From Gymnodinialimonas sp. 202GB13-11 (GTDB taxonomy: Bacteria; Pseudomonadota; Alphaproteobacteria; Rhodobacterales; Rhodobacteraceae): 64,000 bases of DNA. The position numbers and the translations under genes were made by a program. The DNA lies in the NCBI RefSeq assembly GCF_040932485.1, contig NZ_JBFRBH010000001.1, forward strand, positions 1,488,001 through 1,552,000, read 5' to 3'. The notes beneath the pieces were generated by a model. The model saw only the letters and a program-made list of their open reading frames with translations. It searched no databases and was not told the DNA's origin. Positions 1-64,000 of the stretch are shown piece after piece (position 1 is the first letter of the stretch; the number at the start of each line of letters is the position of its first letter).

Positions 1-366
1 CTCAGCCTTGTTGCAGCCCAGAAGCACAGGCTTGCCGGACTTGCGCAGGATGTCGGCGAAGTATTCATCCGCCGCCGTCACACCCGCACGCGCATCGATC
101 ACGAACAGCGCCGCATCGGCCATCTCTACCGCATGTTCGGTCAGCCGCCGCATCCGCCCTTGCAGGCTATCGTCCGTCGCATCCTCAAGTCCCGCCGTGT
201 CCACCACCGTGAAGCGAAGCGGCCCTAGCCGTGCATCCCCTTCGCGCAGATCGCGCGTGACGCCGGGCTGGTCATCGACCAGCGCCAGCTTCCGGCCCAC
301 AAGCCGGTTGAACAGCGTCGATTTGCCGACATTGGGACGCCCGACAATGGCGAGGGTGAAAGACAT
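1..366 (-). CDS. der: GTPase Der (EngA), N-terminal part
   Basis: Ribosome-assembly GTPase with two tandem G domains in the full protein; only the first 122 codons are inside the window and the gene runs off the left edge. The ATG is at 366. The first G domain is plain: P-loop GRPNVGKST at residues 9-17, the G2/G3 region with DTAG, and the start of the G4 motif (NKAE) at the very edge. It follows the UPF0178 gene on the same strand after a 45-base gap and may be read from the same transcript. Family assignment is secure because the P-loop, the [11 protein letters not shown] segment and the [16 protein letters not shown] segment are all typical of Der. Confidence 0.95.
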
Positions 367-411
367 TGGACTACCTCTAACAGAAGGCGCGGCTCTACGC
401 CCTTCTGTGCA

Positions 412-867
412 CTATTTCAAGCGCCGCAGCGCGGTCTCGATGGCATTGGAAAAGGCCGACCGGTCCGCTTTGCTGAACGGCTTCGCACCGCCAATCCCCT
501 GCCCGTCCAGACCTGCGCGAATATCGGCCATGATCGCACGCGTCGCCACCTGGGATCCGATGGAGTTTTTTGTGAACGCCCGGCCTTTCGGGTCCAGTAC
601 AGCTGCGCCCTTTTCAAGGCAGCGCTCCGCCAGAAGGATGTCTGCCGTGATCACCAAGGATCGCTCATGGGCAGCCTCTGCAATAAGATCATCCGCCGCA
701 TCGAACCCGTCACCTGCCATTTGCATCGAGATCAGCGGGTGCTCGGGGTGGCGCAGATATGACCCAGCCACAAGCCGCACCGCGATCCCATGGCGCCAAG
801 CAGCCTTGTAGATTTCCTCCTTCACCGGGCAGGCATCGGCATCGACGAGGATCAGGGGCTCAGCCAA
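412..867 (-). CDS. UPF0178 (YaiI/YqxD, DUF188) family protein
   Basis: A 151-residue protein of the widespread YaiI/YqxD family, a small PIN-like fold of unproven function. The N-terminal LVDADACPVK block, the central VITADILLAERC block and the LDPKGRAFT segment are the family signatures, and the length matches the family. The start is TTG at 867. It is preceded, six bases upstream, by a clean GGAGG on the coding strand, and no in-frame ATG gives a complete N-terminus. The gene overlaps the end of the upstream mutarotase-like gene by eight bases, so the two are probably translationally coupled. Cellular role unknown; nuclease activity has been suggested only from the fold. Confidence 0.9.
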   Translation of the reverse strand: MAEPLILVDADACPVKEEIYKAAWRHGIAVRLVAGSYLRHPEHPLISMQMAGDGFDAADDLIAEAAHERSLVITADILLAERCLEKGAAVLDPKGRAFTKNSIGSQVATRAIMADIRAGLDGQGIGGAKPFSKADRSAFSNAIETALRRLK

Positions 868-1903
868 AGTGACCCTCCGGGAATGGCAAGGAGATCTCAG
901 CGCCGGAGGCTTCTCGCAAGGTCAACGTACCCTTCTTCAACGTCACCGCCTCTACCTCCGTCCAACCCGGCGGGCGCGGCAAAGATACCATCGCGTGCCG
1001 GATCGTGTGCAATTCTCCCAAAGGCAGCGTTGTGGGTACGTCCATCGACGTCAGCACGTTTTCTGCCATTGCGGCCGCCAGCCCCTGCCCGCCCATGGCG
1101 CGCCCATCTTCGATCCCCAGAACGCCGGTATGGCGGCTGTTCCAAGGCGGAAAGTCCCGCGCACCGTTGGAAATCCACAGCATCGTCACAGGCATCATGA
1201 CCGGGTCCTTCAGGACCAACAGCATGTCATCCTCGGCATTGCGCATAACGCAGGTCCAGCCGAGCGTGTTCTCGCGGGACTCTACCAAGGTGCAGAAATC
1301 CTCCACCAGATGACCGGCCGGATAGGTCCGCCCGTCCCATTGGCCACCACCTTCCAACTCAAGATGAAGATCGCCGCGCAATTGGCTCAATTGCCAGTAG
1401 TTGAACCCGTCATGTTGAGGCGCAGGATCGGTCAACGCCGCGCGCTTCTTGCTGAAAGAGACGCGCCCGCCCTCTTCCATCCGCACCATCGGATGGTGGG
1501 CGAAGGTCACATCGCCGCGCCCCTTGTCGATGACATGCCGTTGCAAAAGGCACTCGCCCACAACCTGAATTTCCTTGGCAACGACAGCATCGTTCAGTTT
1601 CGTCAGGCCATTGGCAAAGACACCCTTATTGCCCTCTGTGCTCAGGATCACCCAAGGGTCATTCGCCGTAGGTCCATGGATGGGATGACCATGCACATCA
1701 TCGCGTCCAAACGGCATGCAGAAAAAATCTCCCGCCAGCCGTTTGTCGACATCTGCTACGTTCGGGTCGGACTGCACCGCCTCTTCATCCCGCCAAGGGG
1801 CAACGTGCAAGGGCGAACGCCCGCCCACCGTCCAGACAGGGATATTGCCTGCCTCCATATCGAAGACGGCATGGGCATCGCCGTGTTTAAGATCGACTCT
1901 CAT
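860..1903 (-). CDS. Galactose-mutarotase-fold protein (aldose 1-epimerase-like)
   Basis: A 347-residue cytoplasmic protein without signal peptide. It resembles proteins with the aldose-1-epimerase beta-sandwich: an N-terminal WTVGGRSPLHVAPW segment, a FFCMPFG stretch, a HGHPIHG histidine pair near residue 80, and a late SRHTGVLGIED segment. The true start is the ATG at 1903, overlapping the TGA of the upstream aldolase as ATGA; longer readings extend into the aldolase gene and are not credible. The coupling with an HpcH/HpaI aldolase suggests a shared sugar-acid or keto-acid pathway, but this is inference. I do not know a specific substrate. A sugar-binding non-catalytic role is also possible. 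Confidence 0.65.
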   Translation of the reverse strand: MRVDLKHGDAHAVFDMEAGNIPVWTVGGRSPLHVAPWRDEEAVQSDPNVADVDKRLAGDFFCMPFGRDDVHGHPIHGPTANDPWVILSTEGNKGVFANGLTKLNDAVVAKEIQVVGECLLQRHVIDKGRGDVTFAHHPMVRMEEGGRVSFSKKRAALTDPAPQHDGFNYWQLSQLRGDLHLELEGGGQWDGRTYPAGHLVEDFCTLVESRENTLGWTCVMRNAEDDMLLVLKDPVMMPVTMLWISNGARDFPPWNSRHTGVLGIEDGRAMGGQGLAAAMAENVLTSMDVPTTLPLGELHTIRHAMVSLPRPPGWTEVEAVTLKKGTLTLREASGAEISLPFPEGHFG

Positions 1904-2649
1904 CCTTCGGCCAGCTCCGACAAGGCGCTTTGCAACAGGGAGGCGTCCGATCCGCAGCCAAGGAACGTGACCCCCAACTCGATCATTCGCGCTTCGGCCT
2001 CTGCCCCGGCAACAATGATACCCGCCGCCCTGCCACCATTGCAGATCGTCTTGATGCCGTCGGCCACCGTGTCCCAAAGCTCTGGATTCGACAGGTCATC
2101 GCGGTAGCCCATATCGGCGCCCAAATCTGCGGGGCCGATGAACACCCCGTCGACACCGTCTACTGCTGTAATCGCCTTCAACGCCTCCATTGCAGCGCGG
2201 CTTTCGGCCTGCACCAGAATGCAAATGTCGTCATTGGCGTGGGCAGCATAACCCTCGATCCCGCCAAAACGCCCCGCACGAGCCACCATAGCTCCCATGC
2301 CACGCACGCCTTCGGGCGGATAGCGGCAGGCACGCACAACGGCGGCGACCTCCTCGGCGGAGTTCACCATCGGCACCAGAAGCGTCTTCACGCCCAGATC
2401 CAACGCCTGTTTGATGATCCAGTCTTCCGCGACCGGGACTCGGACCACAGCCTCGGTGTCAGTACCCTCAAGCGCGATCAATTGGTCCCGTATGCCCGCC
2501 GGATCCCACGGTCCATGCTCCCCGTCGATCAGGCACCAGTCGAACCCGGCCTGCCCGGCCATTTCTGCCGTCACCGCGCCCGGCAGGTTCAGCCACAGGC
2601 CGCGCTGCAACCGCCCCTCCGCTAATGCCGCTTTCAACCGATTTCCCAA
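1900..2649 (-). CDS. HpcH/HpaI family aldolase
   Basis: Class II pyruvate-dependent aldolase of the HpcH/HpaI family, 249 residues, which cleaves or condenses 4-hydroxy-2-oxo acids using a divalent metal. Family marks are the N-terminal GLWLNLPG segment, the WCLIDGEHGPWD block with the catalytic His, the metal-binding Glu in ILVQAESRAAMEA, and the VFIGPADLGADMGY block carrying the metal-binding Asp. The start is TTG at 2649 with a GGGGGA purine run seven bases upstream; the nearby ATG is out of frame. It heads a minus-strand run with the mutarotase-like gene and is divergent from livK, with 180 bases between them. Physiological substrate not determined from sequence. Confidence 0.9.
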   Translation of the reverse strand: MGNRLKAALAEGRLQRGLWLNLPGAVTAEMAGQAGFDWCLIDGEHGPWDPAGIRDQLIALEGTDTEAVVRVPVAEDWIIKQALDLGVKTLLVPMVNSAEEVAAVVRACRYPPEGVRGMGAMVARAGRFGGIEGYAAHANDDICILVQAESRAAMEALKAITAVDGVDGVFIGPADLGADMGYRDDLSNPELWDTVADGIKTICNGGRAAGIIVAGAEAEARMIELGVTFLGCGSDASLLQSALSELAEG

Positions 2650-2829
2650 GGCATGTCCCCCACTTTATTCCAGCGCAAAACTCGCCGCCCTTCCGCCACT
2701 TGTCCACCCGTTATCGCGGCTTGTCACCCGGCCAACACCTTGCAAGACGACCCCTTTTACTTTGCGGGCGTGAAAGCTAATCTCCCCTCCATCAAGGGCG
2801 ATGAACGCCCATCCACAGGGAGAATATTG

Positions 2830-4026
2830 ATGAAGAAGTTTTTGCTGGCATCCGCCGCATCCATGGCGCTGACCGGTGCTGCAGCCGCTGATGGCCACCA
2901 GGGTGACGTGACCCTCGGTGTGATCCTCGGCTTCACGGGCCCCATCGAATCGATCACGCCAGCCATGGGCGACGGCGCAGAGCTTGCGATGGCCGAAGTC
3001 ACCGAGTCCGGCGCACTTTTCGATGGCGCAGCCGTCACGTCCGTGCGCGCGGACTCCACCTGCGTTGACTCTTCGGCAGCACAAGCCGCGGCTGAACGCT
3101 TGATCACGTCGGACGGCGTGCACGGCATTGTCGGCGCGGATTGCTCCGGTGTGACCGGCTCCATCCTGGCCAACGTCGCTGTGCCAAACGGCATGGTAAT
3201 GATCTCGCCCTCCGCCACGTCGCCGGGCCTCTCGACCGCTGAAGACAACGGCCTGTTCTTCCGCACCGCACCGTCTGACGCGCGTCAGGGTGTTGTGATG
3301 GCTGAAATCATCATGGAACGTGGCATCGACACCGTCGCCGTCACCTACACCAACAACGATTATGGTCAGGGCCTCGCAGACGCCTTTACCGCCGCCTTTG
3401 AAGAGGCCGGTGGCACCGTGACGCTCTCCGCCGCCCATGAAGACGGACGCGCGGACTATTCCGCTGAAGTCGGCGCACTGGCCTCGGCCGGTGGTCAGGC
3501 GCTTGTCGTGGCGGGCTATGTCGACCAAGGCGGTTCTGGCGTGATCCAGGCAGCACTCGACACCGGCGCGTTTGACACGTTCGTCTTCCCGGACGGCATG
3601 GTCTCTCAGGCACTCGTCGACAACTTCGGCTCCGACATCGACGGCTCCTTCGGCCAGAACCCCGGCACCGACAGCGAAGGCGCAGGCCTCTTCCAGGCGA
3701 TGGCTGAAGAAGCTGGCTTCGATGGCACCTCGCCCTTCTCGGCGGAAAGCTATGACGCAGCAGCGCTGATCATGCTCGCCATGGCAGCTTCCGGTTCGCG
3801 CAATGCCGCCGACTACATGGGCGAAGTCATGAACGTGGCCAACGCACCGGGCACCGAGATCCTGCCGGGTCAGCTTGGCATGGCGCTTGAGATGATCGCC
3901 AACGGCGAAGACGTGGACTACGTCGGCGCGTCGGCAGTGGAGCTCATCGGTGCAGGCGAATCCGCCGGCAACTACCGTGAGATCGAAATCGTCGATGGTG
4001 AGCTTTCGGTCGCTGGCTACCGCTGA
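2830..4026 (+). CDS. livK: Branched-chain amino acid ABC transporter, substrate-binding protein
   Basis: Periplasmic binding protein of the Leu/Ile/Val (Peripla_BP_6) family, 398 residues. A Sec signal peptide occupies about residues 1-20 (KKF, hydrophobic core, AAAADGH cleavage region). The mature protein opens with VTLGVILGFTGP and has the typical SSAAQAAAERLI and VAVTYTNNDYGQGLADAF segments. The ATG at 2830 follows GGGAGAA; the longer open frame from 2653 is non-coding upstream sequence. It is the first gene of the liv operon and is followed by an intrinsic terminator, which would let the binding protein be made in excess of the membrane subunits. Substrate could be other amino acids or amides; family specificity is broad. 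Confidence 0.92.
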   Translation: MKKFLLASAASMALTGAAAADGHQGDVTLGVILGFTGPIESITPAMGDGAELAMAEVTESGALFDGAAVTSVRADSTCVDSSAAQAAAERLITSDGVHGIVGADCSGVTGSILANVAVPNGMVMISPSATSPGLSTAEDNGLFFRTAPSDARQGVVMAEIIMERGIDTVAVTYTNNDYGQGLADAFTAAFEEAGGTVTLSAAHEDGRADYSAEVGALASAGGQALVVAGYVDQGGSGVIQAALDTGAFDTFVFPDGMVSQALVDNFGSDIDGSFGQNPGTDSEGAGLFQAMAEEAGFDGTSPFSAESYDAAALIMLAMAASGSRNAADYMGEVMNVANAPGTEILPGQLGMALEMIANGEDVDYVGASAVELIGAGESAGNYREIEIVDGELSVAGYR

Positions 4027-4048
4027 TCGTTTGATCATTGAACATTCA

Positions 4049-4080
4049 AACAGCCCGGTGATATCGCCGGGCTGTTTTTC
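4049..4080 (+). terminator. Intrinsic terminator or attenuator after livK
   Basis: Ten-base-pair stem AACAGCCCGG / CCGGGCTGTT with an eight-base loop, followed by a T run. It lies between livK and livG, which share direction and are only 75 bases apart, so partial read-through is expected. Confidence 0.85.
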
Positions 4081-4101
4081 TACCGAAAGGGCACGCGCCT
4101 C

Positions 4102-4893
4102 ATGATCGAAGTCCACGACCTACACAAACACTTCGGCGGCTTCCATGCCGTGGATGGCGCAAGCCTGAAAATTGAGACCGGCTCAATCACCGGCCTGATC
4201 GGCCCCAATGGCGCAGGAAAAACCACGCTTTTCAATGTGATCGCAGGCGTTCTTGAACCAACATCCGGGCGCGTTCACATGGACGGCGAGGACATTACCG
4301 GCCTGCCGCCACACAAGCTGTTCGGCAAGGGTCTGCTGCGCACCTTCCAGATCGCGCATGAGTTCAGCTCCATGACGTGCCGCGAAAACCTTATGATGGT
4401 GCCTGAAGGTCAGACCGGCGAAAGCCTGTGGAACACGTGGTTTGGCCGCAAGCGGATCGCTGATGAAGAGCGCGCGCTCCGGGCGAAGGCCGACGAGGTT
4501 CTTGAATTCCTCACCATCACACACCTCGCGGACCACCCCGCGGGTGCCGTCTCAGGCGGTCAGAAAAAGCTTCTGGAACTTGGCCGCACTATGATGGTTG
4601 ACGCCAAGATCGTCTTTCTTGATGAGGTTGGTGCAGGCGTGAACCGCACCCTTCTCAACACGATCGGCGACACAATCCTGCGCCTGAACAAGGAACGGAA
4701 CTACACCTTCTGCGTGATCGAGCATGACATGGATTTCATCGGCAAAATCTGCGGCCCCGTGATCTGTATGGCCGAAGGCAAAGTCCTCGCCGAGGGCACG
4801 CTCGATGAAATCAAGGCCAACGAGCAAGTGATCGAGGCTTATCTGGGCACGGGCCTCAAAAACAAAGACCAACTGGAAAGCGCGCCTGCATGA
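4102..4893 (+). CDS. livG: Branched-chain amino acid ABC transporter ATPase LivG
   Basis: Cytoplasmic ATPase subunit, 263 residues. Walker A GPNGAGKTT lies near residues 34-42, the ABC signature appears as VSGGQKK, and Walker B as IVFLDEVGAG, followed by the switch His in VIEHDMDF. The insertion after the Q-loop (LLRTFQIAHEFSSMT) is typical of LivG rather than LivF. The gene sits between livK and the first of the interposed CX9C genes, whose ATG overlaps the livG stop as ATGA. The Walker B segment reads DEVGAGVN where most relatives have DEPxAGLN; the catalytic Glu is kept. Confidence 0.93.
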   Translation: MIEVHDLHKHFGGFHAVDGASLKIETGSITGLIGPNGAGKTTLFNVIAGVLEPTSGRVHMDGEDITGLPPHKLFGKGLLRTFQIAHEFSSMTCRENLMMVPEGQTGESLWNTWFGRKRIADEERALRAKADEVLEFLTITHLADHPAGAVSGGQKKLLELGRTMMVDAKIVFLDEVGAGVNRTLLNTIGDTILRLNKERNYTFCVIEHDMDFIGKICGPVICMAEGKVLAEGTLDEIKANEQVIEAYLGTGLKNKDQLESAPA

Positions 4894-5405
4894 TCAAGGC
4901 GGGCATGGTCTTGGCCACAGCGGTACTCGGTGCCCCTGCACTGGCCGAAGACTGCCGCTTTTTGCGCGACCCCGTCCATATCTGCGGCTCCGACCATGGC
5001 TGGTTCGAGTTCGGCCCATTCGGGCGCTATGGCAATGATGCATTTCTAACCAGGGTTGGTGGCCCCAACGCCTACATCGTGTCAGACCCGCTGGATGGCT
5101 CGGACTATACGCTCGCCACGCTTGAAGCGACCGCGTTGCGTGGGCTTCCCGCAGGCGATCCGGAAGCCAGGACAGTGCGGGTTCTCGAACGTAGTGTCGT
5201 GTCTCACCTGGGCATGGAATGGCTCACACTCGTTTATGAAAGGCGCACGTCCGAAGACGTGACCTTGCTCTTCGCCAACACCATGGCGCTGACAGAAACA
5301 CACGCGATCCAGTTGATCACCATCGAGCACGAGGTAGACGCCTACACCGACACCCACCGCGCGGATCACGCTCTGTTCGTCTCCGCCATCGCGTTAGAGC
5401 CGTAG
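4890..5405 (+). CDS. Exported CX9C protein 1 (unknown family)
   Basis: I do not recognise a named family. It is a 171-residue protein with a Sec signal peptide (residues 1-19, ending ALA) and then Cys22 and Cys32 in CX9C spacing, the only cysteines of the mature chain, so a single disulfide is likely in the periplasm. The C-terminal part (FANTMALTETHAIQLITIE) aligns by eye with the next gene (YSNSMLLMEDSVAQFVTIE), so the two are paralogs. The ATG overlaps the livG stop (ATGA) and the stop abuts the next start, which indicates tight translational coupling inside the liv operon. A periplasmic role alongside the transporter is plausible but unproven. Confidence 0.8.
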   Translation: MIKAGMVLATAVLGAPALAEDCRFLRDPVHICGSDHGWFEFGPFGRYGNDAFLTRVGGPNAYIVSDPLDGSDYTLATLEATALRGLPAGDPEARTVRVLERSVVSHLGMEWLTLVYERRTSEDVTLLFANTMALTETHAIQLITIEHEVDAYTDTHRADHALFVSAIALEP

Positions 5406-5966
5406 ATGATGAAACGCGTGCTCCCTTTTGCCCTTCTCCTCTGCGGCATTCCCGCGCTGGCGCAGGTGGCCCCAAAGGACGGCGATCTGCCGATGCCCGG
5501 CTCCGCCCCCTGCCCGTTGATTGCCGAGCCTGTCCGGTTCTGCGGCACGTCCCCGCAATTCGTCCTCACGCCCCAAGCCGACAATGCCGAGATCACCAGC
5601 TATTTCGCCACACCCCTGGGCATTCAGGCCATCGCCGTGGTTGAACCGATCGGCCGCACCAATGGGCTGACGATCGAGCGCTTGCAGGACGTGGCGCTCC
5701 AGAACCTCGCCGCAGCTTCTGGCGCACCCGTTGAAACAATCCCCGTGATCCAGCGAGGGCAGCTTATCATCGCAGGCGGTCCTCACCCGAACTTCGTCTA
5801 CCGCGGAACGGTAGATGGTGAGATGTATGTCTATTCTAACTCCATGCTGCTGATGGAGGACAGCGTTGCCCAATTCGTCACTATCGAATCTGGCGTGACC
5901 ACCTATTCCCCGCGCCACCGCTCACTTCATCTGCAATTCCTCGACCAGATGCAGGTGACCCAATGA
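5406..5966 (+). CDS. Exported CX9C protein 2 (unknown family)
   Basis: A 186-residue paralog of the preceding gene, family not recognised. Signal peptide residues 1-19 (LLLCGIPALA), a Pro-rich linker, then Cys36 and Cys46 in CX9C spacing (CPLIAEPVRFC, compared with CRFLRDPVHIC in copy 1). A shared helix-like segment follows (IERLQDVALQNL, compared with LATLEATALRGL), as does a shared C-terminal block ending in SLHLQFLDQM. The ATG-ATG start directly follows the TAG of copy 1 with no spacer. The next gene overlaps its stop by four bases. No catalytic motif is seen. Confidence 0.8.
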   Translation: MMKRVLPFALLLCGIPALAQVAPKDGDLPMPGSAPCPLIAEPVRFCGTSPQFVLTPQADNAEITSYFATPLGIQAIAVVEPIGRTNGLTIERLQDVALQNLAAASGAPVETIPVIQRGQLIIAGGPHPNFVYRGTVDGEMYVYSNSMLLMEDSVAQFVTIESGVTTYSPRHRSLHLQFLDQMQVTQ

Positions 5967-6499
5967 GCCTTCCACGCCTTTCTGCCATCGCATTCGCAAT
6001 AGTCACCACGTTGACCGCCCCCGCCGCGGCCGACTGCATCGACTGGGGCCTCGATCTTGAGGTGTGCAGCACGCCCGACATCAGTGTGGCCTACAATGAA
6101 ATCGGCTTCCCATTCGCCGAGATTCGCACGGAAACACGCCTAACGCAGGTTTTCTGGACAGTCAGCGGACCTCGCATCGAAAGCGAAACTGACCTCGAAA
6201 ACTCCTTCTGGACCGTGTGGAGCCTAGTTGGCGACCGTCTTGAAGGTAGGGGCCACCTGGACTTCAACCGTGATTACATGAGCGAAATCAACGGCCAGAC
6301 CGTCTTTCGCAACCCGTTCGTCCTCCGCCCAGAAGACAATCCAAACCACTTCTACATCCATCTCTCGGTCTTCGACGCCTTTGGTGTCCCCGCCGCCATC
6401 GAGATCATCGAACCGGTTCGCAGTAGTGATACGCAGACCACCAATGCCTTGCTTGCCCAGGCCATGCAGATGATACAACCACAAGGCACCGGCCAGTGA
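5963..6499 (+). CDS. Exported CX9C protein 3 (unknown family, divergent)
   Basis: A 178-residue exported protein with signal peptide 1-23 (ending AAA) and Cys25/Cys35, again CX9C and again the only cysteines of the mature chain. Outside the Cys pair it is much more diverged from its two upstream neighbours. It shares the position of the motif and a C-terminal segment of the form HLSVFDAFGVPAAIEIIEP that may correspond to the MALTETHAIQLITIE block. Trp-rich central part (QVFWTV, NSFWTVW). The start overlaps the upstream stop as ATGA; livF follows after 34 bases. Membership of the same family is inference from motif, position and layout. Confidence 0.75.
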   Translation: MSLPRLSAIAFAIVTTLTAPAAADCIDWGLDLEVCSTPDISVAYNEIGFPFAEIRTETRLTQVFWTVSGPRIESETDLENSFWTVWSLVGDRLEGRGHLDFNRDYMSEINGQTVFRNPFVLRPEDNPNHFYIHLSVFDAFGVPAAIEIIEPVRSSDTQTTNALLAQAMQMIQPQGTGQ

Positions 6500-6533
6500 T
6501 CCGGCGCACATGCTTACCCAAGACAGGCCAACC

Positions 6534-7274
6534 ATGACCCAAACCGCAGCCGCCACAGACACCACAACGCCCTTCCTGATAGGCGACGCCATGACCGGCG
6601 GCTATGGCTCGGGCGCGGATATCCTGCATTCCTGCACCATCGCCGTGAATCCCGGCGAGATTGCCGTCATCGTTGGCCCCAACGGCGCGGGCAAATCTAC
6701 CGCCATGAAGGCTGTCTTCGGGATGCTGAACCTGCGCGAAGGCCATGTGATGCTGGATGGAACCGATATCTCGGGCCTCACGCCGCAAGCGCGTGTTGCG
6801 GCGGGCATGGGTTTCGTGCCCCAGACCTCCAACATCTTCACGTCGATGACGGTCGAGGAGAACCTCGAAATGGGCGCTTTCATCCGCAAGGACGATTTCC
6901 GGGCCACGATGGAGCAGGTTTACGACCTCTTCCCGATCCTCCGTGAAAAGCGCAAACAGGCGGCGGGGGAGCTTTCCGGCGGCCAGCGCCAGCAAGTCGC
7001 CGTGGGCCGCGCGTTGATGACCCAGCCCAAGGTCCTGATGCTGGACGAGCCCACCGCTGGCGTTTCCCCCATCGTCATGGACGAACTCTTTGACCGCATC
7101 ATTGAGGTCTCACGCACCGGCATCCCGATCCTCATGGTGGAACAGAACGCCCGCCAGGCCCTTGAGATTGCAGATCGCGGCTATGTGCTCGTCCAAGGCC
7201 GCAACGCCTATACCGGCACCGGCAAGGAACTGCTGGCCGACCCCGAAGTGCGCAAAAGCTTCCTAGGCGGTTGA
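6534..7274 (+). CDS. livF: Branched-chain amino acid ABC transporter ATPase LivF
   Basis: Second ATPase of the liv system, about 246 residues from the ATG at 6534; an ATG-like reading from 6510 adds eight residues and is less likely. Walker A GPNGAGKST, signature LSGGQRQQ, Walker B VLMLDEPTAG and the switch segment LMVEQNARQAL are all intact and typical of LivF. The N-terminus is a little long (MTQTAAATDTTTP) before the conserved core. It separates the three CX9C genes from the nine four-cysteine genes; the first of these starts with GTG four bases after the livF stop. Confidence 0.92.
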   Translation: MTQTAAATDTTTPFLIGDAMTGGYGSGADILHSCTIAVNPGEIAVIVGPNGAGKSTAMKAVFGMLNLREGHVMLDGTDISGLTPQARVAAGMGFVPQTSNIFTSMTVEENLEMGAFIRKDDFRATMEQVYDLFPILREKRKQAAGELSGGQRQQVAVGRALMTQPKVLMLDEPTAGVSPIVMDELFDRIIEVSRTGIPILMVEQNARQALEIADRGYVLVQGRNAYTGTGKELLADPEVRKSFLGG

Positions 7275-7278
7275 TCCT

Positions 7279-7689
7279 GTGCGGGCAGCGTTATTCGGTA
7301 CACTGATGCTACTGGCCAGCCTGCCAGCCGCCGCCCAAATTCAGCCCCGAACCATGACTTGCGCCATCGACTTTGTGTGCACCGGGGTCAGCCTTGACCC
7401 GGACACGTGCGAACGTGCCGAAGGAGCGGCTAACGTCCAGATAACCACAGACTTGATCACCGTCTCCGCATTCGAAGAAACGCTGCGCTTCGACGATATC
7501 ACACCCGGAAGCCTGTCCCTCAACACGGGCATGACGGCGTCCGGCCTCGACACGTCCTCCGATCCGGCTCGCTACATGACCCTTGTGCTGTCCGATACGA
7601 CCCTTGGCGTTTTCATCAGTGACGAGCGGGCCGAAAGCGGCGAGTATTACGGCGCACGCACCTTTGCCGCCACCTGTCCTGCGCCATAG
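7279..7689 (+). CDS. Four-cysteine exported protein, array copy 1
   Basis: First of nine tandem paralogs; no named family recognised. 136 residues with signal peptide 1-19 (ASLPAAAQ region). Cys28, Cys34 and Cys44 give CX5C followed by an unusually long CX9C, and the fourth Cys is at 133, three residues from the end. The body has no catalytic motif and looks like a small beta-rich domain. GTG start at 7279, four bases after livF, so it is probably coupled to livF translation. The pattern of one N-terminal Cys cluster and one C-terminal Cys, shared by all nine copies, suggests two disulfides joining the ends of the chain. Confidence 0.78.
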   Translation: MRAALFGTLMLLASLPAAAQIQPRTMTCAIDFVCTGVSLDPDTCERAEGAANVQITTDLITVSAFEETLRFDDITPGSLSLNTGMTASGLDTSSDPARYMTLVLSDTTLGVFISDERAESGEYYGARTFAATCPAP

Positions 7690-7718
7690 CCCTCCCTTCG
7701 CTTCAAGGAGCATCGAAC

Positions 7719-8108
7719 TTGGAACAAGTCACAATCCTTCTGACCTGCACTTTCCTGACCTTTTGCGGCGGCGACGGAACCTGCACCAGCGACACACCCT
7801 TGCCGATTACGCTCGACCCCGGCGCCGACAGCGCATCGGCCCGGATCTGGGCCACGCCGGGCGCCACGGGCAGACCAACCGGCGCCGAGATCATTCCACC
7901 GCTTCCATCCAGCGCAGGCGCGCCATTGCATTTCCTAGCCCGCACACGCTCTGAAGGCGCTCTCGTACTGTCGATCAGTCGAAATCCATCCGACGACAGC
8001 ATGCGCGCCACGCTGCGCCGTCATCCTGACCGAGGCGGGAATCCAGCCGGACCCGACGCGTTCGTCTCAGAAGAAGTCCCCTGCCAACAGTCATTCGTGA
8101 GGCAGTGA
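7719..8108 (+). CDS. Four-cysteine protein, array copy 2, no clear signal peptide
   Basis: 129 residues from a TTG at 7719 that follows AAGGAG by eight bases. Cys10, Cys16, Cys22 form the CX5CX5C motif and Cys122 is the C-terminal one, so the signature is complete. Unlike its neighbours the motif begins only ten residues from the start and is itself in the hydrophobic stretch (ILLTCTFLTFC). No usable signal peptide is visible, and the upstream reading adds none. Either the start is misjudged, export has been lost, or this copy is degenerate. The C-terminal half is Arg/Pro rich and less conserved. It ends in a GTGA overlap with copy 3. Confidence 0.62.
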   Translation: MEQVTILLTCTFLTFCGGDGTCTSDTPLPITLDPGADSASARIWATPGATGRPTGAEIIPPLPSSAGAPLHFLARTRSEGALVLSISRNPSDDSMRATLRRHPDRGGNPAGPDAFVSEEVPCQQSFVRQ

Positions 8109-8527
8109 CAGGTCGGAGCAACATACCCCAACGCCTCGTTTGCGCGGCTATGCTCGCTCTGCCTTTGCCAGCGCAGGCCAATCTCAGCGATGACATCGCA
8201 ACAACAACGTACACCGCCACCTGCGAAACCATCGAAATCTGCCGTGAGAGCAGCGGCTGCGTCTCGTTCCCAACCTTCGGCGTTCTGATCCTTCAGGTTC
8301 AAGGCGACAGAGGCAGTCTCGGGCCAGAGGCCGACGATCCGCGCCCTCTCAACGTCTACCACGCCCTCGAGTCTGCGCCCCCAGACCCCGAAGATCTCGG
8401 CCTGCGCTTCATCGTCGAGCAAGAGGCAACAGACCCCCTCACCCGCCGTTTCGCCTATGTCGACCAAACCCGTGCAGGCCCCGCCGGGCGCTATTTCATG
8501 CTCGAATGCACGGAGCGGTCCGAATGA
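8105..8527 (+). CDS. Four-cysteine exported protein, array copy 3
   Basis: 140 residues; GTG start overlapping the stop of copy 2 as GTGA. Signal peptide about residues 1-25 (LVCAAMLALPLPAQA). Cys40, Cys46 and Cys52 give CX5CX5C (CETIEIC, then RESSGC), and Cys135 lies five residues from the C-terminus. The middle is acidic and Pro-rich (ALESAPPDPEDLG). Family unknown; assignment to the array rests on the cysteine signature, size, export signal and coupling. The next start overlaps its stop as ATGA. Confidence 0.75.
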   Translation: MTGRSNIPQRLVCAAMLALPLPAQANLSDDIATTTYTATCETIEICRESSGCVSFPTFGVLILQVQGDRGSLGPEADDPRPLNVYHALESAPPDPEDLGLRFIVEQEATDPLTRRFAYVDQTRAGPAGRYFMLECTERSE

Positions 8528-8892
8528 TCCGCGCACTGGCCGCCTGTCTCTGCCTCGTTAGCTCCCCCGCGGCGGCCACTGGCCTTGCCTGCACGTTCAC
8601 GCAGCTCTGCTCCCCCCTCACCGATTGCCAGACACACCCCGGTCTGCCCTTCACCTTTGATCTCATCTCCGGCGCGCTGGCGTTGACCACGGCGGATGGC
8701 ATCGCCTTGGGCACCCCGCTCTCGCATGTGGAGGCACCAGCCCTGTCGCTCCTCTTCGACACCCGGCCCGATCAAACCCTACTCCTCAGCGTCTCCGCCA
8801 CCGGCGAAGCCGCGATGACCCAGCATGATTTTGAGGCCGCAGGCAGGCTCACCTCGGTCAGCTATTTCGGCACGTGTGAGCCCGCCTCATGA
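8524..8892 (+). CDS. Four-cysteine exported protein, array copy 4
   Basis: 122 residues from the ATG at 8524, which overlaps the copy 3 stop (ATGA). Signal peptide 1-18 (LVSSPAAA). Cys23, Cys29 and Cys35 form CX5CX5C (CTFTQLC, SPLTDC) and Cys118 is in a YFGTC ending. The motif and the ending are strikingly like copy 9 (CTFTTTC, FFGSC) and to a lesser degree copy 2 (CTFLTFC), marking these as the closest relatives within the array. No enzymatic motif. Its stop overlaps copy 5 by four bases. Confidence 0.78.
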   Translation: MIRALAACLCLVSSPAAATGLACTFTQLCSPLTDCQTHPGLPFTFDLISGALALTTADGIALGTPLSHVEAPALSLLFDTRPDQTLLLSVSATGEAAMTQHDFEAAGRLTSVSYFGTCEPAS

Positions 8893-9245
8893 TCCGCCTC
8901 GCTTCCTTGCTGCTCCTCAGCGCACCCGCCCAAGCCGACGTCCTGATCTGCGGCTTCTCCCCGACAGATTGCGCGCCCGGCGTCCTGTGCGAACCTTACG
9001 AAGTGACAATCAACACTCACCACGGCGCAGCCGCCCCGCTGTTCGACTATGGCGGCCACATCGTGCCAATCCGCGTGATCCCCGAGGAAGGGGTCCAGGC
9101 CCCAAGCTACGTCACGCTCGGCCATGGCGACCGCGAGATGATCACGCTATTCAACGGCCTCGACGCTATCCATACCCGGCACTTCACCTTGAACGGCCAA
9201 CCTGCCGCCCAAACCACCGTTGGCCGCTGCACCAGCTTCTACTGA
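8889..9245 (+). CDS. Four-cysteine exported protein, array copy 5
   Basis: 118 residues, one of the shortest copies. Signal peptide 1-16 (LLLLSAPAQA). Cys21, Cys28 and Cys34 read CX6CX5C, the only copy with a six-residue first spacing, and Cys114 is in the GRCTSFY terminus. Starts in an ATGA overlap with copy 4 and is separated from copy 6 by nine bases. The central HGAAAPLFDYGGHIVPI segment has no match that I recognise. Role inferred only from membership of the array. Confidence 0.76.
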   Translation: MIRLASLLLLSAPAQADVLICGFSPTDCAPGVLCEPYEVTINTHHGAAAPLFDYGGHIVPIRVIPEEGVQAPSYVTLGHGDREMITLFNGLDAIHTRHFTLNGQPAAQTTVGRCTSFY

Positions 9246-9254
9246 AAGGTCCCC

Positions 9255-9659
9255 ATGCGCCTCCTCGCAACAACCGCCCTTCTCTGCACCCCGCCCCTTG
9301 CAGCGCCCGCGCAAGAGGCGCCCGTGGAATGGACGTGCCTTCTCAACGTCATGTGCCCACATACCGGAGCCTGCCGTGACCTCGCCCAAACAATTGCGAT
9401 CATCGAAGGCAATGAAGGTTGGACCGTGGATTGGATCGATACCGACCTCCCTTCCGACTACGAATTGATCGCTGACCTCCCACCCGTTGAAGGGGCCGCC
9501 CATCAGACCCGTGTTCGCAGCCTCATGCACCGCGATCCGGACAGCCAAACCGTTCAAACGCTGACCTTCGACAGCACTGGCCATGTGATCGTGACCACCC
9601 ACCAACCCCATGCGGGCATGCAGGTCGTCACCGGCCTCGGGACTTGTGAGCAATCATGA
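9255..9659 (+). CDS. Four-cysteine exported protein, array copy 6
   Basis: 134 residues, ATG at 9255 preceded by GAAAGG. Signal peptide about 1-20 (PPLAAPAQ). Cys28, Cys34 and Cys40 form an exact CX5CX5C (CLLNVMC, PHTGAC), and Cys131 sits in a LGTCEQS terminus comparable to FGTC of copy 4. The mature protein is acidic with a WTVDWIDTDL segment. Its stop overlaps copy 7 as ATGA. Family unknown. Confidence 0.78.
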   Translation: MRLLATTALLCTPPLAAPAQEAPVEWTCLLNVMCPHTGACRDLAQTIAIIEGNEGWTVDWIDTDLPSDYELIADLPPVEGAAHQTRVRSLMHRDPDSQTVQTLTFDSTGHVIVTTHQPHAGMQVVTGLGTCEQS

Positions 9660-10078
9660 CATTTGCCGTGCGAGTCGTCGCCGCATGTGTTGCAGCGGTC
9701 ATCGCGCACCCGCTTTCGGCGCAAGTCCTGTCGGATCGAATGCTGTGCGAACTCATCGACCCCTGTGGCGATGAACCCTGCGAAGGATTGGACGCACCGC
9801 TTCTCTTCTCACTCGAACTTGTAGATGGTACGTGGCTTTGGGATCCGCTGGCCGAATGGAACGGGTTTCCGGTTGCAGTTGCTGAAACCCTTACACAAGC
9901 GGAGGCATTGGCGCAGGAAGATACCACAGAGGTTGGCCTGATCCTCGTTCCCATGGGACACACGGAAGACGGCGCGCTTATCCTTGATGGCTACGGCTTC
10001 CAGTATTTCCCCACCCGCGGTCTCGCCCCCCGCGCAATGCGCCACCATTGTGCACCGGTTGGGCGTGACCTGTCATGA
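9656..10078 (+). CDS. Four-cysteine exported protein, array copy 7
   Basis: 140 residues. Signal peptide 1-22 (HPLSAQ). Cys31, Cys37 and Cys42 read CX5CX4C (CELIDPC, GDEPC); Cys132 is in HHCAPV. It is the evident sister of copy 8: both have an (S/P)DRM(L/V)C lead-in, an aromatic W(L/F)W turn, and a GFPVAVAETLTQAEALA block that matches GLPATIASTVAEAQDMA. The pair therefore arose by a later duplication than the rest. ATGA overlaps on both sides. Confidence 0.78.
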   Translation: MTFAVRVVAACVAAVIAHPLSAQVLSDRMLCELIDPCGDEPCEGLDAPLLFSLELVDGTWLWDPLAEWNGFPVAVAETLTQAEALAQEDTTEVGLILVPMGHTEDGALILDGYGFQYFPTRGLAPRAMRHHCAPVGRDLS

Positions 10079-10506
10079 TCCACTTCGTTTTGGCCTTCAT
10101 GCTTCCAACGACTTCCGCCATTGCCAATCCGACGTGGGATAGCTTCCCCGACCGGATGGTCTGCCAATCGCAAACGCCGTGCAACCTGCAAGCCATTTGC
10201 GACGCTGGAACACCGGCGCACCTCATCCTCACCCGCGATGGCTCTGAATGGTTTTGGACCGTAACGCCAGAGCACCCGTCACGCGGCCTCCCCGCGACCA
10301 TCGCCAGCACGGTGGCGGAAGCGCAAGACATGGCCCGCAGCCACAGACTTTCAGACCCGCCAATCTATCGCTTCCTGTTCGTCGCGGTTTCCGGCAACGC
10401 CACGGGATCGATCTTGATCCACGCCCACGAATTCAACCCCGTGTCCCGTGCGCTCATACCGGGCCCGCTCGAATATGTCTGCCACCCCTCTGAGGTCACA
10501 TCATGA
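10075..10506 (+). CDS. Four-cysteine exported protein, array copy 8
   Basis: 143 residues, the longest copy and sister of copy 7. Signal peptide 1-17 (LPTTSAIA). Cys30, Cys36 and Cys42 are CX5CX5C (CQSQTPC, NLQAIC), with Cys136 in EYVCHP. The W-F-W turn and the STVAEAQDMA helix-like segment are shared with copy 7. Both ends are ATGA overlaps with neighbours. No catalytic residues recognised. Confidence 0.78.
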   Translation: MIHFVLAFMLPTTSAIANPTWDSFPDRMVCQSQTPCNLQAICDAGTPAHLILTRDGSEWFWTVTPEHPSRGLPATIASTVAEAQDMARSHRLSDPPIYRFLFVAVSGNATGSILIHAHEFNPVSRALIPGPLEYVCHPSEVTS

Positions 10507-10841
10507 TCCGCACAGCTTTCGCCCTGCTATTGCTCGCCACACCAGCCATGGCCGAACCGTGGGACTGCACCTTCACCACCACCTGCCTCGCCAGCCTCGA
10601 CTGCTTTGATCAGGACAATTCGGCCCGTGTGATAGCCGCCGATCATGCAGGCGATCTGTTTCTTGAATGGGACGGAATGCAGCTGCGCGCTGAGGCACTT
10701 TCCGACGGCGCAGGATATGTGGCCGTCTCTCCGAGGGACACACACGCCTTGCTGACGATTACCGGCAATCTGGCCATACTGACCACCCACACCGCCGCTG
10801 CCATGACCTTTTTCGGCAGTTGCGAGGTCTTGGGAAATTGA
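10503..10841 (+). CDS. Four-cysteine exported protein, array copy 9
   Basis: 112 residues, the shortest copy and last of the array. Signal peptide 1-17 (LLATPAMA). Cys22, Cys28, Cys34 form CX5CX5C (CTFTTTC, LASLDC), and Cys107 lies in FFGSC, six residues from the end. It is closest to copy 4. Starts in an ATGA overlap with copy 8 and is followed by a 54-base gap before livH, the largest gap in this part of the operon, though no terminator is seen there. Confidence 0.78.
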   Translation: MIRTAFALLLLATPAMAEPWDCTFTTTCLASLDCFDQDNSARVIAADHAGDLFLEWDGMQLRAEALSDGAGYVAVSPRDTHALLTITGNLAILTTHTAAAMTFFGSCEVLGN

Positions 10842-10895
10842 TAGAACCAACAAAACGCCAAAAGGCCAAAACCAACAGGGACACGTGATCCGACC

Positions 10896-11906
10896 ATGGA
10901 TTTTCTGAACGCACTCGTTGCGCTGGCGAACTTCGTCATTATTCCCGCCACCGCCTATGGCGCGCAGCTCGCACTGGGTGCGCTTGGCGTGACGCTGATC
11001 TACGGCATCCTGCGGTTTTCCAACTTCGCCCATGGCGACACGATGGCATTCGGCACCATGATCACGATCTTCGGCACCTGGGGCCTGCAGGCCGCAGGCG
11101 TCAGCTTCGGCCCCCTGCCCACAGCGCTCCTCGCCCTACCTCTCGGCATCGCCGTCACGGCCCTTCTGGTGATCGGCACCGACCGCACCGTCTACCGCTT
11201 CTACCGCGAAAACAAAGCCAAACCCGTGATTTTCGTGATCGCCTCCCTCGGCGTCATGTTCATCATGAACGGCATCGTGCGCTTCCTTATCGGCGTCGAT
11301 GACCAACGCTTTGCCGATGGCGAGCGGTTCATTATCCGCGCCCGCGACTTCCGCGAGATGACCGGCCTCGACGAAGGCCTCGCCTTCCGCACTACCCAAG
11401 GCATCACAATCGTTGTGGCCCTGATTGCCGTCATAGCGCTCTTCTGGTTCCTCAACCGCACCCGTACCGGCAAGTCGATGCGCGCGTTTTCCGACAACGA
11501 AGACCTGGCCCTTCTGTCGGGCATCAACCCCGATCGTGTCGTGCTTGTCACCTGGATCATCGTCGCCGCGCTCGCCACCACCGCGGGCGTCCTCTACGGC
11601 CTCGACAAGTCGTTCAAGCCCTTCACCTATTTCCAGCTGCTCCTGCCGATCTTCGCCTCCGCCATTGTCGGCGGCCTCGGCAACCCGCTCGGCGCCATTC
11701 TTGGCGGCTTCCTCATCGCCTTCTCCGAAGTCGGCGTGACTTATGCATTCCGCAAAGTGGTGGGCTATCTGGGGCCAGAGGATTGGCAGCCAGAGGGCCT
11801 CCTGCAACTGCTCAGCACCGATTACAAATTCGCCGTCTCCTTCGGCATCCTGCTGATCGTGCTGCTCTTCAAACCCACCGGCATCATGAAGGGGAAATCA
11901 GTATGA
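10896..11906 (+). CDS. livH: Branched-chain amino acid ABC transporter permease LivH
   Basis: Inner-membrane permease, 336 residues, mostly hydrophobic helices. The N-terminal GVTLIYGILRFSNFAHGD segment and the later NEDLALLSGINPDRV cytoplasmic loop (the coupling loop to the ATPases) are hallmarks of LivH, as is the IVGGLGNPLGAILGGF segment. Compared with short LivH proteins it has an extended loop around residues 125-165 (VDDQRFADGERF). Start at the ATG 10896; the stop overlaps livM as ATGA. Works with LivM, LivG, LivF and the LivK binding protein. Confidence 0.93.
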   Translation: MDFLNALVALANFVIIPATAYGAQLALGALGVTLIYGILRFSNFAHGDTMAFGTMITIFGTWGLQAAGVSFGPLPTALLALPLGIAVTALLVIGTDRTVYRFYRENKAKPVIFVIASLGVMFIMNGIVRFLIGVDDQRFADGERFIIRARDFREMTGLDEGLAFRTTQGITIVVALIAVIALFWFLNRTRTGKSMRAFSDNEDLALLSGINPDRVVLVTWIIVAALATTAGVLYGLDKSFKPFTYFQLLLPIFASAIVGGLGNPLGAILGGFLIAFSEVGVTYAFRKVVGYLGPEDWQPEGLLQLLSTDYKFAVSFGILLIVLLFKPTGIMKGKSV

Positions 11907-13219
11907 GCGACGCAGCCACCACCCCTCAGTCGGGTAATTCCAAAACCATCCTTCTCTTCGCTCTTGTGGCCGTTCTCTTCATCGGCACCGGTTTCGTGCA
12001 GTCGTGGAACACTGCGCTCACGATCTTCAACATGGGGCTGATCTCGGCCATCATGGCGCTCGGCGTGAACATGCAATGGGGCTACGCGGGCCTCTTCAAC
12101 GTGGGCGTCATGGGCTTCGTGGCCCTCGGTGGCCTCGCCGCCGTCCTCGTGTCCTCCGACCCAGTGCCAGAGGCCTGGGCCGCCGGCGGCCCGCAAGTCC
12201 TTCTCGGCCTCGTCCTTGGCGCCATGACCATCGTCGCTGCCATCCTGACCTACACCAAACTCCCCGCCGGACGCCTCCGCGCGCTCGCGGTGGTCGTCGT
12301 CTTGATCGGCGGCTTTGCCATCTTCCGCACCGTCTTCGACCCCGCCGTTGAGGCCGTCGAAGCCGTCGATCCCGCCTCCACCGGCTTTCTCGGTGGCCTC
12401 GGCCTGCCCGTCATCCTCGCCTGGCCCATGGGCGGCGTTCTCGCCGCCGGTGCCGCATGGATCATCGGCAAGACGGCCCTTGGCCTGCGCTCCGACTACC
12501 TCGCCATCGCCACCCTCGGCATCGCCGAGATCATCATCGCCGTCCTCAAAAACGAGGATTGGCTGGCGCGCGGCGTGAAGAACGTCACCGGCATTCCCCG
12601 CCCCGTCCCCTATGAAGTCGACCTGCAGGCGAACGAGGCCTTCCTGAACGCCTTCGCCGACCCGGTTACGGCCTCCACCATCACCGTCAAACTCGCCTAT
12701 GCGGGCCTCTTCATCCTGTTCCTGATCGCCTTGATCTGGCTCAGCGAGAAAGCGTGGAACTCCCCCTGGGGCCGCATGATGCGCGCCATCCGCGATAATG
12801 AGGTCTCGGCTTCAGCCATGGGCAAGGACGTCAAAGCGCGTCACTTGCAAATTTTCATCCTCGGCTCCGCCGTCTGCGGCTTGGCCGGCGCAATGATGAC
12901 CACGCTCGACAGCCAGCTTGTGCCCGGCACCTACCAGCCCCTGCGCTTCACCTTCCTGATCTGGGTGATGGTGATCGTCGGCGGATCGGGCAACAACTGG
13001 GGCGCGGTCCTGGGCGGCTTCCTGATCTGGTGGCTCTGGGTGCAGGTCGAACCGATGGGCCTGATGCTTATGCAGGGCCTGACTTACTTCTTGGAACCAG
13101 GCTCAGCCCTGTCTGAGCACCTGCTCGACAGCGCCGCGCATATGCGCCTACTGACGATGGGCTTGATCCTGCTGCTGGTCCTGCGCTTCAGCCCACGGGG
13201 CTTGATCCCGGAGCGATAA
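11903..13219 (+). CDS. livM: Branched-chain amino acid ABC transporter permease LivM
   Basis: Second membrane subunit, 438 residues from the ATG at 11903, which overlaps the livH stop. Typical LivM blocks are ALGVNMQWGYAGLFNVG, GLRSDYLAIATLGIAEII and AIRDNEVSASAMGKDV (coupling loop), then a VGGSGNNWGAVLGGF segment. It is longer than average because of extra hydrophobic sequence around residues 85-170. It ends the liv operon; a GC-rich inverted repeat follows 33 bases downstream. Confidence 0.92.
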   Translation: MSDAATTPQSGNSKTILLFALVAVLFIGTGFVQSWNTALTIFNMGLISAIMALGVNMQWGYAGLFNVGVMGFVALGGLAAVLVSSDPVPEAWAAGGPQVLLGLVLGAMTIVAAILTYTKLPAGRLRALAVVVVLIGGFAIFRTVFDPAVEAVEAVDPASTGFLGGLGLPVILAWPMGGVLAAGAAWIIGKTALGLRSDYLAIATLGIAEIIIAVLKNEDWLARGVKNVTGIPRPVPYEVDLQANEAFLNAFADPVTASTITVKLAYAGLFILFLIALIWLSEKAWNSPWGRMMRAIRDNEVSASAMGKDVKARHLQIFILGSAVCGLAGAMMTTLDSQLVPGTYQPLRFTFLIWVMVIVGGSGNNWGAVLGGFLIWWLWVQVEPMGLMLMQGLTYFLEPGSALSEHLLDSAAHMRLLTMGLILLLVLRFSPRGLIPER

Positions 13220-13544
13220 GGCCGAGCGCCACACATACCCGCGAAAAAAGCAGAACCCCCGGCTTCGTCACAAAGCGGCCGGGGGTTCCTGACCCGTGAA
13301 GGCGAAAACGATTTACGCAGTGTGAAGGCCTACAGTGCCGTCGCGGGATAACGCGGGTCAAACACAATCAAAGCGCCTGTTCTGCTATCTTCCAAACCGG
13401 GCTCAATACCCTGCCGGAGAACTGAATTCTGCTCTGGCGAACGTGCTCCACCGCCTTGCGCAGAACCTACGGTTACGGCTCAGATTATGGCAATCACCCG
13501 AACGGGTGAAATCCGACGGAAACGCCCGCAGGATCGGCCTTTTT
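13220..13544. other. Gap between livM and the convergent LuxR-type gene
   Basis: 325 bases between two convergent genes. It holds the hairpin at 13253-13288. In the remaining 250 bases I see no gene with a plausible start and ribosome-binding site, no tRNA and no strong repeat. Confidence 0.6.
13253..13288. terminator. GC-rich hairpin between convergent genes
   Basis: Perfect 11-base-pair stem GAACCCCCGGC / GCCGGGGGTTC with a 14-base loop. An A6 run lies just to its left, so on the minus strand the stem is followed by TGCTTTTTT, a normal intrinsic terminator for the LuxR-type gene. On the plus strand no T run follows, but the stem could still protect the liv transcript end. Confidence 0.75.
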
Positions 13545-15137
13545 TCAGATCGGCTCTGCCGCGGACAACACGGTTGGCAAAGCCGACGACACATAAGGCA
13601 GGTAGCTGTCGATACGGACCACGGGCGCACCGATGCGTTGCGCGAAATCGTCAAACGGACCCGATGCCTTGATCAACGAATCCCTGCAATGGATGAGCGT
13701 CGCACGAGGGCGCAAATTGCTGCTTTGGGGCGCATAGGCCCAATCCACACAGGAATAGCTTGAATCCCGCCACATCCCGTCTGCCCTATGGACCATGAGA
13801 TCGGCGAAGTTCCGGTCATCCGCGTGCAGACCGTCTTCTGTCTCCACCTTGCGCATCTCAACACCGATCAACGGATGCACCCCGGCATGGCGATCCTCCA
13901 TCCGCTCCAGTTGATGCATCGCCAGCCCGAACATGAATTTGATCGTCTTGGGGGCATAAAGGCAGGCCAGACCAAATGTCTTCATCTTGCCGACAAAACC
14001 TGTCGTCACCTCACGCGACAGGATCGGTGGCACTGCTTCGATCCCTACAATCGTCTGCACCCGTTCGGGGTGTTGCAGGGCCAGTTGATATCCAACGGCA
14101 AACCCATCCGCCGCCGCAAAGATCGAGAATGCGCCAATCCCTTCCTGGTCCAGCACCGCCATCACGTCGTCGATGTGATCCTGCAACAGCGCTTCGCCTT
14201 CCTTGACGTTCACCGAAGATGGCCCCCGACCCGCGCGACTAATGCGCACCACTTGCCAGCCGCGACCAACCGCAAGCGCCCGTGCGTTCTCCGGCCAATG
14301 CCGCCCTTGCGTCATCCCGTGCAGGTAGACCAGTGTCTTGCCCGAGTTTGGTCCATCCACCTCATATCCAAGCGTCCGGCCATCCGGTCGCTGCAGCGTC
14401 AGCAGACCACCCTCCCCGGCTGCGCGCGCTTGCGTCGCTTGCGGGGGGATCAATGTCGCCGCCTGATTCAACATGCGCAAAATATCGGATTGGGAACTGA
14501 CCCCCAACTTATTGGTCAGGGATTTGACCTGGCTGCGCACCGTCTCCCACGATTTCCCGACACGGTCGGCGATTTCGCGCAGCGTACCGCCCAGAAGAAG
14601 CTCTTTCAGCAGGCCGAATTCCGCGTGGGTTAAATCGAAACTCTCGGCCACGAAGGCCGAAATGACACGCTCAAAGGCATCGCCCGAGCGCTTCGACACA
14701 TATCCATCCACCGCCGGGTCACGCGACAGCATGACCAGTTCAACCGCCTGACCCTCGTTCACCCGCAGCAGCAGGGTCGACCCGTCCTCATCATCGGACA
14801 ACCACTTGTTCAGCTTGTCCTGATCCTCCAGTGGGATGCGCGCCACAAAACCGGCTGCAACGTCTGCCTTGCTCTCATAGCGTGTGATGTCCAGCGCCTG
14901 CAGGGCTTCGACCTCGTCCGGCGTAGCACCTTGCGAAAGCTCCCCTAACAAGCGCCAGGCTCGATCTGCATGATATTCCAGCTTCGGGGATATTAGCTGC
15001 CCATCTTCATCATCGAGCCACGAGGTCAGGACCTCCATCAAACGGTCCAACTGTGCCGGTTCGGTCAAGCACTCGTAAAATGCCAAAAGCACTTCACCAA
15101 GCGTTGGGGCCGAAGGAGGATGTTCTAGTTTGGACAT
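13545..15137 (-). CDS. LuxR-type HTH fused to a catalytically incomplete alpha/beta-hydrolase domain
   Basis: 530 residues in three parts. Residues 1-160 are an acidic region without a domain I recognise. A LuxR/GerE-like helix-turn-helix follows at about 168-222 (LTHAEFGLLKELLLGGTLREI... ETVRSQVKSL). An alpha/beta-hydrolase fold runs from about 250 to 530, with an oxyanion-type LVYLHGMT segment at 269-276 and an RAGRGPS turn. The nucleophile elbow at 341-345 reads AAADG, so no Ser is there, and the C-terminal position where the catalytic His is expected has SYLP with no His. The hydrolase domain is therefore more likely a ligand sensor than an enzyme. ATG start at 15137. It is transcribed alone, with the hairpin at 13253 as terminator. 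The ligand and targets are unknown. Confidence 0.85.
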   Translation of the reverse strand: MSKLEHPPSAPTLGEVLLAFYECLTEPAQLDRLMEVLTSWLDDEDGQLISPKLEYHADRAWRLLGELSQGATPDEVEALQALDITRYESKADVAAGFVARIPLEDQDKLNKWLSDDEDGSTLLLRVNEGQAVELVMLSRDPAVDGYVSKRSGDAFERVISAFVAESFDLTHAEFGLLKELLLGGTLREIADRVGKSWETVRSQVKSLTNKLGVSSQSDILRMLNQAATLIPPQATQARAAGEGGLLTLQRPDGRTLGYEVDGPNSGKTLVYLHGMTQGRHWPENARALAVGRGWQVVRISRAGRGPSSVNVKEGEALLQDHIDDVMAVLDQEGIGAFSIFAAADGFAVGYQLALQHPERVQTIVGIEAVPPILSREVTTGFVGKMKTFGLACLYAPKTIKFMFGLAMHQLERMEDRHAGVHPLIGVEMRKVETEDGLHADDRNFADLMVHRADGMWRDSSYSCVDWAYAPQSSNLRPRATLIHCRDSLIKASGPFDDFAQRIGAPVVRIDSYLPYVSSALPTVLSAAEPI

Positions 15138-15350
15138 CTTTGGGCTGGCTGCGTTTGTGGCAAGGCACCGTTCGGCAAAGTGTAGTCACATGGCTCAGCT
15201 AGGCCAGCGGAAAACAGGGAGCGTGTTGCTATTCACCTCCGCACTGTATGGAAACGGGCAACAACTTCGCTGCTGCGCGTTTCACACAATCATAGTTACC
15301 GAAACTTTAACGGAAATGGCTTTGTCTTGGGGGTACAGATACTTAACCCC

Positions 15351-15370
15351 TTTGTGCAAGCGTGCACAAA
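15351..15370. repeat. Perfect inverted repeat downstream of the enoyl-CoA hydratase
   Basis: TTTGTGCA and TGCACAAA separated by four bases, seven bases past the stop of the hydratase gene and about 214 bases upstream of the LuxR-type gene, which is read leftward. No T run follows on either strand, so an operator for the LuxR-type gene is as likely as a transcript end. Confidence 0.5.
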
Positions 15371-15376
15371 CCTCGC

Positions 15377-16153
15377 TCACCGCCCCTCATAGACCGGCGC
15401 GCGCTTCTCCAGAAAGGAAAGTACACCTTCCTTGAAGTCCCGCGTTTTCCCGCATTGGCCCTGCAGCTGACCTTCCAGATGAAGCTGCTCCTCCAACCCG
15501 TTGCCAAAGCTCGCCCGCATCACCTGCTTGACCCGCTTGAACGCCTCCGTCGGCCCGCTCGCCAGATGCTGCGCTCGGCCCATCCAGACCGCCTCGAATT
15601 CGTCGTCCGAAGCCATCTCCCAGATCATGCCCCAATCCGCGGCCTGCGCGGCTGAGATCTTGTCCGCAAACAAAGCCGCCCCCATCGCCCGCTGCAATCC
15701 GATCGTGCGCGGCAAAGCCCAGGTTCCGCCCGCGTCCGGAATAAGCCCAATCCGCGTGAACGCTTGAATGAAGGAGGCGCTTTCTGCCGCAATCACCACG
15801 TCACAGACGAGTGCAAGATTGGCCCCCGCCCCTGCAGCCGTGCCGTTCACAGCGGCGATCACAGGCACCGGACACTCCACAATCGCCATCAGCATCGGAA
15901 TGTATTCGTCCCGCAATGTGCGCTCCAGGTTCAGGTTCGCTGCATTCGCGCGATCCCCCAGATCCTGCCCGGAGCAAAACGCGCGCCCCGTCCCGGTTAG
16001 CACCACGACCCGCGCCTCATTGCCCGCAGCCGTCACTGCGTGGGTGATCTCGGCCCGCATCTGCGTGTTCAGCGCGTTCATCACATCTGGCCGGTTCATC
16101 GTGATGACAGCCATACCATCGCGGTCTTCGCGGGTGATCGTTTCATAATCCAT
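15377..16153 (-). CDS. Enoyl-CoA hydratase/isomerase, PaaG-like
   Basis: Crotonase-superfamily enzyme, 258 residues, acting on a CoA thioester in the cytoplasm. The oxyanion-hole segments are present (GRAFCSGQDLGD and NGTAAGAGANLALVCD). The IGLIPDAGGTWALPR block is the one found in PaaG, the ring-epoxide isomerase of phenylacetate degradation. The usual hydratase Glu positions read AAGAGAN and IPDAGG, the latter with an Asp, as in the isomerase. No other paa gene is nearby; the gene precedes ccmH on the same strand order seen in related bacteria, so it may simply be a linked beta-oxidation enzyme. Confidence 0.87.
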   Translation of the reverse strand: MDYETITREDRDGMAVITMNRPDVMNALNTQMRAEITHAVTAAGNEARVVVLTGTGRAFCSGQDLGDRANAANLNLERTLRDEYIPMLMAIVECPVPVIAAVNGTAAGAGANLALVCDVVIAAESASFIQAFTRIGLIPDAGGTWALPRTIGLQRAMGAALFADKISAAQAADWGMIWEMASDDEFEAVWMGRAQHLASGPTEAFKRVKQVMRASFGNGLEEQLHLEGQLQGQCGKTRDFKEGVLSFLEKRAPVYEGR

Positions 16154-16223
16154 GGGGGTGCCTCCCGTTGCGTTGCGCGGACCCTAGGCGAACCGATCAG
16201 TTCAGAAAAGCGGAAACGCTGCG

Positions 16224-16703
16224 TCAGTCCGTGCGGTCATCATTGAGGATCGCATCCAATCGCGCTTGCTCATCCGAGCTTAGCCCTGCTTCAGCAGGTG
16301 CAGGCGCATTGGAGCGCCCTCGGATATAGACAACGGACATCCCGATCCCCGCACCCAAAAGGATCAGGGGCAGAACCCACAGAACGCGGTTGGCACCGTC
16401 AAAATTCGGGCTCAGTAAGACATATTCGCCGTATCGCGCCACGATATAGGCCACGACCTCATTATCGCTATCGCCCTCCAGCAACCGTTCCCGCACCAGC
16501 AGCCGCAGGTCGCGCGCAATGTCGGCGCTGGATTCGTCGATGCTCTCATTCTGACAGACCGGGCAGCGCAACCCGGCTGAAATATCCCGCGCACGGTCCT
16601 CAAGCACCGGATCGTCGAGAACCTCGTCGGGCTGCACTGCGCAAAGCGGACCAGCTGCGAGGAGGATCGCAGATCCGAGGAGGGCTGCGCGCAGCCCCCT
16701 CAT
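16224..16703 (-). CDS. ccmH: Cytochrome c maturation protein CcmH
   Basis: 159-residue membrane-anchored thiol-disulfide protein of the Ccm system I machinery, which reduces apocytochrome c haem-binding cysteines. Signal peptide/anchor at the N-terminus (LLGSAILLAAGPLCA), the redox motif LRCPVCQ with Cys47 and Cys50, and a C-terminal transmembrane helix near 108-128 followed by a short cytoplasmic tail. It corresponds to the N-terminal (CycL) half of E. coli CcmH; the TPR part (CcmI) is not in this operon. The ATG overlaps the ccmF stop as ATGA. Confidence 0.95.
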   Translation of the reverse strand: MRGLRAALLGSAILLAAGPLCAVQPDEVLDDPVLEDRARDISAGLRCPVCQNESIDESSADIARDLRLLVRERLLEGDSDNEVVAYIVARYGEYVLLSPNFDGANRVLWVLPLILLGAGIGMSVVYIRGRSNAPAPAEAGLSSDEQARLDAILNDDRTD

Positions 16704-18682
16704 TCCGCGGGCACCCCGGCCGCAGGCGCTTTTGCGGCGCCTGCCGCGACCCGATAGCGCCGGTCAGACAGACTCAGGAAACCGCCCAAAGCCATGATGA
16801 TCGTGCCGCCCCAAATCCAGTTTGCGAAGGGTTTGATCCAGACGCGCAGCGCCCACCCGCCTCCGACCTGGGGATCACCAAGCGTCACGTAGACATCGCG
16901 GGTCACGCCGTTGTTGATACCCGCCTCGGTCGTGGGCATCCCGGCGACAGGATAAATCCGCCGCTCGGGGTTGAGGATGGAGATTTCCGCCCCAGTCTCC
17001 GGGTCCCGCACAGCAACGGACGCCATAGTTGACAGATAATTCGGCCCCTGAACGTTTTCATCCACGCCCAGAAGCTCAATCTCATAAGCGCCAACCTGAT
17101 AGGTCTCGCCCTCGCGGGCAACGCGGATATCCTCGATCTGATAGCCTGTCAGGGTCACGACCGCGAACATTGTAATGCCCACGCCGGCATGGGCGATCGA
17201 CTTGCCCCAATCTGCGCGAGGCAGGCGTGTCAGCCGCGCAAACCGCCCGCCAATTGCACCGCGTCCGGTCCGCGACCAAAGGTCGGTCGCAGCGCCGGCC
17301 ACAAGCCAAACCGACAGGCCCACACCGATGGGGCCAATGGCAGACCGCCCCGTCCACATCGCCCAGGTCAGCAGGCCCACAGCGACGGCAAGCACGGCCG
17401 CCGGGACCAACGCGCGCATAGGCTTTGCAATGGTCGCCCGCTTCCATGGCATCATCGCCGCAATGGGAAGCGCCACGGAAAGCGCGAAGACAAATGGCGT
17501 GAAGGCCGCGTCGAAGAATGGCGGGCCCACGGACAGCGTACGGTCGAAAAACAGGTCGGCAATCAGGGGCCAAATTGTGCCGATGAAGACTACGAACGTC
17601 GACACGGCGAGGATCAGGTTGTTGAAGACCAGACCACTTTCCCGGCTGACGATGCCGAAAACGCCCTTCGCCTCCATCGCGCCCGCACGCAGCGCAAAGA
17701 GCAGCAGCGCACCGCCCATGAAGACGGCAAGGATCATGAGGATGAAGACCCCGCGCTCAGGGTCATTGGCGAAGGCGTGCACAGACGTCAGTACGCCCGA
17801 GCGCACAATGAACGTGCCAATCAGCGAGAAGCCAAAGGCGAGGATCGCCAAAAGAATGGTCCAGCTTTTCAGACTTTCCCGTTTCTCCACAACGATGGCC
17901 GAATGCAGCAGCGCGGCTGAAATCAGCCACGGCATGAAACTGGCATTCTCAACCGGGTCCCAGAACCAGAAGCCGCCCCAACCAAGCTCATAATAGGCCC
18001 ACCAGGAACCAAGGCCGATCCCAATGGTAAGGAAAACCCAAGCCGCCAGCGTCCACGGACGCACCCACCGGCCCCAAGCGGCATCCACGCGCCCTTCGAT
18101 CAGGGCGGCGACGGCGAAAGAGAACGCCATGCTGAGGCCCACATAGCCGAGGTAAAGGAACGGCGGGTGGAAGGCCAATCCGGGGTCCTGCAACAGCGGG
18201 TTCAGGTCCTGCCCGTCAAAGGGCGGGCTGGCGAGCCGCAGGAACGGGTTCGACGTGAAGAGAATGAAGGCGAAAAAGGCCACGGCCACCGCGCTTTGCA
18301 CCGCAAGAACGCGCGCGCGCAGAGTCGGCGGAAGGTTCTTGCCGAACCAACTGGCGCAGGCCCCAAAAAGTGTAAGAATCAGCACCCAAAGTAGGAGAGA
18401 CCCCTCATGGTTGCCCCAGACGCCGGTGATTTTATAAAGCAACGGCTTGTCGGTATGGGAATTGGCCACCACGAGGCTCAGCGAGAAGTCCGACGTAACA
18501 AACGCATAGGTCAGCGCCGCGAAACTGAACGCTGTCAGCACGAATTGGGCGCTGGCTGCCGGATCCGCTGTCGCCATCCAGCCGCGATTGCCCGCATAGG
18601 CGCCCGCCATGGGCACAACCATCTGAAAGATTGCCACCGCAAAGGCGAGGATCAGGGCGAAATGTCCGAGTTCTACGATCAT
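16700..18682 (-). CDS. ccmF: Cytochrome c haem lyase subunit CcmF
   Basis: 660-residue polytopic inner-membrane protein that receives haem from CcmE and ligates it to apocytochrome c with CcmH. The diagnostic WWD domain is present (WGGFWFWDPVENASFMPWL spans it), with the flanking conserved His-containing segments (SNSHTDKPLLYK, SIAHAGVGI). Length is normal for the family. ATG start at 18682; it overlaps ccmH downstream. The 132-base gap upstream separates it from the HIT gene. Confidence 0.96.
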   Translation of the reverse strand: MIVELGHFALILAFAVAIFQMVVPMAGAYAGNRGWMATADPAASAQFVLTAFSFAALTYAFVTSDFSLSLVVANSHTDKPLLYKITGVWGNHEGSLLLWVLILTLFGACASWFGKNLPPTLRARVLAVQSAVAVAFFAFILFTSNPFLRLASPPFDGQDLNPLLQDPGLAFHPPFLYLGYVGLSMAFSFAVAALIEGRVDAAWGRWVRPWTLAAWVFLTIGIGLGSWWAYYELGWGGFWFWDPVENASFMPWLISAALLHSAIVVEKRESLKSWTILLAILAFGFSLIGTFIVRSGVLTSVHAFANDPERGVFILMILAVFMGGALLLFALRAGAMEAKGVFGIVSRESGLVFNNLILAVSTFVVFIGTIWPLIADLFFDRTLSVGPPFFDAAFTPFVFALSVALPIAAMMPWKRATIAKPMRALVPAAVLAVAVGLLTWAMWTGRSAIGPIGVGLSVWLVAGAATDLWSRTGRGAIGGRFARLTRLPRADWGKSIAHAGVGITMFAVVTLTGYQIEDIRVAREGETYQVGAYEIELLGVDENVQGPNYLSTMASVAVRDPETGAEISILNPERRIYPVAGMPTTEAGINNGVTRDVYVTLGDPQVGGGWALRVWIKPFANWIWGGTIIMALGGFLSLSDRRYRVAAGAAKAPAAGVPAE

Positions 18683-18814
18683 GAGGTGGAACCTAGCTCA
18701 GTGCGACCCTGTATTCCATAGGATGCGACGCCCTTTCCTGATCGGATTTGCGGTGGATGCAACCGTTGAGATTTGGCTCATTCCATGGGGCGCGATGGGC
18801 GAAAGAGCCTTATA

Positions 18815-19267
18815 TCAAAGGGGTAACGGCACCGCCGCAAGGGCCCTCGCCATCGCATCAAGCTGATCCCTAGAGGTGATCTCGATCGCCGTCTCTGTCA
18901 CACGAAAAGGTGAGCCGTCTTCCGTGATCACGAAGCGGGCGGAAATGATGTCGAGGGTGTCATGCTGGGGTACCACATTCAGATGCGCATGGGGCACGCC
19001 AAAGCCGTGGACCACATAGCCGATGCGCGCCGCCTCGGTCACGGTAAGAAGCCGCCGCCCAAAATGCTGCCCCACCCTCAGAAGATGCGTTGCCAGATCA
19101 TCGGGAAGATCCGTGAAATGGTCGATATGCTCGCGCGGGATCACGATGAACGCCCCCGGACGGATCGGTCGCAATGTCATGAATGCGATGCAAAGCGCAT
19201 CTTCATGGATCACGCTGGCGGGTTCGGTGCCTGCAATGATCCGGCAAAAGACGCAGTCGTCGTCCAC
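18815..19267 (-). CDS. HIT-family protein
   Basis: 150-residue histidine-triad protein, a nucleotide hydrolase or transferase fold. N-terminal CVFCRIIAGTEPASVIHED is typical. The triad reads HAHLN: His93 and His95 (the nucleophile) are kept, but the third position is Asn97 instead of His. That variation may tune or weaken activity. GTG start at 19267 directly after the TAG of the HerA-like gene, so the two are translationally coupled. Substrate unknown. Confidence 0.9.
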   Translation of the reverse strand: MDDDCVFCRIIAGTEPASVIHEDALCIAFMTLRPIRPGAFIVIPREHIDHFTDLPDDLATHLLRVGQHFGRRLLTVTEAARIGYVVHGFGVPHAHLNVVPQHDTLDIISARFVITEDGSPFRVTETAIEITSRDQLDAMARALAAVPLPL

Positions 19268-20839
19268 CTAGCGCCCCCTGAACAGCCCGCCCAGAACACC
19301 GCGCACAACCGCACGCCCTGTCCGCGTTCCTAGTTGGCGGGCGAAGCTTTTAGCGAAAGTTGTGCCTATGCTGTCGGACCGCGAGGAGCTGCGCCGTTGG
19401 CGGGCGGGACGTGAGGAAGATCGGCTGACCCCTCCGCCAGAATAGCGCCGTCCGGCCCGATATTCGCGTTCAGCCGCTTCGGCCTGTTCTTCGGCCTCCT
19501 CTGCCTTTTCCGCTTCTTTTGCAGCCTCTTCGGCACGCTTTTGCAAAATCTCAAACGCGCTTTCGCGGTCTTGGAGCTCATCATACTTGCCTGCGACCGG
19601 CGACATGCCCATCAGTGCGGCGCGCGTTGCAGGCTTGATCGGGCCAAGCTGCGACGACGGCGGGCGGATCAGCGTGCGTTGCGCGATGCCGGGAATACCC
19701 TTGCGTTCGAGCAGAGAGGTCACAGCTTCCCCGACCCCCACCTCGCGGATTGCGTCTTCGATGTCGAGGTCGGGATTTTCACGATAGTTTTCAGCCGCTT
19801 GCTTCAGAGCGCGGCGGTCTTTCGCGGTGAAAGCACGCAGCGCGTGTTGGACACGGTTGCCAAGCTGCCCGAGAATGTCTTCGGGAACGTCCGCCGGGTT
19901 TTGGGTGATGAAGTAGACGCCCACACCCTTGGATCGGATCAGGCGCGCGACTTGTTCGACCTTGTCGACCAGAGCCTTGGGGGCGTCTTCGAACAGCAGA
20001 TGTGCTTCATCAAAGAAGAAGACCAGCTTGGGTATATCCGGGTCGCCGACCTCAGGCAGTGTTTCAAACAGCTCGGACAGCAGCCAAAGCAGGAAGGTCG
20101 CGTAAAGGCGCGGCGATTGCATCAGCTTGTCGGCGGCTATGATGTTGATGCGGCCTGCGCCAATTTCGTCCTTCAGGAACAGGTCATCCAATTCCAGCGC
20201 CGGTTCGCCGAAGAATTGCGCAGCCCCCTGCCCTTCAAGCACCAGCAGCCGCCGCTGGATCGCGCCGATGGACGCGGTGGAGACATTGCCGTAGCGCAAC
20301 GACAGCGTTTTGCGGTTTTGACCCACCCATACGAGCAGCGCTTGAAGGTCCTTCAGGTCCAGAAGGGCCATGCCCTCTTCATCGGCCACGCGGAAGGCAA
20401 TATTCATCACACCTTCCTGCGCTTCGCTCAGCTCCAACAGGCGGGACAGAAGAAGTGGCCCCATTTCGGCCACGGTCGTGCGGACAGGGTGGCCCTGTTC
20501 ACCGAATAGGTCCCAAAAAGTCACGGGAAAAGCGCGATAGGCATAATCGGTGAAGTTGATCTTCTCGGCACGCTCGGTGAAGGCGCCGTGCAGCTTGAAC
20601 TCGGGCGAGCCCGATTGGGCTAGGCCGGAGAGATCCCCTTTTACGTCCGAAAGGACAACCGGTACGCCGAGGGCAGAGAAGCTTTCAGCCAGAATCTGAA
20701 GGGTCACGGTTTTACCGGTGCCGGTCGCGCCGGCAATCAGGCCGTGGCGGTTGGCATAGTCGGGCCGCAAGACCTGCGCTTCGCCGTAATCGCGGCCACC
20801 GCCCCCTACAAAAATCCCGTTTGGCACCTGTTCTGGCAT
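19268..20839 (-). CDS. HerA-like ATPase (DUF853/YjgR family)
   Basis: 523-residue P-loop ATPase of the HerA/FtsK superfamily, DUF853 branch. Walker A GATGTGKT at residues 37-44, Walker B LVFFFDEAHLLF, and a C-terminal Glu/Ala-rich coiled coil followed by an Arg/Ser-rich tail. The true start is the ATG at 20839 (MPEQVPNGIFVGG); a longer open frame to 21154 has no start with a good ribosome site and reads through a structured intergenic region. Function in the cell is not settled for this family; a DNA-associated motor is assumed. Coupled to the downstream HIT gene. Confidence 0.9.
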   Translation of the reverse strand: MPEQVPNGIFVGGGGRDYGEAQVLRPDYANRHGLIAGATGTGKTVTLQILAESFSALGVPVVLSDVKGDLSGLAQSGSPEFKLHGAFTERAEKINFTDYAYRAFPVTFWDLFGEQGHPVRTTVAEMGPLLLSRLLELSEAQEGVMNIAFRVADEEGMALLDLKDLQALLVWVGQNRKTLSLRYGNVSTASIGAIQRRLLVLEGQGAAQFFGEPALELDDLFLKDEIGAGRINIIAADKLMQSPRLYATFLLWLLSELFETLPEVGDPDIPKLVFFFDEAHLLFEDAPKALVDKVEQVARLIRSKGVGVYFITQNPADVPEDILGQLGNRVQHALRAFTAKDRRALKQAAENYRENPDLDIEDAIREVGVGEAVTSLLERKGIPGIAQRTLIRPPSSQLGPIKPATRAALMGMSPVAGKYDELQDRESAFEILQKRAEEAAKEAEKAEEAEEQAEAAEREYRAGRRYSGGGVSRSSSRPARQRRSSSRSDSIGTTFAKSFARQLGTRTGRAVVRGVLGGLFRGR

Positions 20840-20912
20840 CTTGTTTGTCCCTGCAGTCCGTTTTTCTGGCGATACCAATACATTTTTAACCTTTGGATGC
20901 CAGTCTGTCCCT

Positions 20913-20984
20913 ACGCCGCGCTTTTGCGTGGTGTTGACTTCCTCCCTGTCAACTGGCCGCGCCCCTCTTGGGCGCGGTTTTTTT
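20913..20984 (+). ncRNA. Candidate small RNA with anti-Shine-Dalgarno loop
   Basis: Three hairpins in a row on the plus strand. Stem 1 pairs 20913-20921 with 20926-20934 (nine pairs, two of them G-U, TTTT loop). Stem 2 pairs GTTGAC with GTCAAC around a TTCCTCCCT loop (20933-20953). Stem 3 is the terminator at 20957-20984. The exposed CCTCCC loop is complementary to ribosome-binding sites. This resembles the design of alphaproteobacterial CcsR-type ('cuckoo') sRNAs, which carry CCUCCUCCC loops. The promoter is not certain and the 5' end is unknown. Called from sequence structure only. Confidence 0.5.
20957..20984 (+). terminator. Intrinsic terminator with no protein gene upstream
   Basis: Perfect eight-pair stem CCGCGCCC / GGGCGCGG with a five-base loop followed by seven T. 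On the plus strand there is no protein gene upstream for about 120 bases, and the HerA-like gene runs the other way, so it must end a small non-coding transcript or antisense read-through. Confidence 0.8.
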
Positions 20985-21045
20985 GGCCATTTGGTCAAGA
21001 AAAACAGGCCTTCGTTCACTTCTGCAAATTTCCTGAAAAGCCCTG

Positions 21046-21074
21046 TTGACGGCTGCGACACCTTGGCATAGCGT
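21046..21074 (+). promoter_or_regulatory. Promoter-like site upstream of the IalB-like gene
   Basis: TTGACG at 21046-21051, then 16-17 bases, then ATAGCGT at 21068-21074. The -35 match is good and the -10 weak. If used, transcription would begin about 190 bases before the IalB-like start and run through the hairpin at 21116-21139. Confidence 0.4.
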
Positions 21075-21115
21075 CCGTCGCATAAGTCGGCCAGTCCGAC
21101 AGGGAGAGAAAACGC

Positions 21116-21139
21116 AAAGGGTCCGTGCGCGGGCCCTTT
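21116..21139 (+). terminator. Hairpin in the leader of the IalB-like gene
   Basis: Nine-pair stem AAAGGGTCC / GGGCCCTTT (one G-U pair) with a six-base loop, followed by CGCTATTTT. The weak T run makes it a poor terminator; it could be an attenuator or the 3' end of a second short RNA. Confidence 0.4.
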
Positions 21140-21274
21140 CGCTATTTTAGGCACAAATTTTTTGGCGCTGACAGGCGCACCCCTGCCATGTTAGCCAACG
21201 CTGGATTGGCAGGCGCACCCTTGGTTTTTGGTGCCCGAGCAGAGCCAACCGAAAAGCAAAAGGACGCACACCTG

Positions 21275-21970
21275 ATGACCGTGTTTAACAAATTTGCCAC
21301 CCTGAGCTTTGCCGCTGTGATGGGCGTAACTGGTGCCGCATTTGCGCAAGATGAGCCACTGGTTCTTCCCGACCGCAGCGAGGTTGAAGCCGGTGAGACC
21401 TTTGTGGCCGAGATTTACCGCGATTGGCAAATCCGCTGCATCCGCGCGGAAACCGACGACGCGCCAGATCGCTGCGAGATGTTCCAACTGCTGGAAGAGG
21501 AAAACGGCAACCCGGTCGCGGAATTCCGCGTGGGGGCCGAGCTGTTCTCGCCCGACGAAGCGGTGGCATCCGCCACCATCCTGACGCCGCTGGACACGCT
21601 GCTGAGCCCCGGGCTTCAGATGCAGATCGACGATGCGGAAGCGGTTGTTCTGCCCTACGCCTTCTGCCGTCCGATTGGCTGCTTCGTGCAAATCTCGCTG
21701 ACCGAAGAAAACGTGGCCCTGTTCCAGAACGGAGCTGACGCGCTGATCGTGTTGTTTGCGTTGACACGCGATGAGTTCGGCCAGATCGGCGGTATTCCTG
21801 TCCCCACCCAAGCCTCCCTGCGCGGCTTCACCGCCGCTTACGAGGATCTTTTGGAGCGCCGGACAGAGATCATCGCGTTCATTGAAGAGCAAGAGGCCGC
21901 AGCTGCGGCTGCCGAAGGTGAAGGCGAAGACGGCGCCGTTGAGGAAGAAGACGGCGAAGCCACCGAATAA
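21275..21970 (+). CDS. Invasion-associated locus B (IalB) family exported protein
   Basis: 231 residues. Signal peptide about 1-22 (GVTGAAFAQ), then an IalB domain: the YRDWQIRC segment, paired cysteines (RCIRAE, DRCEMF) and the FCRPIGCFVQI block, all typical. The family is common in Rhizobiales and Rhodobacterales; despite the name it is not itself evidence of pathogenicity. The last 30 residues are a Glu/Ala-rich low-complexity tail (EEQEAAAAAAEGEGE). ATG at 21275 preceded by AAGGAC; an upstream frame from 21125 overlaps the leader hairpin and is rejected. A strong terminator follows. Confidence 0.88.
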   Translation: MTVFNKFATLSFAAVMGVTGAAFAQDEPLVLPDRSEVEAGETFVAEIYRDWQIRCIRAETDDAPDRCEMFQLLEEENGNPVAEFRVGAELFSPDEAVASATILTPLDTLLSPGLQMQIDDAEAVVLPYAFCRPIGCFVQISLTEENVALFQNGADALIVLFALTRDEFGQIGGIPVPTQASLRGFTAAYEDLLERRTEIIAFIEEQEAAAAAAEGEGEDGAVEEEDGEATE

Positions 21971-21992
21971 GCGCGCCTTTGCGCAAAGAAAG

Positions 21993-22024
21993 AAGCCCGC
22001 CGATCCAATCGTGCGGGCTTTTTT
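21993..22024 (+). terminator. Intrinsic terminator after the IalB-like gene
   Basis: Stem AAGCCCGC / GCGGGCTT with a 12-base loop, followed by TTTT. It separates the plus-strand gene from the convergent fabF. Confidence 0.85.
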
Positions 22025-22041
22025 GATGGCTTGCGAGGATT

Positions 22042-23253
22042 TTAAGGTGCAGCGCGCAAAGCGAGGACGGCGTTCAGGCCCCCAAAGGCGAACGCGTTGG
22101 ACAGGCAGGCCTCAACCTTGGCCTCCCGCGCTTCATTGGGCACCACGTCCAGCGCGCATTCGGGATCAGGCTCTTCATAGCCAATCGTGGGGGCAACCAC
22201 CCCGTCCTTCAGCGCCATGATGCAAGCCAAAAGCTCCACCGCGCCGGTGCCGCCGATCAGGTGGCCGTGCATGGATTTCGTGGAGGAGATCATCAAGTCA
22301 TCGGCATGATGCCCAAACGCATGGGCGACCGCGGCGCATTCCACCTTGTCGTTGGCGGCTGTCCCCGTGCCGTGGGCATTGATGTAGCAGACATCTTCGG
22401 GGTTCAGCTTGCCATCGGTCAACGCGCCGGTGATTGCGCGCGCCGCGCCCTGCTGGGACGGCATCACGATATCCGCCGCATCCGACGTCATGGCAAACCC
22501 AACCACTTCAGCCAGAATATCCGCGCCGCGCGCGCGGGCATGGCTATATTCCTCGAACAGGAAAACGGCCGCGCCCTCCCCCTGTACCATGCCATTGCGG
22601 TTGGCCGAAAACGGGCGGCACGCATCCTTGGACATGACGCGCAGTCCTTCCCACGCTTTCACCCCACCAAAGGACAGCATCGCCTCGGACCCACCCGTAA
22701 CCATCACATCGGCCATCCCACAACGGATCAGATTGAACGCCTGCCCCATGGCGTGATTGGACGACGCGCAGGCTGTCGCCACCGAGAAACTGGGCCCTTT
22801 GAGGTTGTACTCCATGCTGACATGAGAAGCGGCCGCATTGTTCATTAGCTTCGGCACAACGAAGGGATGAACGCGGTTCTTCCCCTCTTCATAGACGGAG
22901 CGATAATTCTCGTCCCACGTATTCACACCGCCCCCGGCGGTTCCGAATACAACCCCCGTCCGCGTGGCCAACGCGCCCGAGAAATCCAGTCCACAGCCAT
23001 CCAGCGCCTGTTTCGTGGCGATTAGCGTGAATTGGGTGAACCGATCGTAAAGCGCGATCTGCTGGCGATTAAACAGCGCCTCAGGATCATAGCCTTTGAC
23101 CTGACCACCGATCTTCACCGATAGACGCTCGACATCGCGCAAGTCCAACGGGCCAATACCGCAGCGCCCTTCGCGGAACGCCTCTAGCGTTGTCGGAATG
23201 TCGTGGCCAAGCGCGTTGATCGTGCCTTGTCCGGTGATGACGACGCGGCGCAA
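22042..23253 (-). CDS. fabF: 3-oxoacyl-ACP synthase, KAS II (FabF) type
   Basis: 403-residue condensing enzyme that extends acyl chains using malonyl-ACP. Active-site Cys162 lies in VATACASSNH; the two catalytic histidines are in AHGTGTAAND and SMHGHLIGG. TTG start at 23253 with GAAGG upstream. It follows the ACP gene after three bases and is last in a run L,D-transpeptidase, lpxD, ACP, fabF. The combination of a private ACP, a KAS and an LpxD suggests a dedicated acyl chain for lipid A rather than bulk fatty-acid synthesis, but this is inference. A NodE-like role is the alternative. Confidence 0.9.
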   Translation of the reverse strand: MRRVVITGQGTINALGHDIPTTLEAFREGRCGIGPLDLRDVERLSVKIGGQVKGYDPEALFNRQQIALYDRFTQFTLIATKQALDGCGLDFSGALATRTGVVFGTAGGGVNTWDENYRSVYEEGKNRVHPFVVPKLMNNAAASHVSMEYNLKGPSFSVATACASSNHAMGQAFNLIRCGMADVMVTGGSEAMLSFGGVKAWEGLRVMSKDACRPFSANRNGMVQGEGAAVFLFEEYSHARARGADILAEVVGFAMTSDAADIVMPSQQGAARAITGALTDGKLNPEDVCYINAHGTGTAANDKVECAAVAHAFGHHADDLMISSTKSMHGHLIGGTGAVELLACIMALKDGVVAPTIGYEEPDPECALDVVPNEAREAKVEACLSNAFAFGGLNAVLALRAAP

Positions 23254-23256
23254 GGG

Positions 23257-23523
23257 TCAGCCCTTCTGTTCGGCCACGAGGCCCTCAACCGCTTTCACGA
23301 TGGCCGCAACCGAGGAGATGTCAAAATCACTGGCCTGAGGTTCATTGGCATTGAAAGGCACTTGAATATCAAAGGCTTCTTCAATCGCAAAAATGGACTC
23401 AACCAGCCCAAGGCTGTCGATACCCAAGTCTTCAAGCGTCTGCTCCATCGACACATCCGATGGCTCTAAAACCGCTTGCTCTGCGATGATCGCGATGATC
23501 CTGTCCTGAACGCTCTCGCCCAT
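23257..23523 (-). CDS. Acyl carrier protein
   Basis: 88-residue acidic ACP with the phosphopantetheine attachment Ser37 in DLGIDSLGLVES. ATG at 23523 preceded by GAGGAAGGGG at eight bases; an upstream ATG at 23551 that abuts the lpxD stop would add ten residues but has no better ribosome site. It differs from housekeeping AcpP in its more diverged C-terminal half (FNANEPQASDFDISS). The position between lpxD and fabF suggests a specialised ACP, in the manner of AcpXL, for lipid A acylation. Confidence 0.9.
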   Translation of the reverse strand: MGESVQDRIIAIIAEQAVLEPSDVSMEQTLEDLGIDSLGLVESIFAIEEAFDIQVPFNANEPQASDFDISSVAAIVKAVEGLVAEQKG

Positions 23524-23553
23524 GGATTGATCCCCTTCCTCTTGAGAAGGCAT

Positions 23554-24651
23554 TTAGGGCCTATCATCCGGCTTTGACAGGGCTTTTTGCAGTTCCGTCA
23601 CAGCGCGCGTGGTGCGCGGCAGGCGGCGCAAAGCTTTGTACATCTCGACATGCGTGTCCATCTTCACAGCCGGATGCCCCATGACCATGCGACCCGAAGG
23701 AACGTTGGTGAACAGTTTGGAGGAACCGGCCGCCACAACATCACTGCCGATGACGATATTGTCGTTCACGCCACACTTGCCGCCCAAAACAACGCGGTCG
23801 CCCATCTGAACTGACCCGGCAAAGCCCGTCTGGCCACAGATAAGGCAGTCTTTCCCGATGACACAATTATGGCCGATATGCACAAGGTTATCGATCTTGG
23901 TGCCGTCGCCGATCACGGTGTTGGCGATGGTGCCACGGTCGATGGCGGCGTTGCTGCCGACCTCCACATCATGGCCAATCACCAGCGACCCGAGGGAATG
24001 AATGCGCGTCCAGCTTTGGTCCGTCGCGGCATTCTCCGCCTTGCCGAGCGTGGCGCGGGCCTGTTCAACCATCGAGGTTTCAGGCGTGACAAAACTGAAC
24101 CCATCGCCGCCCAAAACCGCACCCGGTTGAGCAATGAACCAGTCACCAATCTGGACATGGTGGCAGATGCGCACGCCCTCATGGATCAGCGCATCATCCC
24201 CGATCACAGCCCCCGCCCCGATGCTGACGTGGGAGGCGATCCGGGCATTCTCACCAATCCGCACATCCGGCCCGATCACGACAAACGGCCCTATGGCCGC
24301 GCCCGCACCGATCCGGGCCGTCTCATCAATCACAGCGCTCGGGTGGATGCCCGGCGCAATCACGGGTCCCGCATCCATCGCGGCGGTTACGCCGGCCATG
24401 GCATAGCGCGGGCGTGGCGCGATGATCGCAGCCTCGAGCCCAAGGGCTTGCCAGTCCATGCCGGCCCCGATGACGGCGGCTCGCGCCTGCCCCTGTTTCA
24501 ACCCGTCTGCGAATTCCGGCTTCATCGCCAGTGCCAGATCCTTCGGCCCGGCGCTGGCCGGTTCGGCCACGCCGCTTACCAAAAGATCGGCGGCGCCCAA
24601 GGCCTCTGCCCCAAGCGCCGCCGCGATGTCTTTGATCGTGTAAGCAGCCAT
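23554..24651 (-). CDS. lpxD: UDP-3-O-acylglucosamine N-acyltransferase LpxD
   Basis: 365-residue trimeric acyltransferase of lipid A synthesis, which adds the N-linked hydroxyacyl chain from acyl-ACP. An N-terminal uridine-binding domain (1-95) is followed by left-handed beta-helix hexapeptide repeats from about 100 to 310 ([15 protein letters not shown] and similar), with the catalytic His in VHIGHN (His261). A C-terminal helix follows. ATG at 24651. It sits in an atypical context: lpxD is usually beside bamA and fabZ, whereas here it is with a private ACP and KAS, so it may be a second copy with different acyl specificity. Confidence 0.93.
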
Positions 24652-24681
24652 GCCGCCCCCGCTTAAGTGTCGGAGGTGGAC

Positions 24682-26277
24682 TTAGCTGTTCACCCCGCGA
24701 ATCTCCACCCCGAGGTTCGCAATCGCGTCCCGCAAGATGGCATTGCGCCCGTAGATGTCGTTGCGGAAGTTCAGGCGACCCTCGGTGTCGACCCAAGCCG
24801 TCCAATAAACAAGGTGCACCGGAACCGGCTCGACAAGATTTACCTGCGTCTCACGCCCCGAATTCAGGATCGTGTCGAAGAAGGTGCGCGGATCGTCTTC
24901 CTGCGCCGCCAACAGGTGGTAGGCCAGGTCGAACGGATCATCCAAACGGATACAGCCCGCCGAATAGGCCCGGACTTCGTGCGTCATCAAATGCTGGTCC
25001 GGGCTGTCGTGCAGGTAGATGTTCCACTGGTTGGGGAACATGAACTTCACAAGACCCAAAGCATTGCGCGGCCCGGGCGGCTGACGCAGGTCGAACGGAA
25101 AGTTCGACGCGGAGTAGCGCGACCAATCCACAGCGCCGCGGCTGACCGGGCGCCCGTTCGCCATCAGCTGCAGGTGGTTCGCGCCACCGGCAAGGATCGA
25201 CGGGATGTAGCCACGCGCAATCGAACGCGGGACATACCAGCTAGGGTTGATGACCATATGCTCCATCGTGTCGGAGAATTCCGGTGTCCGGCGGTCGCTG
25301 TCGCGGCTGCCGATTACCGAGCGAGTGATGAAGGTCACTTCGCCATCGTCGATCACACGGGTGTGGAAATCGGGCAGGTTTACGAAGATGTGGCGATCAC
25401 CACGGTCAAAGTTCATCCAACGCTGCCGCTCCATCGCAAGGATGACTTCCGACAGATGCTCTGCCGCCGACCGGTTCACCGCGCGGATCGTCTCACCACC
25501 GGCAATGCCATCGGCGCTGATGCCATTGTCGATCTGGAATTCAACGACGGCCTGCTGAATGCGTGCGTCATATTCCGCTGTCATCGAGCGTTCGAGATAG
25601 CCCATCGTGATCAGGCGATTGCGCAGCTGCACCACAGCGTCACCCGTTGCGCCAGGCGCGAGAGATCCCGCCTGCACAGTCGGACCATAACCGCCATTGT
25701 CGATCAGGTTTTCCAGATGCAGCTTGGCGCGCATCAGGCGCGTATATTCCGGGTGCTGCGGCGCCAGCGTGGCGATGTATTCATAGGGGTTTGCGTCCAC
25801 GAACTCCGTGAACAGCTCAAGCGGATCGCGACGCGGCAAGGTGTGAACGATATCACCTACGATATCGCCCGGCTCAAGGAAGCCAGAATGAATGTCCTGC
25901 GCATATTGCAGGAAGAGGAGCGAGGCCTGCACATCAGCACGGCCCATCTCATAGGGGTTGGTGGCGTTCTCAAAGGCCGCGACCAGGTCTGTCGTGTCAT
26001 AGCGCTGCGTCGGCAGGCCATGATTGTGCGCCTCCGCCAATGCGCTGAACAGCGCGTTCCGGCGATCGGCTGCATCTACGGTCGTCCAGATCGGCTGGAA
26101 ATCCCGCTCCCGATAGAATGCGGCCAATTGCTCCTCGGTGGAGGACGCCTCGGCAATGGCTTGCCGCAAGCTGGAAAAAGCCTGTGCTTCGGCCTGCGTC
26201 GGCGCAAGAACGAGCGTCACAACGGGCGTGGTGGCCAAGGCGAGCGAGAGAAGCGAAAGCCTCGCGAGTTTCAACAT
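24682..26277 (-). CDS. L,D-transpeptidase, YcbB (LdtD)-like
   Basis: 531-residue exported enzyme that makes 3-3 cross-links in peptidoglycan. Signal peptide 1-32 (LAPTQAEAQA). A central peptidoglycan-binding-like segment (GDAVVQLRNRLITMGYL ... ADGIAGGETIRAVN) is followed by the YkuD catalytic domain: HLMTHEVRAYSAGCIRL, with nucleophile Cys442. The true start is the ATG at 26277; a longer reading to 26355 is not supported. It is the first gene of the minus-strand run toward lpxD, 30 bases apart, and divergent from the YcbK-like gene, which is also a peptidoglycan enzyme. Confidence 0.93.
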   Translation of the reverse strand: MLKLARLSLLSLALATTPVVTLVLAPTQAEAQAFSSLRQAIAEASSTEEQLAAFYRERDFQPIWTTVDAADRRNALFSALAEAHNHGLPTQRYDTTDLVAAFENATNPYEMGRADVQASLLFLQYAQDIHSGFLEPGDIVGDIVHTLPRRDPLELFTEFVDANPYEYIATLAPQHPEYTRLMRAKLHLENLIDNGGYGPTVQAGSLAPGATGDAVVQLRNRLITMGYLERSMTAEYDARIQQAVVEFQIDNGISADGIAGGETIRAVNRSAAEHLSEVILAMERQRWMNFDRGDRHIFVNLPDFHTRVIDDGEVTFITRSVIGSRDSDRRTPEFSDTMEHMVINPSWYVPRSIARGYIPSILAGGANHLQLMANGRPVSRGAVDWSRYSASNFPFDLRQPPGPRNALGLVKFMFPNQWNIYLHDSPDQHLMTHEVRAYSAGCIRLDDPFDLAYHLLAAQEDDPRTFFDTILNSGRETQVNLVEPVPVHLVYWTAWVDTEGRLNFRNDIYGRNAILRDAIANLGVEIRGVNS

Positions 26278-26671
26278 GTTAACGTATCCCCGGTTGGAAA
26301 TGTGTGGTGCAGCCGTCAATGCCTCACCCTTACGTGAGCCTGCGCGCAAGTCCATTCACGTTTCTGCAAGTTTTTCAGGGTAGTTTCACGGATGCAACGG
26401 CGGGTTTCCGGACCTGTCACATCATAATGAGAGGTTTCGTGAACACGTCCCTGCCGCGGCGTCATCGGCAATTTTCCGCTAAACCGGCAGAAAATCGCCG
26501 AAATTCGGGGACATATCCACAAGCTAAGGGCATCGGGGCTTTCAGAAAAGTTTCGATTGTGTCATTCAAGCCGCACTGAGCCTGTGGGGATGGCACACGA
26601 GTTTGTGATGATCGCATGGACAAGCGATCGAGGTGCTGAATGGAACGGGCAGAACAAGGGGCAATGAACCC
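26278..26671. other. Divergent promoter region between the L,D-transpeptidase and YcbK-like genes
   Basis: 394 bases holding both promoters, though I cannot fix -35/-10 boxes with confidence. It contains an inverted repeat GGCAATTTTC / GAAAATCGCC (26467-26476 and 26490-26499, one mismatch) and a short GATCGC / GCGATC pair near 26609. No gene is seen. Confidence 0.55.
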
Positions 26672-27232
26672 ATGACGACAACGAATTTTACGCGGCGCGC
26701 GCTCATGCGTGCGTTCGCCGCCACCACTGTTGCGGCTGCACCAGTGATGGCCAACGCGACCGGCCTTCTTCGAGGCGCAGGCGATATCCGCCGCCTCAAC
26801 ATGTACAACGGCCGCGCGGGCGAAAGCCTGAACATGATCTACTGGATCGAGGGCGAATATATCGCGCCCGCTCTGGATGAAGTGAACTACTTCATGCGCG
26901 ATTGGCGCAACGATCAGGTGATCGACATCAACATTCGCACCATCGACATCATGGCCGCAGCGCACAATTTGCTTGAGACATCCGAGCCTTACACGCTCCT
27001 CTCCGGCTACCGTTCGCCTGAAACGAATGCCATGCTGCGCCGCCGGTCGTCGGGTGTTGCCCGCAATTCGCGGCACATCCGTGGCGAGGCGGCGGACCTG
27101 CAGCTGCAGTCGCGCTCGGTCACGCAGATGTTTAATGCGGCACGCTCTTGCAACGCGGGTGGCGTTGGTCGTTACTCTCGCTCGAACTTCGTGCATATGG
27201 ATTGCGGCCCTGTCCGCACTTGGGGTGGCTGA
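26672..27232 (+). CDS. YcbK-like (DUF882, peptidase M15 family) exported protein
   Basis: 186 residues. Twin-arginine type leader (FTRRALMRAFAATTVAAAP). The mature part has the metallopeptidase M15 pattern of the DUF882 family: YTLLSGYRSPETNAMLRR, then the zinc ligands His and Asp in SRHIRGEAADLQ and a third His in FVHMDCG. It probably cleaves or binds peptidoglycan peptides in the periplasm. Start chosen at the ATG 26672 (a longer reading from 26633 lacks a ribosome site). Pairing with a divergent L,D-transpeptidase, as with E. coli ycbB-ycbK, supports a cell-wall role. A terminator follows. Confidence 0.9.
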   Translation: MTTTNFTRRALMRAFAATTVAAAPVMANATGLLRGAGDIRRLNMYNGRAGESLNMIYWIEGEYIAPALDEVNYFMRDWRNDQVIDINIRTIDIMAAAHNLLETSEPYTLLSGYRSPETNAMLRRRSSGVARNSRHIRGEAADLQLQSRSVTQMFNAARSCNAGGVGRYSRSNFVHMDCGPVRTWGG

Positions 27233-27266
27233 AGGCAAAACGCCGAACCACCCCGAAGGTTCCATC

Positions 27267-27294
27267 ACGCCCCGCCCTGCCCGCGGGGCGTTTT
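27267..27294 (+). terminator. Intrinsic terminator after the YcbK-like gene
   Basis: Perfect nine-pair stem ACGCCCCGC / GCGGGGCGT with a seven-base loop and a TTTT tail, 35 bases past the stop. Confidence 0.85.
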
Positions 27295-27363
27295 CATGTC
27301 CGCCCATTGGACAAGTGACCACCGGCTCCCCATATTCCTGAAGGAAACCAGAAGGGGAGCATA

Positions 27364-27807
27364 ATGTCCGAATTCACCAAGAACCCCGACGTGATCGCCA
27401 CGCTGACGCCCGAGCAATACCGCGTCACACAGCAAAGCGGCACGGAACGCCCCGGCACGGGCGAATATCTCGATAACAAGGAACCTGGCATTTACGTCGA
27501 CATCGTCTCTGGCGAGCCTTTGTTTGCCTCGTCCGACAAGTATGAGTCCGGTTGCGGCTGGCCCTCGTTTACCAAGCCCATCGACAACGTGACCGAGCAT
27601 CGTGACACGACACACGGCATGATCCGGACCGAGGTCCGGTCCAAGCACGGCGACAGCCATCTGGGCCATGTCTTCCCCGACGGACCGCGTGATCGCGGTG
27701 GCCTGCGCTATTGCATCAACTCCGCCAGCCTCCGGTTCATCCATCGCGACGAGATGGAGGCCGAGGGCTACGGCAAATACATTGATCAAGTGGAGGACGT
27801 GGCATGA
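27364..27807 (+). CDS. msrB: Peptide-methionine (R)-S-oxide reductase MsrB
   Basis: 147-residue repair enzyme that reduces the R epimer of methionine sulfoxide. SGCGWPSF and [11 protein letters not shown] blocks are diagnostic, and the catalytic Cys is in [11 protein letters not shown]. The two CxxC zinc pairs of many MsrB proteins are absent, placing it in the non-zinc type. Start at ATG 27364 after GGGGAGC. The stop overlaps msrA by four bases, so both epimers are handled from one transcript. Confidence 0.95.
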
Positions 27808-28313
27808 GTGACCGCGCAGTACTGGCCGGCGGCTGTTTCTGGGGTATGCAGGACCTGATCCGCAAGCTGCCCGGCGTTGAGAAAACGCGTGTGGGCTATA
27901 CGGGCGGCGACGTACCGAACGCGACTTATCGCAACCATGGCACACACGCCGAAGGCATTGAAATCATTTATGATCCCAATGTCATCAGCTACCGTAAGCT
28001 GCTGGAATTCTTCTTCCAGATCCACGATCCCACCACGCTGAACCGGCAGGGCAATGATCGCGGGATGAGCTATCGCTCTGCCATCTATTACGTCGACGAA
28101 GACCAGCGCCAGGAGGCCCTGAATACCATCGCTGACGTCAACCATAGCGGGATTTGGCCCGGCCCGGTTGTCACGGAGGTTGAGCCCGTAGGCGATTTCT
28201 GGGAAGCTGAGCCTGAGCATCAGGATTATCTGGAGCGGATTCCGAATGGCTATACCTGCCATTTCCCGCGTCCCGACTGGGTGCTGCCGAAACGGACCCA
28301 AGCAGCGGAGTAA
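27804..28313 (+). CDS. msrA: Peptide-methionine (S)-S-oxide reductase MsrA
   Basis: 169-residue partner of MsrB, specific for the S epimer. The catalytic motif GCFWG lies at residues 10-14, followed by the VGYTGG segment and the [14 protein letters not shown] block. ATGA overlap with msrB. Cytoplasmic, with no signal peptide. The recycling cysteine would be the C-terminal one in GYTCHF. Confidence 0.95.
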
Positions 28314-28318
28314 GACCC

Positions 28319-28459
28319 ATGGCCATTCGACATATCGCCGTTTTCGTGATCCTCGCGGGCGTCTATGCCGGGTGGACAATGCTTGCCAAACGCAAAGAGG
28401 CTGCCGCCCGGAATGAGGCGGCGGCCAACATGCAATCCCCGAAAGCTGACGAGGCTTAG
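28319..28459 (+). CDS. 46-residue single-pass membrane peptide
   Basis: A small open frame starting at ATG 28319, five bases after the msrA stop. The first 22 residues (IRHIAVFVILAGVYAGWTML) form one transmembrane helix, followed by a charged Ala/Lys/Glu tail. It has no strong ribosome site, but coupling to msrA is possible. The stop overlaps the convergent Ldh2-family gene by four bases. Too small for family assignment; coding potential rests on the hydrophobic profile and position. Confidence 0.5.
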   Translation: MAIRHIAVFVILAGVYAGWTMLAKRKEAAARNEAAANMQSPKADEA

Positions 28460-29442
28460 GCGTTCGCCAGCGTCTGTGCCTGCGCCCAAAGCGCATCGGG
28501 TACGTCCACCGGATCTAAGTGCCTGCGCGGCACACCGGGAATGCGACCTTCCCCGCCATCTGACGCGATCACATCTGCCACCCGAGCCAAGCGTTCGCGC
28601 ATGACATCACCGCCTGCATGGGCGTCGGGGTCGATAAGCAGGTAGGTCTGCCCCAGATCGTGGGGCGGCCCATCGGGCAGTTTCAGCCCTTTCACGTCCA
28701 GCGAATTGACCGATCCGGTCAGGCCTGCGGCCATCACCTCCACCAGCAGGCCAAATGCCCACCCTTTCGGCCCGGCCGCACTGACCAACGCGCCTTTCAA
28801 CGCCGCTTCGGGATCAGTCGTCGGCTGCCCCTCCGCATCCACGGCCCATCCGAGCGGGATCGCCTCGCCCGCCGCCTTCGCCATGGTGATCTTCCCAAGC
28901 GCCACGGCGGAGGTCGAGAAATCGGCATGCATCACCGGCGCGCCCTCGCCCGGAATGGTCATCGCAATTGGGTTCGTGCCGAGGACCGGCGCGCGGCCTC
29001 CGGGCGCCGCAACGATGGCAGAGGCATTGGTGAAGCCAATCCCGATCAACCCCTCAGCCGCGATCTGTTCGGTGAAAAACCCAAGCGAGGTACACGTATG
29101 GGCATGGGCCACGGTCAATGTTGCCACACCGTTTTCCCGTGCTGCCTCAATGGCTTGCGGCAAGGCACGGGTGAAGGCCGGCTGCGCAAAGCCAAGCCGC
29201 GCATCGGCTACAACCACGCCGGGCTTGGGGCGGGAAATGTCTGGTTCGACCGTCCCGTTCACCCGGCCCGACCGCAACTGCGTGCAATAGCTCTCAAGGT
29301 AATAGAGGCCGCAGATGATATTGCCCGTCTCTTCGGCCCGGGCCACGGCACGCGCCACTTCTGCCGCCTGAAACGCCCCTGCCCCATGGGCAAGCAAGGC
29401 CGCCTCGGCCGTCGTGCGTATGTCTGAAACGGAAACCTGCAT
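28456..29442 (-). CDS. Ldh2-family NAD(P)-dependent oxidoreductase (malate/lactate dehydrogenase-like)
   Basis: 328-residue cytoplasmic enzyme of the Ldh2/DpkA/AllD family, which reduces or oxidises 2-oxo or imino acids with NAD(P). The family core is clear: a PVLGTNPIAMTIPGEG segment, DFSTSAVALGKI, and an AAGPKGWAFGLLVEVMA block. ATG at 29442. The N-terminal motif that is normally GHxSHGV, with catalytic Ser-His, reads GNIICGL here, so the Ser-His pair is replaced by Ile-Cys. Substrate and activity may therefore differ. Probably monocistronic, downstream of the tRNA-Arg gene. Confidence 0.88.
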   Translation of the reverse strand: MQVSVSDIRTTAEAALLAHGAGAFQAAEVARAVARAEETGNIICGLYYLESYCTQLRSGRVNGTVEPDISRPKPGVVVADARLGFAQPAFTRALPQAIEAARENGVATLTVAHAHTCTSLGFFTEQIAAEGLIGIGFTNASAIVAAPGGRAPVLGTNPIAMTIPGEGAPVMHADFSTSAVALGKITMAKAAGEAIPLGWAVDAEGQPTTDPEAALKGALVSAAGPKGWAFGLLVEVMAAGLTGSVNSLDVKGLKLPDGPPHDLGQTYLLIDPDAHAGGDVMRERLARVADVIASDGGEGRIPGVPRRHLDPVDVPDALWAQAQTLANA

Positions 29443-29581
29443 GCTCTTTCCCCTCTGCAAACTCTTCGTCGGCACGCATCCACATCGCGCCCCGAAAGGC
29501 AAGTAATCCTGCGCGTCGGAAGTCTTAAGAAATCGTAAACGGATTTGGCTTTATCGTTTTAAATCAACCGCGTAACCCACA

Positions 29582-29597
29582 TGCTCACGCGTGAGCA
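29582..29597. repeat. 16-base perfect palindrome between tRNA-Arg and the Ldh2-like gene
   Basis: TGCTCACG directly followed by CGTGAGCA, 28 bases past the tRNA 3' end and 140 bases upstream of the Ldh2-like start. No T run follows, so an operator is more likely than a terminator. Confidence 0.45.
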
Positions 29598-29625
29598 GAG
29601 CCGCAATCCGGTCTTCTGAAAGAAA

Positions 29626-29702
<77 letters not shown>

Positions 29703-29755
29703 GCGTGGCGAGCGGTATAGACCCGGGTCCCGGCTACCGCAATCGGAAATAGGGC

Positions 29756-30754
29756 TCAGGCCGCGTGTTGTGTGACGTGATCCAACGCCCGCAGGACGAC
29801 CTCCGGCCCTGCCCCATCGCGGTGGGCCTCTTCCGACAGTGTCCGCTTCCAGCCCCGTGCACCGGGCCGTCCTGCAAACAGCCCAAGCATATGACGCGTT
29901 ATCTGGTTCAAACGGCCACCAACACTCAGATGCGCCTCGATATACGGCAGCATGGCGACAGCCGCATCTTCCGCAGATCGTACCGCCGGAACATCGCCGA
30001 ACATCAACGCGTCCGCGTTGAGCAGAATATCGGCAGGCGTATGGTAGGCAGCCCGCCCAATCATCACGCCATCCATGCCGTGGTCGAGGTGCACCTGCGC
30101 TGCGTCGAGGGATGTTACACCGCCATTGATCGACAAGTGCAGATCAGGAAAAGCCGCTTTCATTCGGTAAACCAACGGATAGTCCAAGGGCGGCACGTCG
30201 CGGTTCTGCTTCGGGCTAAGCCCCTCCAACCATGCTTTTCGCGCATGGATCGTTGCGCGTTTGATCCCTGCCTTCTCCATCGCTTCCAGGAACCGAGGCA
30301 GAGCCTCTTCCGGGTCTTGCTCATCAACACCGATGCGGCATTTAACGGTTACTTCAACGTCGCTCTGGTCCTGCATCGCCTTGACGCAATCGGCTACGAG
30401 GTCAGGCTGTCGCATCAGCACCGCCCCAAAACAGCCTGACTGTACACGGTCTGATGGGCAGCCGACGTTCAGGTTGATCTCATCGTATCCGTAGCCGCTG
30501 GCAATGCGCGTGGCCTCCGCCAGTTCCGCGGGGTCGGAGCCCCCCAATTGCAAGGCGACCGGGTGTTCTGCGGCGTCGAAGGTCAACAGGTGCAAAGCGT
30601 CGCCACGGGTGATGGCCGGCGCGGTCACCATTTCCGTGTACAACAAAGCGCGGCGCGACAGCACGCGATGAAAGAACCGGCAATGCCGATCGGTCCAATC
30701 CATCATCGGGGCCACGGACAGCTTCGCCGCCTCGGTGACTGCGTCTGCACGCAT
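29756..30754 (-). CDS. dusA: tRNA-dihydrouridine synthase DusA
   Basis: 332-residue FMN enzyme that reduces uridines in the tRNA D loop. TIM-barrel marks are SVAPMMDWTDRHCR, the INLNVGCPSDRVQ block with the catalytic Cys, VKCRIGVD, and the SINGGVTSLD / GVMIGRAAYHTP phosphate-binding segments. The DusA subfamily is indicated by the TDRHCRFFHR and ARKAWLEGLSPKQNR blocks. ATG at 30754 with GAGGAG upstream; a longer reading is rejected. It lies directly upstream of a tRNA gene, both on the minus strand. Confidence 0.94.
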   Translation of the reverse strand: MRADAVTEAAKLSVAPMMDWTDRHCRFFHRVLSRRALLYTEMVTAPAITRGDALHLLTFDAAEHPVALQLGGSDPAELAEATRIASGYGYDEINLNVGCPSDRVQSGCFGAVLMRQPDLVADCVKAMQDQSDVEVTVKCRIGVDEQDPEEALPRFLEAMEKAGIKRATIHARKAWLEGLSPKQNRDVPPLDYPLVYRMKAAFPDLHLSINGGVTSLDAAQVHLDHGMDGVMIGRAAYHTPADILLNADALMFGDVPAVRSAEDAAVAMLPYIEAHLSVGGRLNQITRHMLGLFAGRPGARGWKRTLSEEAHRDGAGPEVVLRALDHVTQHAA

Positions 30755-30898
30755 CGGAAACTCCTCGGACGCACCCACGCCCAGTATTATCTTTGGAGGA
30801 ACCCTATACGCCGACAGTATTTGTCCTGCCACCCCACCGGGCTTCAGCGCATGGAGGAGATCGGTAGAGGCTGCCTTTTGGGGCCGCGTTGAACGGAG

Positions 30899-32185
30899 CT
30901 ACGACACGGAGGCTTCGGCCAATGCTTTTGCAGCTTGACCGACGGCGTGCTCCGTTAGCTGCAAGTCCTCCTCGCGCAAGGCAAGTGATGGGTAGAGCTT
31001 GCCGGGTGACTTGAACACGCCATTGTCCCTTAGCACCCTGTTCCAAGTTTCATTCATCCTCGGATCGCTGTGTTTCGCGCTTCGGTAATCAACGGGATCA
31101 CCTTGCGTGAAGTAAATGTCGAACAGCGTTGGGTCGCCACAGATGCGATGCGGAATTCCGTGTGCGGTCAGAGCGGAAGACTGCATGTCCTTAAGGGTTT
31201 GACCCAACTCTCGTAACTTATCGTACTGCCCCGGTCGTCGCAGGATCTCCATCGTCTTGAGGCCTGCGGCGGCAGCCACTGGATTACCCGACAGCGTACC
31301 AAGCTGCATCAGCCATTTGTCCGCGCCGACGGCGGATTTGTCGAAATGCGCCATGATCTCGGGCTTGGCCCCGAGTGCGGCTAGAGGAAAGCCGCCACCA
31401 ATAATCTTGCCCAAGGTACAGATGTCAGGTGTCACGCTATAGCGTTCTTGCCCGCCGCCATAGGCAAGGCGAAAGCCAGTGACGATCTCGTCAAAGATCA
31501 GCAGCACGCCATACTTGTCGCAAAGATCGCGCAGTCCTTGCAAAAATCCGGGACGCGCGGGGATGATCCGTTGCAAGGGTTCGGCAATGACGGCTGCAAC
31601 ATCATCGTGTTCGGCCAAAAGGGACGCCACAGCATCCAGATCATTGAATGGCGCGATCAGCATGTCATCGGCCACGCCCTGCGGGATGCCGGCGCTGTCG
31701 GGCACTGCAGTCGGAAAATTGACCTCACGCGTGGGGGCCAGACTCATCTGAGCCTCGGCGGACATACCGTGATAGCCCCCCTCGAATTTGAGGATCTTGG
31801 CCTTGCCAGTATAGGCCCGGGCAAGACGGATGGCGTACATGTCGGCCTCACCGCCGGAGGCAACAAAGCGCACTTGTTCGCAACAAGGCACAGCATCAAC
31901 GATAGCCTCAGCCAGTTCGATCCCGCGCGCGTTATTGGCGAAAAACGTCATGCCTTTGGGTAGCTGCTCAAGCACGGCTTCCATCACCTCACGGTCGCCA
32001 TGGCCCAAAAGCATGGGTCCTGAGCCGATGAGATAGTCGACATATTCCCGCCCCTCTTCATCCCAGACACGGCTGCCCTCGCCCCGCGCAATGACGATGC
32101 CAGGATCAAAATTCCCGAAGCCTGCGGCGGGCAGCACCTTCCGCGCGCGGGCGATCCAGTCAGCTTGGGTATGGAGGCGGTTCAT
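30899..32185 (-). CDS. Class-III aminotransferase, glutamate-1-semialdehyde aminomutase-like
   Basis: 428-residue PLP enzyme, fold-type I. Blocks seen are GSGPMLLGHGDREV, RFVASGGEADMYAIRLARA, ILKFEGGYHGMS, LLIFDEIVTGFR (PLP-binding Asp), and the Schiff-base Lys in TLGKIIGGGFPLAALG. It resembles HemL but belongs to the catabolic relatives. The start is ATG 32185, four bases after the enolase-superfamily gene stop. It ends the minus-strand half of the RpiR-centred island, so it probably transaminates or isomerises an amino-acid-derived product of that pathway. Housekeeping hemL is less likely given the context. Confidence 0.88.
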   Translation of the reverse strand: MNRLHTQADWIARARKVLPAAGFGNFDPGIVIARGEGSRVWDEEGREYVDYLIGSGPMLLGHGDREVMEAVLEQLPKGMTFFANNARGIELAEAIVDAVPCCEQVRFVASGGEADMYAIRLARAYTGKAKILKFEGGYHGMSAEAQMSLAPTREVNFPTAVPDSAGIPQGVADDMLIAPFNDLDAVASLLAEHDDVAAVIAEPLQRIIPARPGFLQGLRDLCDKYGVLLIFDEIVTGFRLAYGGGQERYSVTPDICTLGKIIGGGFPLAALGAKPEIMAHFDKSAVGADKWLMQLGTLSGNPVAAAAGLKTMEILRRPGQYDKLRELGQTLKDMQSSALTAHGIPHRICGDPTLFDIYFTQGDPVDYRSAKHSDPRMNETWNRVLRDNGVFKSPGKLYPSLALREEDLQLTEHAVGQAAKALAEASVS

Positions 32186-32189
32186 GGGA

Positions 32190-33293
32190 TCAATCCAATA
32201 CCAGGTCAGGTGAGCCGAGGAGGTCTTCGTCGATCGTGATCCCCAAACCGGGGCCGTCTGGGGGGGCAATGAGACCGGAGGTTCGGCTTGGTGCATTCGG
32301 TGCGAGGCGTGGGCTGACATAGCCCGAAAGATCGCAAACGTTAAGAAGGCGCGATGGCGGACTGGCGGCACCCAGATGGAGGGCTGCGGCGGTGACGATG
32401 TCACTTCCCCATGTGCATTCGATGCACATCTTTGCCCCAAGATGCAGACAGAGATCGCGTGCGCGGCGTGTTGCAGATAACCCACCAAACTTGGACAGCT
32501 TCAGCGCAACCGCATCCATGATGCCCAATGCATGCGCGGCCAGAAGCGATCCGGTATCGTGCGCCAATTCATCCAATTTCATGGGCACGCCAGTTGCCGA
32601 TTGCACGCGAGCGCAATCTTCCAGTGTTGCGCAAGGCTGCTCCAGCATCACATCCAGATGCGCAGCACCGCGTCCCACACGGATCGCGTCCAGCGTCGTC
32701 GCGCCGCAATTCCAATCGCCGTATACCAACGGACCGGGACCAACCGCCTCCCGCACCTTGGCAAGGCGTTCGACATCTGTTTGCCAATCCCCCGACGCAC
32801 CGAGTTTTGCCTGAAACTGAGTGATACCGCTGGCCTTCGCCTCGCGCGCGATGCGGGCCATTTCATCTGGGTCAACGCAGGTGATCGAATGGTAAAGCGG
32901 CAAATCCGGCTGACGCCGTCCGCCCAACAGAGTGTAAAGCGGCAGGCCCGCGGCCTGTCCCGTCAAATCCCATAGCGCCAAATCAATGGCAGATTTCGCA
33001 TAGCGGTGCCCGATCAGGTGCGTATCTACACGCGCCATCAGCGCGTCTGCACCAAGTGGATCAGCCCCCAAAAGCACCGAAGCACATTCCGTCAACGCCG
33101 GGGCCACGCCGCGTGCATAAGCAGGCAGGTAATGCGGGATTGGACAGACCTCGCCCCAGCCGGTCAGCCCGGCATCGGTTCCAACCGCGACAACAACGGT
33201 TTCCACCGTCGCACAGGTCTTACCCTCGGCCATGTAATAGGTCGCATGACTGGTCAGCGGGATGTGCCAGATCGATATTCGGGTGATCTTCAT
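32190..33293 (-). CDS. Enolase-superfamily (MR/MLE) epimerase, copy A
   Basis: 367-residue enzyme of the mandelate racemase/muconate lactonising family, which abstracts the alpha proton of a carboxylate. Metal ligands are Asp193, Glu218 and Asp241 (YGDWN, LEQP, KLDE); catalytic lysines are Lys163 in FQAKLG and Lys265 in LKLSK. The late WGSDIVTAAALHL segment resembles 4-hydroxyproline betaine 2-epimerase (HpbD), which fits the betaine-type neighbours. It overlaps copy B by four bases. The substrate assignment is inference; a racemase or cycloisomerase of another amino acid derivative is possible. Confidence 0.87.
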   Translation of the reverse strand: MKITRISIWHIPLTSHATYYMAEGKTCATVETVVVAVGTDAGLTGWGEVCPIPHYLPAYARGVAPALTECASVLLGADPLGADALMARVDTHLIGHRYAKSAIDLALWDLTGQAAGLPLYTLLGGRRQPDLPLYHSITCVDPDEMARIAREAKASGITQFQAKLGASGDWQTDVERLAKVREAVGPGPLVYGDWNCGATTLDAIRVGRGAAHLDVMLEQPCATLEDCARVQSATGVPMKLDELAHDTGSLLAAHALGIMDAVALKLSKFGGLSATRRARDLCLHLGAKMCIECTWGSDIVTAAALHLGAASPPSRLLNVCDLSGYVSPRLAPNAPSRTSGLIAPPDGPGLGITIDEDLLGSPDLVLD

Positions 33294-34399
33294 GCAGAAT
33301 ACACCGCCACCGGGTGCCCAAGCGTAGCCTCGTCAGGGTGCACGCCCAGACCAGAACCTTCGGGCAAATGGAGATGGCCGTCGATATTTCGCGGTCCGCG
33401 GCCGCCTGCGATCTCAGCCGTGATCATGTCCTGACATGCCCAGACTGCACGGCAGGCCGCATCGGGCACAGTTGCGGCCAGATGCAGAGCCTCAGTATCG
33501 GCCAGCACACTGCCGCCTGTGGCCATTACGAAGATGTCGATGCCATGGGCCAAAGCAATGTCGCGTAGGCGAGCGGCCTTGGTAAGCCCCCCGACCCTGT
33601 TCAGTTTGATGCCAAACACCTCAGCCAGTCCGTCGCGTGCAATGCGCGCGCCGTCTTGCAGGGTGACAAGGCTTTCATCCACGCTGACAGGTGCTGCATG
33701 CAACGGGCGCAGTGCGGCTATATCGTCGAGCGTTTCGCACGGCTGTTCGAAGGTCACGCAGAGGTCTTCGGTCGCCCGCATGACTTGAAGCGCCTGCGCA
33801 CGGCTCCAGCCCCGGTTAACGTCGTAAAGCACGATCTCTCCATCACGGCGGATCGCTTCGACGTCGCGAATGCGCGCGATGTCTCGGGCGACGTTGCCGC
33901 CGATCTTGACGGAATGGGCCACGTAACCGCGCGCGCGATATCGCTCAATCACGTCGCGCGTTTCCTCAATGGTTTTGGCCCCTACCGACGAGGCAATCGG
34001 GCGCGGGGTGCGCGACCCGCCGCCCATCAGATCTGCAATAGGCACGCCCGCCGCCTGCCCCGCAATGTCCCAACAGGCCATATCAATGGGCGATTTCGCG
34101 TAGAGATGCCCCGGAAGCGCAAGGTCCATGGCACGTTCGACATCCAGAACGCGGCGCGGATCTAAACCAAGGACAAACGGAGCCATTGTGGCAAGGCCCG
34201 CGCGCAGTCCAGGCCCATGGGCCGGCACATAAGTGTGCCCCCAAGGCGTGCCTTCACCCCAACCGGTCAGGCCAGTGTCAGTTTCCAACTTCACCAGCGT
34301 GGCATCCAGACATTCGAATTTGAGACGCCCACCGGACAACCAATAGGGATGCTCCAATGGCAAATCGACTTGGTAGACGGTGATGCGCGTGATCTTCAT
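33290..34399 (-). CDS. Enolase-superfamily (MR/MLE) epimerase or dehydratase, copy B
   Basis: 369-residue paralog of the downstream gene. Metal ligands Asp193, Glu218 and Asp241 (YDVN, FEQP, SVDES) and lysines Lys165 (HSVKIG) and Lys265 (IKLNRVGG) are intact at matching positions. The N-terminal capping domain opens with MKITRITVYQVDLPL, close to HpbD-type proteins. It lacks the WGSDIV block of copy A (ATGGSVLAD instead), so the pair probably act on different substrates or steps. ATGA overlaps on both sides, with the FAD/GcvT gene upstream. Confidence 0.87.
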   Translation of the reverse strand: MKITRITVYQVDLPLEHPYWLSGGRLKFECLDATLVKLETDTGLTGWGEGTPWGHTYVPAHGPGLRAGLATMAPFVLGLDPRRVLDVERAMDLALPGHLYAKSPIDMACWDIAGQAAGVPIADLMGGGSRTPRPIASSVGAKTIEETRDVIERYRARGYVAHSVKIGGNVARDIARIRDVEAIRRDGEIVLYDVNRGWSRAQALQVMRATEDLCVTFEQPCETLDDIAALRPLHAAPVSVDESLVTLQDGARIARDGLAEVFGIKLNRVGGLTKAARLRDIALAHGIDIFVMATGGSVLADTEALHLAATVPDAACRAVWACQDMITAEIAGGRGPRNIDGHLHLPEGSGLGVHPDEATLGHPVAVYSA

Positions 34400-36852
34400 T
34401 CTGCGGCCACCGCGTCAGCATCTGTGCGGGGCGCCAGATTTTGCGGGTCGTAGGCGGGCTCCGCCAGTACCCGCGCCGGGCGCGGTGTGCCATGGATCAC
34501 CACCTCAAGCGCCGTGCCCGGCACCGCCGCCTCAGGCACGATATAGGCGAAGGCAAGTCCTTTGCCGACGGTCGGGCTATGCACGACCGAGGCCGTTGAA
34601 CCGACCACGCGCCCGTCGTGCATCACAGCCTCGCCACCATGGCCGTCGATCTTTCCATCCGGTTCAATCTCCAGATAGGCGCAGACCCATTGCAGATCGC
34701 TATTCAGGCTAAGGTCTCGGCCCAAATACTCCTTGTCGGTGCGTGCAAAACGCAGCACATCGGCCTCCGCCAATGTGACTTCATTGGTCAACTCTCCCGC
34801 ACCCTTGAAGCCCTTTTCCATTCGCATCACGTTCATCGCGAAACTGCCGTAATCGGCGATGCCATGGGTCTGCCCTGCTTGCCAGAGCGCCGCATAGACG
34901 TCTGCCATTGCGGTGAAGGGCATGTGCAGCTCCCAACCGAGCTCACCCGCGTATGACATGCGCAAGGCCCAGACATCGTGACCGGCAATGTCGATCTGCT
35001 GCGTGGAGAGCCAGCGGAATGACGCGTTTTCCAGGCGCGCATTGGTGCAGGCGGCAAGCACGTCGCGTGACCGGGGGCCGTTCAGGCTGAGCGCGCCCCA
35101 GCTATCGGACAGGGCGGTGAACGTGACCTCCTCACCATCGCGGTGTTGGGCGAGGTGATCCAAAAGACGCTGCTCAAAAAATGCAGCACAGACGAGATAG
35201 AAGCGATCCCCAGCCATCCGCACGATGGTCGTCTCCAACTCAATCCGTCCACGGCGATTGAGCATATGGGCCAAAGTAATCGAGCCATCCTTCTGCGGCA
35301 TTCGGTTCGCCGTCAGCCGGTCGAGTAATGCATATGCGCCCGGTCCTTCCACCAACACCTTGGTAAAGGCCGTTACATCCATGATCCCCGCACGCTCCCG
35401 CACGGCCTTAACCTCAGCAGCAACGACGTCATCCACAATTGTGCGGCGGAACGAGTAGTGATCCTCCTGCGCCACGCCGTCTCGCGCGAACCAACGCGGG
35501 CGCTCAAAGCCGTAGACCTCCTCAAAGACGACACCCTTGGCCTTCAGCGTTTCATACAGCGGCGAGGGTTTGATCGGTCGTCCAGCCAAGCGATTGAAAT
35601 GCGGGTACGGGATCTCGTGGCGGAGGCAGTAATCCTCTTTGGCCTTGGTCACTTGCCACTCTTTCGTCGCGTAGCTTCCGAACCGACGCGGGTCATAATC
35701 GCGCATCGAGATATCCGCTGCGCCGTGCACCATCCAATGCGCCAATTCTCGCGTCAGGCCCGGGCCCCAACCGATCCCGATTTGTGTACCGCAACAACAC
35801 CAGTAATTGCGGACACCCGGCGCAGGGCCAACCAACGGGTTGCCATCGGGCGGATGGCTGATTGCACCGTGCACGTCGCGCGTGATGCCAAGCTCGGCGA
35901 AGATCGGCATACGGTTCAGGCTTTCCTCCAACCACGGCATGACACGGTCGTAGTCCGCCTCGAAAAGCTCATTTTCGGCCTCCCAAGGGCAATGATCCTC
36001 CCAAACTGTGTTCGGGTTTGCCTTCTCATAGATACCAATAAGGCCCTTCTTTTGCTCCATCCGGATGTAGCCGGAGACTTTACGGTCATCGCGGATGACG
36101 GGCAGTTCGCGATCTAGGTCACGGAATTCGGGGACCTCATCGGTCACGAAGTAATGGTGGGTCATCGACGTCATGGGTAGTTGCAGCCCCGACCATTCCC
36201 CCATTTGGCGCGCATAGGTTCCACCTGCATTGACGACATGCTCGCACAGGATGGACCCCTGCTCCGTTTCGACAAGCCACTCACCCGTTGGCTGCTGTGT
36301 GACATTCGTGGCGCGGCATCGCCTGATGATCCTAACGCCCTTGGCCCTCGCCCCGGCGGCCATTGCCATGGTCACGTTGGTCGGATCGACATGGCCATCA
36401 TCGGGCGTATGCAGTGCACCCAAAACACCGTCGAGGTTGTAGAACGGATGCAACTCACCGACTCGCTCAGGCCCGACCAATTCGATGTTGAACCCGAGTG
36501 CGCGACCCACCGACAACGTGTGGCGCAGCCAATCCATCTCATCCTCGGTATAGGCCAGTCGGAACGACCCGCATCCATGCCAGGTGACGGCCTGCCCAGT
36601 CTCCGCCTCCAAAGCACCGGAATAGAGCCCGATATTGTAGTCCACACATTTGCCGAGGCTGAAGCTGCTGGTTGAGTGGGTGATCTGCCCTGCCGCGTGC
36701 CAAGTGCTGCCAGAGGTCAGTTCCGCCTTTTCCAGAAGCACAACCTCAGGGCCCCACCCCTCATGGGCAAGATGGTAGGCAAGCCCGACCCCCATGACCC
36801 CACCGCCTACGATGACAACACGCGCGTGGCTGGGCATCTGCTTGTCCGACAT
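34396..36852 (-). CDS. DMGDH/SARDH-like FAD oxidoreductase with GcvT domain
   Basis: 818 residues. An N-terminal FAD-binding DAO domain (VVIVGGGVMGVGLAYHLA, residues about 11-28) runs to about 390. A linker and a C-terminal GcvT/aminomethyltransferase domain (about 430-810) follow. This is the layout of dimethylglycine and sarcosine dehydrogenases, which demethylate N-methyl amino acids and pass formaldehyde to tetrahydrofolate. STWHAAG resembles the covalent-flavin STxHxAG motif of DMGDH, with the expected His. ATG at 36852, divergent from the RpiR gene with only 73 bases between. It is the first gene of the minus-strand catabolic operon. Confidence 0.9.
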   Translation of the reverse strand: MSDKQMPSHARVVIVGGGVMGVGLAYHLAHEGWGPEVVLLEKAELTSGSTWHAAGQITHSTSSFSLGKCVDYNIGLYSGALEAETGQAVTWHGCGSFRLAYTEDEMDWLRHTLSVGRALGFNIELVGPERVGELHPFYNLDGVLGALHTPDDGHVDPTNVTMAMAAGARAKGVRIIRRCRATNVTQQPTGEWLVETEQGSILCEHVVNAGGTYARQMGEWSGLQLPMTSMTHHYFVTDEVPEFRDLDRELPVIRDDRKVSGYIRMEQKKGLIGIYEKANPNTVWEDHCPWEAENELFEADYDRVMPWLEESLNRMPIFAELGITRDVHGAISHPPDGNPLVGPAPGVRNYWCCCGTQIGIGWGPGLTRELAHWMVHGAADISMRDYDPRRFGSYATKEWQVTKAKEDYCLRHEIPYPHFNRLAGRPIKPSPLYETLKAKGVVFEEVYGFERPRWFARDGVAQEDHYSFRRTIVDDVVAAEVKAVRERAGIMDVTAFTKVLVEGPGAYALLDRLTANRMPQKDGSITLAHMLNRRGRIELETTIVRMAGDRFYLVCAAFFEQRLLDHLAQHRDGEEVTFTALSDSWGALSLNGPRSRDVLAACTNARLENASFRWLSTQQIDIAGHDVWALRMSYAGELGWELHMPFTAMADVYAALWQAGQTHGIADYGSFAMNVMRMEKGFKGAGELTNEVTLAEADVLRFARTDKEYLGRDLSLNSDLQWVCAYLEIEPDGKIDGHGGEAVMHDGRVVGSTASVVHSPTVGKGLAFAYIVPEAAVPGTALEVVIHGTPRPARVLAEPAYDPQNLAPRTDADAVAAE

Positions 36853-36907
36853 TGTCGCTGCCTTTTCATTCAAGAGTCGCAAAACCTGTAGACAGGCTAA
36901 TTGGATA

Positions 36908-36939
36908 TTTGTACCACTGTCAATTATGGATGGTACAAA
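36908..36939. promoter_or_regulatory. Inverted repeat covering the RpiR start, likely operator
   Basis: TTTGTACCA (36908-36916) and TGGTACAAA (36931-36939), a perfect nine-base inverted repeat with a 14-base spacer. It lies between the divergent FAD/GcvT and RpiR genes and spans the RpiR initiation codon. Binding by RpiR could repress both operons. Confidence 0.7.
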
Positions 36940-37810
36940 CGTGTCACTACAAGTTCTGGAGCGCCTCAACGATGAATGGGATGCGCTGACGCCCGAAGCG
37001 CAGAAAGCTGCGCGCTACGTGCTGGAAAACCCAAATGACGTCGGTGTTTCGACGGTACGTGAGATTGCCGAAGCCGCAAACGTGAAACCGAATACCTTTG
37101 TGCGCATGGCCCGGCAGGTCGGTTTTGAAGGCTATGAGGACTTCCGCGCGCCCTTCCGCGAGGCGATCCGTAAGGGCGCTGTTAGCTTTCCTGACCGGGC
37201 CCGCTGGCTGCAGGACATCCGCAAATCGGGCGATCTGGGTGGGCTTTACGCCGACATGGCGGAAGGCGCGATCCGCAATCTTGCCGAGACCTTTTCCAGC
37301 ATCGACGCAGACGCCCTGAAAGCTGCCGCAGATGCGATCTGGACCAGTCGGCAGGTCTTTACTTTGGGCGTCGGTGTAAACAACGCAAACGCGCGCAATT
37401 TCACCTACCTTGCCTCTACCGGGATGGTTCAGTTCCATGCCATCCCACGCCCCGGATCGACGCCGACCGATGACCTGGCTTGGGCGGACAAGCGCGATGT
37501 TCTGATCGCCATGTCTATGCGCCCCTATCGCAGCGAGGTCGTGGACGCCATTGAAGTCGCGCGGGAACAGGGAATGACCATTATCGGCCTCAGCGATAGC
37601 CCTGCCAGCCCGATCCTTCGCGCCGCCGATCATGCCTTTGTTGTCGCCGTCGATACGCCCCAGTTCTTTCCATCCTCGGTGTCGACCATTGCGTTAATGG
37701 AAACCTTGCTGAGTTTCGTCATCGCAGTGGCCAGTGATGAGATCGTCGACCGTGTCGACAGCTTTCACCAGCGGCGGCATCGCCTTGGTATGTACACGGA
37801 GGAGCCTTGA
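36926..37810 (+). CDS. RpiR-family transcriptional regulator (HTH + SIS domain)
   Basis: 294 residues. The N-terminal HTH_6 domain (about 15-85) has the pattern LTPEAQKAARYVLENP and VKPNTFVRMARQVGF. The C-terminal SIS phosphosugar-type domain (about 120-270) has the QVFTLGVGVNNANARNF, VLIAMSMRPYRSEVV and IIGLSDSPASP segments. ATG at 36926; a GTG at 36941 is an alternative if the inverted repeat is untranslated. It is divergent from the FAD/GcvT gene and runs into the Rieske gene by a TGATG overlap, so it probably controls both halves of the island in response to a pathway metabolite. Confidence 0.9.
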   Translation: MDGTNVSLQVLERLNDEWDALTPEAQKAARYVLENPNDVGVSTVREIAEAANVKPNTFVRMARQVGFEGYEDFRAPFREAIRKGAVSFPDRARWLQDIRKSGDLGGLYADMAEGAIRNLAETFSSIDADALKAAADAIWTSRQVFTLGVGVNNANARNFTYLASTGMVQFHAIPRPGSTPTDDLAWADKRDVLIAMSMRPYRSEVVDAIEVAREQGMTIIGLSDSPASPILRAADHAFVVAVDTPQFFPSSVSTIALMETLLSFVIAVASDEIVDRVDSFHQRRHRLGMYTEEP

Positions 37811-38898
37811 TGAAGGACGATGCGGGCCTCATCCGGTCACTTGACGCGCGGTACTATACCGATCCGCAGGTGTTCGAAGTCGAAAAGCGCGGCTTGCTGG
37901 CGCGCACGTGGCAATTCGCGTGCCATGCCAGCGAATTGGAAAACCCGGGCGATTACGTCACGTTCGATTTGGCTGATGAGAGCCTGTTCTCGATCAAAGG
38001 CCGGGATGGCCACATCCGCACCTTCTACAATGTTTGCCAGCATCGCGCGCATCAGCTTGTCAGCGGGGTCGGCAATACGCGCGTGGTCGTCTGCCCCTAC
38101 CATGCATGGACCTATGAACTGACCGGCAAGTTGCGCGCCGCACCCAACACAAAATCAGTTCCGGGCTTCGACGCGGCCAATATCTGCCTGACTGAGGTGC
38201 GAACCGAGATTTTTCTGGGCTTTGTATTCGTGAACCTCGACGCAAACGCCGCCCCGATGGATGATTGGTTCCCGAATGCGCGCGCTGAGTTGGAAAGTTT
38301 CGTTCCCAATTGGGCGGATCTGAAGCCCTTGGAATGGGTGGAGATCCCGGAAAACTGCAACTGGAAGGTCTCGGTCGAGAACTATTCGGAGTGCTACCAT
38401 TGCACCCTGAACCACCCAACCTTTGCCACCGGCGTGATCCGGCCCGAAACCTATGACATTCAGCCCCAAGGTTATTGCTTGCGGCACACGACCGAATGCA
38501 GCGACCTCAGCCAGATGACCTACGACATCGAAAGCGGCTTTCCCAACCATGACAAGTATTCCAGTTGGTTCCTTTGGCCGATGTTTTCCTTTCAGGTCTA
38601 TCCCGGGAATTTGCTGAACACCTATCATTGGCGGGCGATTGACGCCGATCATGTGGTGGTCTGGCGCGGTTGGTATTCTGTAGACGGCACTGACAATCCG
38701 GTGGTCAGACGCATGGCGCAGCAGGACCGAGCGACGACCGTGGAAGAGGACATTCACCTTGTCGAAAGCGTGCAGCGCGGTCTGAAATCACGCGGCTACG
38801 TTCCCGGCCCGCTGGTTGTCGATCCACGTTGCGGCGTGAACTCGGAACATTCGGTCATGCACCTGCAACGGTGGATGCGAGAGGCGATCGATGGCTAA
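37810..38898 (+). CDS. Rieske non-haem iron oxygenase, quaternary-ammonium type
   Basis: 362-residue alpha-subunit-like oxygenase. The Rieske cluster ligands are Cys76/His78 and Cys95/His98 (CQHRAH, CPYH), and the mononuclear iron ligands His197 and His202 are in ECYHCTLNH. The bridging residue before them is Glu194, not the usual Asp. That is a feature of carnitine monooxygenase CntA, glycine betaine GbcA and stachydrine demethylase relatives, which oxidatively demethylate or cleave quaternary amines. ATG at 37810 shares one base with the RpiR stop. No reductase gene is in the island, so electrons must come from elsewhere. The exact substrate is not set by sequence. Confidence 0.9.
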   Translation: MKDDAGLIRSLDARYYTDPQVFEVEKRGLLARTWQFACHASELENPGDYVTFDLADESLFSIKGRDGHIRTFYNVCQHRAHQLVSGVGNTRVVVCPYHAWTYELTGKLRAAPNTKSVPGFDAANICLTEVRTEIFLGFVFVNLDANAAPMDDWFPNARAELESFVPNWADLKPLEWVEIPENCNWKVSVENYSECYHCTLNHPTFATGVIRPETYDIQPQGYCLRHTTECSDLSQMTYDIESGFPNHDKYSSWFLWPMFSFQVYPGNLLNTYHWRAIDADHVVVWRGWYSVDGTDNPVVRRMAQQDRATTVEEDIHLVESVQRGLKSRGYVPGPLVVDPRCGVNSEHSVMHLQRWMREAIDG

Positions 38899-40345
38899 CG
38901 TTAAGCGGTACTGGAAAAACTATATTGATGGTGCATGGGTCGACGGCGGCGCGGCCTGGATCGGTGTGCTCGATCCGGCAACAGGCGAGCAAATCGCAGA
39001 GCATGCCCTGGCCGATGCTGCCGATGTGGACCGCGCCGTCCAAGCGGCGCGCAGAGTGCATGTTTCAGGCGCGCTGACCGCGATGCGGCCCATTGAACGC
39101 GGCCGGATGGTCCAAGCGATGGGACGCTATCTTCTGGAACATAAGGGTGAGATTGCCCGTGTGCTGACGCTCGAACAGGGCAAACCGCTTTGGGAGTCGC
39201 ATATCGAAATCGAAGGCGCGGCCCTCTACTTCGAGTATTACGGCAATCAGGCGAGCACGGTTGAAGGCCGCTCCATCCCTCTCGGTGCGGGCTACATGGA
39301 CTGGACGGAGTACGAACCGTTCGGGGTATCTGCCCAGATTGTCCCGTGGAACTACCCGGTAGAGATGACGGCCCGGTCGCTGTCAGCCGGTCTGGCCACT
39401 GGCAATGCCTGTGTCATTAAGTCCCCGGAATTGACGCCATTGACCAACGGTTATCTGGCCATGGCAGCCGAAGCGGCGGGCTTTCCCGCCGGTGCGGTGA
39501 ACATCATCTGCGGCTTAGGACACGAGGCTGGCGCGGCACTGGCCGGGCATTCTGGCGTCAACCAGATTGTTTTCACCGGGTCAGTGCCCACAGGCGTCGC
39601 GATTTCAACCGCAGCGGCTCAGAACGTCGTGCCGTGCGTCCTTGAACTGGGTGGCAAATCGGCGGCCATCGTCCATGAAGACGCAGACCTGGATGCATTT
39701 GAGAACGACATTCGCTGGGGCATCTATTTCAACGCAGGTCAGGTATGCTCTGCCATGTCACGTGTCATCGTGCATGAAAGCCGCCGGGACGAACTGGTCG
39801 AACGCGCCGCGTCCGTGGCCAAATCCCTTTCCGTCGGTCCGGGCATCGAAAGCCCGGATTTCGGCGCCAATATGGGTGCTATGGTCAGCGACGGCCAACG
39901 CGACCGCGCCATGGAAATGATCGCCCGCGCTCAAGACGAGGGTGCCACCCTTGTTACGGGGGGACGAAGGCCCAACCGCCCCGGTGCATTTTTGGAGCCC
40001 ACGGTGCTTTCAGACGTCACGCCCAATATGGAGATCGCCAATCAGGAGGTCTTTGGCCCGGTTCTGTCCGTTCTGTCTTTTCAGGAAGAAGCTCAGGCCA
40101 TCGAAATCGCCAACGGTACAGAATATGGCTTGGTCGCGGGCGTCTTTACGGCTGACCTCGATCGCGCGACGCGGGCGGCGCGACACCTTCGCGCGGGTCA
40201 GGTCTTTGTCAATGAATGGTATGCGGGCGGCGTGGAAACACCGTTCGGAGGCTATGGCAAGTCCGGCTATGGCCGCGAAAAGGGCCGGGAAGCGCTATGG
40301 AACTACGTACAGACCAAGAATATCGCGATCCGGCTGAAAGGATGA
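38891..40345 (+). CDS. NAD(P)-dependent aldehyde dehydrogenase
   Basis: 484-residue ALDH-superfamily enzyme. The active-site Glu segment LELGGKSA, the catalytic Cys in FNAGQVCSAMSR and the cofactor segments IVPWNYPVEM and FTGSVPTG are all present. The MDWTEYEPFGV stretch and overall pattern are close to betaine-aldehyde/gamma-aminobutyraldehyde-type enzymes. It overlaps the Rieske gene by eight bases. In this island it would oxidise the aldehyde released by oxygenase or aminotransferase steps. Confidence 0.92.
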   Translation: MANVKRYWKNYIDGAWVDGGAAWIGVLDPATGEQIAEHALADAADVDRAVQAARRVHVSGALTAMRPIERGRMVQAMGRYLLEHKGEIARVLTLEQGKPLWESHIEIEGAALYFEYYGNQASTVEGRSIPLGAGYMDWTEYEPFGVSAQIVPWNYPVEMTARSLSAGLATGNACVIKSPELTPLTNGYLAMAAEAAGFPAGAVNIICGLGHEAGAALAGHSGVNQIVFTGSVPTGVAISTAAAQNVVPCVLELGGKSAAIVHEDADLDAFENDIRWGIYFNAGQVCSAMSRVIVHESRRDELVERAASVAKSLSVGPGIESPDFGANMGAMVSDGQRDRAMEMIARAQDEGATLVTGGRRPNRPGAFLEPTVLSDVTPNMEIANQEVFGPVLSVLSFQEEAQAIEIANGTEYGLVAGVFTADLDRATRAARHLRAGQVFVNEWYAGGVETPFGGYGKSGYGREKGREALWNYVQTKNIAIRLKG

Positions 40346-40349
40346 TGGC

Positions 40350-40730
40350 ATGAGCACCTTCGACGAAGACCTGTTCCTGAAGGGACTTGAGCAACGCAAA
40401 GCGACCCTTGGGGCGGAGTATGTGGAGAGGAACCTTGCCGCCGCGGATGATTTCACCCGCCCGTTTCAGGAGGCGATGACCGCCTGGTGCTGGGGCTTTG
40501 GCTGGGGCGACGACGTGATCGACGCCAAGACCCGTTCGATGATGAATCTGTCCATGATCGGTGCCCTTGGCAAAATGCAGGAATGGGAAATCCATTGCAG
40601 GGGCGCCATCAGCAATGGCGTGACGCAGGAAGAATTACGCGCCATCATCCATGTGGTCGGTATTTATTGTGGGGTGCCGCAGGCACTGGAATGCTTTCGG
40701 GTCGCCCGCAAAGTACTGGAAGAGGAATAG
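40350..40730 (+). CDS. Carboxymuconolactone decarboxylase (PcaC/CMD) family protein
   Basis: 126-residue CMD-fold protein. The EWEIHCRGAISNGVTQEE block and the GIYCGVPQALECF block match the PcaC subfamily, whose members decarboxylate gamma-carboxymuconolactone; other family members are peroxidase-like. No other beta-ketoadipate gene is nearby, so a different ring-opened or lactone substrate in this pathway is likely. ATG four bases after the ALDH stop. A bidirectional terminator follows. Confidence 0.88.
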   Translation: MSTFDEDLFLKGLEQRKATLGAEYVERNLAAADDFTRPFQEAMTAWCWGFGWGDDVIDAKTRSMMNLSMIGALGKMQEWEIHCRGAISNGVTQEELRAIIHVVGIYCGVPQALECFRVARKVLEEE

Positions 40731-40756
40731 GCGCTCCAGCAGCGCTTCAGAAAGAA

Positions 40757-40782
40757 AAACGGCCCGAGAATTCGGGCCGTTT
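40757..40782. terminator. Bidirectional intrinsic terminator
   Basis: Perfect 11-pair stem AAACGGCCCGA / TCGGGCCGTTT with a four-base loop and A/T runs on both flanks, between the convergent CMD and tauC-like genes. Confidence 0.85.
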
Positions 40783-40807
40783 CCATTTCATGCGATGCCT
40801 TTTCGCT

Positions 40808-42079
40808 TCAGCTTTTACCTTTCCAAGGCACCAGCCAGTTCTCAGCCGCACGCATCAAAATATCGATGCCGAAGCCGATGATACCGATCAGAATGATCCC
40901 GAGGATCACGATGTCGGTCAGCTGGAAGCGCGAGGCCGCGATAATCATCATGCCCGCGCCCTGGGTCGCCGCCACGAGCTCGGCCGCCACAACCGTGCCC
41001 CAGCAAACCCCCATCGCGACCCGCGCGCCGGTGAAGATTTCCGGCAGCGAGTTTGGCACAATGACGTGCCAAAGGATCTGCCCCTTCGACGCCCCAAGCG
41101 AATAGGCCGCGTGGATTTTCGAGATATTCACCCCGGCCACGCCTGCCCTTGCAGCGATGGTCATGATCCACAATGCCGCCAGGAACAGCAGCACGATCTT
41201 TCCGGTCTCGAAGATGCCGAACCAGATGATGACCAGCGGGATCAAGGCCAGTGGCGGAACCGGTCGCATGAATTCGACGATTGGGTCAAACCAGCCGCGG
41301 AACCAACCGCTCAAGCCCATCGCATAGCCAAGCGGGATGCCCACCAGCGCGCCGAAAAAGAAGCCGCCAAGCACGCGGAAAAGCGACGCCCAAAGGTGCT
41401 CCAGCAAGGTCGAGTTCTGGTAGCCGTCCGTCCAGATTTCTTTCAAGCGGAACCAAATCGCCTCAGGCGCAGGCAGCCAAATCGGCTGCATCTGCATACC
41501 CGCCGTTGGTGTGAAGTTGAGCGAGCCGCGCTGGGTGAGTGTGACGGTCCCGTTGTCCACGCGCACCGTCTCGTTTGTGGCAATCGGCTCCCCGTTGATT
41601 GCCACGATACCGTAGCCATCATCGCCTTCGGCGCCCGGGTCGTTGCGCGGTGCACGGATCAAAACCGATCCCCACGCACCCGCCGAGCCTGCATCATTCA
41701 GCGCCAGACCATCACCTTCGTCAATCTCAGGTGGATCGCCCTCTTCCTCATCCCGGCCATAGACGCGGATGAATACGGTCGCATCAGCACTTTCCCCATC
41801 TGACGTCTCGGCGGTGTAAGTGAATTCAACGTCACCCGAATACGGCCCCGGAACGTGCAACGGCACAAGGACCGAGTTGGTGAACGCGCCCCAGATGAAG
41901 AACAGGCAGACAACGGACAGAACCGACGCGATCCGATCCGGCGTCACGGCGCTTTCATCACCGAACGTCACCGTTTTCAAAGAGGTGAAATCGCGGCGCG
42001 CATCCATTTGCGAGCGCACAAGTTTCACCACGAAATAGCAGCCCACAAAGAGTGCTACGTAGAACGCTAGAACGATCAT
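40808..42079 (-). CDS. tauC: TauC/SsuC-like ABC transporter permease with an inserted periplasmic domain
   Basis: 423 residues, longer than the usual 250-280. The C-terminal 200 residues are a normal BPD_transp_1 permease (LIPLVIIWFGIFETGKI, the EAA-like AAYSLGASKGQILWHVIVPNSLPEI loop region). The N-terminal half has two membrane helices (about 2-22 and 51-72). Between the second helix and the permease core lies a soluble segment, about 80-195, with cadherin/VCBS-like motifs: GDVEFTYTAETSDGES with ADATVFIRV, and GTVTLTQRGSLNFTPTAG. Last of the tauA-tauB-tauC minus-strand operon. Taurine or another organosulfonate is the likely substrate, by similarity of the binding protein. Confidence 0.87.
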   Translation of the reverse strand: MIVLAFYVALFVGCYFVVKLVRSQMDARRDFTSLKTVTFGDESAVTPDRIASVLSVVCLFFIWGAFTNSVLVPLHVPGPYSGDVEFTYTAETSDGESADATVFIRVYGRDEEEGDPPEIDEGDGLALNDAGSAGAWGSVLIRAPRNDPGAEGDDGYGIVAINGEPIATNETVRVDNGTVTLTQRGSLNFTPTAGMQMQPIWLPAPEAIWFRLKEIWTDGYQNSTLLEHLWASLFRVLGGFFFGALVGIPLGYAMGLSGWFRGWFDPIVEFMRPVPPLALIPLVIIWFGIFETGKIVLLFLAALWIMTIAARAGVAGVNISKIHAAYSLGASKGQILWHVIVPNSLPEIFTGARVAMGVCWGTVVAAELVAATQGAGMMIIAASRFQLTDIVILGIILIGIIGFGIDILMRAAENWLVPWKGKS

Positions 42080-42081
42080 TA

Positions 42082-42882
42082 TCAGCCCTCCTTCCGGCCC
42101 ATGATTTCTTCTTCCATCTCCCAGATGAGCGATAGGATTTTTTCCCGTGTCGGGTTGAACTCGGGATGCAGTTTCACCTCCCGAAGGTCTTTGCCCACGC
42201 CAGCCTCTGCGAATGGCAGGTCATAGACCGAGTGGATGCGGCCCGGGCGTGGTGCCATCACGACCAGCCGCTGGCCCAGAAGCAGGGCTTCCTCGACCGA
42301 GTGGGTGATCAGGATGATGGTCTTGCCGGTCTCTTTCCACAGCTTCAGAACGAGGCCCTGCATTTTCTCGCGCGTCAGCGCGTCCAACGCGCCGAGCGGT
42401 TCGTCCATCAAGATGACATCAGGGTCGTTGGCGAGACACCGCGCCAGCGCCACGCGCTGCTGCATACCGCCGGACAGCTCATAAATCGCCTTGTCCTTGA
42501 AGTCCTGCAGTCCAACGGCGTCGAGCAGATGGTCCGTGATTTCGGCAGCTTCTTTCGCCGGCATGTTTTTCATGCGCGGGCCGAAGTTCACGTTCTTGCG
42601 CACGCTCATCCATTCAAACAGCGCGCCTTTCTGAAAAACCATTCCGCGTTCCGGCGCAGGACCGGTGACTTCGTGGCCATTGATCTCGATCGAGCCTGCG
42701 GTTGGGGCCAGAAAGCCCGCAACGATGTTGAGAAGGGTCGTTTTACCACAGCCCGATGGGCCGAGGACGGACATCAGCTCGCCCTGCTTCAGGTTTAGGC
42801 TGACATCCTCAAGCGCTTGCACGGCGCCGCCATCGGGCAGCTCGAAGCGCATGGATATGTTGTTGATTGCGAGTTCCGACAT
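42082..42882 (-). CDS. tauB: TauB-like ABC transporter ATPase
   Basis: 266-residue ATPase of the nitrate/sulfonate/taurine group. Walker A GPSGCGKTT, signature LSGGMQQR, Walker B VILMDEPLGALD, and the switch His in ILITHSVEEAL. The C-terminal extension beyond residue 225 (KLHPEFNPTREKIL) is typical of TauB-like proteins. Two bases separate it from the permease gene. A terminator-like hairpin lies between it and the upstream binding-protein gene. Confidence 0.9.
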   Translation of the reverse strand: MSELAINNISMRFELPDGGAVQALEDVSLNLKQGELMSVLGPSGCGKTTLLNIVAGFLAPTAGSIEINGHEVTGPAPERGMVFQKGALFEWMSVRKNVNFGPRMKNMPAKEAAEITDHLLDAVGLQDFKDKAIYELSGGMQQRVALARCLANDPDVILMDEPLGALDALTREKMQGLVLKLWKETGKTIILITHSVEEALLLGQRLVVMAPRPGRIHSVYDLPFAEAGVGKDLREVKLHPEFNPTREKILSLIWEMEEEIMGRKEG

Positions 42883-42935
42883 GGGCGGGGCAAACTCCGA
42901 CGCAAAGGGGCCGATCTGAGGACCTGGCGGATAAG

Positions 42936-42970
42936 AAAAAGCCCGCCGCGAGGGCTTGGTCGCGGCGGGC
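42936..42970 (-). terminator. Terminator or attenuator between tauA and tauB
   Basis: Read on the minus strand: GCCCGCCGCGA / TCGCGGCGGGC, an 11-pair stem with a nine-base loop followed by TTTTTC. It is in the same place relative to the binding-protein gene as the hairpin after livK. Confidence 0.85.
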
Positions 42971-42991
42971 CGATATCAAGCGGCTATTGCC

Positions 42992-43993
42992 TTACTCAGC
43001 CGCAGCCCGCAGCGGAGCTGTGTTCACCAGCGAGCCGTAATCGTCGAGCGTGCCGTCGATGGACCCTGCATCTGCGAATACAGTCGCCACACCGGCCATG
43101 AACTCACCCACATTGCCGCCGAGCCATGCATCGGAAAGCTGCTCTTCGGTTGAGGGGAAGACGAACGTGTCGATGGTCTGAGCGGTTGCTTCGAGGTCCA
43201 TACCGGCATCGTTTGCGATGACTTCGAGCATCGCGTCGCGGTTCTCACCGGAGTTCCACATCGCGTTGGCTTCTGCCGTCACGGCCAGGAACTGTTCAAC
43301 CAGCTCGGGGTTTTCTGCGACGAACGACGCAGGTGCCGAGGTGACGTCAAACACCAGAATGCCAAGCTCGGTCTTCTCAGCGCCGGTCAGCAAGACGTTA
43401 CCATGCTCCAGCATACGACGTAGGGCGCCGCCCCAGCCGCAGACCATGTCCAGCTCGCCCTGTGCAAAGGCTGCTGCGCCATCGGGCGGCGCCATGTCGA
43501 CGACGTTCATCGAAGACACATCCACGCCGAAGTGGTTCATCTGAGCAAGGAAGCCGTAATGCGCGGCAGTACCCAGCGGCACACCAACGGTCAGGCCAGC
43601 CAGATCGCCGGCGTTCGAGGCGTCGATTTCCAGCGCTTCTGCCACGACGCAGTTGTCGTTGTCGGCGTAAGACACGGCCACGTCGAGCAGCTCAAGGTCC
43701 TGACCGGCAGAGGTCGCAACGATGAACGGCGGCAGACCCTGCGAAACCGAAAGGTGCACGTCGCCAGACGCCATGGCTGCGGACATCGCAACACCGGTGT
43801 CGAACGCAACCCAGTTAATCGAGACGCCCATGGCCTCTTCATACATGCCTTCCACTTTCGCGAACTGGAACGGCATCGGCCATTCGAGGAAGTACGCAAC
43901 AGTGATCTCTTCAAGATGGCCGTCAGCCATTGCCGCCTGACCGGATGCAAGGATCGCGGTGCCAGCCAGCAGCGAGGCGATAGTCTTTTTCAT
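42992..43993 (-). CDS. tauA: TauA-like periplasmic substrate-binding protein
   Basis: 333 residues with signal peptide 1-22 (ASGQAAMADGH). The mature protein is of the NMT1/TauA group: VAYFLEWPMPFQFAKVEG, SAAMASGDVHLSVSQGLPPF, and LTVGVPLGTAAHYGFLAQM are the segments seen in roseobacter taurine-binding proteins. ATG at 43993 after GGAGAGAA; the longer frame to 44107 is leader. Upstream is a 10-base perfect inverted repeat that may be a regulator site. Taurine is the best guess; other sulfonates or betaines cannot be excluded. Confidence 0.87.
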   Translation of the reverse strand: MKKTIASLLAGTAILASGQAAMADGHLEEITVAYFLEWPMPFQFAKVEGMYEEAMGVSINWVAFDTGVAMSAAMASGDVHLSVSQGLPPFIVATSAGQDLELLDVAVSYADNDNCVVAEALEIDASNAGDLAGLTVGVPLGTAAHYGFLAQMNHFGVDVSSMNVVDMAPPDGAAAFAQGELDMVCGWGGALRRMLEHGNVLLTGAEKTELGILVFDVTSAPASFVAENPELVEQFLAVTAEANAMWNSGENRDAMLEVIANDAGMDLEATAQTIDTFVFPSTEEQLSDAWLGGNVGEFMAGVATVFADAGSIDGTLDDYGSLVNTAPLRAAAE

Positions 43994-44014
43994 TGTTCTC
44001 TCCTGTCGGGATCC

Positions 44015-44072
44015 GTCCGTAAGGACTGGACCGGTTCCGTATTTTTGGCGGGTTTCACGCACCCTTACGGAC
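44015..44072. promoter_or_regulatory. Long-range inverted repeat in the tauA leader
   Basis: GTCCGTAAGG (44015-44024) and CCTTACGGAC (44063-44072), perfect complements 38 bases apart, 22-79 bases upstream of the tauA start. It could be a pair of half-sites for a regulator or a leader-RNA hairpin. Confidence 0.55.
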
Positions 44073-44261
44073 ATTGAGTTTTGTGTGGAGGACCGACGGC
44101 CCACCACGCGTGAGCGTAGGTGGAGCGTCTGAACGCCGTCAACACCTTTCAGATGGAGTCCAACAGGCGCCTAGGTCCAGATTCGACGAACAGACTGGCC
44201 AACAGTGCTGGTTGCCGTTTTTGCGGGTCTCAGTACCCAGCGGCCAGCGGAGGGCGCAGGA

Positions 44262-44561
44262 TCAGATTTCCAGCTCAGCCAGTATATTGGCAAAGGATGC
44301 CCCGTGCATGTCGCGGTCATGACGCGTACCTTGGATTTGAGGGCGCGGCAGGCTGAATTTGAGAACGTTTAGATCGCTAATCTCAAACCGTTTGAGTTGC
44401 GTGGAGCTGACCTGTAACGCCGCTGCGACACGCTCCGTATTCAGTGCCGCGCAGATCTCGCCGAACTCGGCTTCTCCTGCACAGAAGATATCGAAGGTCA
44501 GCCAAAACGGTCCGGCATTCTTTGAGCGAACCTTTGTCACAACATCTGCAAGCGTTGTCAT
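44262..44561 (-). CDS. DUF4387 family protein
   Basis: 99-residue protein of the DUF4387 family, which is almost always found beside, or fused to, DUF1446 (AtuA-like) proteins. The FWLTFDIFC segment and the KFSLPRPQIQGTRHDRDMHG block are the family signature. ATGA overlap with the upstream DUF1446 gene shows they are translated together, presumably as a two-part enzyme. Reaction unknown; relatives occur in terpene and hydroxy-acid catabolism clusters. Confidence 0.88.
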   Translation of the reverse strand: MTTLADVVTKVRSKNAGPFWLTFDIFCAGEAEFGEICAALNTERVAAALQVSSTQLKRFEISDLNVLKFSLPRPQIQGTRHDRDMHGASFANILAELEI

Positions 44562-45907
44562 GGGCCCACCTCCAGCGTTTCGATCCGAAAGGCCGACAAC
44601 GGATCCTCCAACTCCAGCACATGGTTCAAACAGAACTCAAAGATCTCTCCACACGCCATTTCTGGGGGCGAGAAGGGAAATGCGAAGGTCGGCATCTCCT
44701 CCTGTTCCGTCAGCGGATGGTGTAAAAGGTATGGGTTCAGGATCTTGGCGACTTCGCGCGACACGTCTTCGCGTTCAGCCGTCACAATCCCCATAACCCC
44801 CACTTCTCCAGCACTCAGTGTCGATGTTTCGAGCGGCCCCAAGGTCGCATCGACACCAATAAGTCGTAACTCCAGCGAGAAATCCGCATTCACCCGCGTG
44901 CGCGCCTTTTCAGTGCATTGAGCCTCAATATCCGCGACCCATGCACGGATGTTTTCCACGTAACGCGCGTCGCGCACCAGTGCGAGGGATACCGTCTGAA
45001 AGCCACCAGACCGGGCCCCCTCTAGCTTCACTGTATAGCGCTCGGACGGCAGCCACTGGCTTCCCGTCACACGCACCCGACGATCATCCAACGCCTCATA
45101 AGATGCTTCGGTCACATCAAGATGGCCACCAGGCTCAAAAAGCACATGCGGGTTCGCGTTCTCGTACAGCATGTGAGCTGAGACAGTGTAGGGCGTGGCC
45201 CGCGCCTCTGCTCCCATGGGCGTAATCGTGAATCCTGCATCATCGAATTCGATTAAGATCGTGCCGGAGTTCGGGCTGGTCGTGGCCAATGCACCGCATT
45301 CTCCGATCTTCGCACCATGCCAAGCCCCACCCGGATGCGCTCCGCGGGCAATGGGCAAAGCCGCGATGATCGCCGTGTCGGTTGTGCGCCCCGCGATCAC
45401 GATGTCCGCTCCGGTATCGAGGGCGGCGTTGATCTGTTCCACCCCGGCCAACGCCACGATGTTGGTGCAGGCGCTCAGCACATCCGCAGAAATCTTAGGT
45501 GCGGCCTCAAGCGGCGTGATCCGGCCTGCCGCAAATGCCTCGGCCATGGCCGCCCCACCCTGCCCGCTTTTGACCGTAGCGATTTTCAGTGTCTGGCCCA
45601 ATTCCGCAGCAAGCTCTCGCGTGATATCGAGCATCCAATCCACGGCGCTGTCTGCCCCACATGTACCGGCTGTCCCTATCACCAGCGGAACACCGGCGCG
45701 GGCGCGTGCCTCCATCAACTCGCGCCATTCCGCCTTCACGGAACTGCGTGAATACTTTGAGGTACCGGTACCGAGGTAATGCGGTCCACTGTCCGTGGAC
45801 CCGCCATCAATCGCGATCAGATCAGGACCTTCTGCGATCCCTCGCGCAAGGGCGTCGCGGTCATAGCCAAGGCCGAGGGCCCCTGAAGGAATTAGGATTT
45901 TCGTCAT
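44558..45907 (-). CDS. DUF1446 / AtuA-like family protein
   Basis: 449-residue cytoplasmic protein of the acyclic terpene utilisation AtuA-like family. Typical blocks are LGLGYDRDALARGI, IDGGSTDSGPHYLGTG, PLVIGTAGTCGADSAVDW, IVIAGRTTDTAIIAALPI and GGHLDVTEASYE. AtuA itself is needed for citronellol and geraniol degradation in Pseudomonas, but most members, including this one, are outside atu clusters. ATG at 45907. The neighbouring tau-like transporter and FAH-type hydrolase may supply or process its substrate; this is inference. Confidence 0.87.
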   Translation of the reverse strand: MTKILIPSGALGLGYDRDALARGIAEGPDLIAIDGGSTDSGPHYLGTGTSKYSRSSVKAEWRELMEARARAGVPLVIGTAGTCGADSAVDWMLDITRELAAELGQTLKIATVKSGQGGAAMAEAFAAGRITPLEAAPKISADVLSACTNIVALAGVEQINAALDTGADIVIAGRTTDTAIIAALPIARGAHPGGAWHGAKIGECGALATTSPNSGTILIEFDDAGFTITPMGAEARATPYTVSAHMLYENANPHVLFEPGGHLDVTEASYEALDDRRVRVTGSQWLPSERYTVKLEGARSGGFQTVSLALVRDARYVENIRAWVADIEAQCTEKARTRVNADFSLELRLIGVDATLGPLETSTLSAGEVGVMGIVTAEREDVSREVAKILNPYLLHHPLTEQEEMPTFAFPFSPPEMACGEIFEFCLNHVLELEDPLSAFRIETLEVGP

Positions 45908-46166
45908 GACCCACCCTCGCTTACACGCACTGTCTTAGGCGCGTCAGTTGCGCGTCTCAATCCAAATCCAATTCGACTTGCGGCAATAGATGCGACCGCA
46001 AGGCAATGCTCATTAAAATCAAACCAGGACTACGGCCCCCAAGCTGAGCCAGACGGACCCTCCATCCGGCCTAAGCTGTTAGGCGCATGGAACAACAGAG
46101 AGGGCCCGCCATTGGCCATGCCCTAAGCCCATGCTACGCCTCCGAAAAGCCTTTAAGGAGACGCCC

Positions 46167-46850
46167 ATGCCCGACCTTGTCATCGCCGCCCCAAAGCAGC
46201 ACACGATCCCCACTGCAAACGGCGGCGCGTTCCCTGTACGCCGGGTTTACTGCATCGGGCGGAACTTTGCGGACCACGCTATCGAGATGGGCCATGATCC
46301 AAACCGCGAGGCCCCATTCTTCTTTCAAAAGAACCCAGACAGCCTCGACCCGTCCGGTCAGTTTCCCTACCCGCCCCACAGCCAAAACGTGCATCATGAG
46401 GTAGAGCTTCTGATCGCCCTTAAATCTGGCGGCACAAACATTCCCGTTGCGTCCGCGCTGGATCACGTCTGGGGGTACGGCGTGGCCTTGGACATGACGC
46501 GCCGCGATTTGCAGGGTGAGGCCAAGCAGGCAGGCCGCCCGTGGGAAATCGGCAAGGCGGCCGAACGTTCTGGCCCTGTCGGCCCCGTGCACCCTGCTTC
46601 GGACGTTGGTCACATTGAATCCGGCCGCATCGCAGTATCCGTTAACGGCGAGGTCAAACAGGATGGCGACCTTAACCAGATGATCTGGAAAGTGCCTGAA
46701 ATGATTTCGTATTTGTCGGAGTATTTTGAGCTTGCTGCCGGTGACGTTATCCTTGGCGGCACACCTGCGGGCGTTGGGCCAGTCGAACGAGGGGAAACAA
46801 TGGTAGCCTCAATCCAAGGGTTGGGTGAAATCACGGTGAACGTGGTCTGA
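46167..46850 (+). CDS. Fumarylacetoacetate hydrolase (FAH) family, fumarylpyruvate hydrolase-like
   Basis: 227-residue FAH-fold enzyme hydrolysing a C-C bond of a 2,4-dioxo acid. RVYCIGRNFADHAIEMG, the metal-binding Glu set in HHEVELLIAL, GYGVALDMTRRDLQ and LGGTPAGVGPV are the family blocks; the spacing matches NagK-type fumarylpyruvate hydrolases of the gentisate pathway. ATG at 46167 with AAGGAG six bases upstream. No gentisate dioxygenase is in the window, so the physiological substrate is open. Convergent with opgG, five bases apart. Confidence 0.9.
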   Translation: MPDLVIAAPKQHTIPTANGGAFPVRRVYCIGRNFADHAIEMGHDPNREAPFFFQKNPDSLDPSGQFPYPPHSQNVHHEVELLIALKSGGTNIPVASALDHVWGYGVALDMTRRDLQGEAKQAGRPWEIGKAAERSGPVGPVHPASDVGHIESGRIAVSVNGEVKQDGDLNQMIWKVPEMISYLSEYFELAAGDVILGGTPAGVGPVERGETMVASIQGLGEITVNVV

Positions 46851-46855
46851 GCGGC

Positions 46856-48373
46856 CTATTCCCGACCGTCCCGCTTCCGCGTCCAGCGGTGTAGCCACAC
46901 GGGGCTAACCGCGGCTCCGCCTGCATCGCGCAGAACCAGCCGCACCTCGAGCGCACGCGCCGCATTGCCCGGTGTAAGCAGGAAGGTCGCCCGCTGCCCG
47001 CGCCCGTCCGGGAGATTGAACAGGGCGATGCCATCCAGCATGTCGGGCACGGCCCCTTCACCCGACACACTCAGATCGGGCACCAGCCCATCGGACGACC
47101 CGGTGAAATCAATCACAAAACGCCGCGTGCCGGGATATTCATGCTCCCGCCCGCTACGCGATTGTATGACCTGCGCCGGGCTGTCGGGGTCCGGGTCGGC
47201 CAACGTCCAATCCAAACGATAGCGGAAGCGATATTCTCCACCGGCTTCCAGCGCCGCTTCCGGCCGCCAGAACGCCACGATATTGTCGAGGAACTCTGTG
47301 CCCGTTGGTATCTCGACCAGCATCACAGCACCCGGCCCCCAATTGCCGAGCGGCCCGATAATGGCAGAGGGGCGTATCTCGTATCGCGCTTCGGTGTCCT
47401 CAAAATCCTCGTAGGTACGCGCTGTCTGGAACAGACCGAAAGCCCTTGGATCGTTATCTGAGAAAGCCGAAGTTTCGACCGCTGCCGGGTTACCGATAGG
47501 CCGCCACAGGCGCTCGCCCGCGCCGTTTTCGATGAACAGCACATCACTGTCATGCACGCGTGGCCGGAAATCATCCGACGCCGCCCCGCGCATGGGGCCT
47601 TTCAGATACATCGACGTCAGCGGCGCTATGCCAACCGAATCCAGCCGCACACGAGGGAACAGCGTGACCGAGATGTTCATGCCCGTATCCATGCCCGGGA
47701 AAAGCTCCATATCGAAATGTCCGGAAAGGGACGGGCTGTCGATCAACGCCTCCATCCGAATACTGCCACCGCCCCCTTCGTGCAGGCGCATATGCGTGAA
47801 ACGAGGGAACTCCTCCGGGGTGGCCCCGCCCGTACCGAGTGCCACAGCCCGTGCGGAAAGGCCGTAAGCCATCGCCTGACCAATCGCGCGGAAATAGCTT
47901 GCCCCCTGAAAGACCGCCACCTCGTCCATGACATCCGGAGCGTTGAGAGGATATCGCAGTCGAAGCCCGGAGAACCCGGCGCCCGGTGCCTCTTGCGGAA
48001 CGGAGTCGAAATATCTTGGGTCGAAATCGAACAATTCCGGCGTCAGCGGCAGGTCAGCCCACGCGCCATCCACTTGCCGCTCCACCGTGACAGGATCAGG
48101 AAAGTAGAGCCCCGGTGGTAGAAGATCGACCGCGAATGAACCGCCCTGCGGCAACAAGGCGGCCTCACCAACAATGGGTCGGATGCCACGAAACGCATCA
48201 TAATCCAGCCCGGCAAAAGGTGGCGGTAACACGCCGGAAGGCGCGACATAATCCTGAGCCGCCGTGGCACGCGCGACCTCCAACAGCGACGGCACGCCGC
48301 CTTGGGCCGCAACGGGAAGCCCACGGGCGATCATGCTGGCCAGCGCCGTGCCCATAAACAGCCTTCGGTTCAT
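46856..48373 (-). CDS. opgG: Periplasmic glucan biosynthesis protein OpgG/OpgD (MdoG) family
   Basis: 505 residues, exported by a twin-arginine-type leader (MNRRLFMGTALASMIA). MdoG-family blocks are present: ASYFRAIGQAMAYGLSARAVAL, TPEEFPRFTHMRL, the acidic SFSDNDPRAFGLFQ segment and VMLVEIPTGTEFLDNIV. It shapes or cleaves the beta-glucan backbone of osmoregulated periplasmic glucans. The Tat leader is more like OpgD than OpgG of E. coli. No opgH lies in the window; the divergent plus-strand genes may decorate the same glucans. Confidence 0.9.
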   Translation of the reverse strand: MNRRLFMGTALASMIARGLPVAAQGGVPSLLEVARATAAQDYVAPSGVLPPPFAGLDYDAFRGIRPIVGEAALLPQGGSFAVDLLPPGLYFPDPVTVERQVDGAWADLPLTPELFDFDPRYFDSVPQEAPGAGFSGLRLRYPLNAPDVMDEVAVFQGASYFRAIGQAMAYGLSARAVALGTGGATPEEFPRFTHMRLHEGGGGSIRMEALIDSPSLSGHFDMELFPGMDTGMNISVTLFPRVRLDSVGIAPLTSMYLKGPMRGAASDDFRPRVHDSDVLFIENGAGERLWRPIGNPAAVETSAFSDNDPRAFGLFQTARTYEDFEDTEARYEIRPSAIIGPLGNWGPGAVMLVEIPTGTEFLDNIVAFWRPEAALEAGGEYRFRYRLDWTLADPDPDSPAQVIQSRSGREHEYPGTRRFVIDFTGSSDGLVPDLSVSGEGAVPDMLDGIALFNLPDGRGQRATFLLTPGNAARALEVRLVLRDAGGAAVSPVWLHRWTRKRDGRE

Positions 48374-48499
48374 GCCTTTGCTCCCACTTTTTGTGCACAC
48401 CGCAAGTAAGCTGTTGCCGAATTTGTCATTTTCCACGCGAAACCCTTTCAAGTAGGGCTTGGCAGGTTACCATTAGTATCTGATCTGACCCGCATCCCT

Positions 48500-49309
48500 T
48501 TGCACAGGCAAGGGCGCCCAAAGCCTGCACGACATTCGATTTTGACCAATAGACCAACAAATATTGAGCATTCCGCACAAACCCGAGCCATCCCTCTCAG
48601 GATTGTGAAGCCGCGTGGCGTTTTGCTGGCCTTTCTGGGTGCAGCATTGGTGGGCATTTTCATTTCGTTTGGGCTTGGGGGGCTTATGCTTGGCGACGCA
48701 ACGCCAAGTGCCTCGACTGTCTCAGCCTTGGTATTCGCCGTTTTAGCAGCGTTTGCCGGGGCTGCCCTTGCGCAAAGCTATCCCCATTCGCGGCTTGGTT
48801 TTTGCAACACGGTCACCTTACTGCGGCTTTCACTGGCCAGCGTGTTGGTGGGCGCCTGTGTTGCGGGTGGTTGGTCGGCTTGGCCCGCATTTGCCGTTGC
48901 CAGCACGGCTTTCGCGCTCGACGGGCTGGACGGGTTCCTTGCTCGGCGTGAGGAGCTGAGTTCGGAGTTCGGCGCGCAGTTCGACATGGAGGTCGACTCG
49001 ATCCTCGCCCTCACCCTTGCGGCACTTGCCTTCCAAAGCGGCGCCGCCGGGGCGTATGTGCTGCTTCTTGGCCTACCCCGCTATCTTTTCGGTTCGGCAC
49101 AGCTTGTGTTTCCGTGGCTAAAGGGCGACTTGCCCGCGCGTTTCTCCCGCAAGGTGGTTTGCGTTATTCAAATCGCAGCGCTTCTGTTGATGGTGCTGCC
49201 GCTGGTTGGCTCTCCGCTGACTGACTGGATCGCAGGCTTTGCAGCCTTTGCCCTGATCTGGTCCTTTTGGCGCGACATTGTCTGGCTCAAACAGGCCACA
49301 CGCGCATGA
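48500..49309 (+). CDS. CDP-alcohol phosphatidyltransferase family membrane protein
   Basis: Integral membrane enzyme that transfers a phosphatidyl or phospho group from a CDP-alcohol. The catalytic signature is complete: DGLDGFLARREEL ... GAQFDMEVDS, that is DG..AR..G..D...D. It is preceded by two or three membrane helices and followed by four more. The start is uncertain: no in-frame ATG exists near the N-terminus; TTG 48500 gives the longest form, while GTG 48605 would begin just before the first helix. It overlaps the sulfatase-fold gene as ATGA. Given opgG and the sulfatase-fold neighbour, a role in periplasmic glucan or lipid head-group chemistry is plausible. Confidence 0.82.
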   Translation: MHRQGRPKPARHSILTNRPTNIEHSAQTRAIPLRIVKPRGVLLAFLGAALVGIFISFGLGGLMLGDATPSASTVSALVFAVLAAFAGAALAQSYPHSRLGFCNTVTLLRLSLASVLVGACVAGGWSAWPAFAVASTAFALDGLDGFLARREELSSEFGAQFDMEVDSILALTLAALAFQSGAAGAYVLLLGLPRYLFGSAQLVFPWLKGDLPARFSRKVVCVIQIAALLLMVLPLVGSPLTDWIAGFAAFALIWSFWRDIVWLKQATRA

Positions 49310-50925
49310 CGATGACGCGGCTGCTTTTGGCGGCACTTGTGCTGCATCTTGTCCTCATCCAGCCAAATCACCCAGCCGCCCTGTCATGGCAGGCGTTGTT
49401 CCTGTTTCCGCTGGAATTTCCCGTGATCCTGTTCGCGCTGATGGCGCTTGGCCAGACCGCCGCTTCCCGAATTGTCCGCATGGTACTGACTGCTGTTCTT
49501 ACCGGTCTAGTCGCTCTGAAAGCGGCCGACTTCGTCAGCTTCACCGCGTTGTCGCGGGGTTTTAACCCAGTCACCGATCTCTCATTGATCGACGCGTTCA
49601 TCAGGCTGCTCACTGGGTCTGTTGGCGTCCCTGTCACTCTCCTAATCGGCGTAGCGTCACTTGCTCTTATCCTTTTAATTGCTTGGTTGATATGGTGGGC
49701 CACAGGCATTTGGGCACGCTTGGCCCTGCCACGGATTGCCCGCCTTGCTGCGATCCCTCTAACATTGCTTTCCGCTGGTGTCGCAACGGCTGAGATCGGT
49801 CAGGCGCTCAACCAATGGTCCCTGCCCGCCACTCCACCCGGTGCCGCCTTCACGGCCCGCGTCGGTGTCGAACGGATTGAGATGATCCGCGAAACCCGCG
49901 CCCGCCTCGCCGCTTTTGATCTAGCCGCCTCCGAAGATCCATTCACAAACACGACCGGCCTGTTTGAGGTCATCGACCGGGACGTTTTAGTCATTTTCAT
50001 CGAAAGCTATGGCCGGACCAGTTTCGATACCCCTTTCTATGCCGACACCCATCGCGCGACGCTTGAGAGTGCGGAGGCGCGGCTGAGCGATCTTGGCCTT
50101 TCCATGCAATCAGGCTTCCTTACGTCACCCACGCAAGGCGGGCAAAGCTGGCTGGCCCATACCACGTTCGCCAACGGCCTTTGGGTGGACAACCAGATCA
50201 GCCATGCCGCCGCTTTGGCAAGTGGGCGCAGCACGCTTTATCACCATGCGGCTGCCAATGGTTTTCGCACGGCAACGCTGATGCCGCAGATTACGCTCGA
50301 TTGGCCTGAGGCGGATATGATGGGGTTTGAGGATGTGCTGGTCGCCGCCGACACAGGCTATGCGGGACTGCCCTTCAACTGGGTCACGATGCCCGATCAG
50401 TTCACGCTTGCCACACTGGACCGGCTCCTGCGTGACGGGTCTGACACGCGCCGCTTGTTCGCGCAGGTCGCGCTTGTATCTTCCCACGCACCGTGGACCC
50501 CGGTCCCTGAGCTTTTGCCGTGGAGCGACATCTCAGACGGCACGGAATTCAACGAGATGGCCCAAGCCGGTGATCCGCCAGAAGTCGTCTGGCGCGATCA
50601 TGACCGTGTGCGCGCTCAATATCGTTTGGCCGTCGACTATTCCTTGCAGGTTGTTTTCAACTACGCGGCCCTTCACGCCGAAAACCCACCCCTCATCATT
50701 GCACTCGGCGATCATCAGGCGGCTGGCTTCATCGCCCTAGATGAACGAGCGGAAGTGCCTATTCACGTCATCGGCCCGGAAGCTTTGGTCTCGCGCTTGA
50801 CGCCGCTTGCCCCAACCCTTGGCTTGCTGCCGCCTTCTGACGCGCCTGCAATCGGTATGGAGGCAGCACGCGACATCTTCCTCCGCGCCTTCCAAGTTGA
50901 AGACGTAAACGAGTTGGGCAATTGA
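49306..50925 (+). CDS. Membrane-anchored sulfatase/LTA-synthase-fold phosphotransferase (OpgB-like)
   Basis: 539 residues. About five membrane helices in residues 5-165 are followed by a periplasmic alkaline-phosphatase-superfamily domain: the metal-binding segment VLVIFIESYGRTSFD, a nucleophile region TQGGQSWLAH in which Ser takes the place of the usual Thr, and the ALGDHQ metal site. This layout is that of lipoteichoic-acid synthase, phosphoglycerol transferase OpgB and phosphoethanolamine transferases, which move a phospholipid head group to an acceptor. Beside opgG, the acceptor may be periplasmic glucan. ATG at 49306 in an ATGA overlap. Confidence 0.82.
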   Translation: MTMTRLLLAALVLHLVLIQPNHPAALSWQALFLFPLEFPVILFALMALGQTAASRIVRMVLTAVLTGLVALKAADFVSFTALSRGFNPVTDLSLIDAFIRLLTGSVGVPVTLLIGVASLALILLIAWLIWWATGIWARLALPRIARLAAIPLTLLSAGVATAEIGQALNQWSLPATPPGAAFTARVGVERIEMIRETRARLAAFDLAASEDPFTNTTGLFEVIDRDVLVIFIESYGRTSFDTPFYADTHRATLESAEARLSDLGLSMQSGFLTSPTQGGQSWLAHTTFANGLWVDNQISHAAALASGRSTLYHHAAANGFRTATLMPQITLDWPEADMMGFEDVLVAADTGYAGLPFNWVTMPDQFTLATLDRLLRDGSDTRRLFAQVALVSSHAPWTPVPELLPWSDISDGTEFNEMAQAGDPPEVVWRDHDRVRAQYRLAVDYSLQVVFNYAALHAENPPLIIALGDHQAAGFIALDERAEVPIHVIGPEALVSRLTPLAPTLGLLPPSDAPAIGMEAARDIFLRAFQVEDVNELGN

Positions 50926-50927
50926 GC

Positions 50928-51866
50928 ATGGGCCGCGCTTATCCCAAATGGCTCAATACGGTGCTGCAACTGCTCACCTTGGCCGCGCTGGCTTACCTCC
51001 TTTCCCGCACTGTAGATTGGTCGGAGGCATGGACGCTCCTGAGCGGTGCACACCTCTTGCCCCTCCTCGCAGCGGCCCTCCTGTTAACCGCGCAAACCGT
51101 GCTTTCGGCCATGCGTTGGCGGCTCACAGCAGCGCGTTTGGGGATCAGCCTGCCGATGGGGTTTGCCGTTCGCGAGTACTACCTAAGCCAAGTTGTAAAC
51201 CAGTCCCTGCCCGGCGGTGTGCTAGGCGATGCTGGCCGTGCCGTTCGCGCCCGCAGCCAAGCGGGGCTACTGGCTTCGGGTCAATCCGTTCTATTTGAGC
51301 GCATCGCGGGGCAGATCGGCCTCTTGATCATCCTCGCGAGCGGCCTTCTTCTGAACGCGCTCAGCCCTTCTGGCTTACATTGGCCATTAGGCGTAACGAC
51401 CGCCATTGGCGGCGCATTCGTGCTCGGGCTGATAATCCTGCTCGTTGCTCTCACCATGCGCCGAACTGCCATTGGTCGCGGACTAGCCCGGTTTCACCAC
51501 GCGGTTCTGGCCGCACCCGTACTTTCCAAGCAAGCCAATCTGAGCATCGGCACCGCAGCACTCAACATCAGCGCCTTTTCCCTTTGCGCCACAGCCATCG
51601 GCGCGCCACTCCCTCTTCTTCATGCCACTGCCCTTGTCCCCATGATCCTTTTTGCGATGGTCTTGCCCCTGTCCATCAGCGGCTGGGGCCTTCGTGAGGG
51701 GGCCGCAGCACTCCTCTTTCCCATCGCGGGTCTTTCGTCGACCGCCGGACTTGCGGCCTCTGTCGCGTTTGGCCTGACCTATCTTGCCGTGACCCTGCCC
51801 GGCCTGTTGATGGTGCGCCGCGCGCCAAATCTCGCCGCTGATCACAATTCCGAGGCCAAGCCTTGA
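50928..51866 (+). CDS. YbhN/UPF0104-type (lysylphosphatidylglycerol synthase TM region) membrane protein
   Basis: 312 residues with about eight membrane helices. Family blocks: RWRLTAARLG, the REYYLSQVVNQSLPGGVLGDAGRAVRA segment, LFERIAGQIGLL and ISGWGLREGAAALLF. Relatives act as flippase-like or glycolipid-linked membrane proteins. ATG at 50928, three bases after the upstream stop; a TTG at 50922 is an alternative. It closes the CDP-alcohol/sulfatase-fold group; the following ABC genes have a 65-base gap. Confidence 0.85.
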   Translation: MGRAYPKWLNTVLQLLTLAALAYLLSRTVDWSEAWTLLSGAHLLPLLAAALLLTAQTVLSAMRWRLTAARLGISLPMGFAVREYYLSQVVNQSLPGGVLGDAGRAVRARSQAGLLASGQSVLFERIAGQIGLLIILASGLLLNALSPSGLHWPLGVTTAIGGAFVLGLIILLVALTMRRTAIGRGLARFHHAVLAAPVLSKQANLSIGTAALNISAFSLCATAIGAPLPLLHATALVPMILFAMVLPLSISGWGLREGAAALLFPIAGLSSTAGLAASVAFGLTYLAVTLPGLLMVRRAPNLAADHNSEAKP

Positions 51867-51931
51867 GTTTCCGGCTCAAAGGCTAAAAACTGTCAACAAA
51901 ACTATACACTTGCAACGAATTGGACTTTCAC

Positions 51932-52933
51932 ATGAAACCATCCACCGGTCTCTCCCGTCGCTCTCTTCTGGCCACCGGCGCAGGCGCGCTCGGCGCTGCA
52001 TCTCTTGGCCTCTCGCCACGCCGCTTGCACGCTCAAACAGCCGTGAACTTCCAACTGTCCTGGCTCCACTCGACGCAATTCGCAGGCTCCTATATCGCAC
52101 AGGATCGTGGTCTCTGGGCTGAGCGCGGTCTCGCCGTCTCCCTCCAGCCCGGCGGCCCCAATGCGCCCGTGGAGCCGCCCGTCGTCTCTGGCACCGCGCT
52201 CATGGGCATCTCGGCGGCTGACTATACCGCCGCCGCCGTATCGGAAGGCGCACCGTTCAAGATTATTGGCGTGGCAATGCAGAACAACCCCTTCGCCATC
52301 GCCTCGCTCAGCGCCAATCCCGTGAACCAACCCTCTGACATGGAAGGGATGCGCATCGGCATGGCGCTGGCCAACACCCCCGTTCTGCAAGCCCTCTGCA
52401 CAATCAACGACGTTGATTTCGATGCCATCGAGATTGTGCCGACGCAATACTCGCCCCAGCCCCTCGTCGCGGGTGAGGTAGATTGCCTGCTCTGTTGGGC
52501 AACTGACCTGCCGGTTGCCATGACTGTTCAGGGCGTCGACAACACCACCATGCTGATGGCCGACCACGGATACGCTGTTCATTCGCAGACCTACATCGTG
52601 ACCGAAGACAGCCTCGCCAACCGCCGCAACGAGATCGTGGCCCTGATGGCGGGCGAAGTGGCCGGATGGGCCGCCTACCGCGAAGACACCGTCGCCGCCA
52701 CTGACCTGACGCTGGCCATGTTCCCCGATGCGGGCCTCGACCGCGAAACGCAGCTTTTGCAGGCCGAACGGCAGGTGCCGCTGATGTTCTCGGATCTGAC
52801 CGATGCCAATGGCTTCGGCTGGTGGACCGATCAGACCGTTGCCGCCAACATCGAAACCCTTGGCCTTCTGGGGCGCGAGGTCACATCCGACCTCTGGGAT
52901 CGTTCGATCCTGGAAGAGGTCCACGGCGTCTGA
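51932..52933 (+). CDS. NMT1/THI5-like ABC substrate-binding protein
   Basis: 333 residues. Twin-arginine-like leader (SRRSLLATGAGALGAASLG). The mature domain is of the ThiY/NMT1 type: VNFQLSWLHSTQFAGSYIAQDRGL, GISAADYTAAAVSEGAPFKII and FAIASLSANPVNQPSDMEG. Such proteins bind thiamine precursors (formylaminopyrimidine), riboflavin, taurine or nitrate. ATG at 51932; the TTG at 51920 is an alternative. It begins an ABC operon with the next two genes. The final GFGWWTDQTVA segment resembles pyrimidine-binding relatives, but the substrate is not fixed. Confidence 0.87.
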   Translation: MKPSTGLSRRSLLATGAGALGAASLGLSPRRLHAQTAVNFQLSWLHSTQFAGSYIAQDRGLWAERGLAVSLQPGGPNAPVEPPVVSGTALMGISAADYTAAAVSEGAPFKIIGVAMQNNPFAIASLSANPVNQPSDMEGMRIGMALANTPVLQALCTINDVDFDAIEIVPTQYSPQPLVAGEVDCLLCWATDLPVAMTVQGVDNTTMLMADHGYAVHSQTYIVTEDSLANRRNEIVALMAGEVAGWAAYREDTVAATDLTLAMFPDAGLDRETQLLQAERQVPLMFSDLTDANGFGWWTDQTVAANIETLGLLGREVTSDLWDRSILEEVHGV

Positions 52934-52936
52934 TCA

Positions 52937-53716
52937 GTGTCGGTTGAGATCATCTGCAAAGGTCTGGCCAAGACCTATCCCGGCGGGGTCGAGGCGGTGC
53001 GCCCGCTTGACCTATCGTTAGCGGCTGGCCAGACCACGGCACTGGTCGGGCCCTCGGGCTGTGGCAAGTCTACGCTGTTGCGGATGATTGCGGGGCTGGA
53101 GGATCCCTCCGCCGGCACACTGACCATCGGTGGTGCACCCGCCGCCGATACGCTTGCCCGAGCAGGCCTTGCCGTCGCCTTTCAGGACCCCTCACTCCTG
53201 CCTTGGCGCACGGTTCGGCAGAACATCGAACTGGCTCTCGACCTCGCTCGAAAGCCGCGAAAAGCGGCTGAGATCGACCAGCTGATCCACCTTGTCGGCC
53301 TCGACGGGTTTGCCGACACGCGCCCCGGTGCCCTGTCCGGCGGAATGCGCCAGCGCGCTGCAATTGCGCGCGCGCTTTCCACCAACCCCGACCTGCTGCT
53401 GCTGGATGAGCCATTCGGAGCGGTCGATGAACTGACCCGCGCGCAACTGGCCGCCGACTTGCCCGGCATTTGGGAGGCGCGGGGCACCACGACCCTGCTC
53501 GTGACCCATTCCGTGACCGAGGCCGTAACTCTGTCGGATCGCATCCTCATCCTGTCGCCGCGTCCCGCGCAGGTAGTCGCTGACTTGCCTATCGACCTGC
53601 CCCGACCGCGCCCCTCGAACCTAAAGGCCCTGCCCGCCTTCCAATCCCATGTCGAAGCGACCTTCGCGGCGTTGAGCCGGGGTGTGGCGGATACCCTGCC
53701 TAAAGCCGCCCAATGA
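52937..53716 (+). CDS. ABC transporter ATPase (ThiZ/SsuB/TauB group)
   Basis: 259 residues. Walker A GPSGCGKST, signature LSGGMRQR, Walker B LLLLDEPFGAVDE and switch His in LLVTHSVTEAV. GTG start at 52937, three bases past the binding-protein stop. The stop overlaps the permease gene as ATGA. One ATPase gene must serve both halves of the fused permease as a homodimer. Confidence 0.91.
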   Translation: MSVEIICKGLAKTYPGGVEAVRPLDLSLAAGQTTALVGPSGCGKSTLLRMIAGLEDPSAGTLTIGGAPAADTLARAGLAVAFQDPSLLPWRTVRQNIELALDLARKPRKAAEIDQLIHLVGLDGFADTRPGALSGGMRQRAAIARALSTNPDLLLLDEPFGAVDELTRAQLAADLPGIWEARGTTTLLVTHSVTEAVTLSDRILILSPRPAQVVADLPIDLPRPRPSNLKALPAFQSHVEATFAALSRGVADTLPKAAQ

Positions 53717-55248
53717 TCCGCGCCGTCGCTGGCCCAATGCTTGCCCTGATCGCTTGGGAGGCGCTCGCCCACCTTTTCGCCAGTGCCTTTGTCCTCGCTG
53801 CACCCTCCGCAATCCTGCTTTATTTGATCGACAATGCAGGTCTCATGGCCCGCGCGCTTGGCGTGACGCTGACCAATGCGGCCGCAGGCTTTCTGATCGG
53901 CAATGTCGCGGCCATCTTGCTTGCAGGTATCGCCATTGCCGTACCGCGAACCGAAGCGATGATCCGCGCCCTCGCGCTTGTTGTCTTCTGCCTGCCGCTT
54001 GTCGCCACAGGCCCGGTCCTGCGCATACTCTTCGGCCCCGGCATCGGCCCGCAAATCACGCTGGCCGCACTGGCGGTCTACTACACCACGCTGATCCCCC
54101 TCCTCGTGGGTCTGCGCGCGGTTCCCTCCGATTGGCTCGACCTTGTGCGCAGCTATGGGCGTGGCCGTATGACGGCGCTGTTGCGGGTCCGCGCCATGGC
54201 CTCGTTCCCCTATCTGGTTGCGGGTTTGCAGATCGCAGCGCCTGCTGCATTTTTAGGGGCCATGGTGGGGGAATTCACTGGGGCCGAGCGTGGTATGGGC
54301 GTGCTCACTATCCGTGCCATGCGAGATCTCAATATCGAGATGACTTGGGCTTTGGCCACGCTAGCCACTGCCGTCGCCGTCGCCGCATATCTGGCGATTG
54401 GATTCGCCGCACGTGCTATCCTGACGGAGGAGCCGCCCGTTATCCTTGCAGCGCCCGCCACGAGGCGACGCAGCCCGCTCGTCGCGTTTACCATGATTGC
54501 GCTAAGTACCATCTTGGTCCTTGCGCTTTGGTGGGGCGGCTTAGACGCCCTGAATCTGTCATCCTTCTTCGCCAAACGCCCGGACGACCTGATCGACGCC
54601 CTGTTCCTTGCCCCCGACGCGGCCCAAACCCGCGCATCTCTTGGCGGCGCCCTAGCCGAAACCCTCGTCTTCCTGTTCCCCGGCTACCTTGCGGGTCTGC
54701 TAGCCGGTGCGGGCCTTGCCATGGCTCTCATCCTCTTGCCGAGTCTTGCCAACACCGCCCTGCCGCTTGCCATTGCCCTGCGCTCGGTGCCGATCATCAC
54801 GACCGCGCCGCTTGTGGTGCTGATCCTCGGGCGCGGGGCAATTGGCACCGTGACACTCATCGCAATCATGGTCTTCTTCCCCACCTTCATCGCTTGCCTG
54901 CACGGCTTGCGCCAAGCACCGGGCCGGGCCACGGACGTCATGCGCTCCTACGCCGCCTCGCCCACCGCGATCTTGCGCCATGTCCGCATTCCCGCAATGT
55001 TGCCCGCTTTCTTCGCCGCCGCCCGCATCAACGTGCCCGCCTCCATCCTTGCAGTCACGGTTGTCGAGTGGTTGGCCACCGGGAACGGCCTTGGCGCGCT
55101 CATGGCGTTGTCTGCGTCTTTATCCGACTACGACATGCTGTGGAGTGCAGTTGTTCTCACCACGCTCCTCTCGGTGGTCGGCTACGGCCTGATTGGCCTT
55201 ATTGAACGCCAAACCCTGAAGGTTTACGCGCCGGAGCAATTGGCATGA
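53713..55248 (+). CDS. Fused tandem ABC permease (two BPD_transp_1 domains)
   Basis: 511 residues, about twice the usual size. Two permease domains lie in tandem: the first about 60-245, with the EAA-type loop SYGRGRMTALLRVRAMASFPYL, and the second about 300-505, with the loop SYAASPTAILRHVRIPAMLPAF. A Pro/Arg linker separates them (APATRRRSPLVAF). Each has the ThiX/SsuC signature. The fusion replaces the usual homodimer of one permease and would impose fixed asymmetry on the pore. ATGA overlap upstream with the ATPase and downstream with the glycosyltransferase. Confidence 0.88.
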   Translation: MIRAVAGPMLALIAWEALAHLFASAFVLAAPSAILLYLIDNAGLMARALGVTLTNAAAGFLIGNVAAILLAGIAIAVPRTEAMIRALALVVFCLPLVATGPVLRILFGPGIGPQITLAALAVYYTTLIPLLVGLRAVPSDWLDLVRSYGRGRMTALLRVRAMASFPYLVAGLQIAAPAAFLGAMVGEFTGAERGMGVLTIRAMRDLNIEMTWALATLATAVAVAAYLAIGFAARAILTEEPPVILAAPATRRRSPLVAFTMIALSTILVLALWWGGLDALNLSSFFAKRPDDLIDALFLAPDAAQTRASLGGALAETLVFLFPGYLAGLLAGAGLAMALILLPSLANTALPLAIALRSVPIITTAPLVVLILGRGAIGTVTLIAIMVFFPTFIACLHGLRQAPGRATDVMRSYAASPTAILRHVRIPAMLPAFFAAARINVPASILAVTVVEWLATGNGLGALMALSASLSDYDMLWSAVVLTTLLSVVGYGLIGLIERQTLKVYAPEQLA

Positions 55249-56282
55249 GATCTGCGGCCTTCGCCATCCCCGGAGACATCACGACGTTGACCGGCGGATA
55301 TATTTACGAACGCCGCCTGTTGGAGGGGCTGCGCGGGCGCGGCCATGACGTGCAGCATATCGAATTGGGCGACACGTTCCCCACGCCGACCGACGACCAC
55401 ATGGCCTGTGCCATTGGCGCACTGACCGCCCTGCCACCTGAACGTGCACTGATACTCGACGGGCTAGTCTACGGCTCCATCGACACCGCGGGCCTCGCTC
55501 AGATCCGTACGCCCATCGTCGCCATGATCCACCATCCGCTCGCGTTGGAAACCGGCCTCGACACGGCAACTAAAGCCCATCTCTACAAGACCGAACGCGA
55601 TAACCTTGCCCTCGCGTCGCATGTCCTTGTTCCCAGCCCGCACACGGCGCAGATTCTGACAAGCGACTACGCCGTCCCACTCGAAAAGATCACCATCGCG
55701 CAACCCGGTACAATGCGGCCGCCCCTTCCCCGTATGCCAACACACCCGCCCCTGATCCTGTCCGTTGGCATCCTGCACCCGCGCAAGGGCCACGATGTGT
55801 TGCTTGCGGCGCTGTCGCGGCTCGCGCACCTGGATTGGCGGGCCGCAATCGTAGGCTCCCTGCACGATCCGGTTTATGCGGAGGGCCTGACAGAACAACT
55901 CCACGCCCTTGGCCTTAGCGACCGCGTGGACCTCATGGGTCGCGTTGCCCAATCTGAGCTCGATCAACTCTATGCCGAGGCCACGCTTTTTACCCTCGCA
56001 ACCCGTTACGAAGGATACGGCATCGTTTTTGATGAGGCATTGGTTCGTGGCCTCCCCATAGTCACCTGCGCGACCGGCGCTGTTCCACAGACCGTGCCAG
56101 AGGAGGCGGGTCTGCTCGTCGCGCCCGATGACGCCTCTGCGCTCAGCCGCGCCATGGAAACTCTGCTGACTGACACCAAAAAACGCGAAACGATGGCCAA
56201 AGCGGCGCTCCGTGCAGGCAATGCGTTGCCAACATGGGAAGACACGGCACGTAAAGCCAGCAATGTCCTCGAACGCCTATGA
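55245..56282 (+). CDS. GT4-type glycosyltransferase
   Basis: 345 residues, GT-B fold. The donor-binding C-terminal half has LILSVGILHPRKGHDVLLAAL, the acidic EGYGIVFDEALVRGLPIV (EX7E motif) and the GLLVAPDDASALSRA segment. The N-terminal half begins with a Gly-rich acceptor-side loop (TGGYIYERRLLEGL). Likely cytoplasmic. The start overlaps the permease stop by four bases, an unexpected coupling of transport and sugar transfer, and it overlaps the FkbM gene too. Acceptor unknown. Confidence 0.88.
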   Translation: MRSAAFAIPGDITTLTGGYIYERRLLEGLRGRGHDVQHIELGDTFPTPTDDHMACAIGALTALPPERALILDGLVYGSIDTAGLAQIRTPIVAMIHHPLALETGLDTATKAHLYKTERDNLALASHVLVPSPHTAQILTSDYAVPLEKITIAQPGTMRPPLPRMPTHPPLILSVGILHPRKGHDVLLAALSRLAHLDWRAAIVGSLHDPVYAEGLTEQLHALGLSDRVDLMGRVAQSELDQLYAEATLFTLATRYEGYGIVFDEALVRGLPIVTCATGAVPQTVPEEAGLLVAPDDASALSRAMETLLTDTKKRETMAKAALRAGNALPTWEDTARKASNVLERL

Positions 56283-57016
56283 CAGCCCTTCGCCGCTCCT
56301 TCGATATCTACTACCGGGACGCCGCCCGTACGAAGCGGATGGACAGGCTGAATGCTCAGTTTGTCCAAGATGGCGATCTTGCCTTCGACATTGGCGCCCA
56401 TGTCGGTGACCGCACCGGCAGCTTTCTGCGACTTGGCGCGCGCGTCGTTGCCCTCGAACCCCAGCCGCGCGTGCATCGGGCCTTGCGGCTGATCTACGGT
56501 CGCAATCCGAAAGCAACCTTGCTGCAATCAGCCATAGGTGCCACGCCCGGAACGATCCCGTTTCACGTCAATTCCGCTAATCCAACAGTCTCCACCGCCT
56601 CCACCGCTTTGGTAGCCGCCGCGCCTACAGCAGCGACCTGGAGCGACCAACGGTGGGACACGACAACTGACGTGCCCATAACAACGCTGGACGACCTAAT
56701 TGAGGAGCACGGCACGCCCGTTTTCATCAAGATCGACGTTGAAGGGTTCGAGCTTGAGGCGCTGAAGGGCCTGACCCACTCCGTTCGCGCCCTGTCGTTT
56801 GAATTCACCACACTGCAACGCGAAATCGCGGCCGCCTGTCTTGAGCGTTTAGCCGAACTGGGCCTTTACCGCTTCAACCTCAGCCTCGGGGAAGACCATG
56901 TCCTGCGGCCCGAGTGGTTAAGCGCAACGCAGATGAACGACCTGTTGTCCGCCTTGCCCGAAGCCGTCAATTCCGGCGATATCTTTGCGGTACAGCGCGA
57001 CAACACTGCGCGGTAG
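56279..57016 (+). CDS. FkbM-family S-adenosylmethionine methyltransferase
   Basis: 245 residues. SAM-binding motif I LAFDIGAHVGDRTGSF, acidic loop VVALEPQPR, and the FkbM signature FIKIDVEGFELEALKGL. Members O-methylate sugars and polyketides. ATGA overlap with the glycosyltransferase suggests both modify the same glycan. Possibly the last gene of the run that starts at 51932; the next gene begins 33 bases later with no terminator seen. Confidence 0.9.
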   Translation: MTALRRSFDIYYRDAARTKRMDRLNAQFVQDGDLAFDIGAHVGDRTGSFLRLGARVVALEPQPRVHRALRLIYGRNPKATLLQSAIGATPGTIPFHVNSANPTVSTASTALVAAAPTAATWSDQRWDTTTDVPITTLDDLIEEHGTPVFIKIDVEGFELEALKGLTHSVRALSFEFTTLQREIAAACLERLAELGLYRFNLSLGEDHVLRPEWLSATQMNDLLSALPEAVNSGDIFAVQRDNTAR

Positions 57017-57048
57017 ACGCCGCCTCGTCGTGGAACCATTGTGGAATC

Positions 57049-57921
57049 ATGACCCAAAGCCACCAATCCTTTGCCTGCCTTGTTGCCGTTGATCCTGAGA
57101 CCGCGCGGATCACCCATGCCAGTGAGACTTGCGGCACCATCTTGGGTCATGATGCTAGTGATATGCTTGACGCGAACATGCGCGATCTTCTGGGGGTCGA
57201 GTTGTGGCACGCCTTGCGCAATGCTGCGTCGAACCCGGCCTTCGGGAAAAGCGCCATTGCCGTCCAGGCACTGGGAGAAAGAGGCGAAAGCCTCAATATT
57301 CTCGCTTATCCCACCGGTCCCCTGCATGTCATTGAGGTCCTTCCCAAAAACCCACAAGAATTCGGAAGCACGGCACCCATCGACATAGCAAAGGCAAGCA
57401 TGGCGCAGCTTTTGCCACTGAAAGCGGGCGCGGAATTCGCGTCACATCTCTCCACACTCCTGCGCCACTTCACCGGGTCGGAGCATGTTTTGATCTGGGA
57501 CCGTCAAGCGGGTGACGCGGCCATTTGCACCGCGGAGTCCAAGCGGGCGAGCCGAGACAGCATGCTCGGCGCACAATCCCAATGGCCCGCCCTATGGCCG
57601 GACGATTGTGGCACAATCGGCTTAATCTCCGACGTGCAGGCAGATCCTGTTTCGCTCCTCACAGCCTCGGATCCCCTAGTCTCGGAAATCGATTTAACCA
57701 AGGCATTGTCAAGCAATCCATCACCCGACTTGACCGCGCGTCTGCAACAATTGTCCATGCGATCATCGATTTTACTACGCCTTGCCCGCAACGGAACGCC
57801 TTGGGCCGTCGTCGAATGCCAAAGCTCCCGCGCACGCGTGCCCTCATCTGCGCTCCTGTCACTCTTCGACGTGATGCAGCCCTTTCTGGACGCAAAACTT
57901 CAGCTGCTGCACGGCGCCTGA
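57049..57921 (+). CDS. Phytochrome-like PAS/GAF protein lacking a kinase domain
   Basis: 290 residues. Residues about 8-100 resemble the phytochrome PAS_2 domain (LVAVDPETARITHASETCGTILGHD ... LLGVELWHAL). Residues about 125-285 resemble the phytochrome GAF domain (LSTLLRHFTGSEHVLIWDR). There is no PHY domain and no histidine kinase or cyclase output, and the N-terminal chromophore Cys of bacteriophytochromes is not evident. ATG at 57049 chosen over a long upstream frame. The 3' end overlaps the convergent response-regulator gene by 22 bases. It may act as a free sensory partner of that regulator, but photochemistry is doubtful. Confidence 0.75.
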   Translation: MTQSHQSFACLVAVDPETARITHASETCGTILGHDASDMLDANMRDLLGVELWHALRNAASNPAFGKSAIAVQALGERGESLNILAYPTGPLHVIEVLPKNPQEFGSTAPIDIAKASMAQLLPLKAGAEFASHLSTLLRHFTGSEHVLIWDRQAGDAAICTAESKRASRDSMLGAQSQWPALWPDDCGTIGLISDVQADPVSLLTASDPLVSEIDLTKALSSNPSPDLTARLQQLSMRSSILLRLARNGTPWAVVECQSSRARVPSSALLSLFDVMQPFLDAKLQLLHGA

Positions 57922-58331
57922 GCTTTTGGATCGAGCATTGAGCTGACCATCGAAAGCAAATCCGCTTCGTTGATCGGCTTTTTCAACTCATCAGTGGCCC
58001 CAATGGCGCGCGCCGTGGTCAGAATATCGGCCATACCGGGGTTCTTGTAGGTCCCCGTGACTGCAATAATCGGAACATTGGCCGATGTCGCATCGCCCCC
58101 CATAAAACGGCGTACTTTGCCAATAAGGCTGATGCCACCATCCGGCTGGCTGCGGCCTTCTACCTGCACAATGATGTCCGTGATGATAAGGTCAAAGCGT
58201 TCGGCCATCGCGGCGCTGACTGCGTCCGTCGCGTTGGAATAGCTCGCAACATCGTGGCCGTCCTGCTCAAGTATGCTGGTCACGTGCGACCTTTGAAGCG
58301 CATCATCTTCCATCACGAGTACATTCGCCAT
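57900..58331 (-). CDS. Single-domain response regulator (CheY-like)
   Basis: 143-residue receiver domain without output domain. Acidic pocket EDD at residues 8-10, phospho-acceptor Asp52 in ITDIIV, Thr92 in AVTGT, and Lys118 in LKKP are all present. An insertion after Asp52 (EGRSQPDGGISL) is a little longer than usual. ATG at 58331. It probably takes part in a phosphorelay; the convergent PAS/GAF gene overlapping its tail is the only signalling partner in the window. Confidence 0.9.
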   Translation of the reverse strand: MANVLVMEDDALQRSHVTSILEQDGHDVASYSNATDAVSAAMAERFDLIITDIIVQVEGRSQPDGGISLIGKVRRFMGGDATSANVPIIAVTGTYKNPGMADILTTARAIGATDELKKPINEADLLSMVSSMLDPKAQAPCSS

Positions 58332-58476
58332 TTTCTGCCCTCCGAAGGGAAAGGCACCGAACCTATCGTGGCGGGTGCTGCATTTTGGTTAATCGCTTAG
58401 GTTGAAATTTGCAAAAATCATCGCAAACAGCGACAAGACGCCACTCCGCACGCCGCGATAAACAGGTCGAACACTG

Positions 58477-59172
58477 ATGCAATCTCCTCTTCTTCTTCTG
58501 CCCGGAATGATGTGCGACGCACGGCTGTTTCAACCGCAATTCACCGCTTTTTCGGCCACGCGACCGGTCATGACGGCGCCTTTGAGCGGTGCCAGCACAA
58601 TACCCGAACTTGCGGCGCACATCTTTGGCGCTGCGCCGGAACGCTTTGCACTGGCTGGTTTGTCGATGGGCGGCATCGTCGCCATGGAAATGGCACGCCA
58701 AGCCCCCGAGCGGATCGAGCGGATCGCGCTCTTGGACACCAATCCGCTGGCAGAACCGCCAGATCGCGCCGCCGCCCGAGAACCGCAGATCGCAGATGTC
58801 CGAGCCGGCGGATTACGGCGCGTGATGCGGGATGAGATGAAGCCCAACTATCTGGCGGACGGCCCCAATCAAGGCGCGATCCTTGATCTGTGCATGGCTA
58901 TGGCGGAAACGCTGGGACCTGCGGTTTTTGAAAGCCAATCCCGGGCGCTTCAAATCCGGCCTGATCAATCCGACACGCTGCGCGGCCTCAACATTCCCGC
59001 TCTTGTGCTATGCGGGGCCGAGGACTCGCTTTGCCCGCTAGAAAGGCACACGCTGATGCGTGATCTGTTGCCCGATGCCACGCTTGAGGTCATCGAAGGG
59101 GCCGGACATCTGCCGACGCTTGAGCAGCCAGACGCCACCAACGCAGCCCTGTTGCGGTGGCTTGAACGTTAG
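58477..59172 (+). CDS. Alpha/beta-hydrolase
   Basis: 231-residue hydrolase with intact catalytic features: oxyanion loop LLLPGMMCD, nucleophile Ser63 in LAGLSMGGIVAMEM, acid near EDSLCPLE and His in EGAGHLPTLEQP. The absence of a signal peptide indicates a cytoplasmic enzyme. Substrate unknown; carboxylesterase or enol-lactone hydrolase (PcaD-like) are typical activities. ATG at 58477 without a strong ribosome site. Confidence 0.88.
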   Translation: MQSPLLLLPGMMCDARLFQPQFTAFSATRPVMTAPLSGASTIPELAAHIFGAAPERFALAGLSMGGIVAMEMARQAPERIERIALLDTNPLAEPPDRAAAREPQIADVRAGGLRRVMRDEMKPNYLADGPNQGAILDLCMAMAETLGPAVFESQSRALQIRPDQSDTLRGLNIPALVLCGAEDSLCPLERHTLMRDLLPDATLEVIEGAGHLPTLEQPDATNAALLRWLER

Positions 59173-59214
59173 GCAGAAGCCCTTACCCGCATTGCAGCCA
59201 GTGCAGGGATGCTC

Positions 59215-59232
59215 TGCATACAAAAGTATACC
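59215..59232. promoter_or_regulatory. TGTATAC-like imperfect operator upstream of the AbrB-type gene
   Basis: TGCATAC, four A, GTATACC: an imperfect version of the element before the MttB-like gene, 56 bases upstream of the AbrB-type start. It suggests that the same GntR-type regulator controls both. Confidence 0.4.
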
Positions 59233-59287
59233 AATTGGATCGTCGGACCGCTATAGCTGAAGCACACTCCCCACCCGGTCTCGCCCT

Positions 59288-60307
59288 TTGCTGATCCTCG
59301 CGCGCACTTACCTCATTTCGGCCCTTGGCGTCGGCGCATTCTATCTGCTGTCTTTGCCTTTGCCGTTTCTGCTTGGCCCGATCACGGCATGTTTGATCGC
59401 CGCATTGGCGGGCCTCGATCTGCGCGGCCAACCGGTCGTGAACGATGCGATGCGGGCCATTCTGGGTGTCGCTGTCGGAGCCACGCTGACGCTTCCGGTT
59501 GTGTTGTCGATGGGCGCGATGTGGCCCACACTGGCCATGATCCCATTGATGATTGCCGCCATCGGCGCGGTCGGCATCCCCTATTTTGTGCGGCTTTGGG
59601 GCTTTGACTTTGCCACCAGCTACTACTCCGCCATGCCCGGTGGCCTGCAGGACATGCTGGTTTTCGGAGAGGAAGCAGGCGGCGATGTCCGTGCGCTGTC
59701 GCTGATCCATGCCACACGGGTTTTGGTCATCGTCATGCTCCTGCCCTTCGTGCTTAGCCTCGGGTGGGAGGTTGACCTGACCAATCCACCCGGCGCGCCC
59801 GCTAGCTCCATCGCCCCCGCGCAACTGTTACTGATGGTCGCCGCAGGTTTGGTTGGTTGGCAAGGCGCGAAGCGGATTGGGTTGTTCGGTGCCTCGATCC
59901 TCGGCCCCCTGATCGTCGCCGCCCTGCTCGCGATAACGGGCCTCCTGCAATCCCGCCCCCCGGCAGAGGCTATCTTTGCCGCGCAGTTCTTCATCGGCAT
60001 GGTCGTGGGCACAAAGTATTCCGGTGTAACAGGCCACGAGGTGCGCCGCGACGTGGCCGCTGCGCTCGGCTTTTGCGTTATCATCCTGCTGCTCGCCCTG
60101 GCCTTCGCCGAACTTGCCGTGTTTTGGGATCTTGCCCCGCATCTTGAGGCTCTTCTGGCCTTCGCACCCGGTGGTCAGGCCGAGATGACGGTTCTTGCGC
60201 TGGTCGTTGGCGCAGATGTGGCCTTTGTCGTCGCACACCACCTTCTTCGCATCATCGCCGTTATCCTCGGCGCGCCCATCGCAGCCCGTATCTTTGATCG
60301 CCGCTAG
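59288..60307 (+). CDS. AbrB-family (AmoA-like) membrane protein
   Basis: 339-residue polytopic protein of the family annotated as AbrB or ammonia-monooxygenase-like regulators/transporters, unrelated to the DNA-binding AbrB. Two homologous halves of about 160 residues each contain a PFLLGPITACLIAAL / ASILGPLIVAALLAI segment and a SAMPGGLQDM / FAPGGQAEMTVLAL segment. TTG start at 59288; no strong ribosome site is seen. Transport of small organic acids is suspected for the family. Possibly coregulated with the MttB-like gene. Confidence 0.82.
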   Translation: MLILARTYLISALGVGAFYLLSLPLPFLLGPITACLIAALAGLDLRGQPVVNDAMRAILGVAVGATLTLPVVLSMGAMWPTLAMIPLMIAAIGAVGIPYFVRLWGFDFATSYYSAMPGGLQDMLVFGEEAGGDVRALSLIHATRVLVIVMLLPFVLSLGWEVDLTNPPGAPASSIAPAQLLLMVAAGLVGWQGAKRIGLFGASILGPLIVAALLAITGLLQSRPPAEAIFAAQFFIGMVVGTKYSGVTGHEVRRDVAAALGFCVIILLLALAFAELAVFWDLAPHLEALLAFAPGGQAEMTVLALVVGADVAFVVAHHLLRIIAVILGAPIAARIFDRR

Positions 60308-60368
60308 CCCCGGATGTCGGCGCTGAACCAAAGGGTTTCGGAATCTAGCTAGTCGCCTGAAACTCCGA

Positions 60369-60389
60369 TGTATACGTTTTGTATACAAA
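60369..60389. promoter_or_regulatory. GntR-type operator in front of the MttB-like gene
   Basis: TGTATAC, GTTTT, GTATACA is a perfect seven-base inverted repeat (60369-60387). It overlaps a second palindrome TTTGTATACAAA (60378-60389). It ends two bases before the GGGAGG ribosome site, so binding would block expression. The TTGTATACAA core fits GntR-family sites. Confidence 0.65.
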
Positions 60390-60402
60390 TGGGAGGCTGA
60401 CC

Positions 60403-61953
60403 ATGACCGACACCGCAACGCGCACCCGCGCCGGAGGCCGCGCATCACGCCGCGCCGCGCGGCAAGCCATTGATGTCACCATGCTCCCGGGTTTGGAGAA
60501 CACGCTTCCCTTCACCGAAGTCATGGACGGCGCGCAGGTTGAACGGATCGATGCAGCCTCCATGCACATCCTCGAAAACGTGGGCGTTCAGTTCCGTGAC
60601 GACATCGCGCTGGCCGATTGGAAAGCTGCAGGCGCCAAGGTCGAAGGCGAAATGGTCTATCTCGATCGCGGTCTGGTGCGAGAGCTGATTGCCACCATCC
60701 CCTCCACCTTCACGTTCCACGCCCGCAACCCGGCCAACAACGTGCCGCTTGGCGGGCGGCGGTCGATCTTCGTGCCCATGACCGGAGCGCCCTACCTCCG
60801 AGATCTGGAAGACAAACGCCGCAACCCGATGCTCGACGACCTGGCGATGTTTCACAAACTCAGCCACATGCTGCCCGCGCTGCATTCGAGCGCGCATCAC
60901 ATCGTGGAGCCCTACGATCACCCGATCAGCCAGCGCCACCTGCGGATCACCTATTCCTCGATGAAACATTCCGACAAGACGTTCATGGGCATGACGACAA
61001 GCCCCAAGAACGCCGAAGATGTTATCGACATGTGCCGCATCCTTTTCGGCGCGGACTTTATGGAGAGCCACCCCGTCGTCACCGGAAACTGCAACGGCAA
61101 TTCGCCCTTGGTGTGGGACGAAACCATGCTCGGCGCACTGCGCGCCTTCTCCCGCGCGAACCAGCCGATCCTCTGCTCCCCGTTCGTGCTTGGAGGAGCG
61201 AACACGCCTGCCTCTGTTCCGGCCACCGTCGCGCAATTGAACGCCGAGGCCCTGAGCGCACTGGCCTACACGCAAGTCGTGCGAAAAGGCGCACCGGCGA
61301 TCTACGGCCACTACCTCAGCACCGTCTCAATGAAATCCGGTGCCCCCATGGCAGGTACACCCGAGATCAGCCTGATGAACTTCATGATCGGCCAGATGGC
61401 GCGCTACTATGACGTGCCTTGGCGCACCTCGAACACGCTTGGCGGGGCCAAAACCTTTGACGCGCAAGCAGGCTATGAAAGCGCCCACACGCTCTCCGCC
61501 GTCATGCATTCCGGCGCAAATTATATCTGGCATTCAGCGGGTTGGAACGAGGCTGGGATGCATTGCTCTGTCGCAAAATTCGTGGTCGACGCCGAGCAAT
61601 GCGCCATGGCTTATCGCATGGCGGAGGGGCCGAAGTGGCACGATTTCGACATGGCACTCGATGCGGTGAAAGACATTGGCCCCGGCGGCCATTACCTTGG
61701 CCATCCCCACACGCAGGAAACGTTTCAAGAGGCGTTCTTCATGCCCGAACTGTTCGATAACAACTCCATCGAGCAATGGGCGGCTGAGGGATCGGTCGAG
61801 ATCACCGAACGTGCGCTAACCTATGCCAAGAAGCTGCTCAACGCCTATGAGGAACCGGAGCTGGATGAAGGCGTGAACGAAGCCCTGTTGGACTACATCG
61901 CCCGCCGCGAGCGGGAGATTCCGGCCGCAGATGCATTGAATCAAACGGCATGA
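60403..61953 (+). CDS. MttB-like methyltransferase (non-pyrrolysine)
   Basis: 516-residue TIM-barrel protein of the trimethylamine methyltransferase (MttB) superfamily. It has no in-frame UAG, so it is of the non-pyrrolysine type, like MtgB of glycine betaine and related quaternary-amine demethylases, which pass a methyl group to a corrinoid protein. Seen blocks: MHILENVGVQFRDD, NPANNVPLGGRRSIF, SPFVLGGANTPASVPATVAQLNAE, and GHYLGHPHTQETFQEAFF. No corrinoid protein gene lies in the window. ATG at 60403 with GGGAGG six bases upstream. Overlaps the SDR gene by four bases. Confidence 0.88.
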   Translation: MTDTATRTRAGGRASRRAARQAIDVTMLPGLENTLPFTEVMDGAQVERIDAASMHILENVGVQFRDDIALADWKAAGAKVEGEMVYLDRGLVRELIATIPSTFTFHARNPANNVPLGGRRSIFVPMTGAPYLRDLEDKRRNPMLDDLAMFHKLSHMLPALHSSAHHIVEPYDHPISQRHLRITYSSMKHSDKTFMGMTTSPKNAEDVIDMCRILFGADFMESHPVVTGNCNGNSPLVWDETMLGALRAFSRANQPILCSPFVLGGANTPASVPATVAQLNAEALSALAYTQVVRKGAPAIYGHYLSTVSMKSGAPMAGTPEISLMNFMIGQMARYYDVPWRTSNTLGGAKTFDAQAGYESAHTLSAVMHSGANYIWHSAGWNEAGMHCSVAKFVVDAEQCAMAYRMAEGPKWHDFDMALDAVKDIGPGGHYLGHPHTQETFQEAFFMPELFDNNSIEQWAAEGSVEITERALTYAKKLLNAYEEPELDEGVNEALLDYIARREREIPAADALNQTA

Positions 61954-62720
61954 CCGGCCTCGCCGGAAAACGCGTCGTCATCACAGCTGGCGGCGGGGGC
62001 ATCGGGGCCACGCTGGCACGGCGCTTCGCGGCAGAGGGCGCGAAGGTTGCGGTATGTGATCTGGATGGTGCCGCAGCGGAAGCTGTCGCGGCCGAGATTG
62101 ATGGCCTCGGCATGGGCGCGGACGTCACCGATGAGGCGCAGATGCAGGCCTTCTTCGATGCAGTGGACGGCGCGTTCGGTGGCGTCGACGTGCTGTGCGC
62201 CAACGCCGGCACAGGTGGCCCTGCCGCCCCGATCGAAGACATTGACTATGCCGCATGGCAGGCGTGTCTGTCGTCCAACCTCGACGGGGCTTTCCTGGCC
62301 TGCCGATGGGCCGCTCGGCATATGAAGGCGCAAGGCAGCGGACGGATCATCCTTACCTCTTCCACCTCCGGCCTGTTCGGCGTGCCCACGCGCGCGCCTT
62401 ATGTGGCTGCAAAGTGGGGCATCATCGGCCTGACCAAGACCCTCGCGATGGAGCTTGGGCCACACGGCATCACGGCGAATGCCATCTGCCCCGGCGCGGT
62501 TGACGGCGACCGGATGGAACGGGTCGTGGCCATGGAAGCGCACGCGCGCGGTGTGCCAGCAGACGAGGTCCGCACGCTCTACGCTGAAGGCACATCCATG
62601 CGCACTTGGGTCAATGCCGACGACATTGCAGACAGCGCGCTCTACCTCGCCTCGCACGCCGCGAAAAAGGTCAGCGGACAGGTCTTGGCGGTCGACGGCC
62701 ACACCGAGCGAATGACCTAA
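61950..62720 (+). CDS. Short-chain dehydrogenase/reductase
   Basis: 256-residue classical SDR. NAD(P)-binding TAGGGGIG at residues 12-19, CANAGTGG, catalytic Ser137-138, Tyr151 and Lys155 (YVAAK), and the AICPGAVDGDRM segment. Asp37-39 (CDLDG) after strand 2 indicates NAD rather than NADP. ATGA overlap with the MttB-like gene links it to the same pathway. Closest resemblance is to hydroxy-acid or sugar-alcohol dehydrogenases; substrate unknown. Confidence 0.9.
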   Translation: MTGLAGKRVVITAGGGGIGATLARRFAAEGAKVAVCDLDGAAAEAVAAEIDGLGMGADVTDEAQMQAFFDAVDGAFGGVDVLCANAGTGGPAAPIEDIDYAAWQACLSSNLDGAFLACRWAARHMKAQGSGRIILTSSTSGLFGVPTRAPYVAAKWGIIGLTKTLAMELGPHGITANAICPGAVDGDRMERVVAMEAHARGVPADEVRTLYAEGTSMRTWVNADDIADSALYLASHAAKKVSGQVLAVDGHTERMT

Positions 62721-62724
62721 GCCA

Positions 62725-63942
62725 CTACTCCAGCTCGGCGCGGCGCTCTTTCCAGCGGATCACGGCATTGCCGACCGCATCGCGGAACGGCTGTGGCGGC
62801 AGACGGGGCGGCACGACCTCCTCCTGAAAGTGCGCCGTCAGTTCGGTGGCTATACCGCAAGCCATCTCCGCCGCCGCGATGCCCGTCAAAGTCCCACGCG
62901 CCGTGCCAAGGCCGTTCTGCACACAAGCGGTAAACAGCCCCTCCTCCACCTCGCCGGTGACCGACGCCCCGTTGCGCGACAGGCAGAGATGCCCGGCCCA
63001 AGTGTATTCCGGTTTCAAGCCTGCCAGCTCCGGAAACCGAGCGTCGAACTTCGCCTGCTGGATCGCTGTGGCCCGCGCAAGATCCGCCTCCGACGCCTTC
63101 ATCCCTGACCGCAACGTTGCCACCGTCCGCGTCAGAATACGATCTCCACCCTGCGGCCCATCAATCCGCCGCATGGAGGTGCCCATTGGGTCCGATGGCG
63201 TTATCCCCCACCGCGCCGCGCCGCCAACCGCACCCTCGGGCAGAACGGGCGTAAACGCCGCATAAAGGAACACGTGCATCAGCCGTCCGGTAGCGATGCT
63301 GAAACTCTCCACATGCCCGTTCGTGGCAAGGATAACCTGCGGCGCGGCGACACCGCCTTTGGGAACCTGCACACGCCAGATGTGACCGATCCGCTTGATG
63401 GAAATAACGGGCGAGTGCTCATGAATTGCGGCAGACAAACCCGCTGCCAGCCCGCGGATGTATCCCGCCGGTTGCAGCATCGCCGTGCCCGGCGTGTAAA
63501 GGCCGGATCGGTAGTAGGTGCTGCCCGTCATCTCAGCCATCGCCTGCGCATCAAGCCACTCATAAGGTTCGCCAAGCGCATCCAGATGTGCTGCGTAGCT
63601 TCGGTTCTGACTGTCTGCCCCCTCACCGACCGCGCCATTCACCTTGCCCACCGGGTCGAAGAAATCCGTGCGGATGCCGTGCTCCTCAACCGCATCCCGC
63701 GCGAAGGCGATGGCGTGCCGGTTCATCGCAATCTGCGCCCGATCGTCCCCCGCACCGGCATAATCGTGGCTTGTCAACTCATGTGGCAGATCGATCATGA
63801 AGCCGGAATTTCGCCCCGCCGCCCCTTCCGCAATCTGCCCGGCCTCCAGCACAACCACGCGCGCCTCTGGCCGTAGCTGCGCAACCCGCCGCGCTGCTGA
63901 CAGCCCGGCAAAGCCCGCACCGACGATAACGACATCCGCCAT
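62725..63942 (-). CDS. FAD-dependent amine/amino-acid oxidase (DAO family, PuuB-like)
   Basis: 405-residue oxidoreductase. FAD-binding VIVGAGFAGLSAARRVA at about 5-21, VVVLEAGQIAEGAAGRNSGFM with the GRNSG block typical of PuuB/OrdL-like gamma-glutamylputrescine oxidases, and a C-terminal CVQNGLGTARGTLTGIAAAE segment. ATG at 63942 after GAAGAAGAG. The frame stays open to the right window edge without another start codon, so a slightly longer protein cannot be excluded. Convergent with the SDR gene. An oxidase of N-methylated or primary amines would fit next to the MttB-like gene. Confidence 0.88.
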   Translation of the reverse strand: MADVVIVGAGFAGLSAARRVAQLRPEARVVVLEAGQIAEGAAGRNSGFMIDLPHELTSHDYAGAGDDRAQIAMNRHAIAFARDAVEEHGIRTDFFDPVGKVNGAVGEGADSQNRSYAAHLDALGEPYEWLDAQAMAEMTGSTYYRSGLYTPGTAMLQPAGYIRGLAAGLSAAIHEHSPVISIKRIGHIWRVQVPKGGVAAPQVILATNGHVESFSIATGRLMHVFLYAAFTPVLPEGAVGGAARWGITPSDPMGTSMRRIDGPQGGDRILTRTVATLRSGMKASEADLARATAIQQAKFDARFPELAGLKPEYTWAGHLCLSRNGASVTGEVEEGLFTACVQNGLGTARGTLTGIAAAEMACGIATELTAHFQEEVVPPRLPPQPFRDAVGNAVIRWKERRAELE

Positions 63943-64000
63943 AATCTCTTCTTCCAGACGCGGATACGCGGGACCGGCCCCCAGGATGCTTGCCCAAGCG

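What the first reader, a model, noticed from the sequence alone, without database searches (positions are those of the whole stretch)
7279..10841. Tandem array of nine paralogous four-cysteine exported proteins inside the liv operon
Nine consecutive genes of 112-143 codons share a CX5CX5C cluster just after the leader and one Cys near the C-terminus. Spacing varies only in copy 1 (second gap of nine), copy 5 (first gap of six) and copy 7 (second gap of four). Eight of nine have signal peptides. Six of the eight internal junctions are ATGA or GTGA overlaps. Pairs 7/8 and 4/9 are visibly closer, pointing to several rounds of duplication. I know no named family with this signature. A set this large, locked into an amino-acid ABC operon between livF and livH, suggests diversified periplasmic accessory or ligand-capturing proteins.
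Basis: partly seen in the sequence, partly recalled or inferred. Interest (0 to 1): 0.88.

Follow-up and report, generated by a model that had tools for sequence, protein, structure and literature searches.

The report
Nine exported barrel proteins in transporter operon
Inside an amino-acid-type importer operon this bacterium carries nine small, mostly exported, cysteine-linked proteins of an unnamed family, which its relatives carry at the same spot in zero to about six copies; what they do is not known.

Summary
The array is real: nine genes (7279-10841) between livF and livH, with the stated cysteine spacings and six ATGA/GTGA overlaps. Pfam and NCBIfam have no model for it. Whole-genome searches show a family tied to this operon in the window's taxonomic family: of 143 listed hits in 88 other genomes, all 112 that could be placed (59 genomes) lie within 6 kb of LivH. 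All 13 held genomes of the genus carry 4-9 copies; slots 3, 4, 6 and 9 occur in every one, so most copies are old. In 79 named operons the livF-livH gap is 100 bp or less in 22, 182 bp in one, and 300 bp or more in 56, of which 47 hold detected members. Copy 9 is predicted as a small eight-stranded barrel (pLDDT 89). Cys2 and Cys3 come or go together (143 with, 11 without, of 155; one frame-broken copy apart) while Cys1 and Cys4 stay, implying Cys1-Cys4 and Cys2-Cys3 disulfides. The core is conserved, no surface pocket is. One relative keeps two copies behind a TRAP operon, its liv operon lying elsewhere. Best guess: periplasmic accessory proteins of the importer; mechanism unproven. Copy 1's membership is unsettled; copy 7's fold is unconfirmed.

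The parts
2827..4026 (+). LivK-type substrate-binding protein
   Evidence: Pfam Peripla_BP_6 E 1.6e-31; nearest solved chains are Leu/Ile/Val-binding proteins and 3ip5-type amino-acid-binding proteins
4102..4893 (+). LivG-type ATPase
   Evidence: Pfam ABC_tran and BCA_ABC_TP_C
4890..5405 (+). X1, exported protein of a second unnamed family in the livG-livF gap
   Evidence: signal-peptide-like start, no family at its cut-off; 24-27% identical to X2-type proteins of congeners
5406..5966 (+). X2, exported protein, same second family
5963..6499 (+). X3, exported protein in the livG-livF gap
6510..7274 (+). LivF-type ATPase
   Evidence: Pfam ABC_tran
7279..7689 (+). copy 1, C-x5-C-x9-C + C, GTG start; no orthologue in the 12 other held genomes of the genus; membership unsettled
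7719..8108 (+). copy 2, TTG start, no signal peptide; orthologues in three congeners
8105..8527 (+). copy 3, GTGA overlap; core slot, in 13 of 13 genomes of the genus
8524..8892 (+). copy 4, ATGA overlap; core slot
8889..9245 (+). copy 5, ATGA overlap, C-x6-C-x5-C; orthologues in two congeners, one apparently frame-broken
9255..9659 (+). copy 6; core slot, lowest dN/dS of the six compared with G157 (0.07)
9656..10078 (+). copy 7, ATGA overlap, C-x5-C-x4-C
   Evidence: own model inconclusive
10075..10506 (+). copy 8, ATGA overlap; sister of the copy 7 slot
10503..10841 (+). copy 9, ATGA overlap; core slot; predicted eight-stranded barrel, Cys22 in strand 1, Cys107 in strand 8
10896..11906 (+). 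LivH-type permease
   Evidence: Pfam BPD_transp_2
11783..13219 (+). LivM-type permease; the ORF as listed starts inside livH, its true start is probably near 11903
   Evidence: Pfam BPD_transp_2 from residue 79 on

Best explanation
An unnamed family of small exported proteins, here in the largest array seen. They are encoded within the LIV-type importer operon with overlapping reading frames (shown), probably exported by Sec (inferred from signal peptides), oxidised to Cys1-Cys4 (strand 1 to strand 8) and Cys2-Cys3 (strand 1 to strand 2) disulfides (inferred from joint loss and the model), and fold as compact eight-stranded barrels (predicted for copy 9 only). The favoured role is periplasmic accessory: each paralogue offers a different surface that binds a protein partner, most likely the LivK-LivH-LivM assembly, and so tunes or guards substrate capture. 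Partner and effect are inferred, not shown.
For: Tie to the operon: of 143 listed hits in 88 other genomes, 112 of the 112 that could be placed (59 genomes) lie within 6 kb of LivH; 162 of 167 family ORFs, out of 9520 six-frame ORFs of 110 loci, lie sense in the livF-livH gap (loci chosen for family hits or LivH). Operon layout: overlaps, no plus-strand terminator-like site in 2600-13400. Kept by selection: slots 3, 4, 6, 9 in 13 of 13 genomes of the genus, dN/dS 0.07-0.26 for six slots against G157. Fold and disulfides.
Against: 22 of 79 named operons have no room for a copy between livF and livH. In G084 two copies (slots 6 and 9) lie behind a TRAP operon while its liv operon, on another contig, has a livF-livH gap of about 9 bp; G326 has a second copy away from liv. 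No surface patch is conserved. Copy 2 lacks a signal peptide. 31 hits in 29 genomes could not be placed. No expression or interaction data.
Confidence: 0.4

Rival explanations
1. Envelope-protection proteins: small inhibitor barrels of the MliC/ACP/PhiA kind that bind peptidoglycan-cleaving enzymes or similar attackers, merely co-expressed with a nutrient operon.
For: Same strand number and strand 1 to strand 8 disulfide as ACP and MliC/PliC (PMC5507604, passages); Brucella PhiA, called a peptidoglycan hydrolase inhibitor (PMC12354254, passage), is rank 2, 7 and 15 in Foldseek; faster evolution than the liv genes and copy-number turnover; copies persist in G084 without liv beside them.
Against: No Foldseek match at E 0.001 or better, PhiA only at TM 0.41-0.43 / 0.49-0.52, no row named MliC, PliC or ACP among the 50 shown, and lipocalins and FABPs score alike; motif SxSGAxY in 1 and YxxxTKG in 0 of 155 distinct proteins; does not explain the tie to one operon.
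Confidence: 0.25
2. Hitchhikers: genes that spread by local duplication at the junctions of one operon, expressed but of little benefit, with birth and death.
Against: Four slots kept in 13 of 13 genomes of the genus; purifying selection; Cys1 and Cys4 kept in 154 of 155 proteins and Cys2/Cys3 always both or neither.
Confidence: 0.2
3. Ligand-capturing proteins that load LivK with different substrates, in the way recalled for ZinT and ZnuA.
For: Calycin-like barrels (lipocalins, FABPs) dominate the weak Foldseek list; linkage to a binding-protein-dependent importer.
Against: Strands alternate hydrophobic and polar, suggesting a filled core, and no polar pocket is conserved family-wide.
Confidence: 0.1

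Closest known systems
Neisseria ACP (adhesin complex protein, lysozyme inhibitor)
   Same: exported, eight-stranded barrel with a disulfide between first and last strands (PMC5507604, passages)
   Different: one disulfide in that structure; genomic setting not compared; no direct sequence comparison made; no row of that name among the 50 Foldseek rows shown
MliC/PliC lysozyme inhibitors
   Same: eight-stranded barrel, strand 1 to strand 8 disulfide, membrane-bound or periplasmic
   Different: no Pfam match; motifs SxSGAxY (1 of 155) and YxxxTKG (0 of 155) lacking; not among the 50 Foldseek rows shown
Brucella PhiA
   Same: small barrel among the top Foldseek rows
   Different: E 0.03-0.11, TM 0.41-0.52: fold-level resemblance only
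ZinT with ZnuABC
   Same: a small periplasmic calycin-type accessory of an ABC importer (recalled; search listing only)
   Different: binds zinc (recalled); no conserved histidine cluster here, one partly conserved His

Membership tests
MliC/PliC lysozyme inhibitors | sequence match to a curated family | tested here: not met
   best Pfam E among 75 members 0.034, none to an inhibitor family
MliC/PliC lysozyme inhibitors | motifs SxSGAxY and YxxxTKG | tested here: not met
   1 and 0 of 155 distinct proteins; motifs as given
MliC/PliC lysozyme inhibitors | eight-stranded barrel | tested here: met
   eight strands predicted for copy 9 only; Foldseek gives small barrels but none at E 0.001
MliC/PliC lysozyme inhibitors | disulfide joining first and last strand | tested here: met
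   inferred, not measured: Cys22 and Cys107 of copy 9 lie in strands 1 and 8 and are invariant in 75 of 75 rows of A2
MliC/PliC lysozyme inhibitors | inhibition of C-type lysozyme | not testable with these tools
   needs an enzyme assay
LIV-type ABC importer parts | homology to LivK, G, F, H or M | tested here: not met
   the nine copies match none of those Pfam or NCBIfam families (liv genes)
the unnamed four-cysteine family described here | profile match beyond signal peptide and cysteines | tested here: met
   seven slot profiles beat 40 of 40 Cys-kept shuffles, slots 3 and 7 at hhalign probability 33 and 37% only; copy 8 through copy 7; the cruder test does not separate copies 1, 3, 7, 8 from controls
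the unnamed four-cysteine family described here | same, for copy 1 alone | tested here: inconclusive
   hhalign score 8.3, shuffle maximum 10.8
the unnamed four-cysteine family described here | shared fold of a divergent copy (7) predicted without the core alignment | tested here: inconclusive
   pLDDT 77, five models from 77 to 46, seven strands and a helix, no barrel-like Foldseek list; one of its four rows was ill-chosen

The most novel reading that the evidence does not exclude
A nutrient importer of these bacteria carries its own diversifying guard set: co-encoded, surface-variable, disulfide-locked barrels that sit on the binding protein and permease and change with the threats or ligands met there, for example toxins or phages that use the permease as a door. 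This would be a new kind of importer-bound variable system.
Probability: 0.1. Interest if true: 0.85.

Novelty: new variant of a known kind. Interest (0 to 1): 0.55.

Why it matters
It defines an exported family without a model in the libraries searched, tied to one operon across a large bacterial family, and gives a ready comparison: genomes with an empty, single-copy or multi-copy livF-livH gap. It would show whether a core nutrient importer carries adjustable periplasmic partners.

Tried and rejected
Family libraries: Pfam, NCBIfam, PHROGs and PADLOC give nothing convincing (nine copies; 75 members of A2: Pfam, PHROGs with one member at E 0.0098, PADLOC with none); PDB sequences give E 0.08 or worse. 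FlgD_ig for copy 9 (E 0.067, 13.6 bits, cut-off 27) and the TrmL model for copy 8 (E 0.023, 14.6 bits, cut-off 282) were rejected.

Copy 7 model: inconclusive. Its alignment A3 had four rows, and one, L092:8604-9011, was picked by a label that followed untrimmed ORF starts: the row that groups with slot 7 in the tree is L092:8206-8604, the one used groups with slot 5. The labels for L060 and L088 likewise do not follow true gene order; true order is.

dN/dS script: LivM rows for WIN-L065 and L066-L067 came out at 9-10% identity, plainly an extraction fault, and were dropped; the pair copy 4/5 of L066-L067 gave 0.90 on very few changes (pS 0.02); dS is up to 1.5, near saturation.

A2 holds 75 of the 81 proteins listed; L120:8986, L130:8703, L139:9413, both L152 rows and L158:9409 were left out. 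redid the cysteine count on all 155 distinct proteins.

Matches outside the window's family: 4 of 337 genomes drawn from the class (E 9e-4 to 6.5e-9), besides own and one same-family genome; their loci L203-L206 carry no liv genes; L203 and L204 look like possible relatives, L206 does not, L205 gave no ORF hit. All 292 genomes of the 'order' draw are of the window's own family, and 20 of the 128 matching ones have a best E only between 0.001 and 0.01.

Urate genes and a TRAP operon beside liv in some relatives were considered as a substrate hint and left: most loci lack them. Paper searches that showed nothing on this family; nothing wider is claimed. Passages of PMC11921356 and a find with no hits in PMC10130141 had no bearing.

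The co-occurrence of long livG-livF and livF-livH gaps (9 of 9, hypergeometric 0.037) ignores relatedness. Gene starts were chosen by a script of mine, not a gene finder.
Full report
What is there. Between livF (ends 7274) and livH (starts 10896) nine genes follow each other on the plus strand, six of eight junctions being ATGA or GTGA overlaps. The order is livK, livG, X1-X3, livF, nine copies, livH, livM. No plus-strand terminator-like site was found in 2600-13400. Eight have a signal-peptide-like start; copy 2 does not, nor do its orthologues in G150, G157 and G160, so this is no fault of this genome.

Is it one family? Pfam and NCBIfam have no model. The profile of the nine finds in its own genome these nine and one noise hit at E 1.87. 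An iterated profile over 9520 six-frame ORFs of 110 loci (window included) collected 167 ORFs; 162 lie in sense in the livF-livH gap. Of the other five, L087 and L090 end directly before livH (L087 read from a far upstream start, L090 with no livF on its contig), L136 lies in the livG-livF gap and two lie in L069. Those loci were picked for family hits or for LivH, so the tie was also tested on whole genomes: profile A2 over 292 genomes, all of the window's own family, matched 128 at E 0.01 (own included, 20 of them above 0.001); LivH matched 281 of 292. Of 143 listed hits in 88 other genomes, 112 hits in 59 genomes could be placed, all 112 within 6 kb of LivH; 31 hits in 29 genomes had no printed LivH position. 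One known exception among these is a second copy of G326, away from liv (L186). In an earlier draw of 149 family genomes, profile A1 matched 17 besides the own; 16 of the 17 lie at livF-livH, G084 not.

Homology beyond cysteines and signal peptide. A first test, full-length proteins against profiles from other genera, is weak for copies 1, 3, 7 and 8: shuffles that keep signal peptide and cysteines do as well. A second test used mature parts only: slot profiles 2, 3, 4, 5, 6, 7 and 9 aligned to the family core over 101-107 columns with scores above all 40 Cys-kept shuffles each (slot 3, 25.5 against at most 10.7; slot 7, 26.2 against 17.6), though slots 3 and 7 reach hhalign probabilities of only 33 and 37%. 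Copies 1 and 8 as single sequences did not pass. Copy 8 matches copy 7 at E 1e-8. So eight copies are supported; copy 1 rests on place, signal peptide and cysteine pattern.

History. All 13 held genomes of the genus have copies: 4 in six, 5 in two, 6 in four, 9 here. The tree (36 of 83 inner branches well supported; few columns) recovers slots 3, 4, 6 and 9 in all 13; slot 2 in four, 5 in three (the L067 copy apparently frame-broken), 7 in six, 8 and 1 here only. Gene order agrees where read (L066 only by label). Slot 9 is not a clade of the genus alone: copies of other genera fall among its rows. Slot 6 groups with copies of G084 and Nioella. Most duplications are therefore older than the genus. 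Six slots compared with G157 have dN/dS 0.07-0.26; livK, G, F and H 0.02-0.04: real genes, evolving faster than their operon.

Wider survey. In 80 named loci found by LivH, 79 had a measurable gap: 22 of at most 100 bp, one of 182 bp, 56 of 300 bp or more; 47 of the 56 hold detected members (1 in 34, 2 in 9, and 3, 4, 5 and 6 in one each), 9 do not. In seven of the nine I see, by eye, a small exported-looking protein with cysteines; L133 and L157 show none. Vannielia litorea has six copies (L134), two of them without Cys2 and Cys3.

Fold and disulfides. With 75 sequences AlphaFold gives copy 9 as eight strands, pLDDT 89, pTM 0.78. Foldseek finds no match at E 0.001; its list is of small barrels (DUF3598, PhiA, lipocalins, FABPs). 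In A2 Cys1 and Cys4 are in 75 of 75; Cys2 and Cys3 are both present in 66, both absent in 9. In all 155 distinct proteins: 143 with four, 11 without Cys2 and Cys3, and the frame-broken L067 copy without Cys4. That pattern and the strand places give Cys1-Cys4 (strands 1 and 8) and Cys2-Cys3. ACP and MliC/PliC have a like strand 1 to strand 8 bond (PMC5507604, passages). Conserved positions besides cysteines are buried hydrophobics, some glycines and a histidine (41 of 69 rows) in strand 7; the rest of the surface is variable. A model of copy 7 from four sequences, one ill-chosen, was inconclusive, so a shared fold of the divergent copies is not shown.

A natural experiment. In G084 the same chromosomal place carries urate genes and a TRAP operon; about 50 bp after dctM come two copies of slots 6 and 9, overlapping by ATGA, and then the usual ECH gene. 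Its liv operon is on another contig with a gap of about 9 bp between livF and livH. So the proteins can be kept without liv next to them. It is one draft genome.

Function. The tie to the operon and the overlaps speak for an importer-linked job; absence from 22 of 79 operons, G084 and the variable surface speak against an obligatory part or a common ligand. I commit to periplasmic accessory proteins binding the importer (0.4), with envelope-protection inhibitors next (0.25). The importer's substrate is itself a family-level guess: LivK is nearest to Leu/Ile/Val-binding proteins among solved chains, and no NCBIfam cut-off shown is met.

Noticed in passing
window 4890-6499; also L062, L065-L068, L103, L127, L134, L160: A second unnamed exported family (X1-X3 type) sits in the livG-livF gap; 9 of 79 named operons have 300 bp or more there (one of them, L136, filled by a four-cysteine protein), and all 9 also have a livF-livH gap of 300 bp or more.
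   Followed up: partly
L069 (G084) 2837-10434; L202: Two copies beside a TRAP/urate cluster while liv sits on another contig with a nearly empty livF-livH gap.
   Followed up: partly
window 7719-8108: Copy 2 lacks a signal peptide, as do its orthologues in three congeners; where it acts is unclear.
   Followed up: no
L067 9217-9588: Slot-5 copy of G159 appears frame-broken: signal part and body in different frames.
   Followed up: no
window 13545-15137, minus strand: A LuxR-type helix-turn-helix joined to an alpha/beta hydrolase domain (both just under the Pfam cut-offs), found beside liv only here and in L068 among the loci compared.
   Followed up: no
L176, L178, L179, L184: Further copies at the livG-livF junction (L179, L184) and apparently the livH-livM junction (L176, L178) in other genera.
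   Followed up: partly
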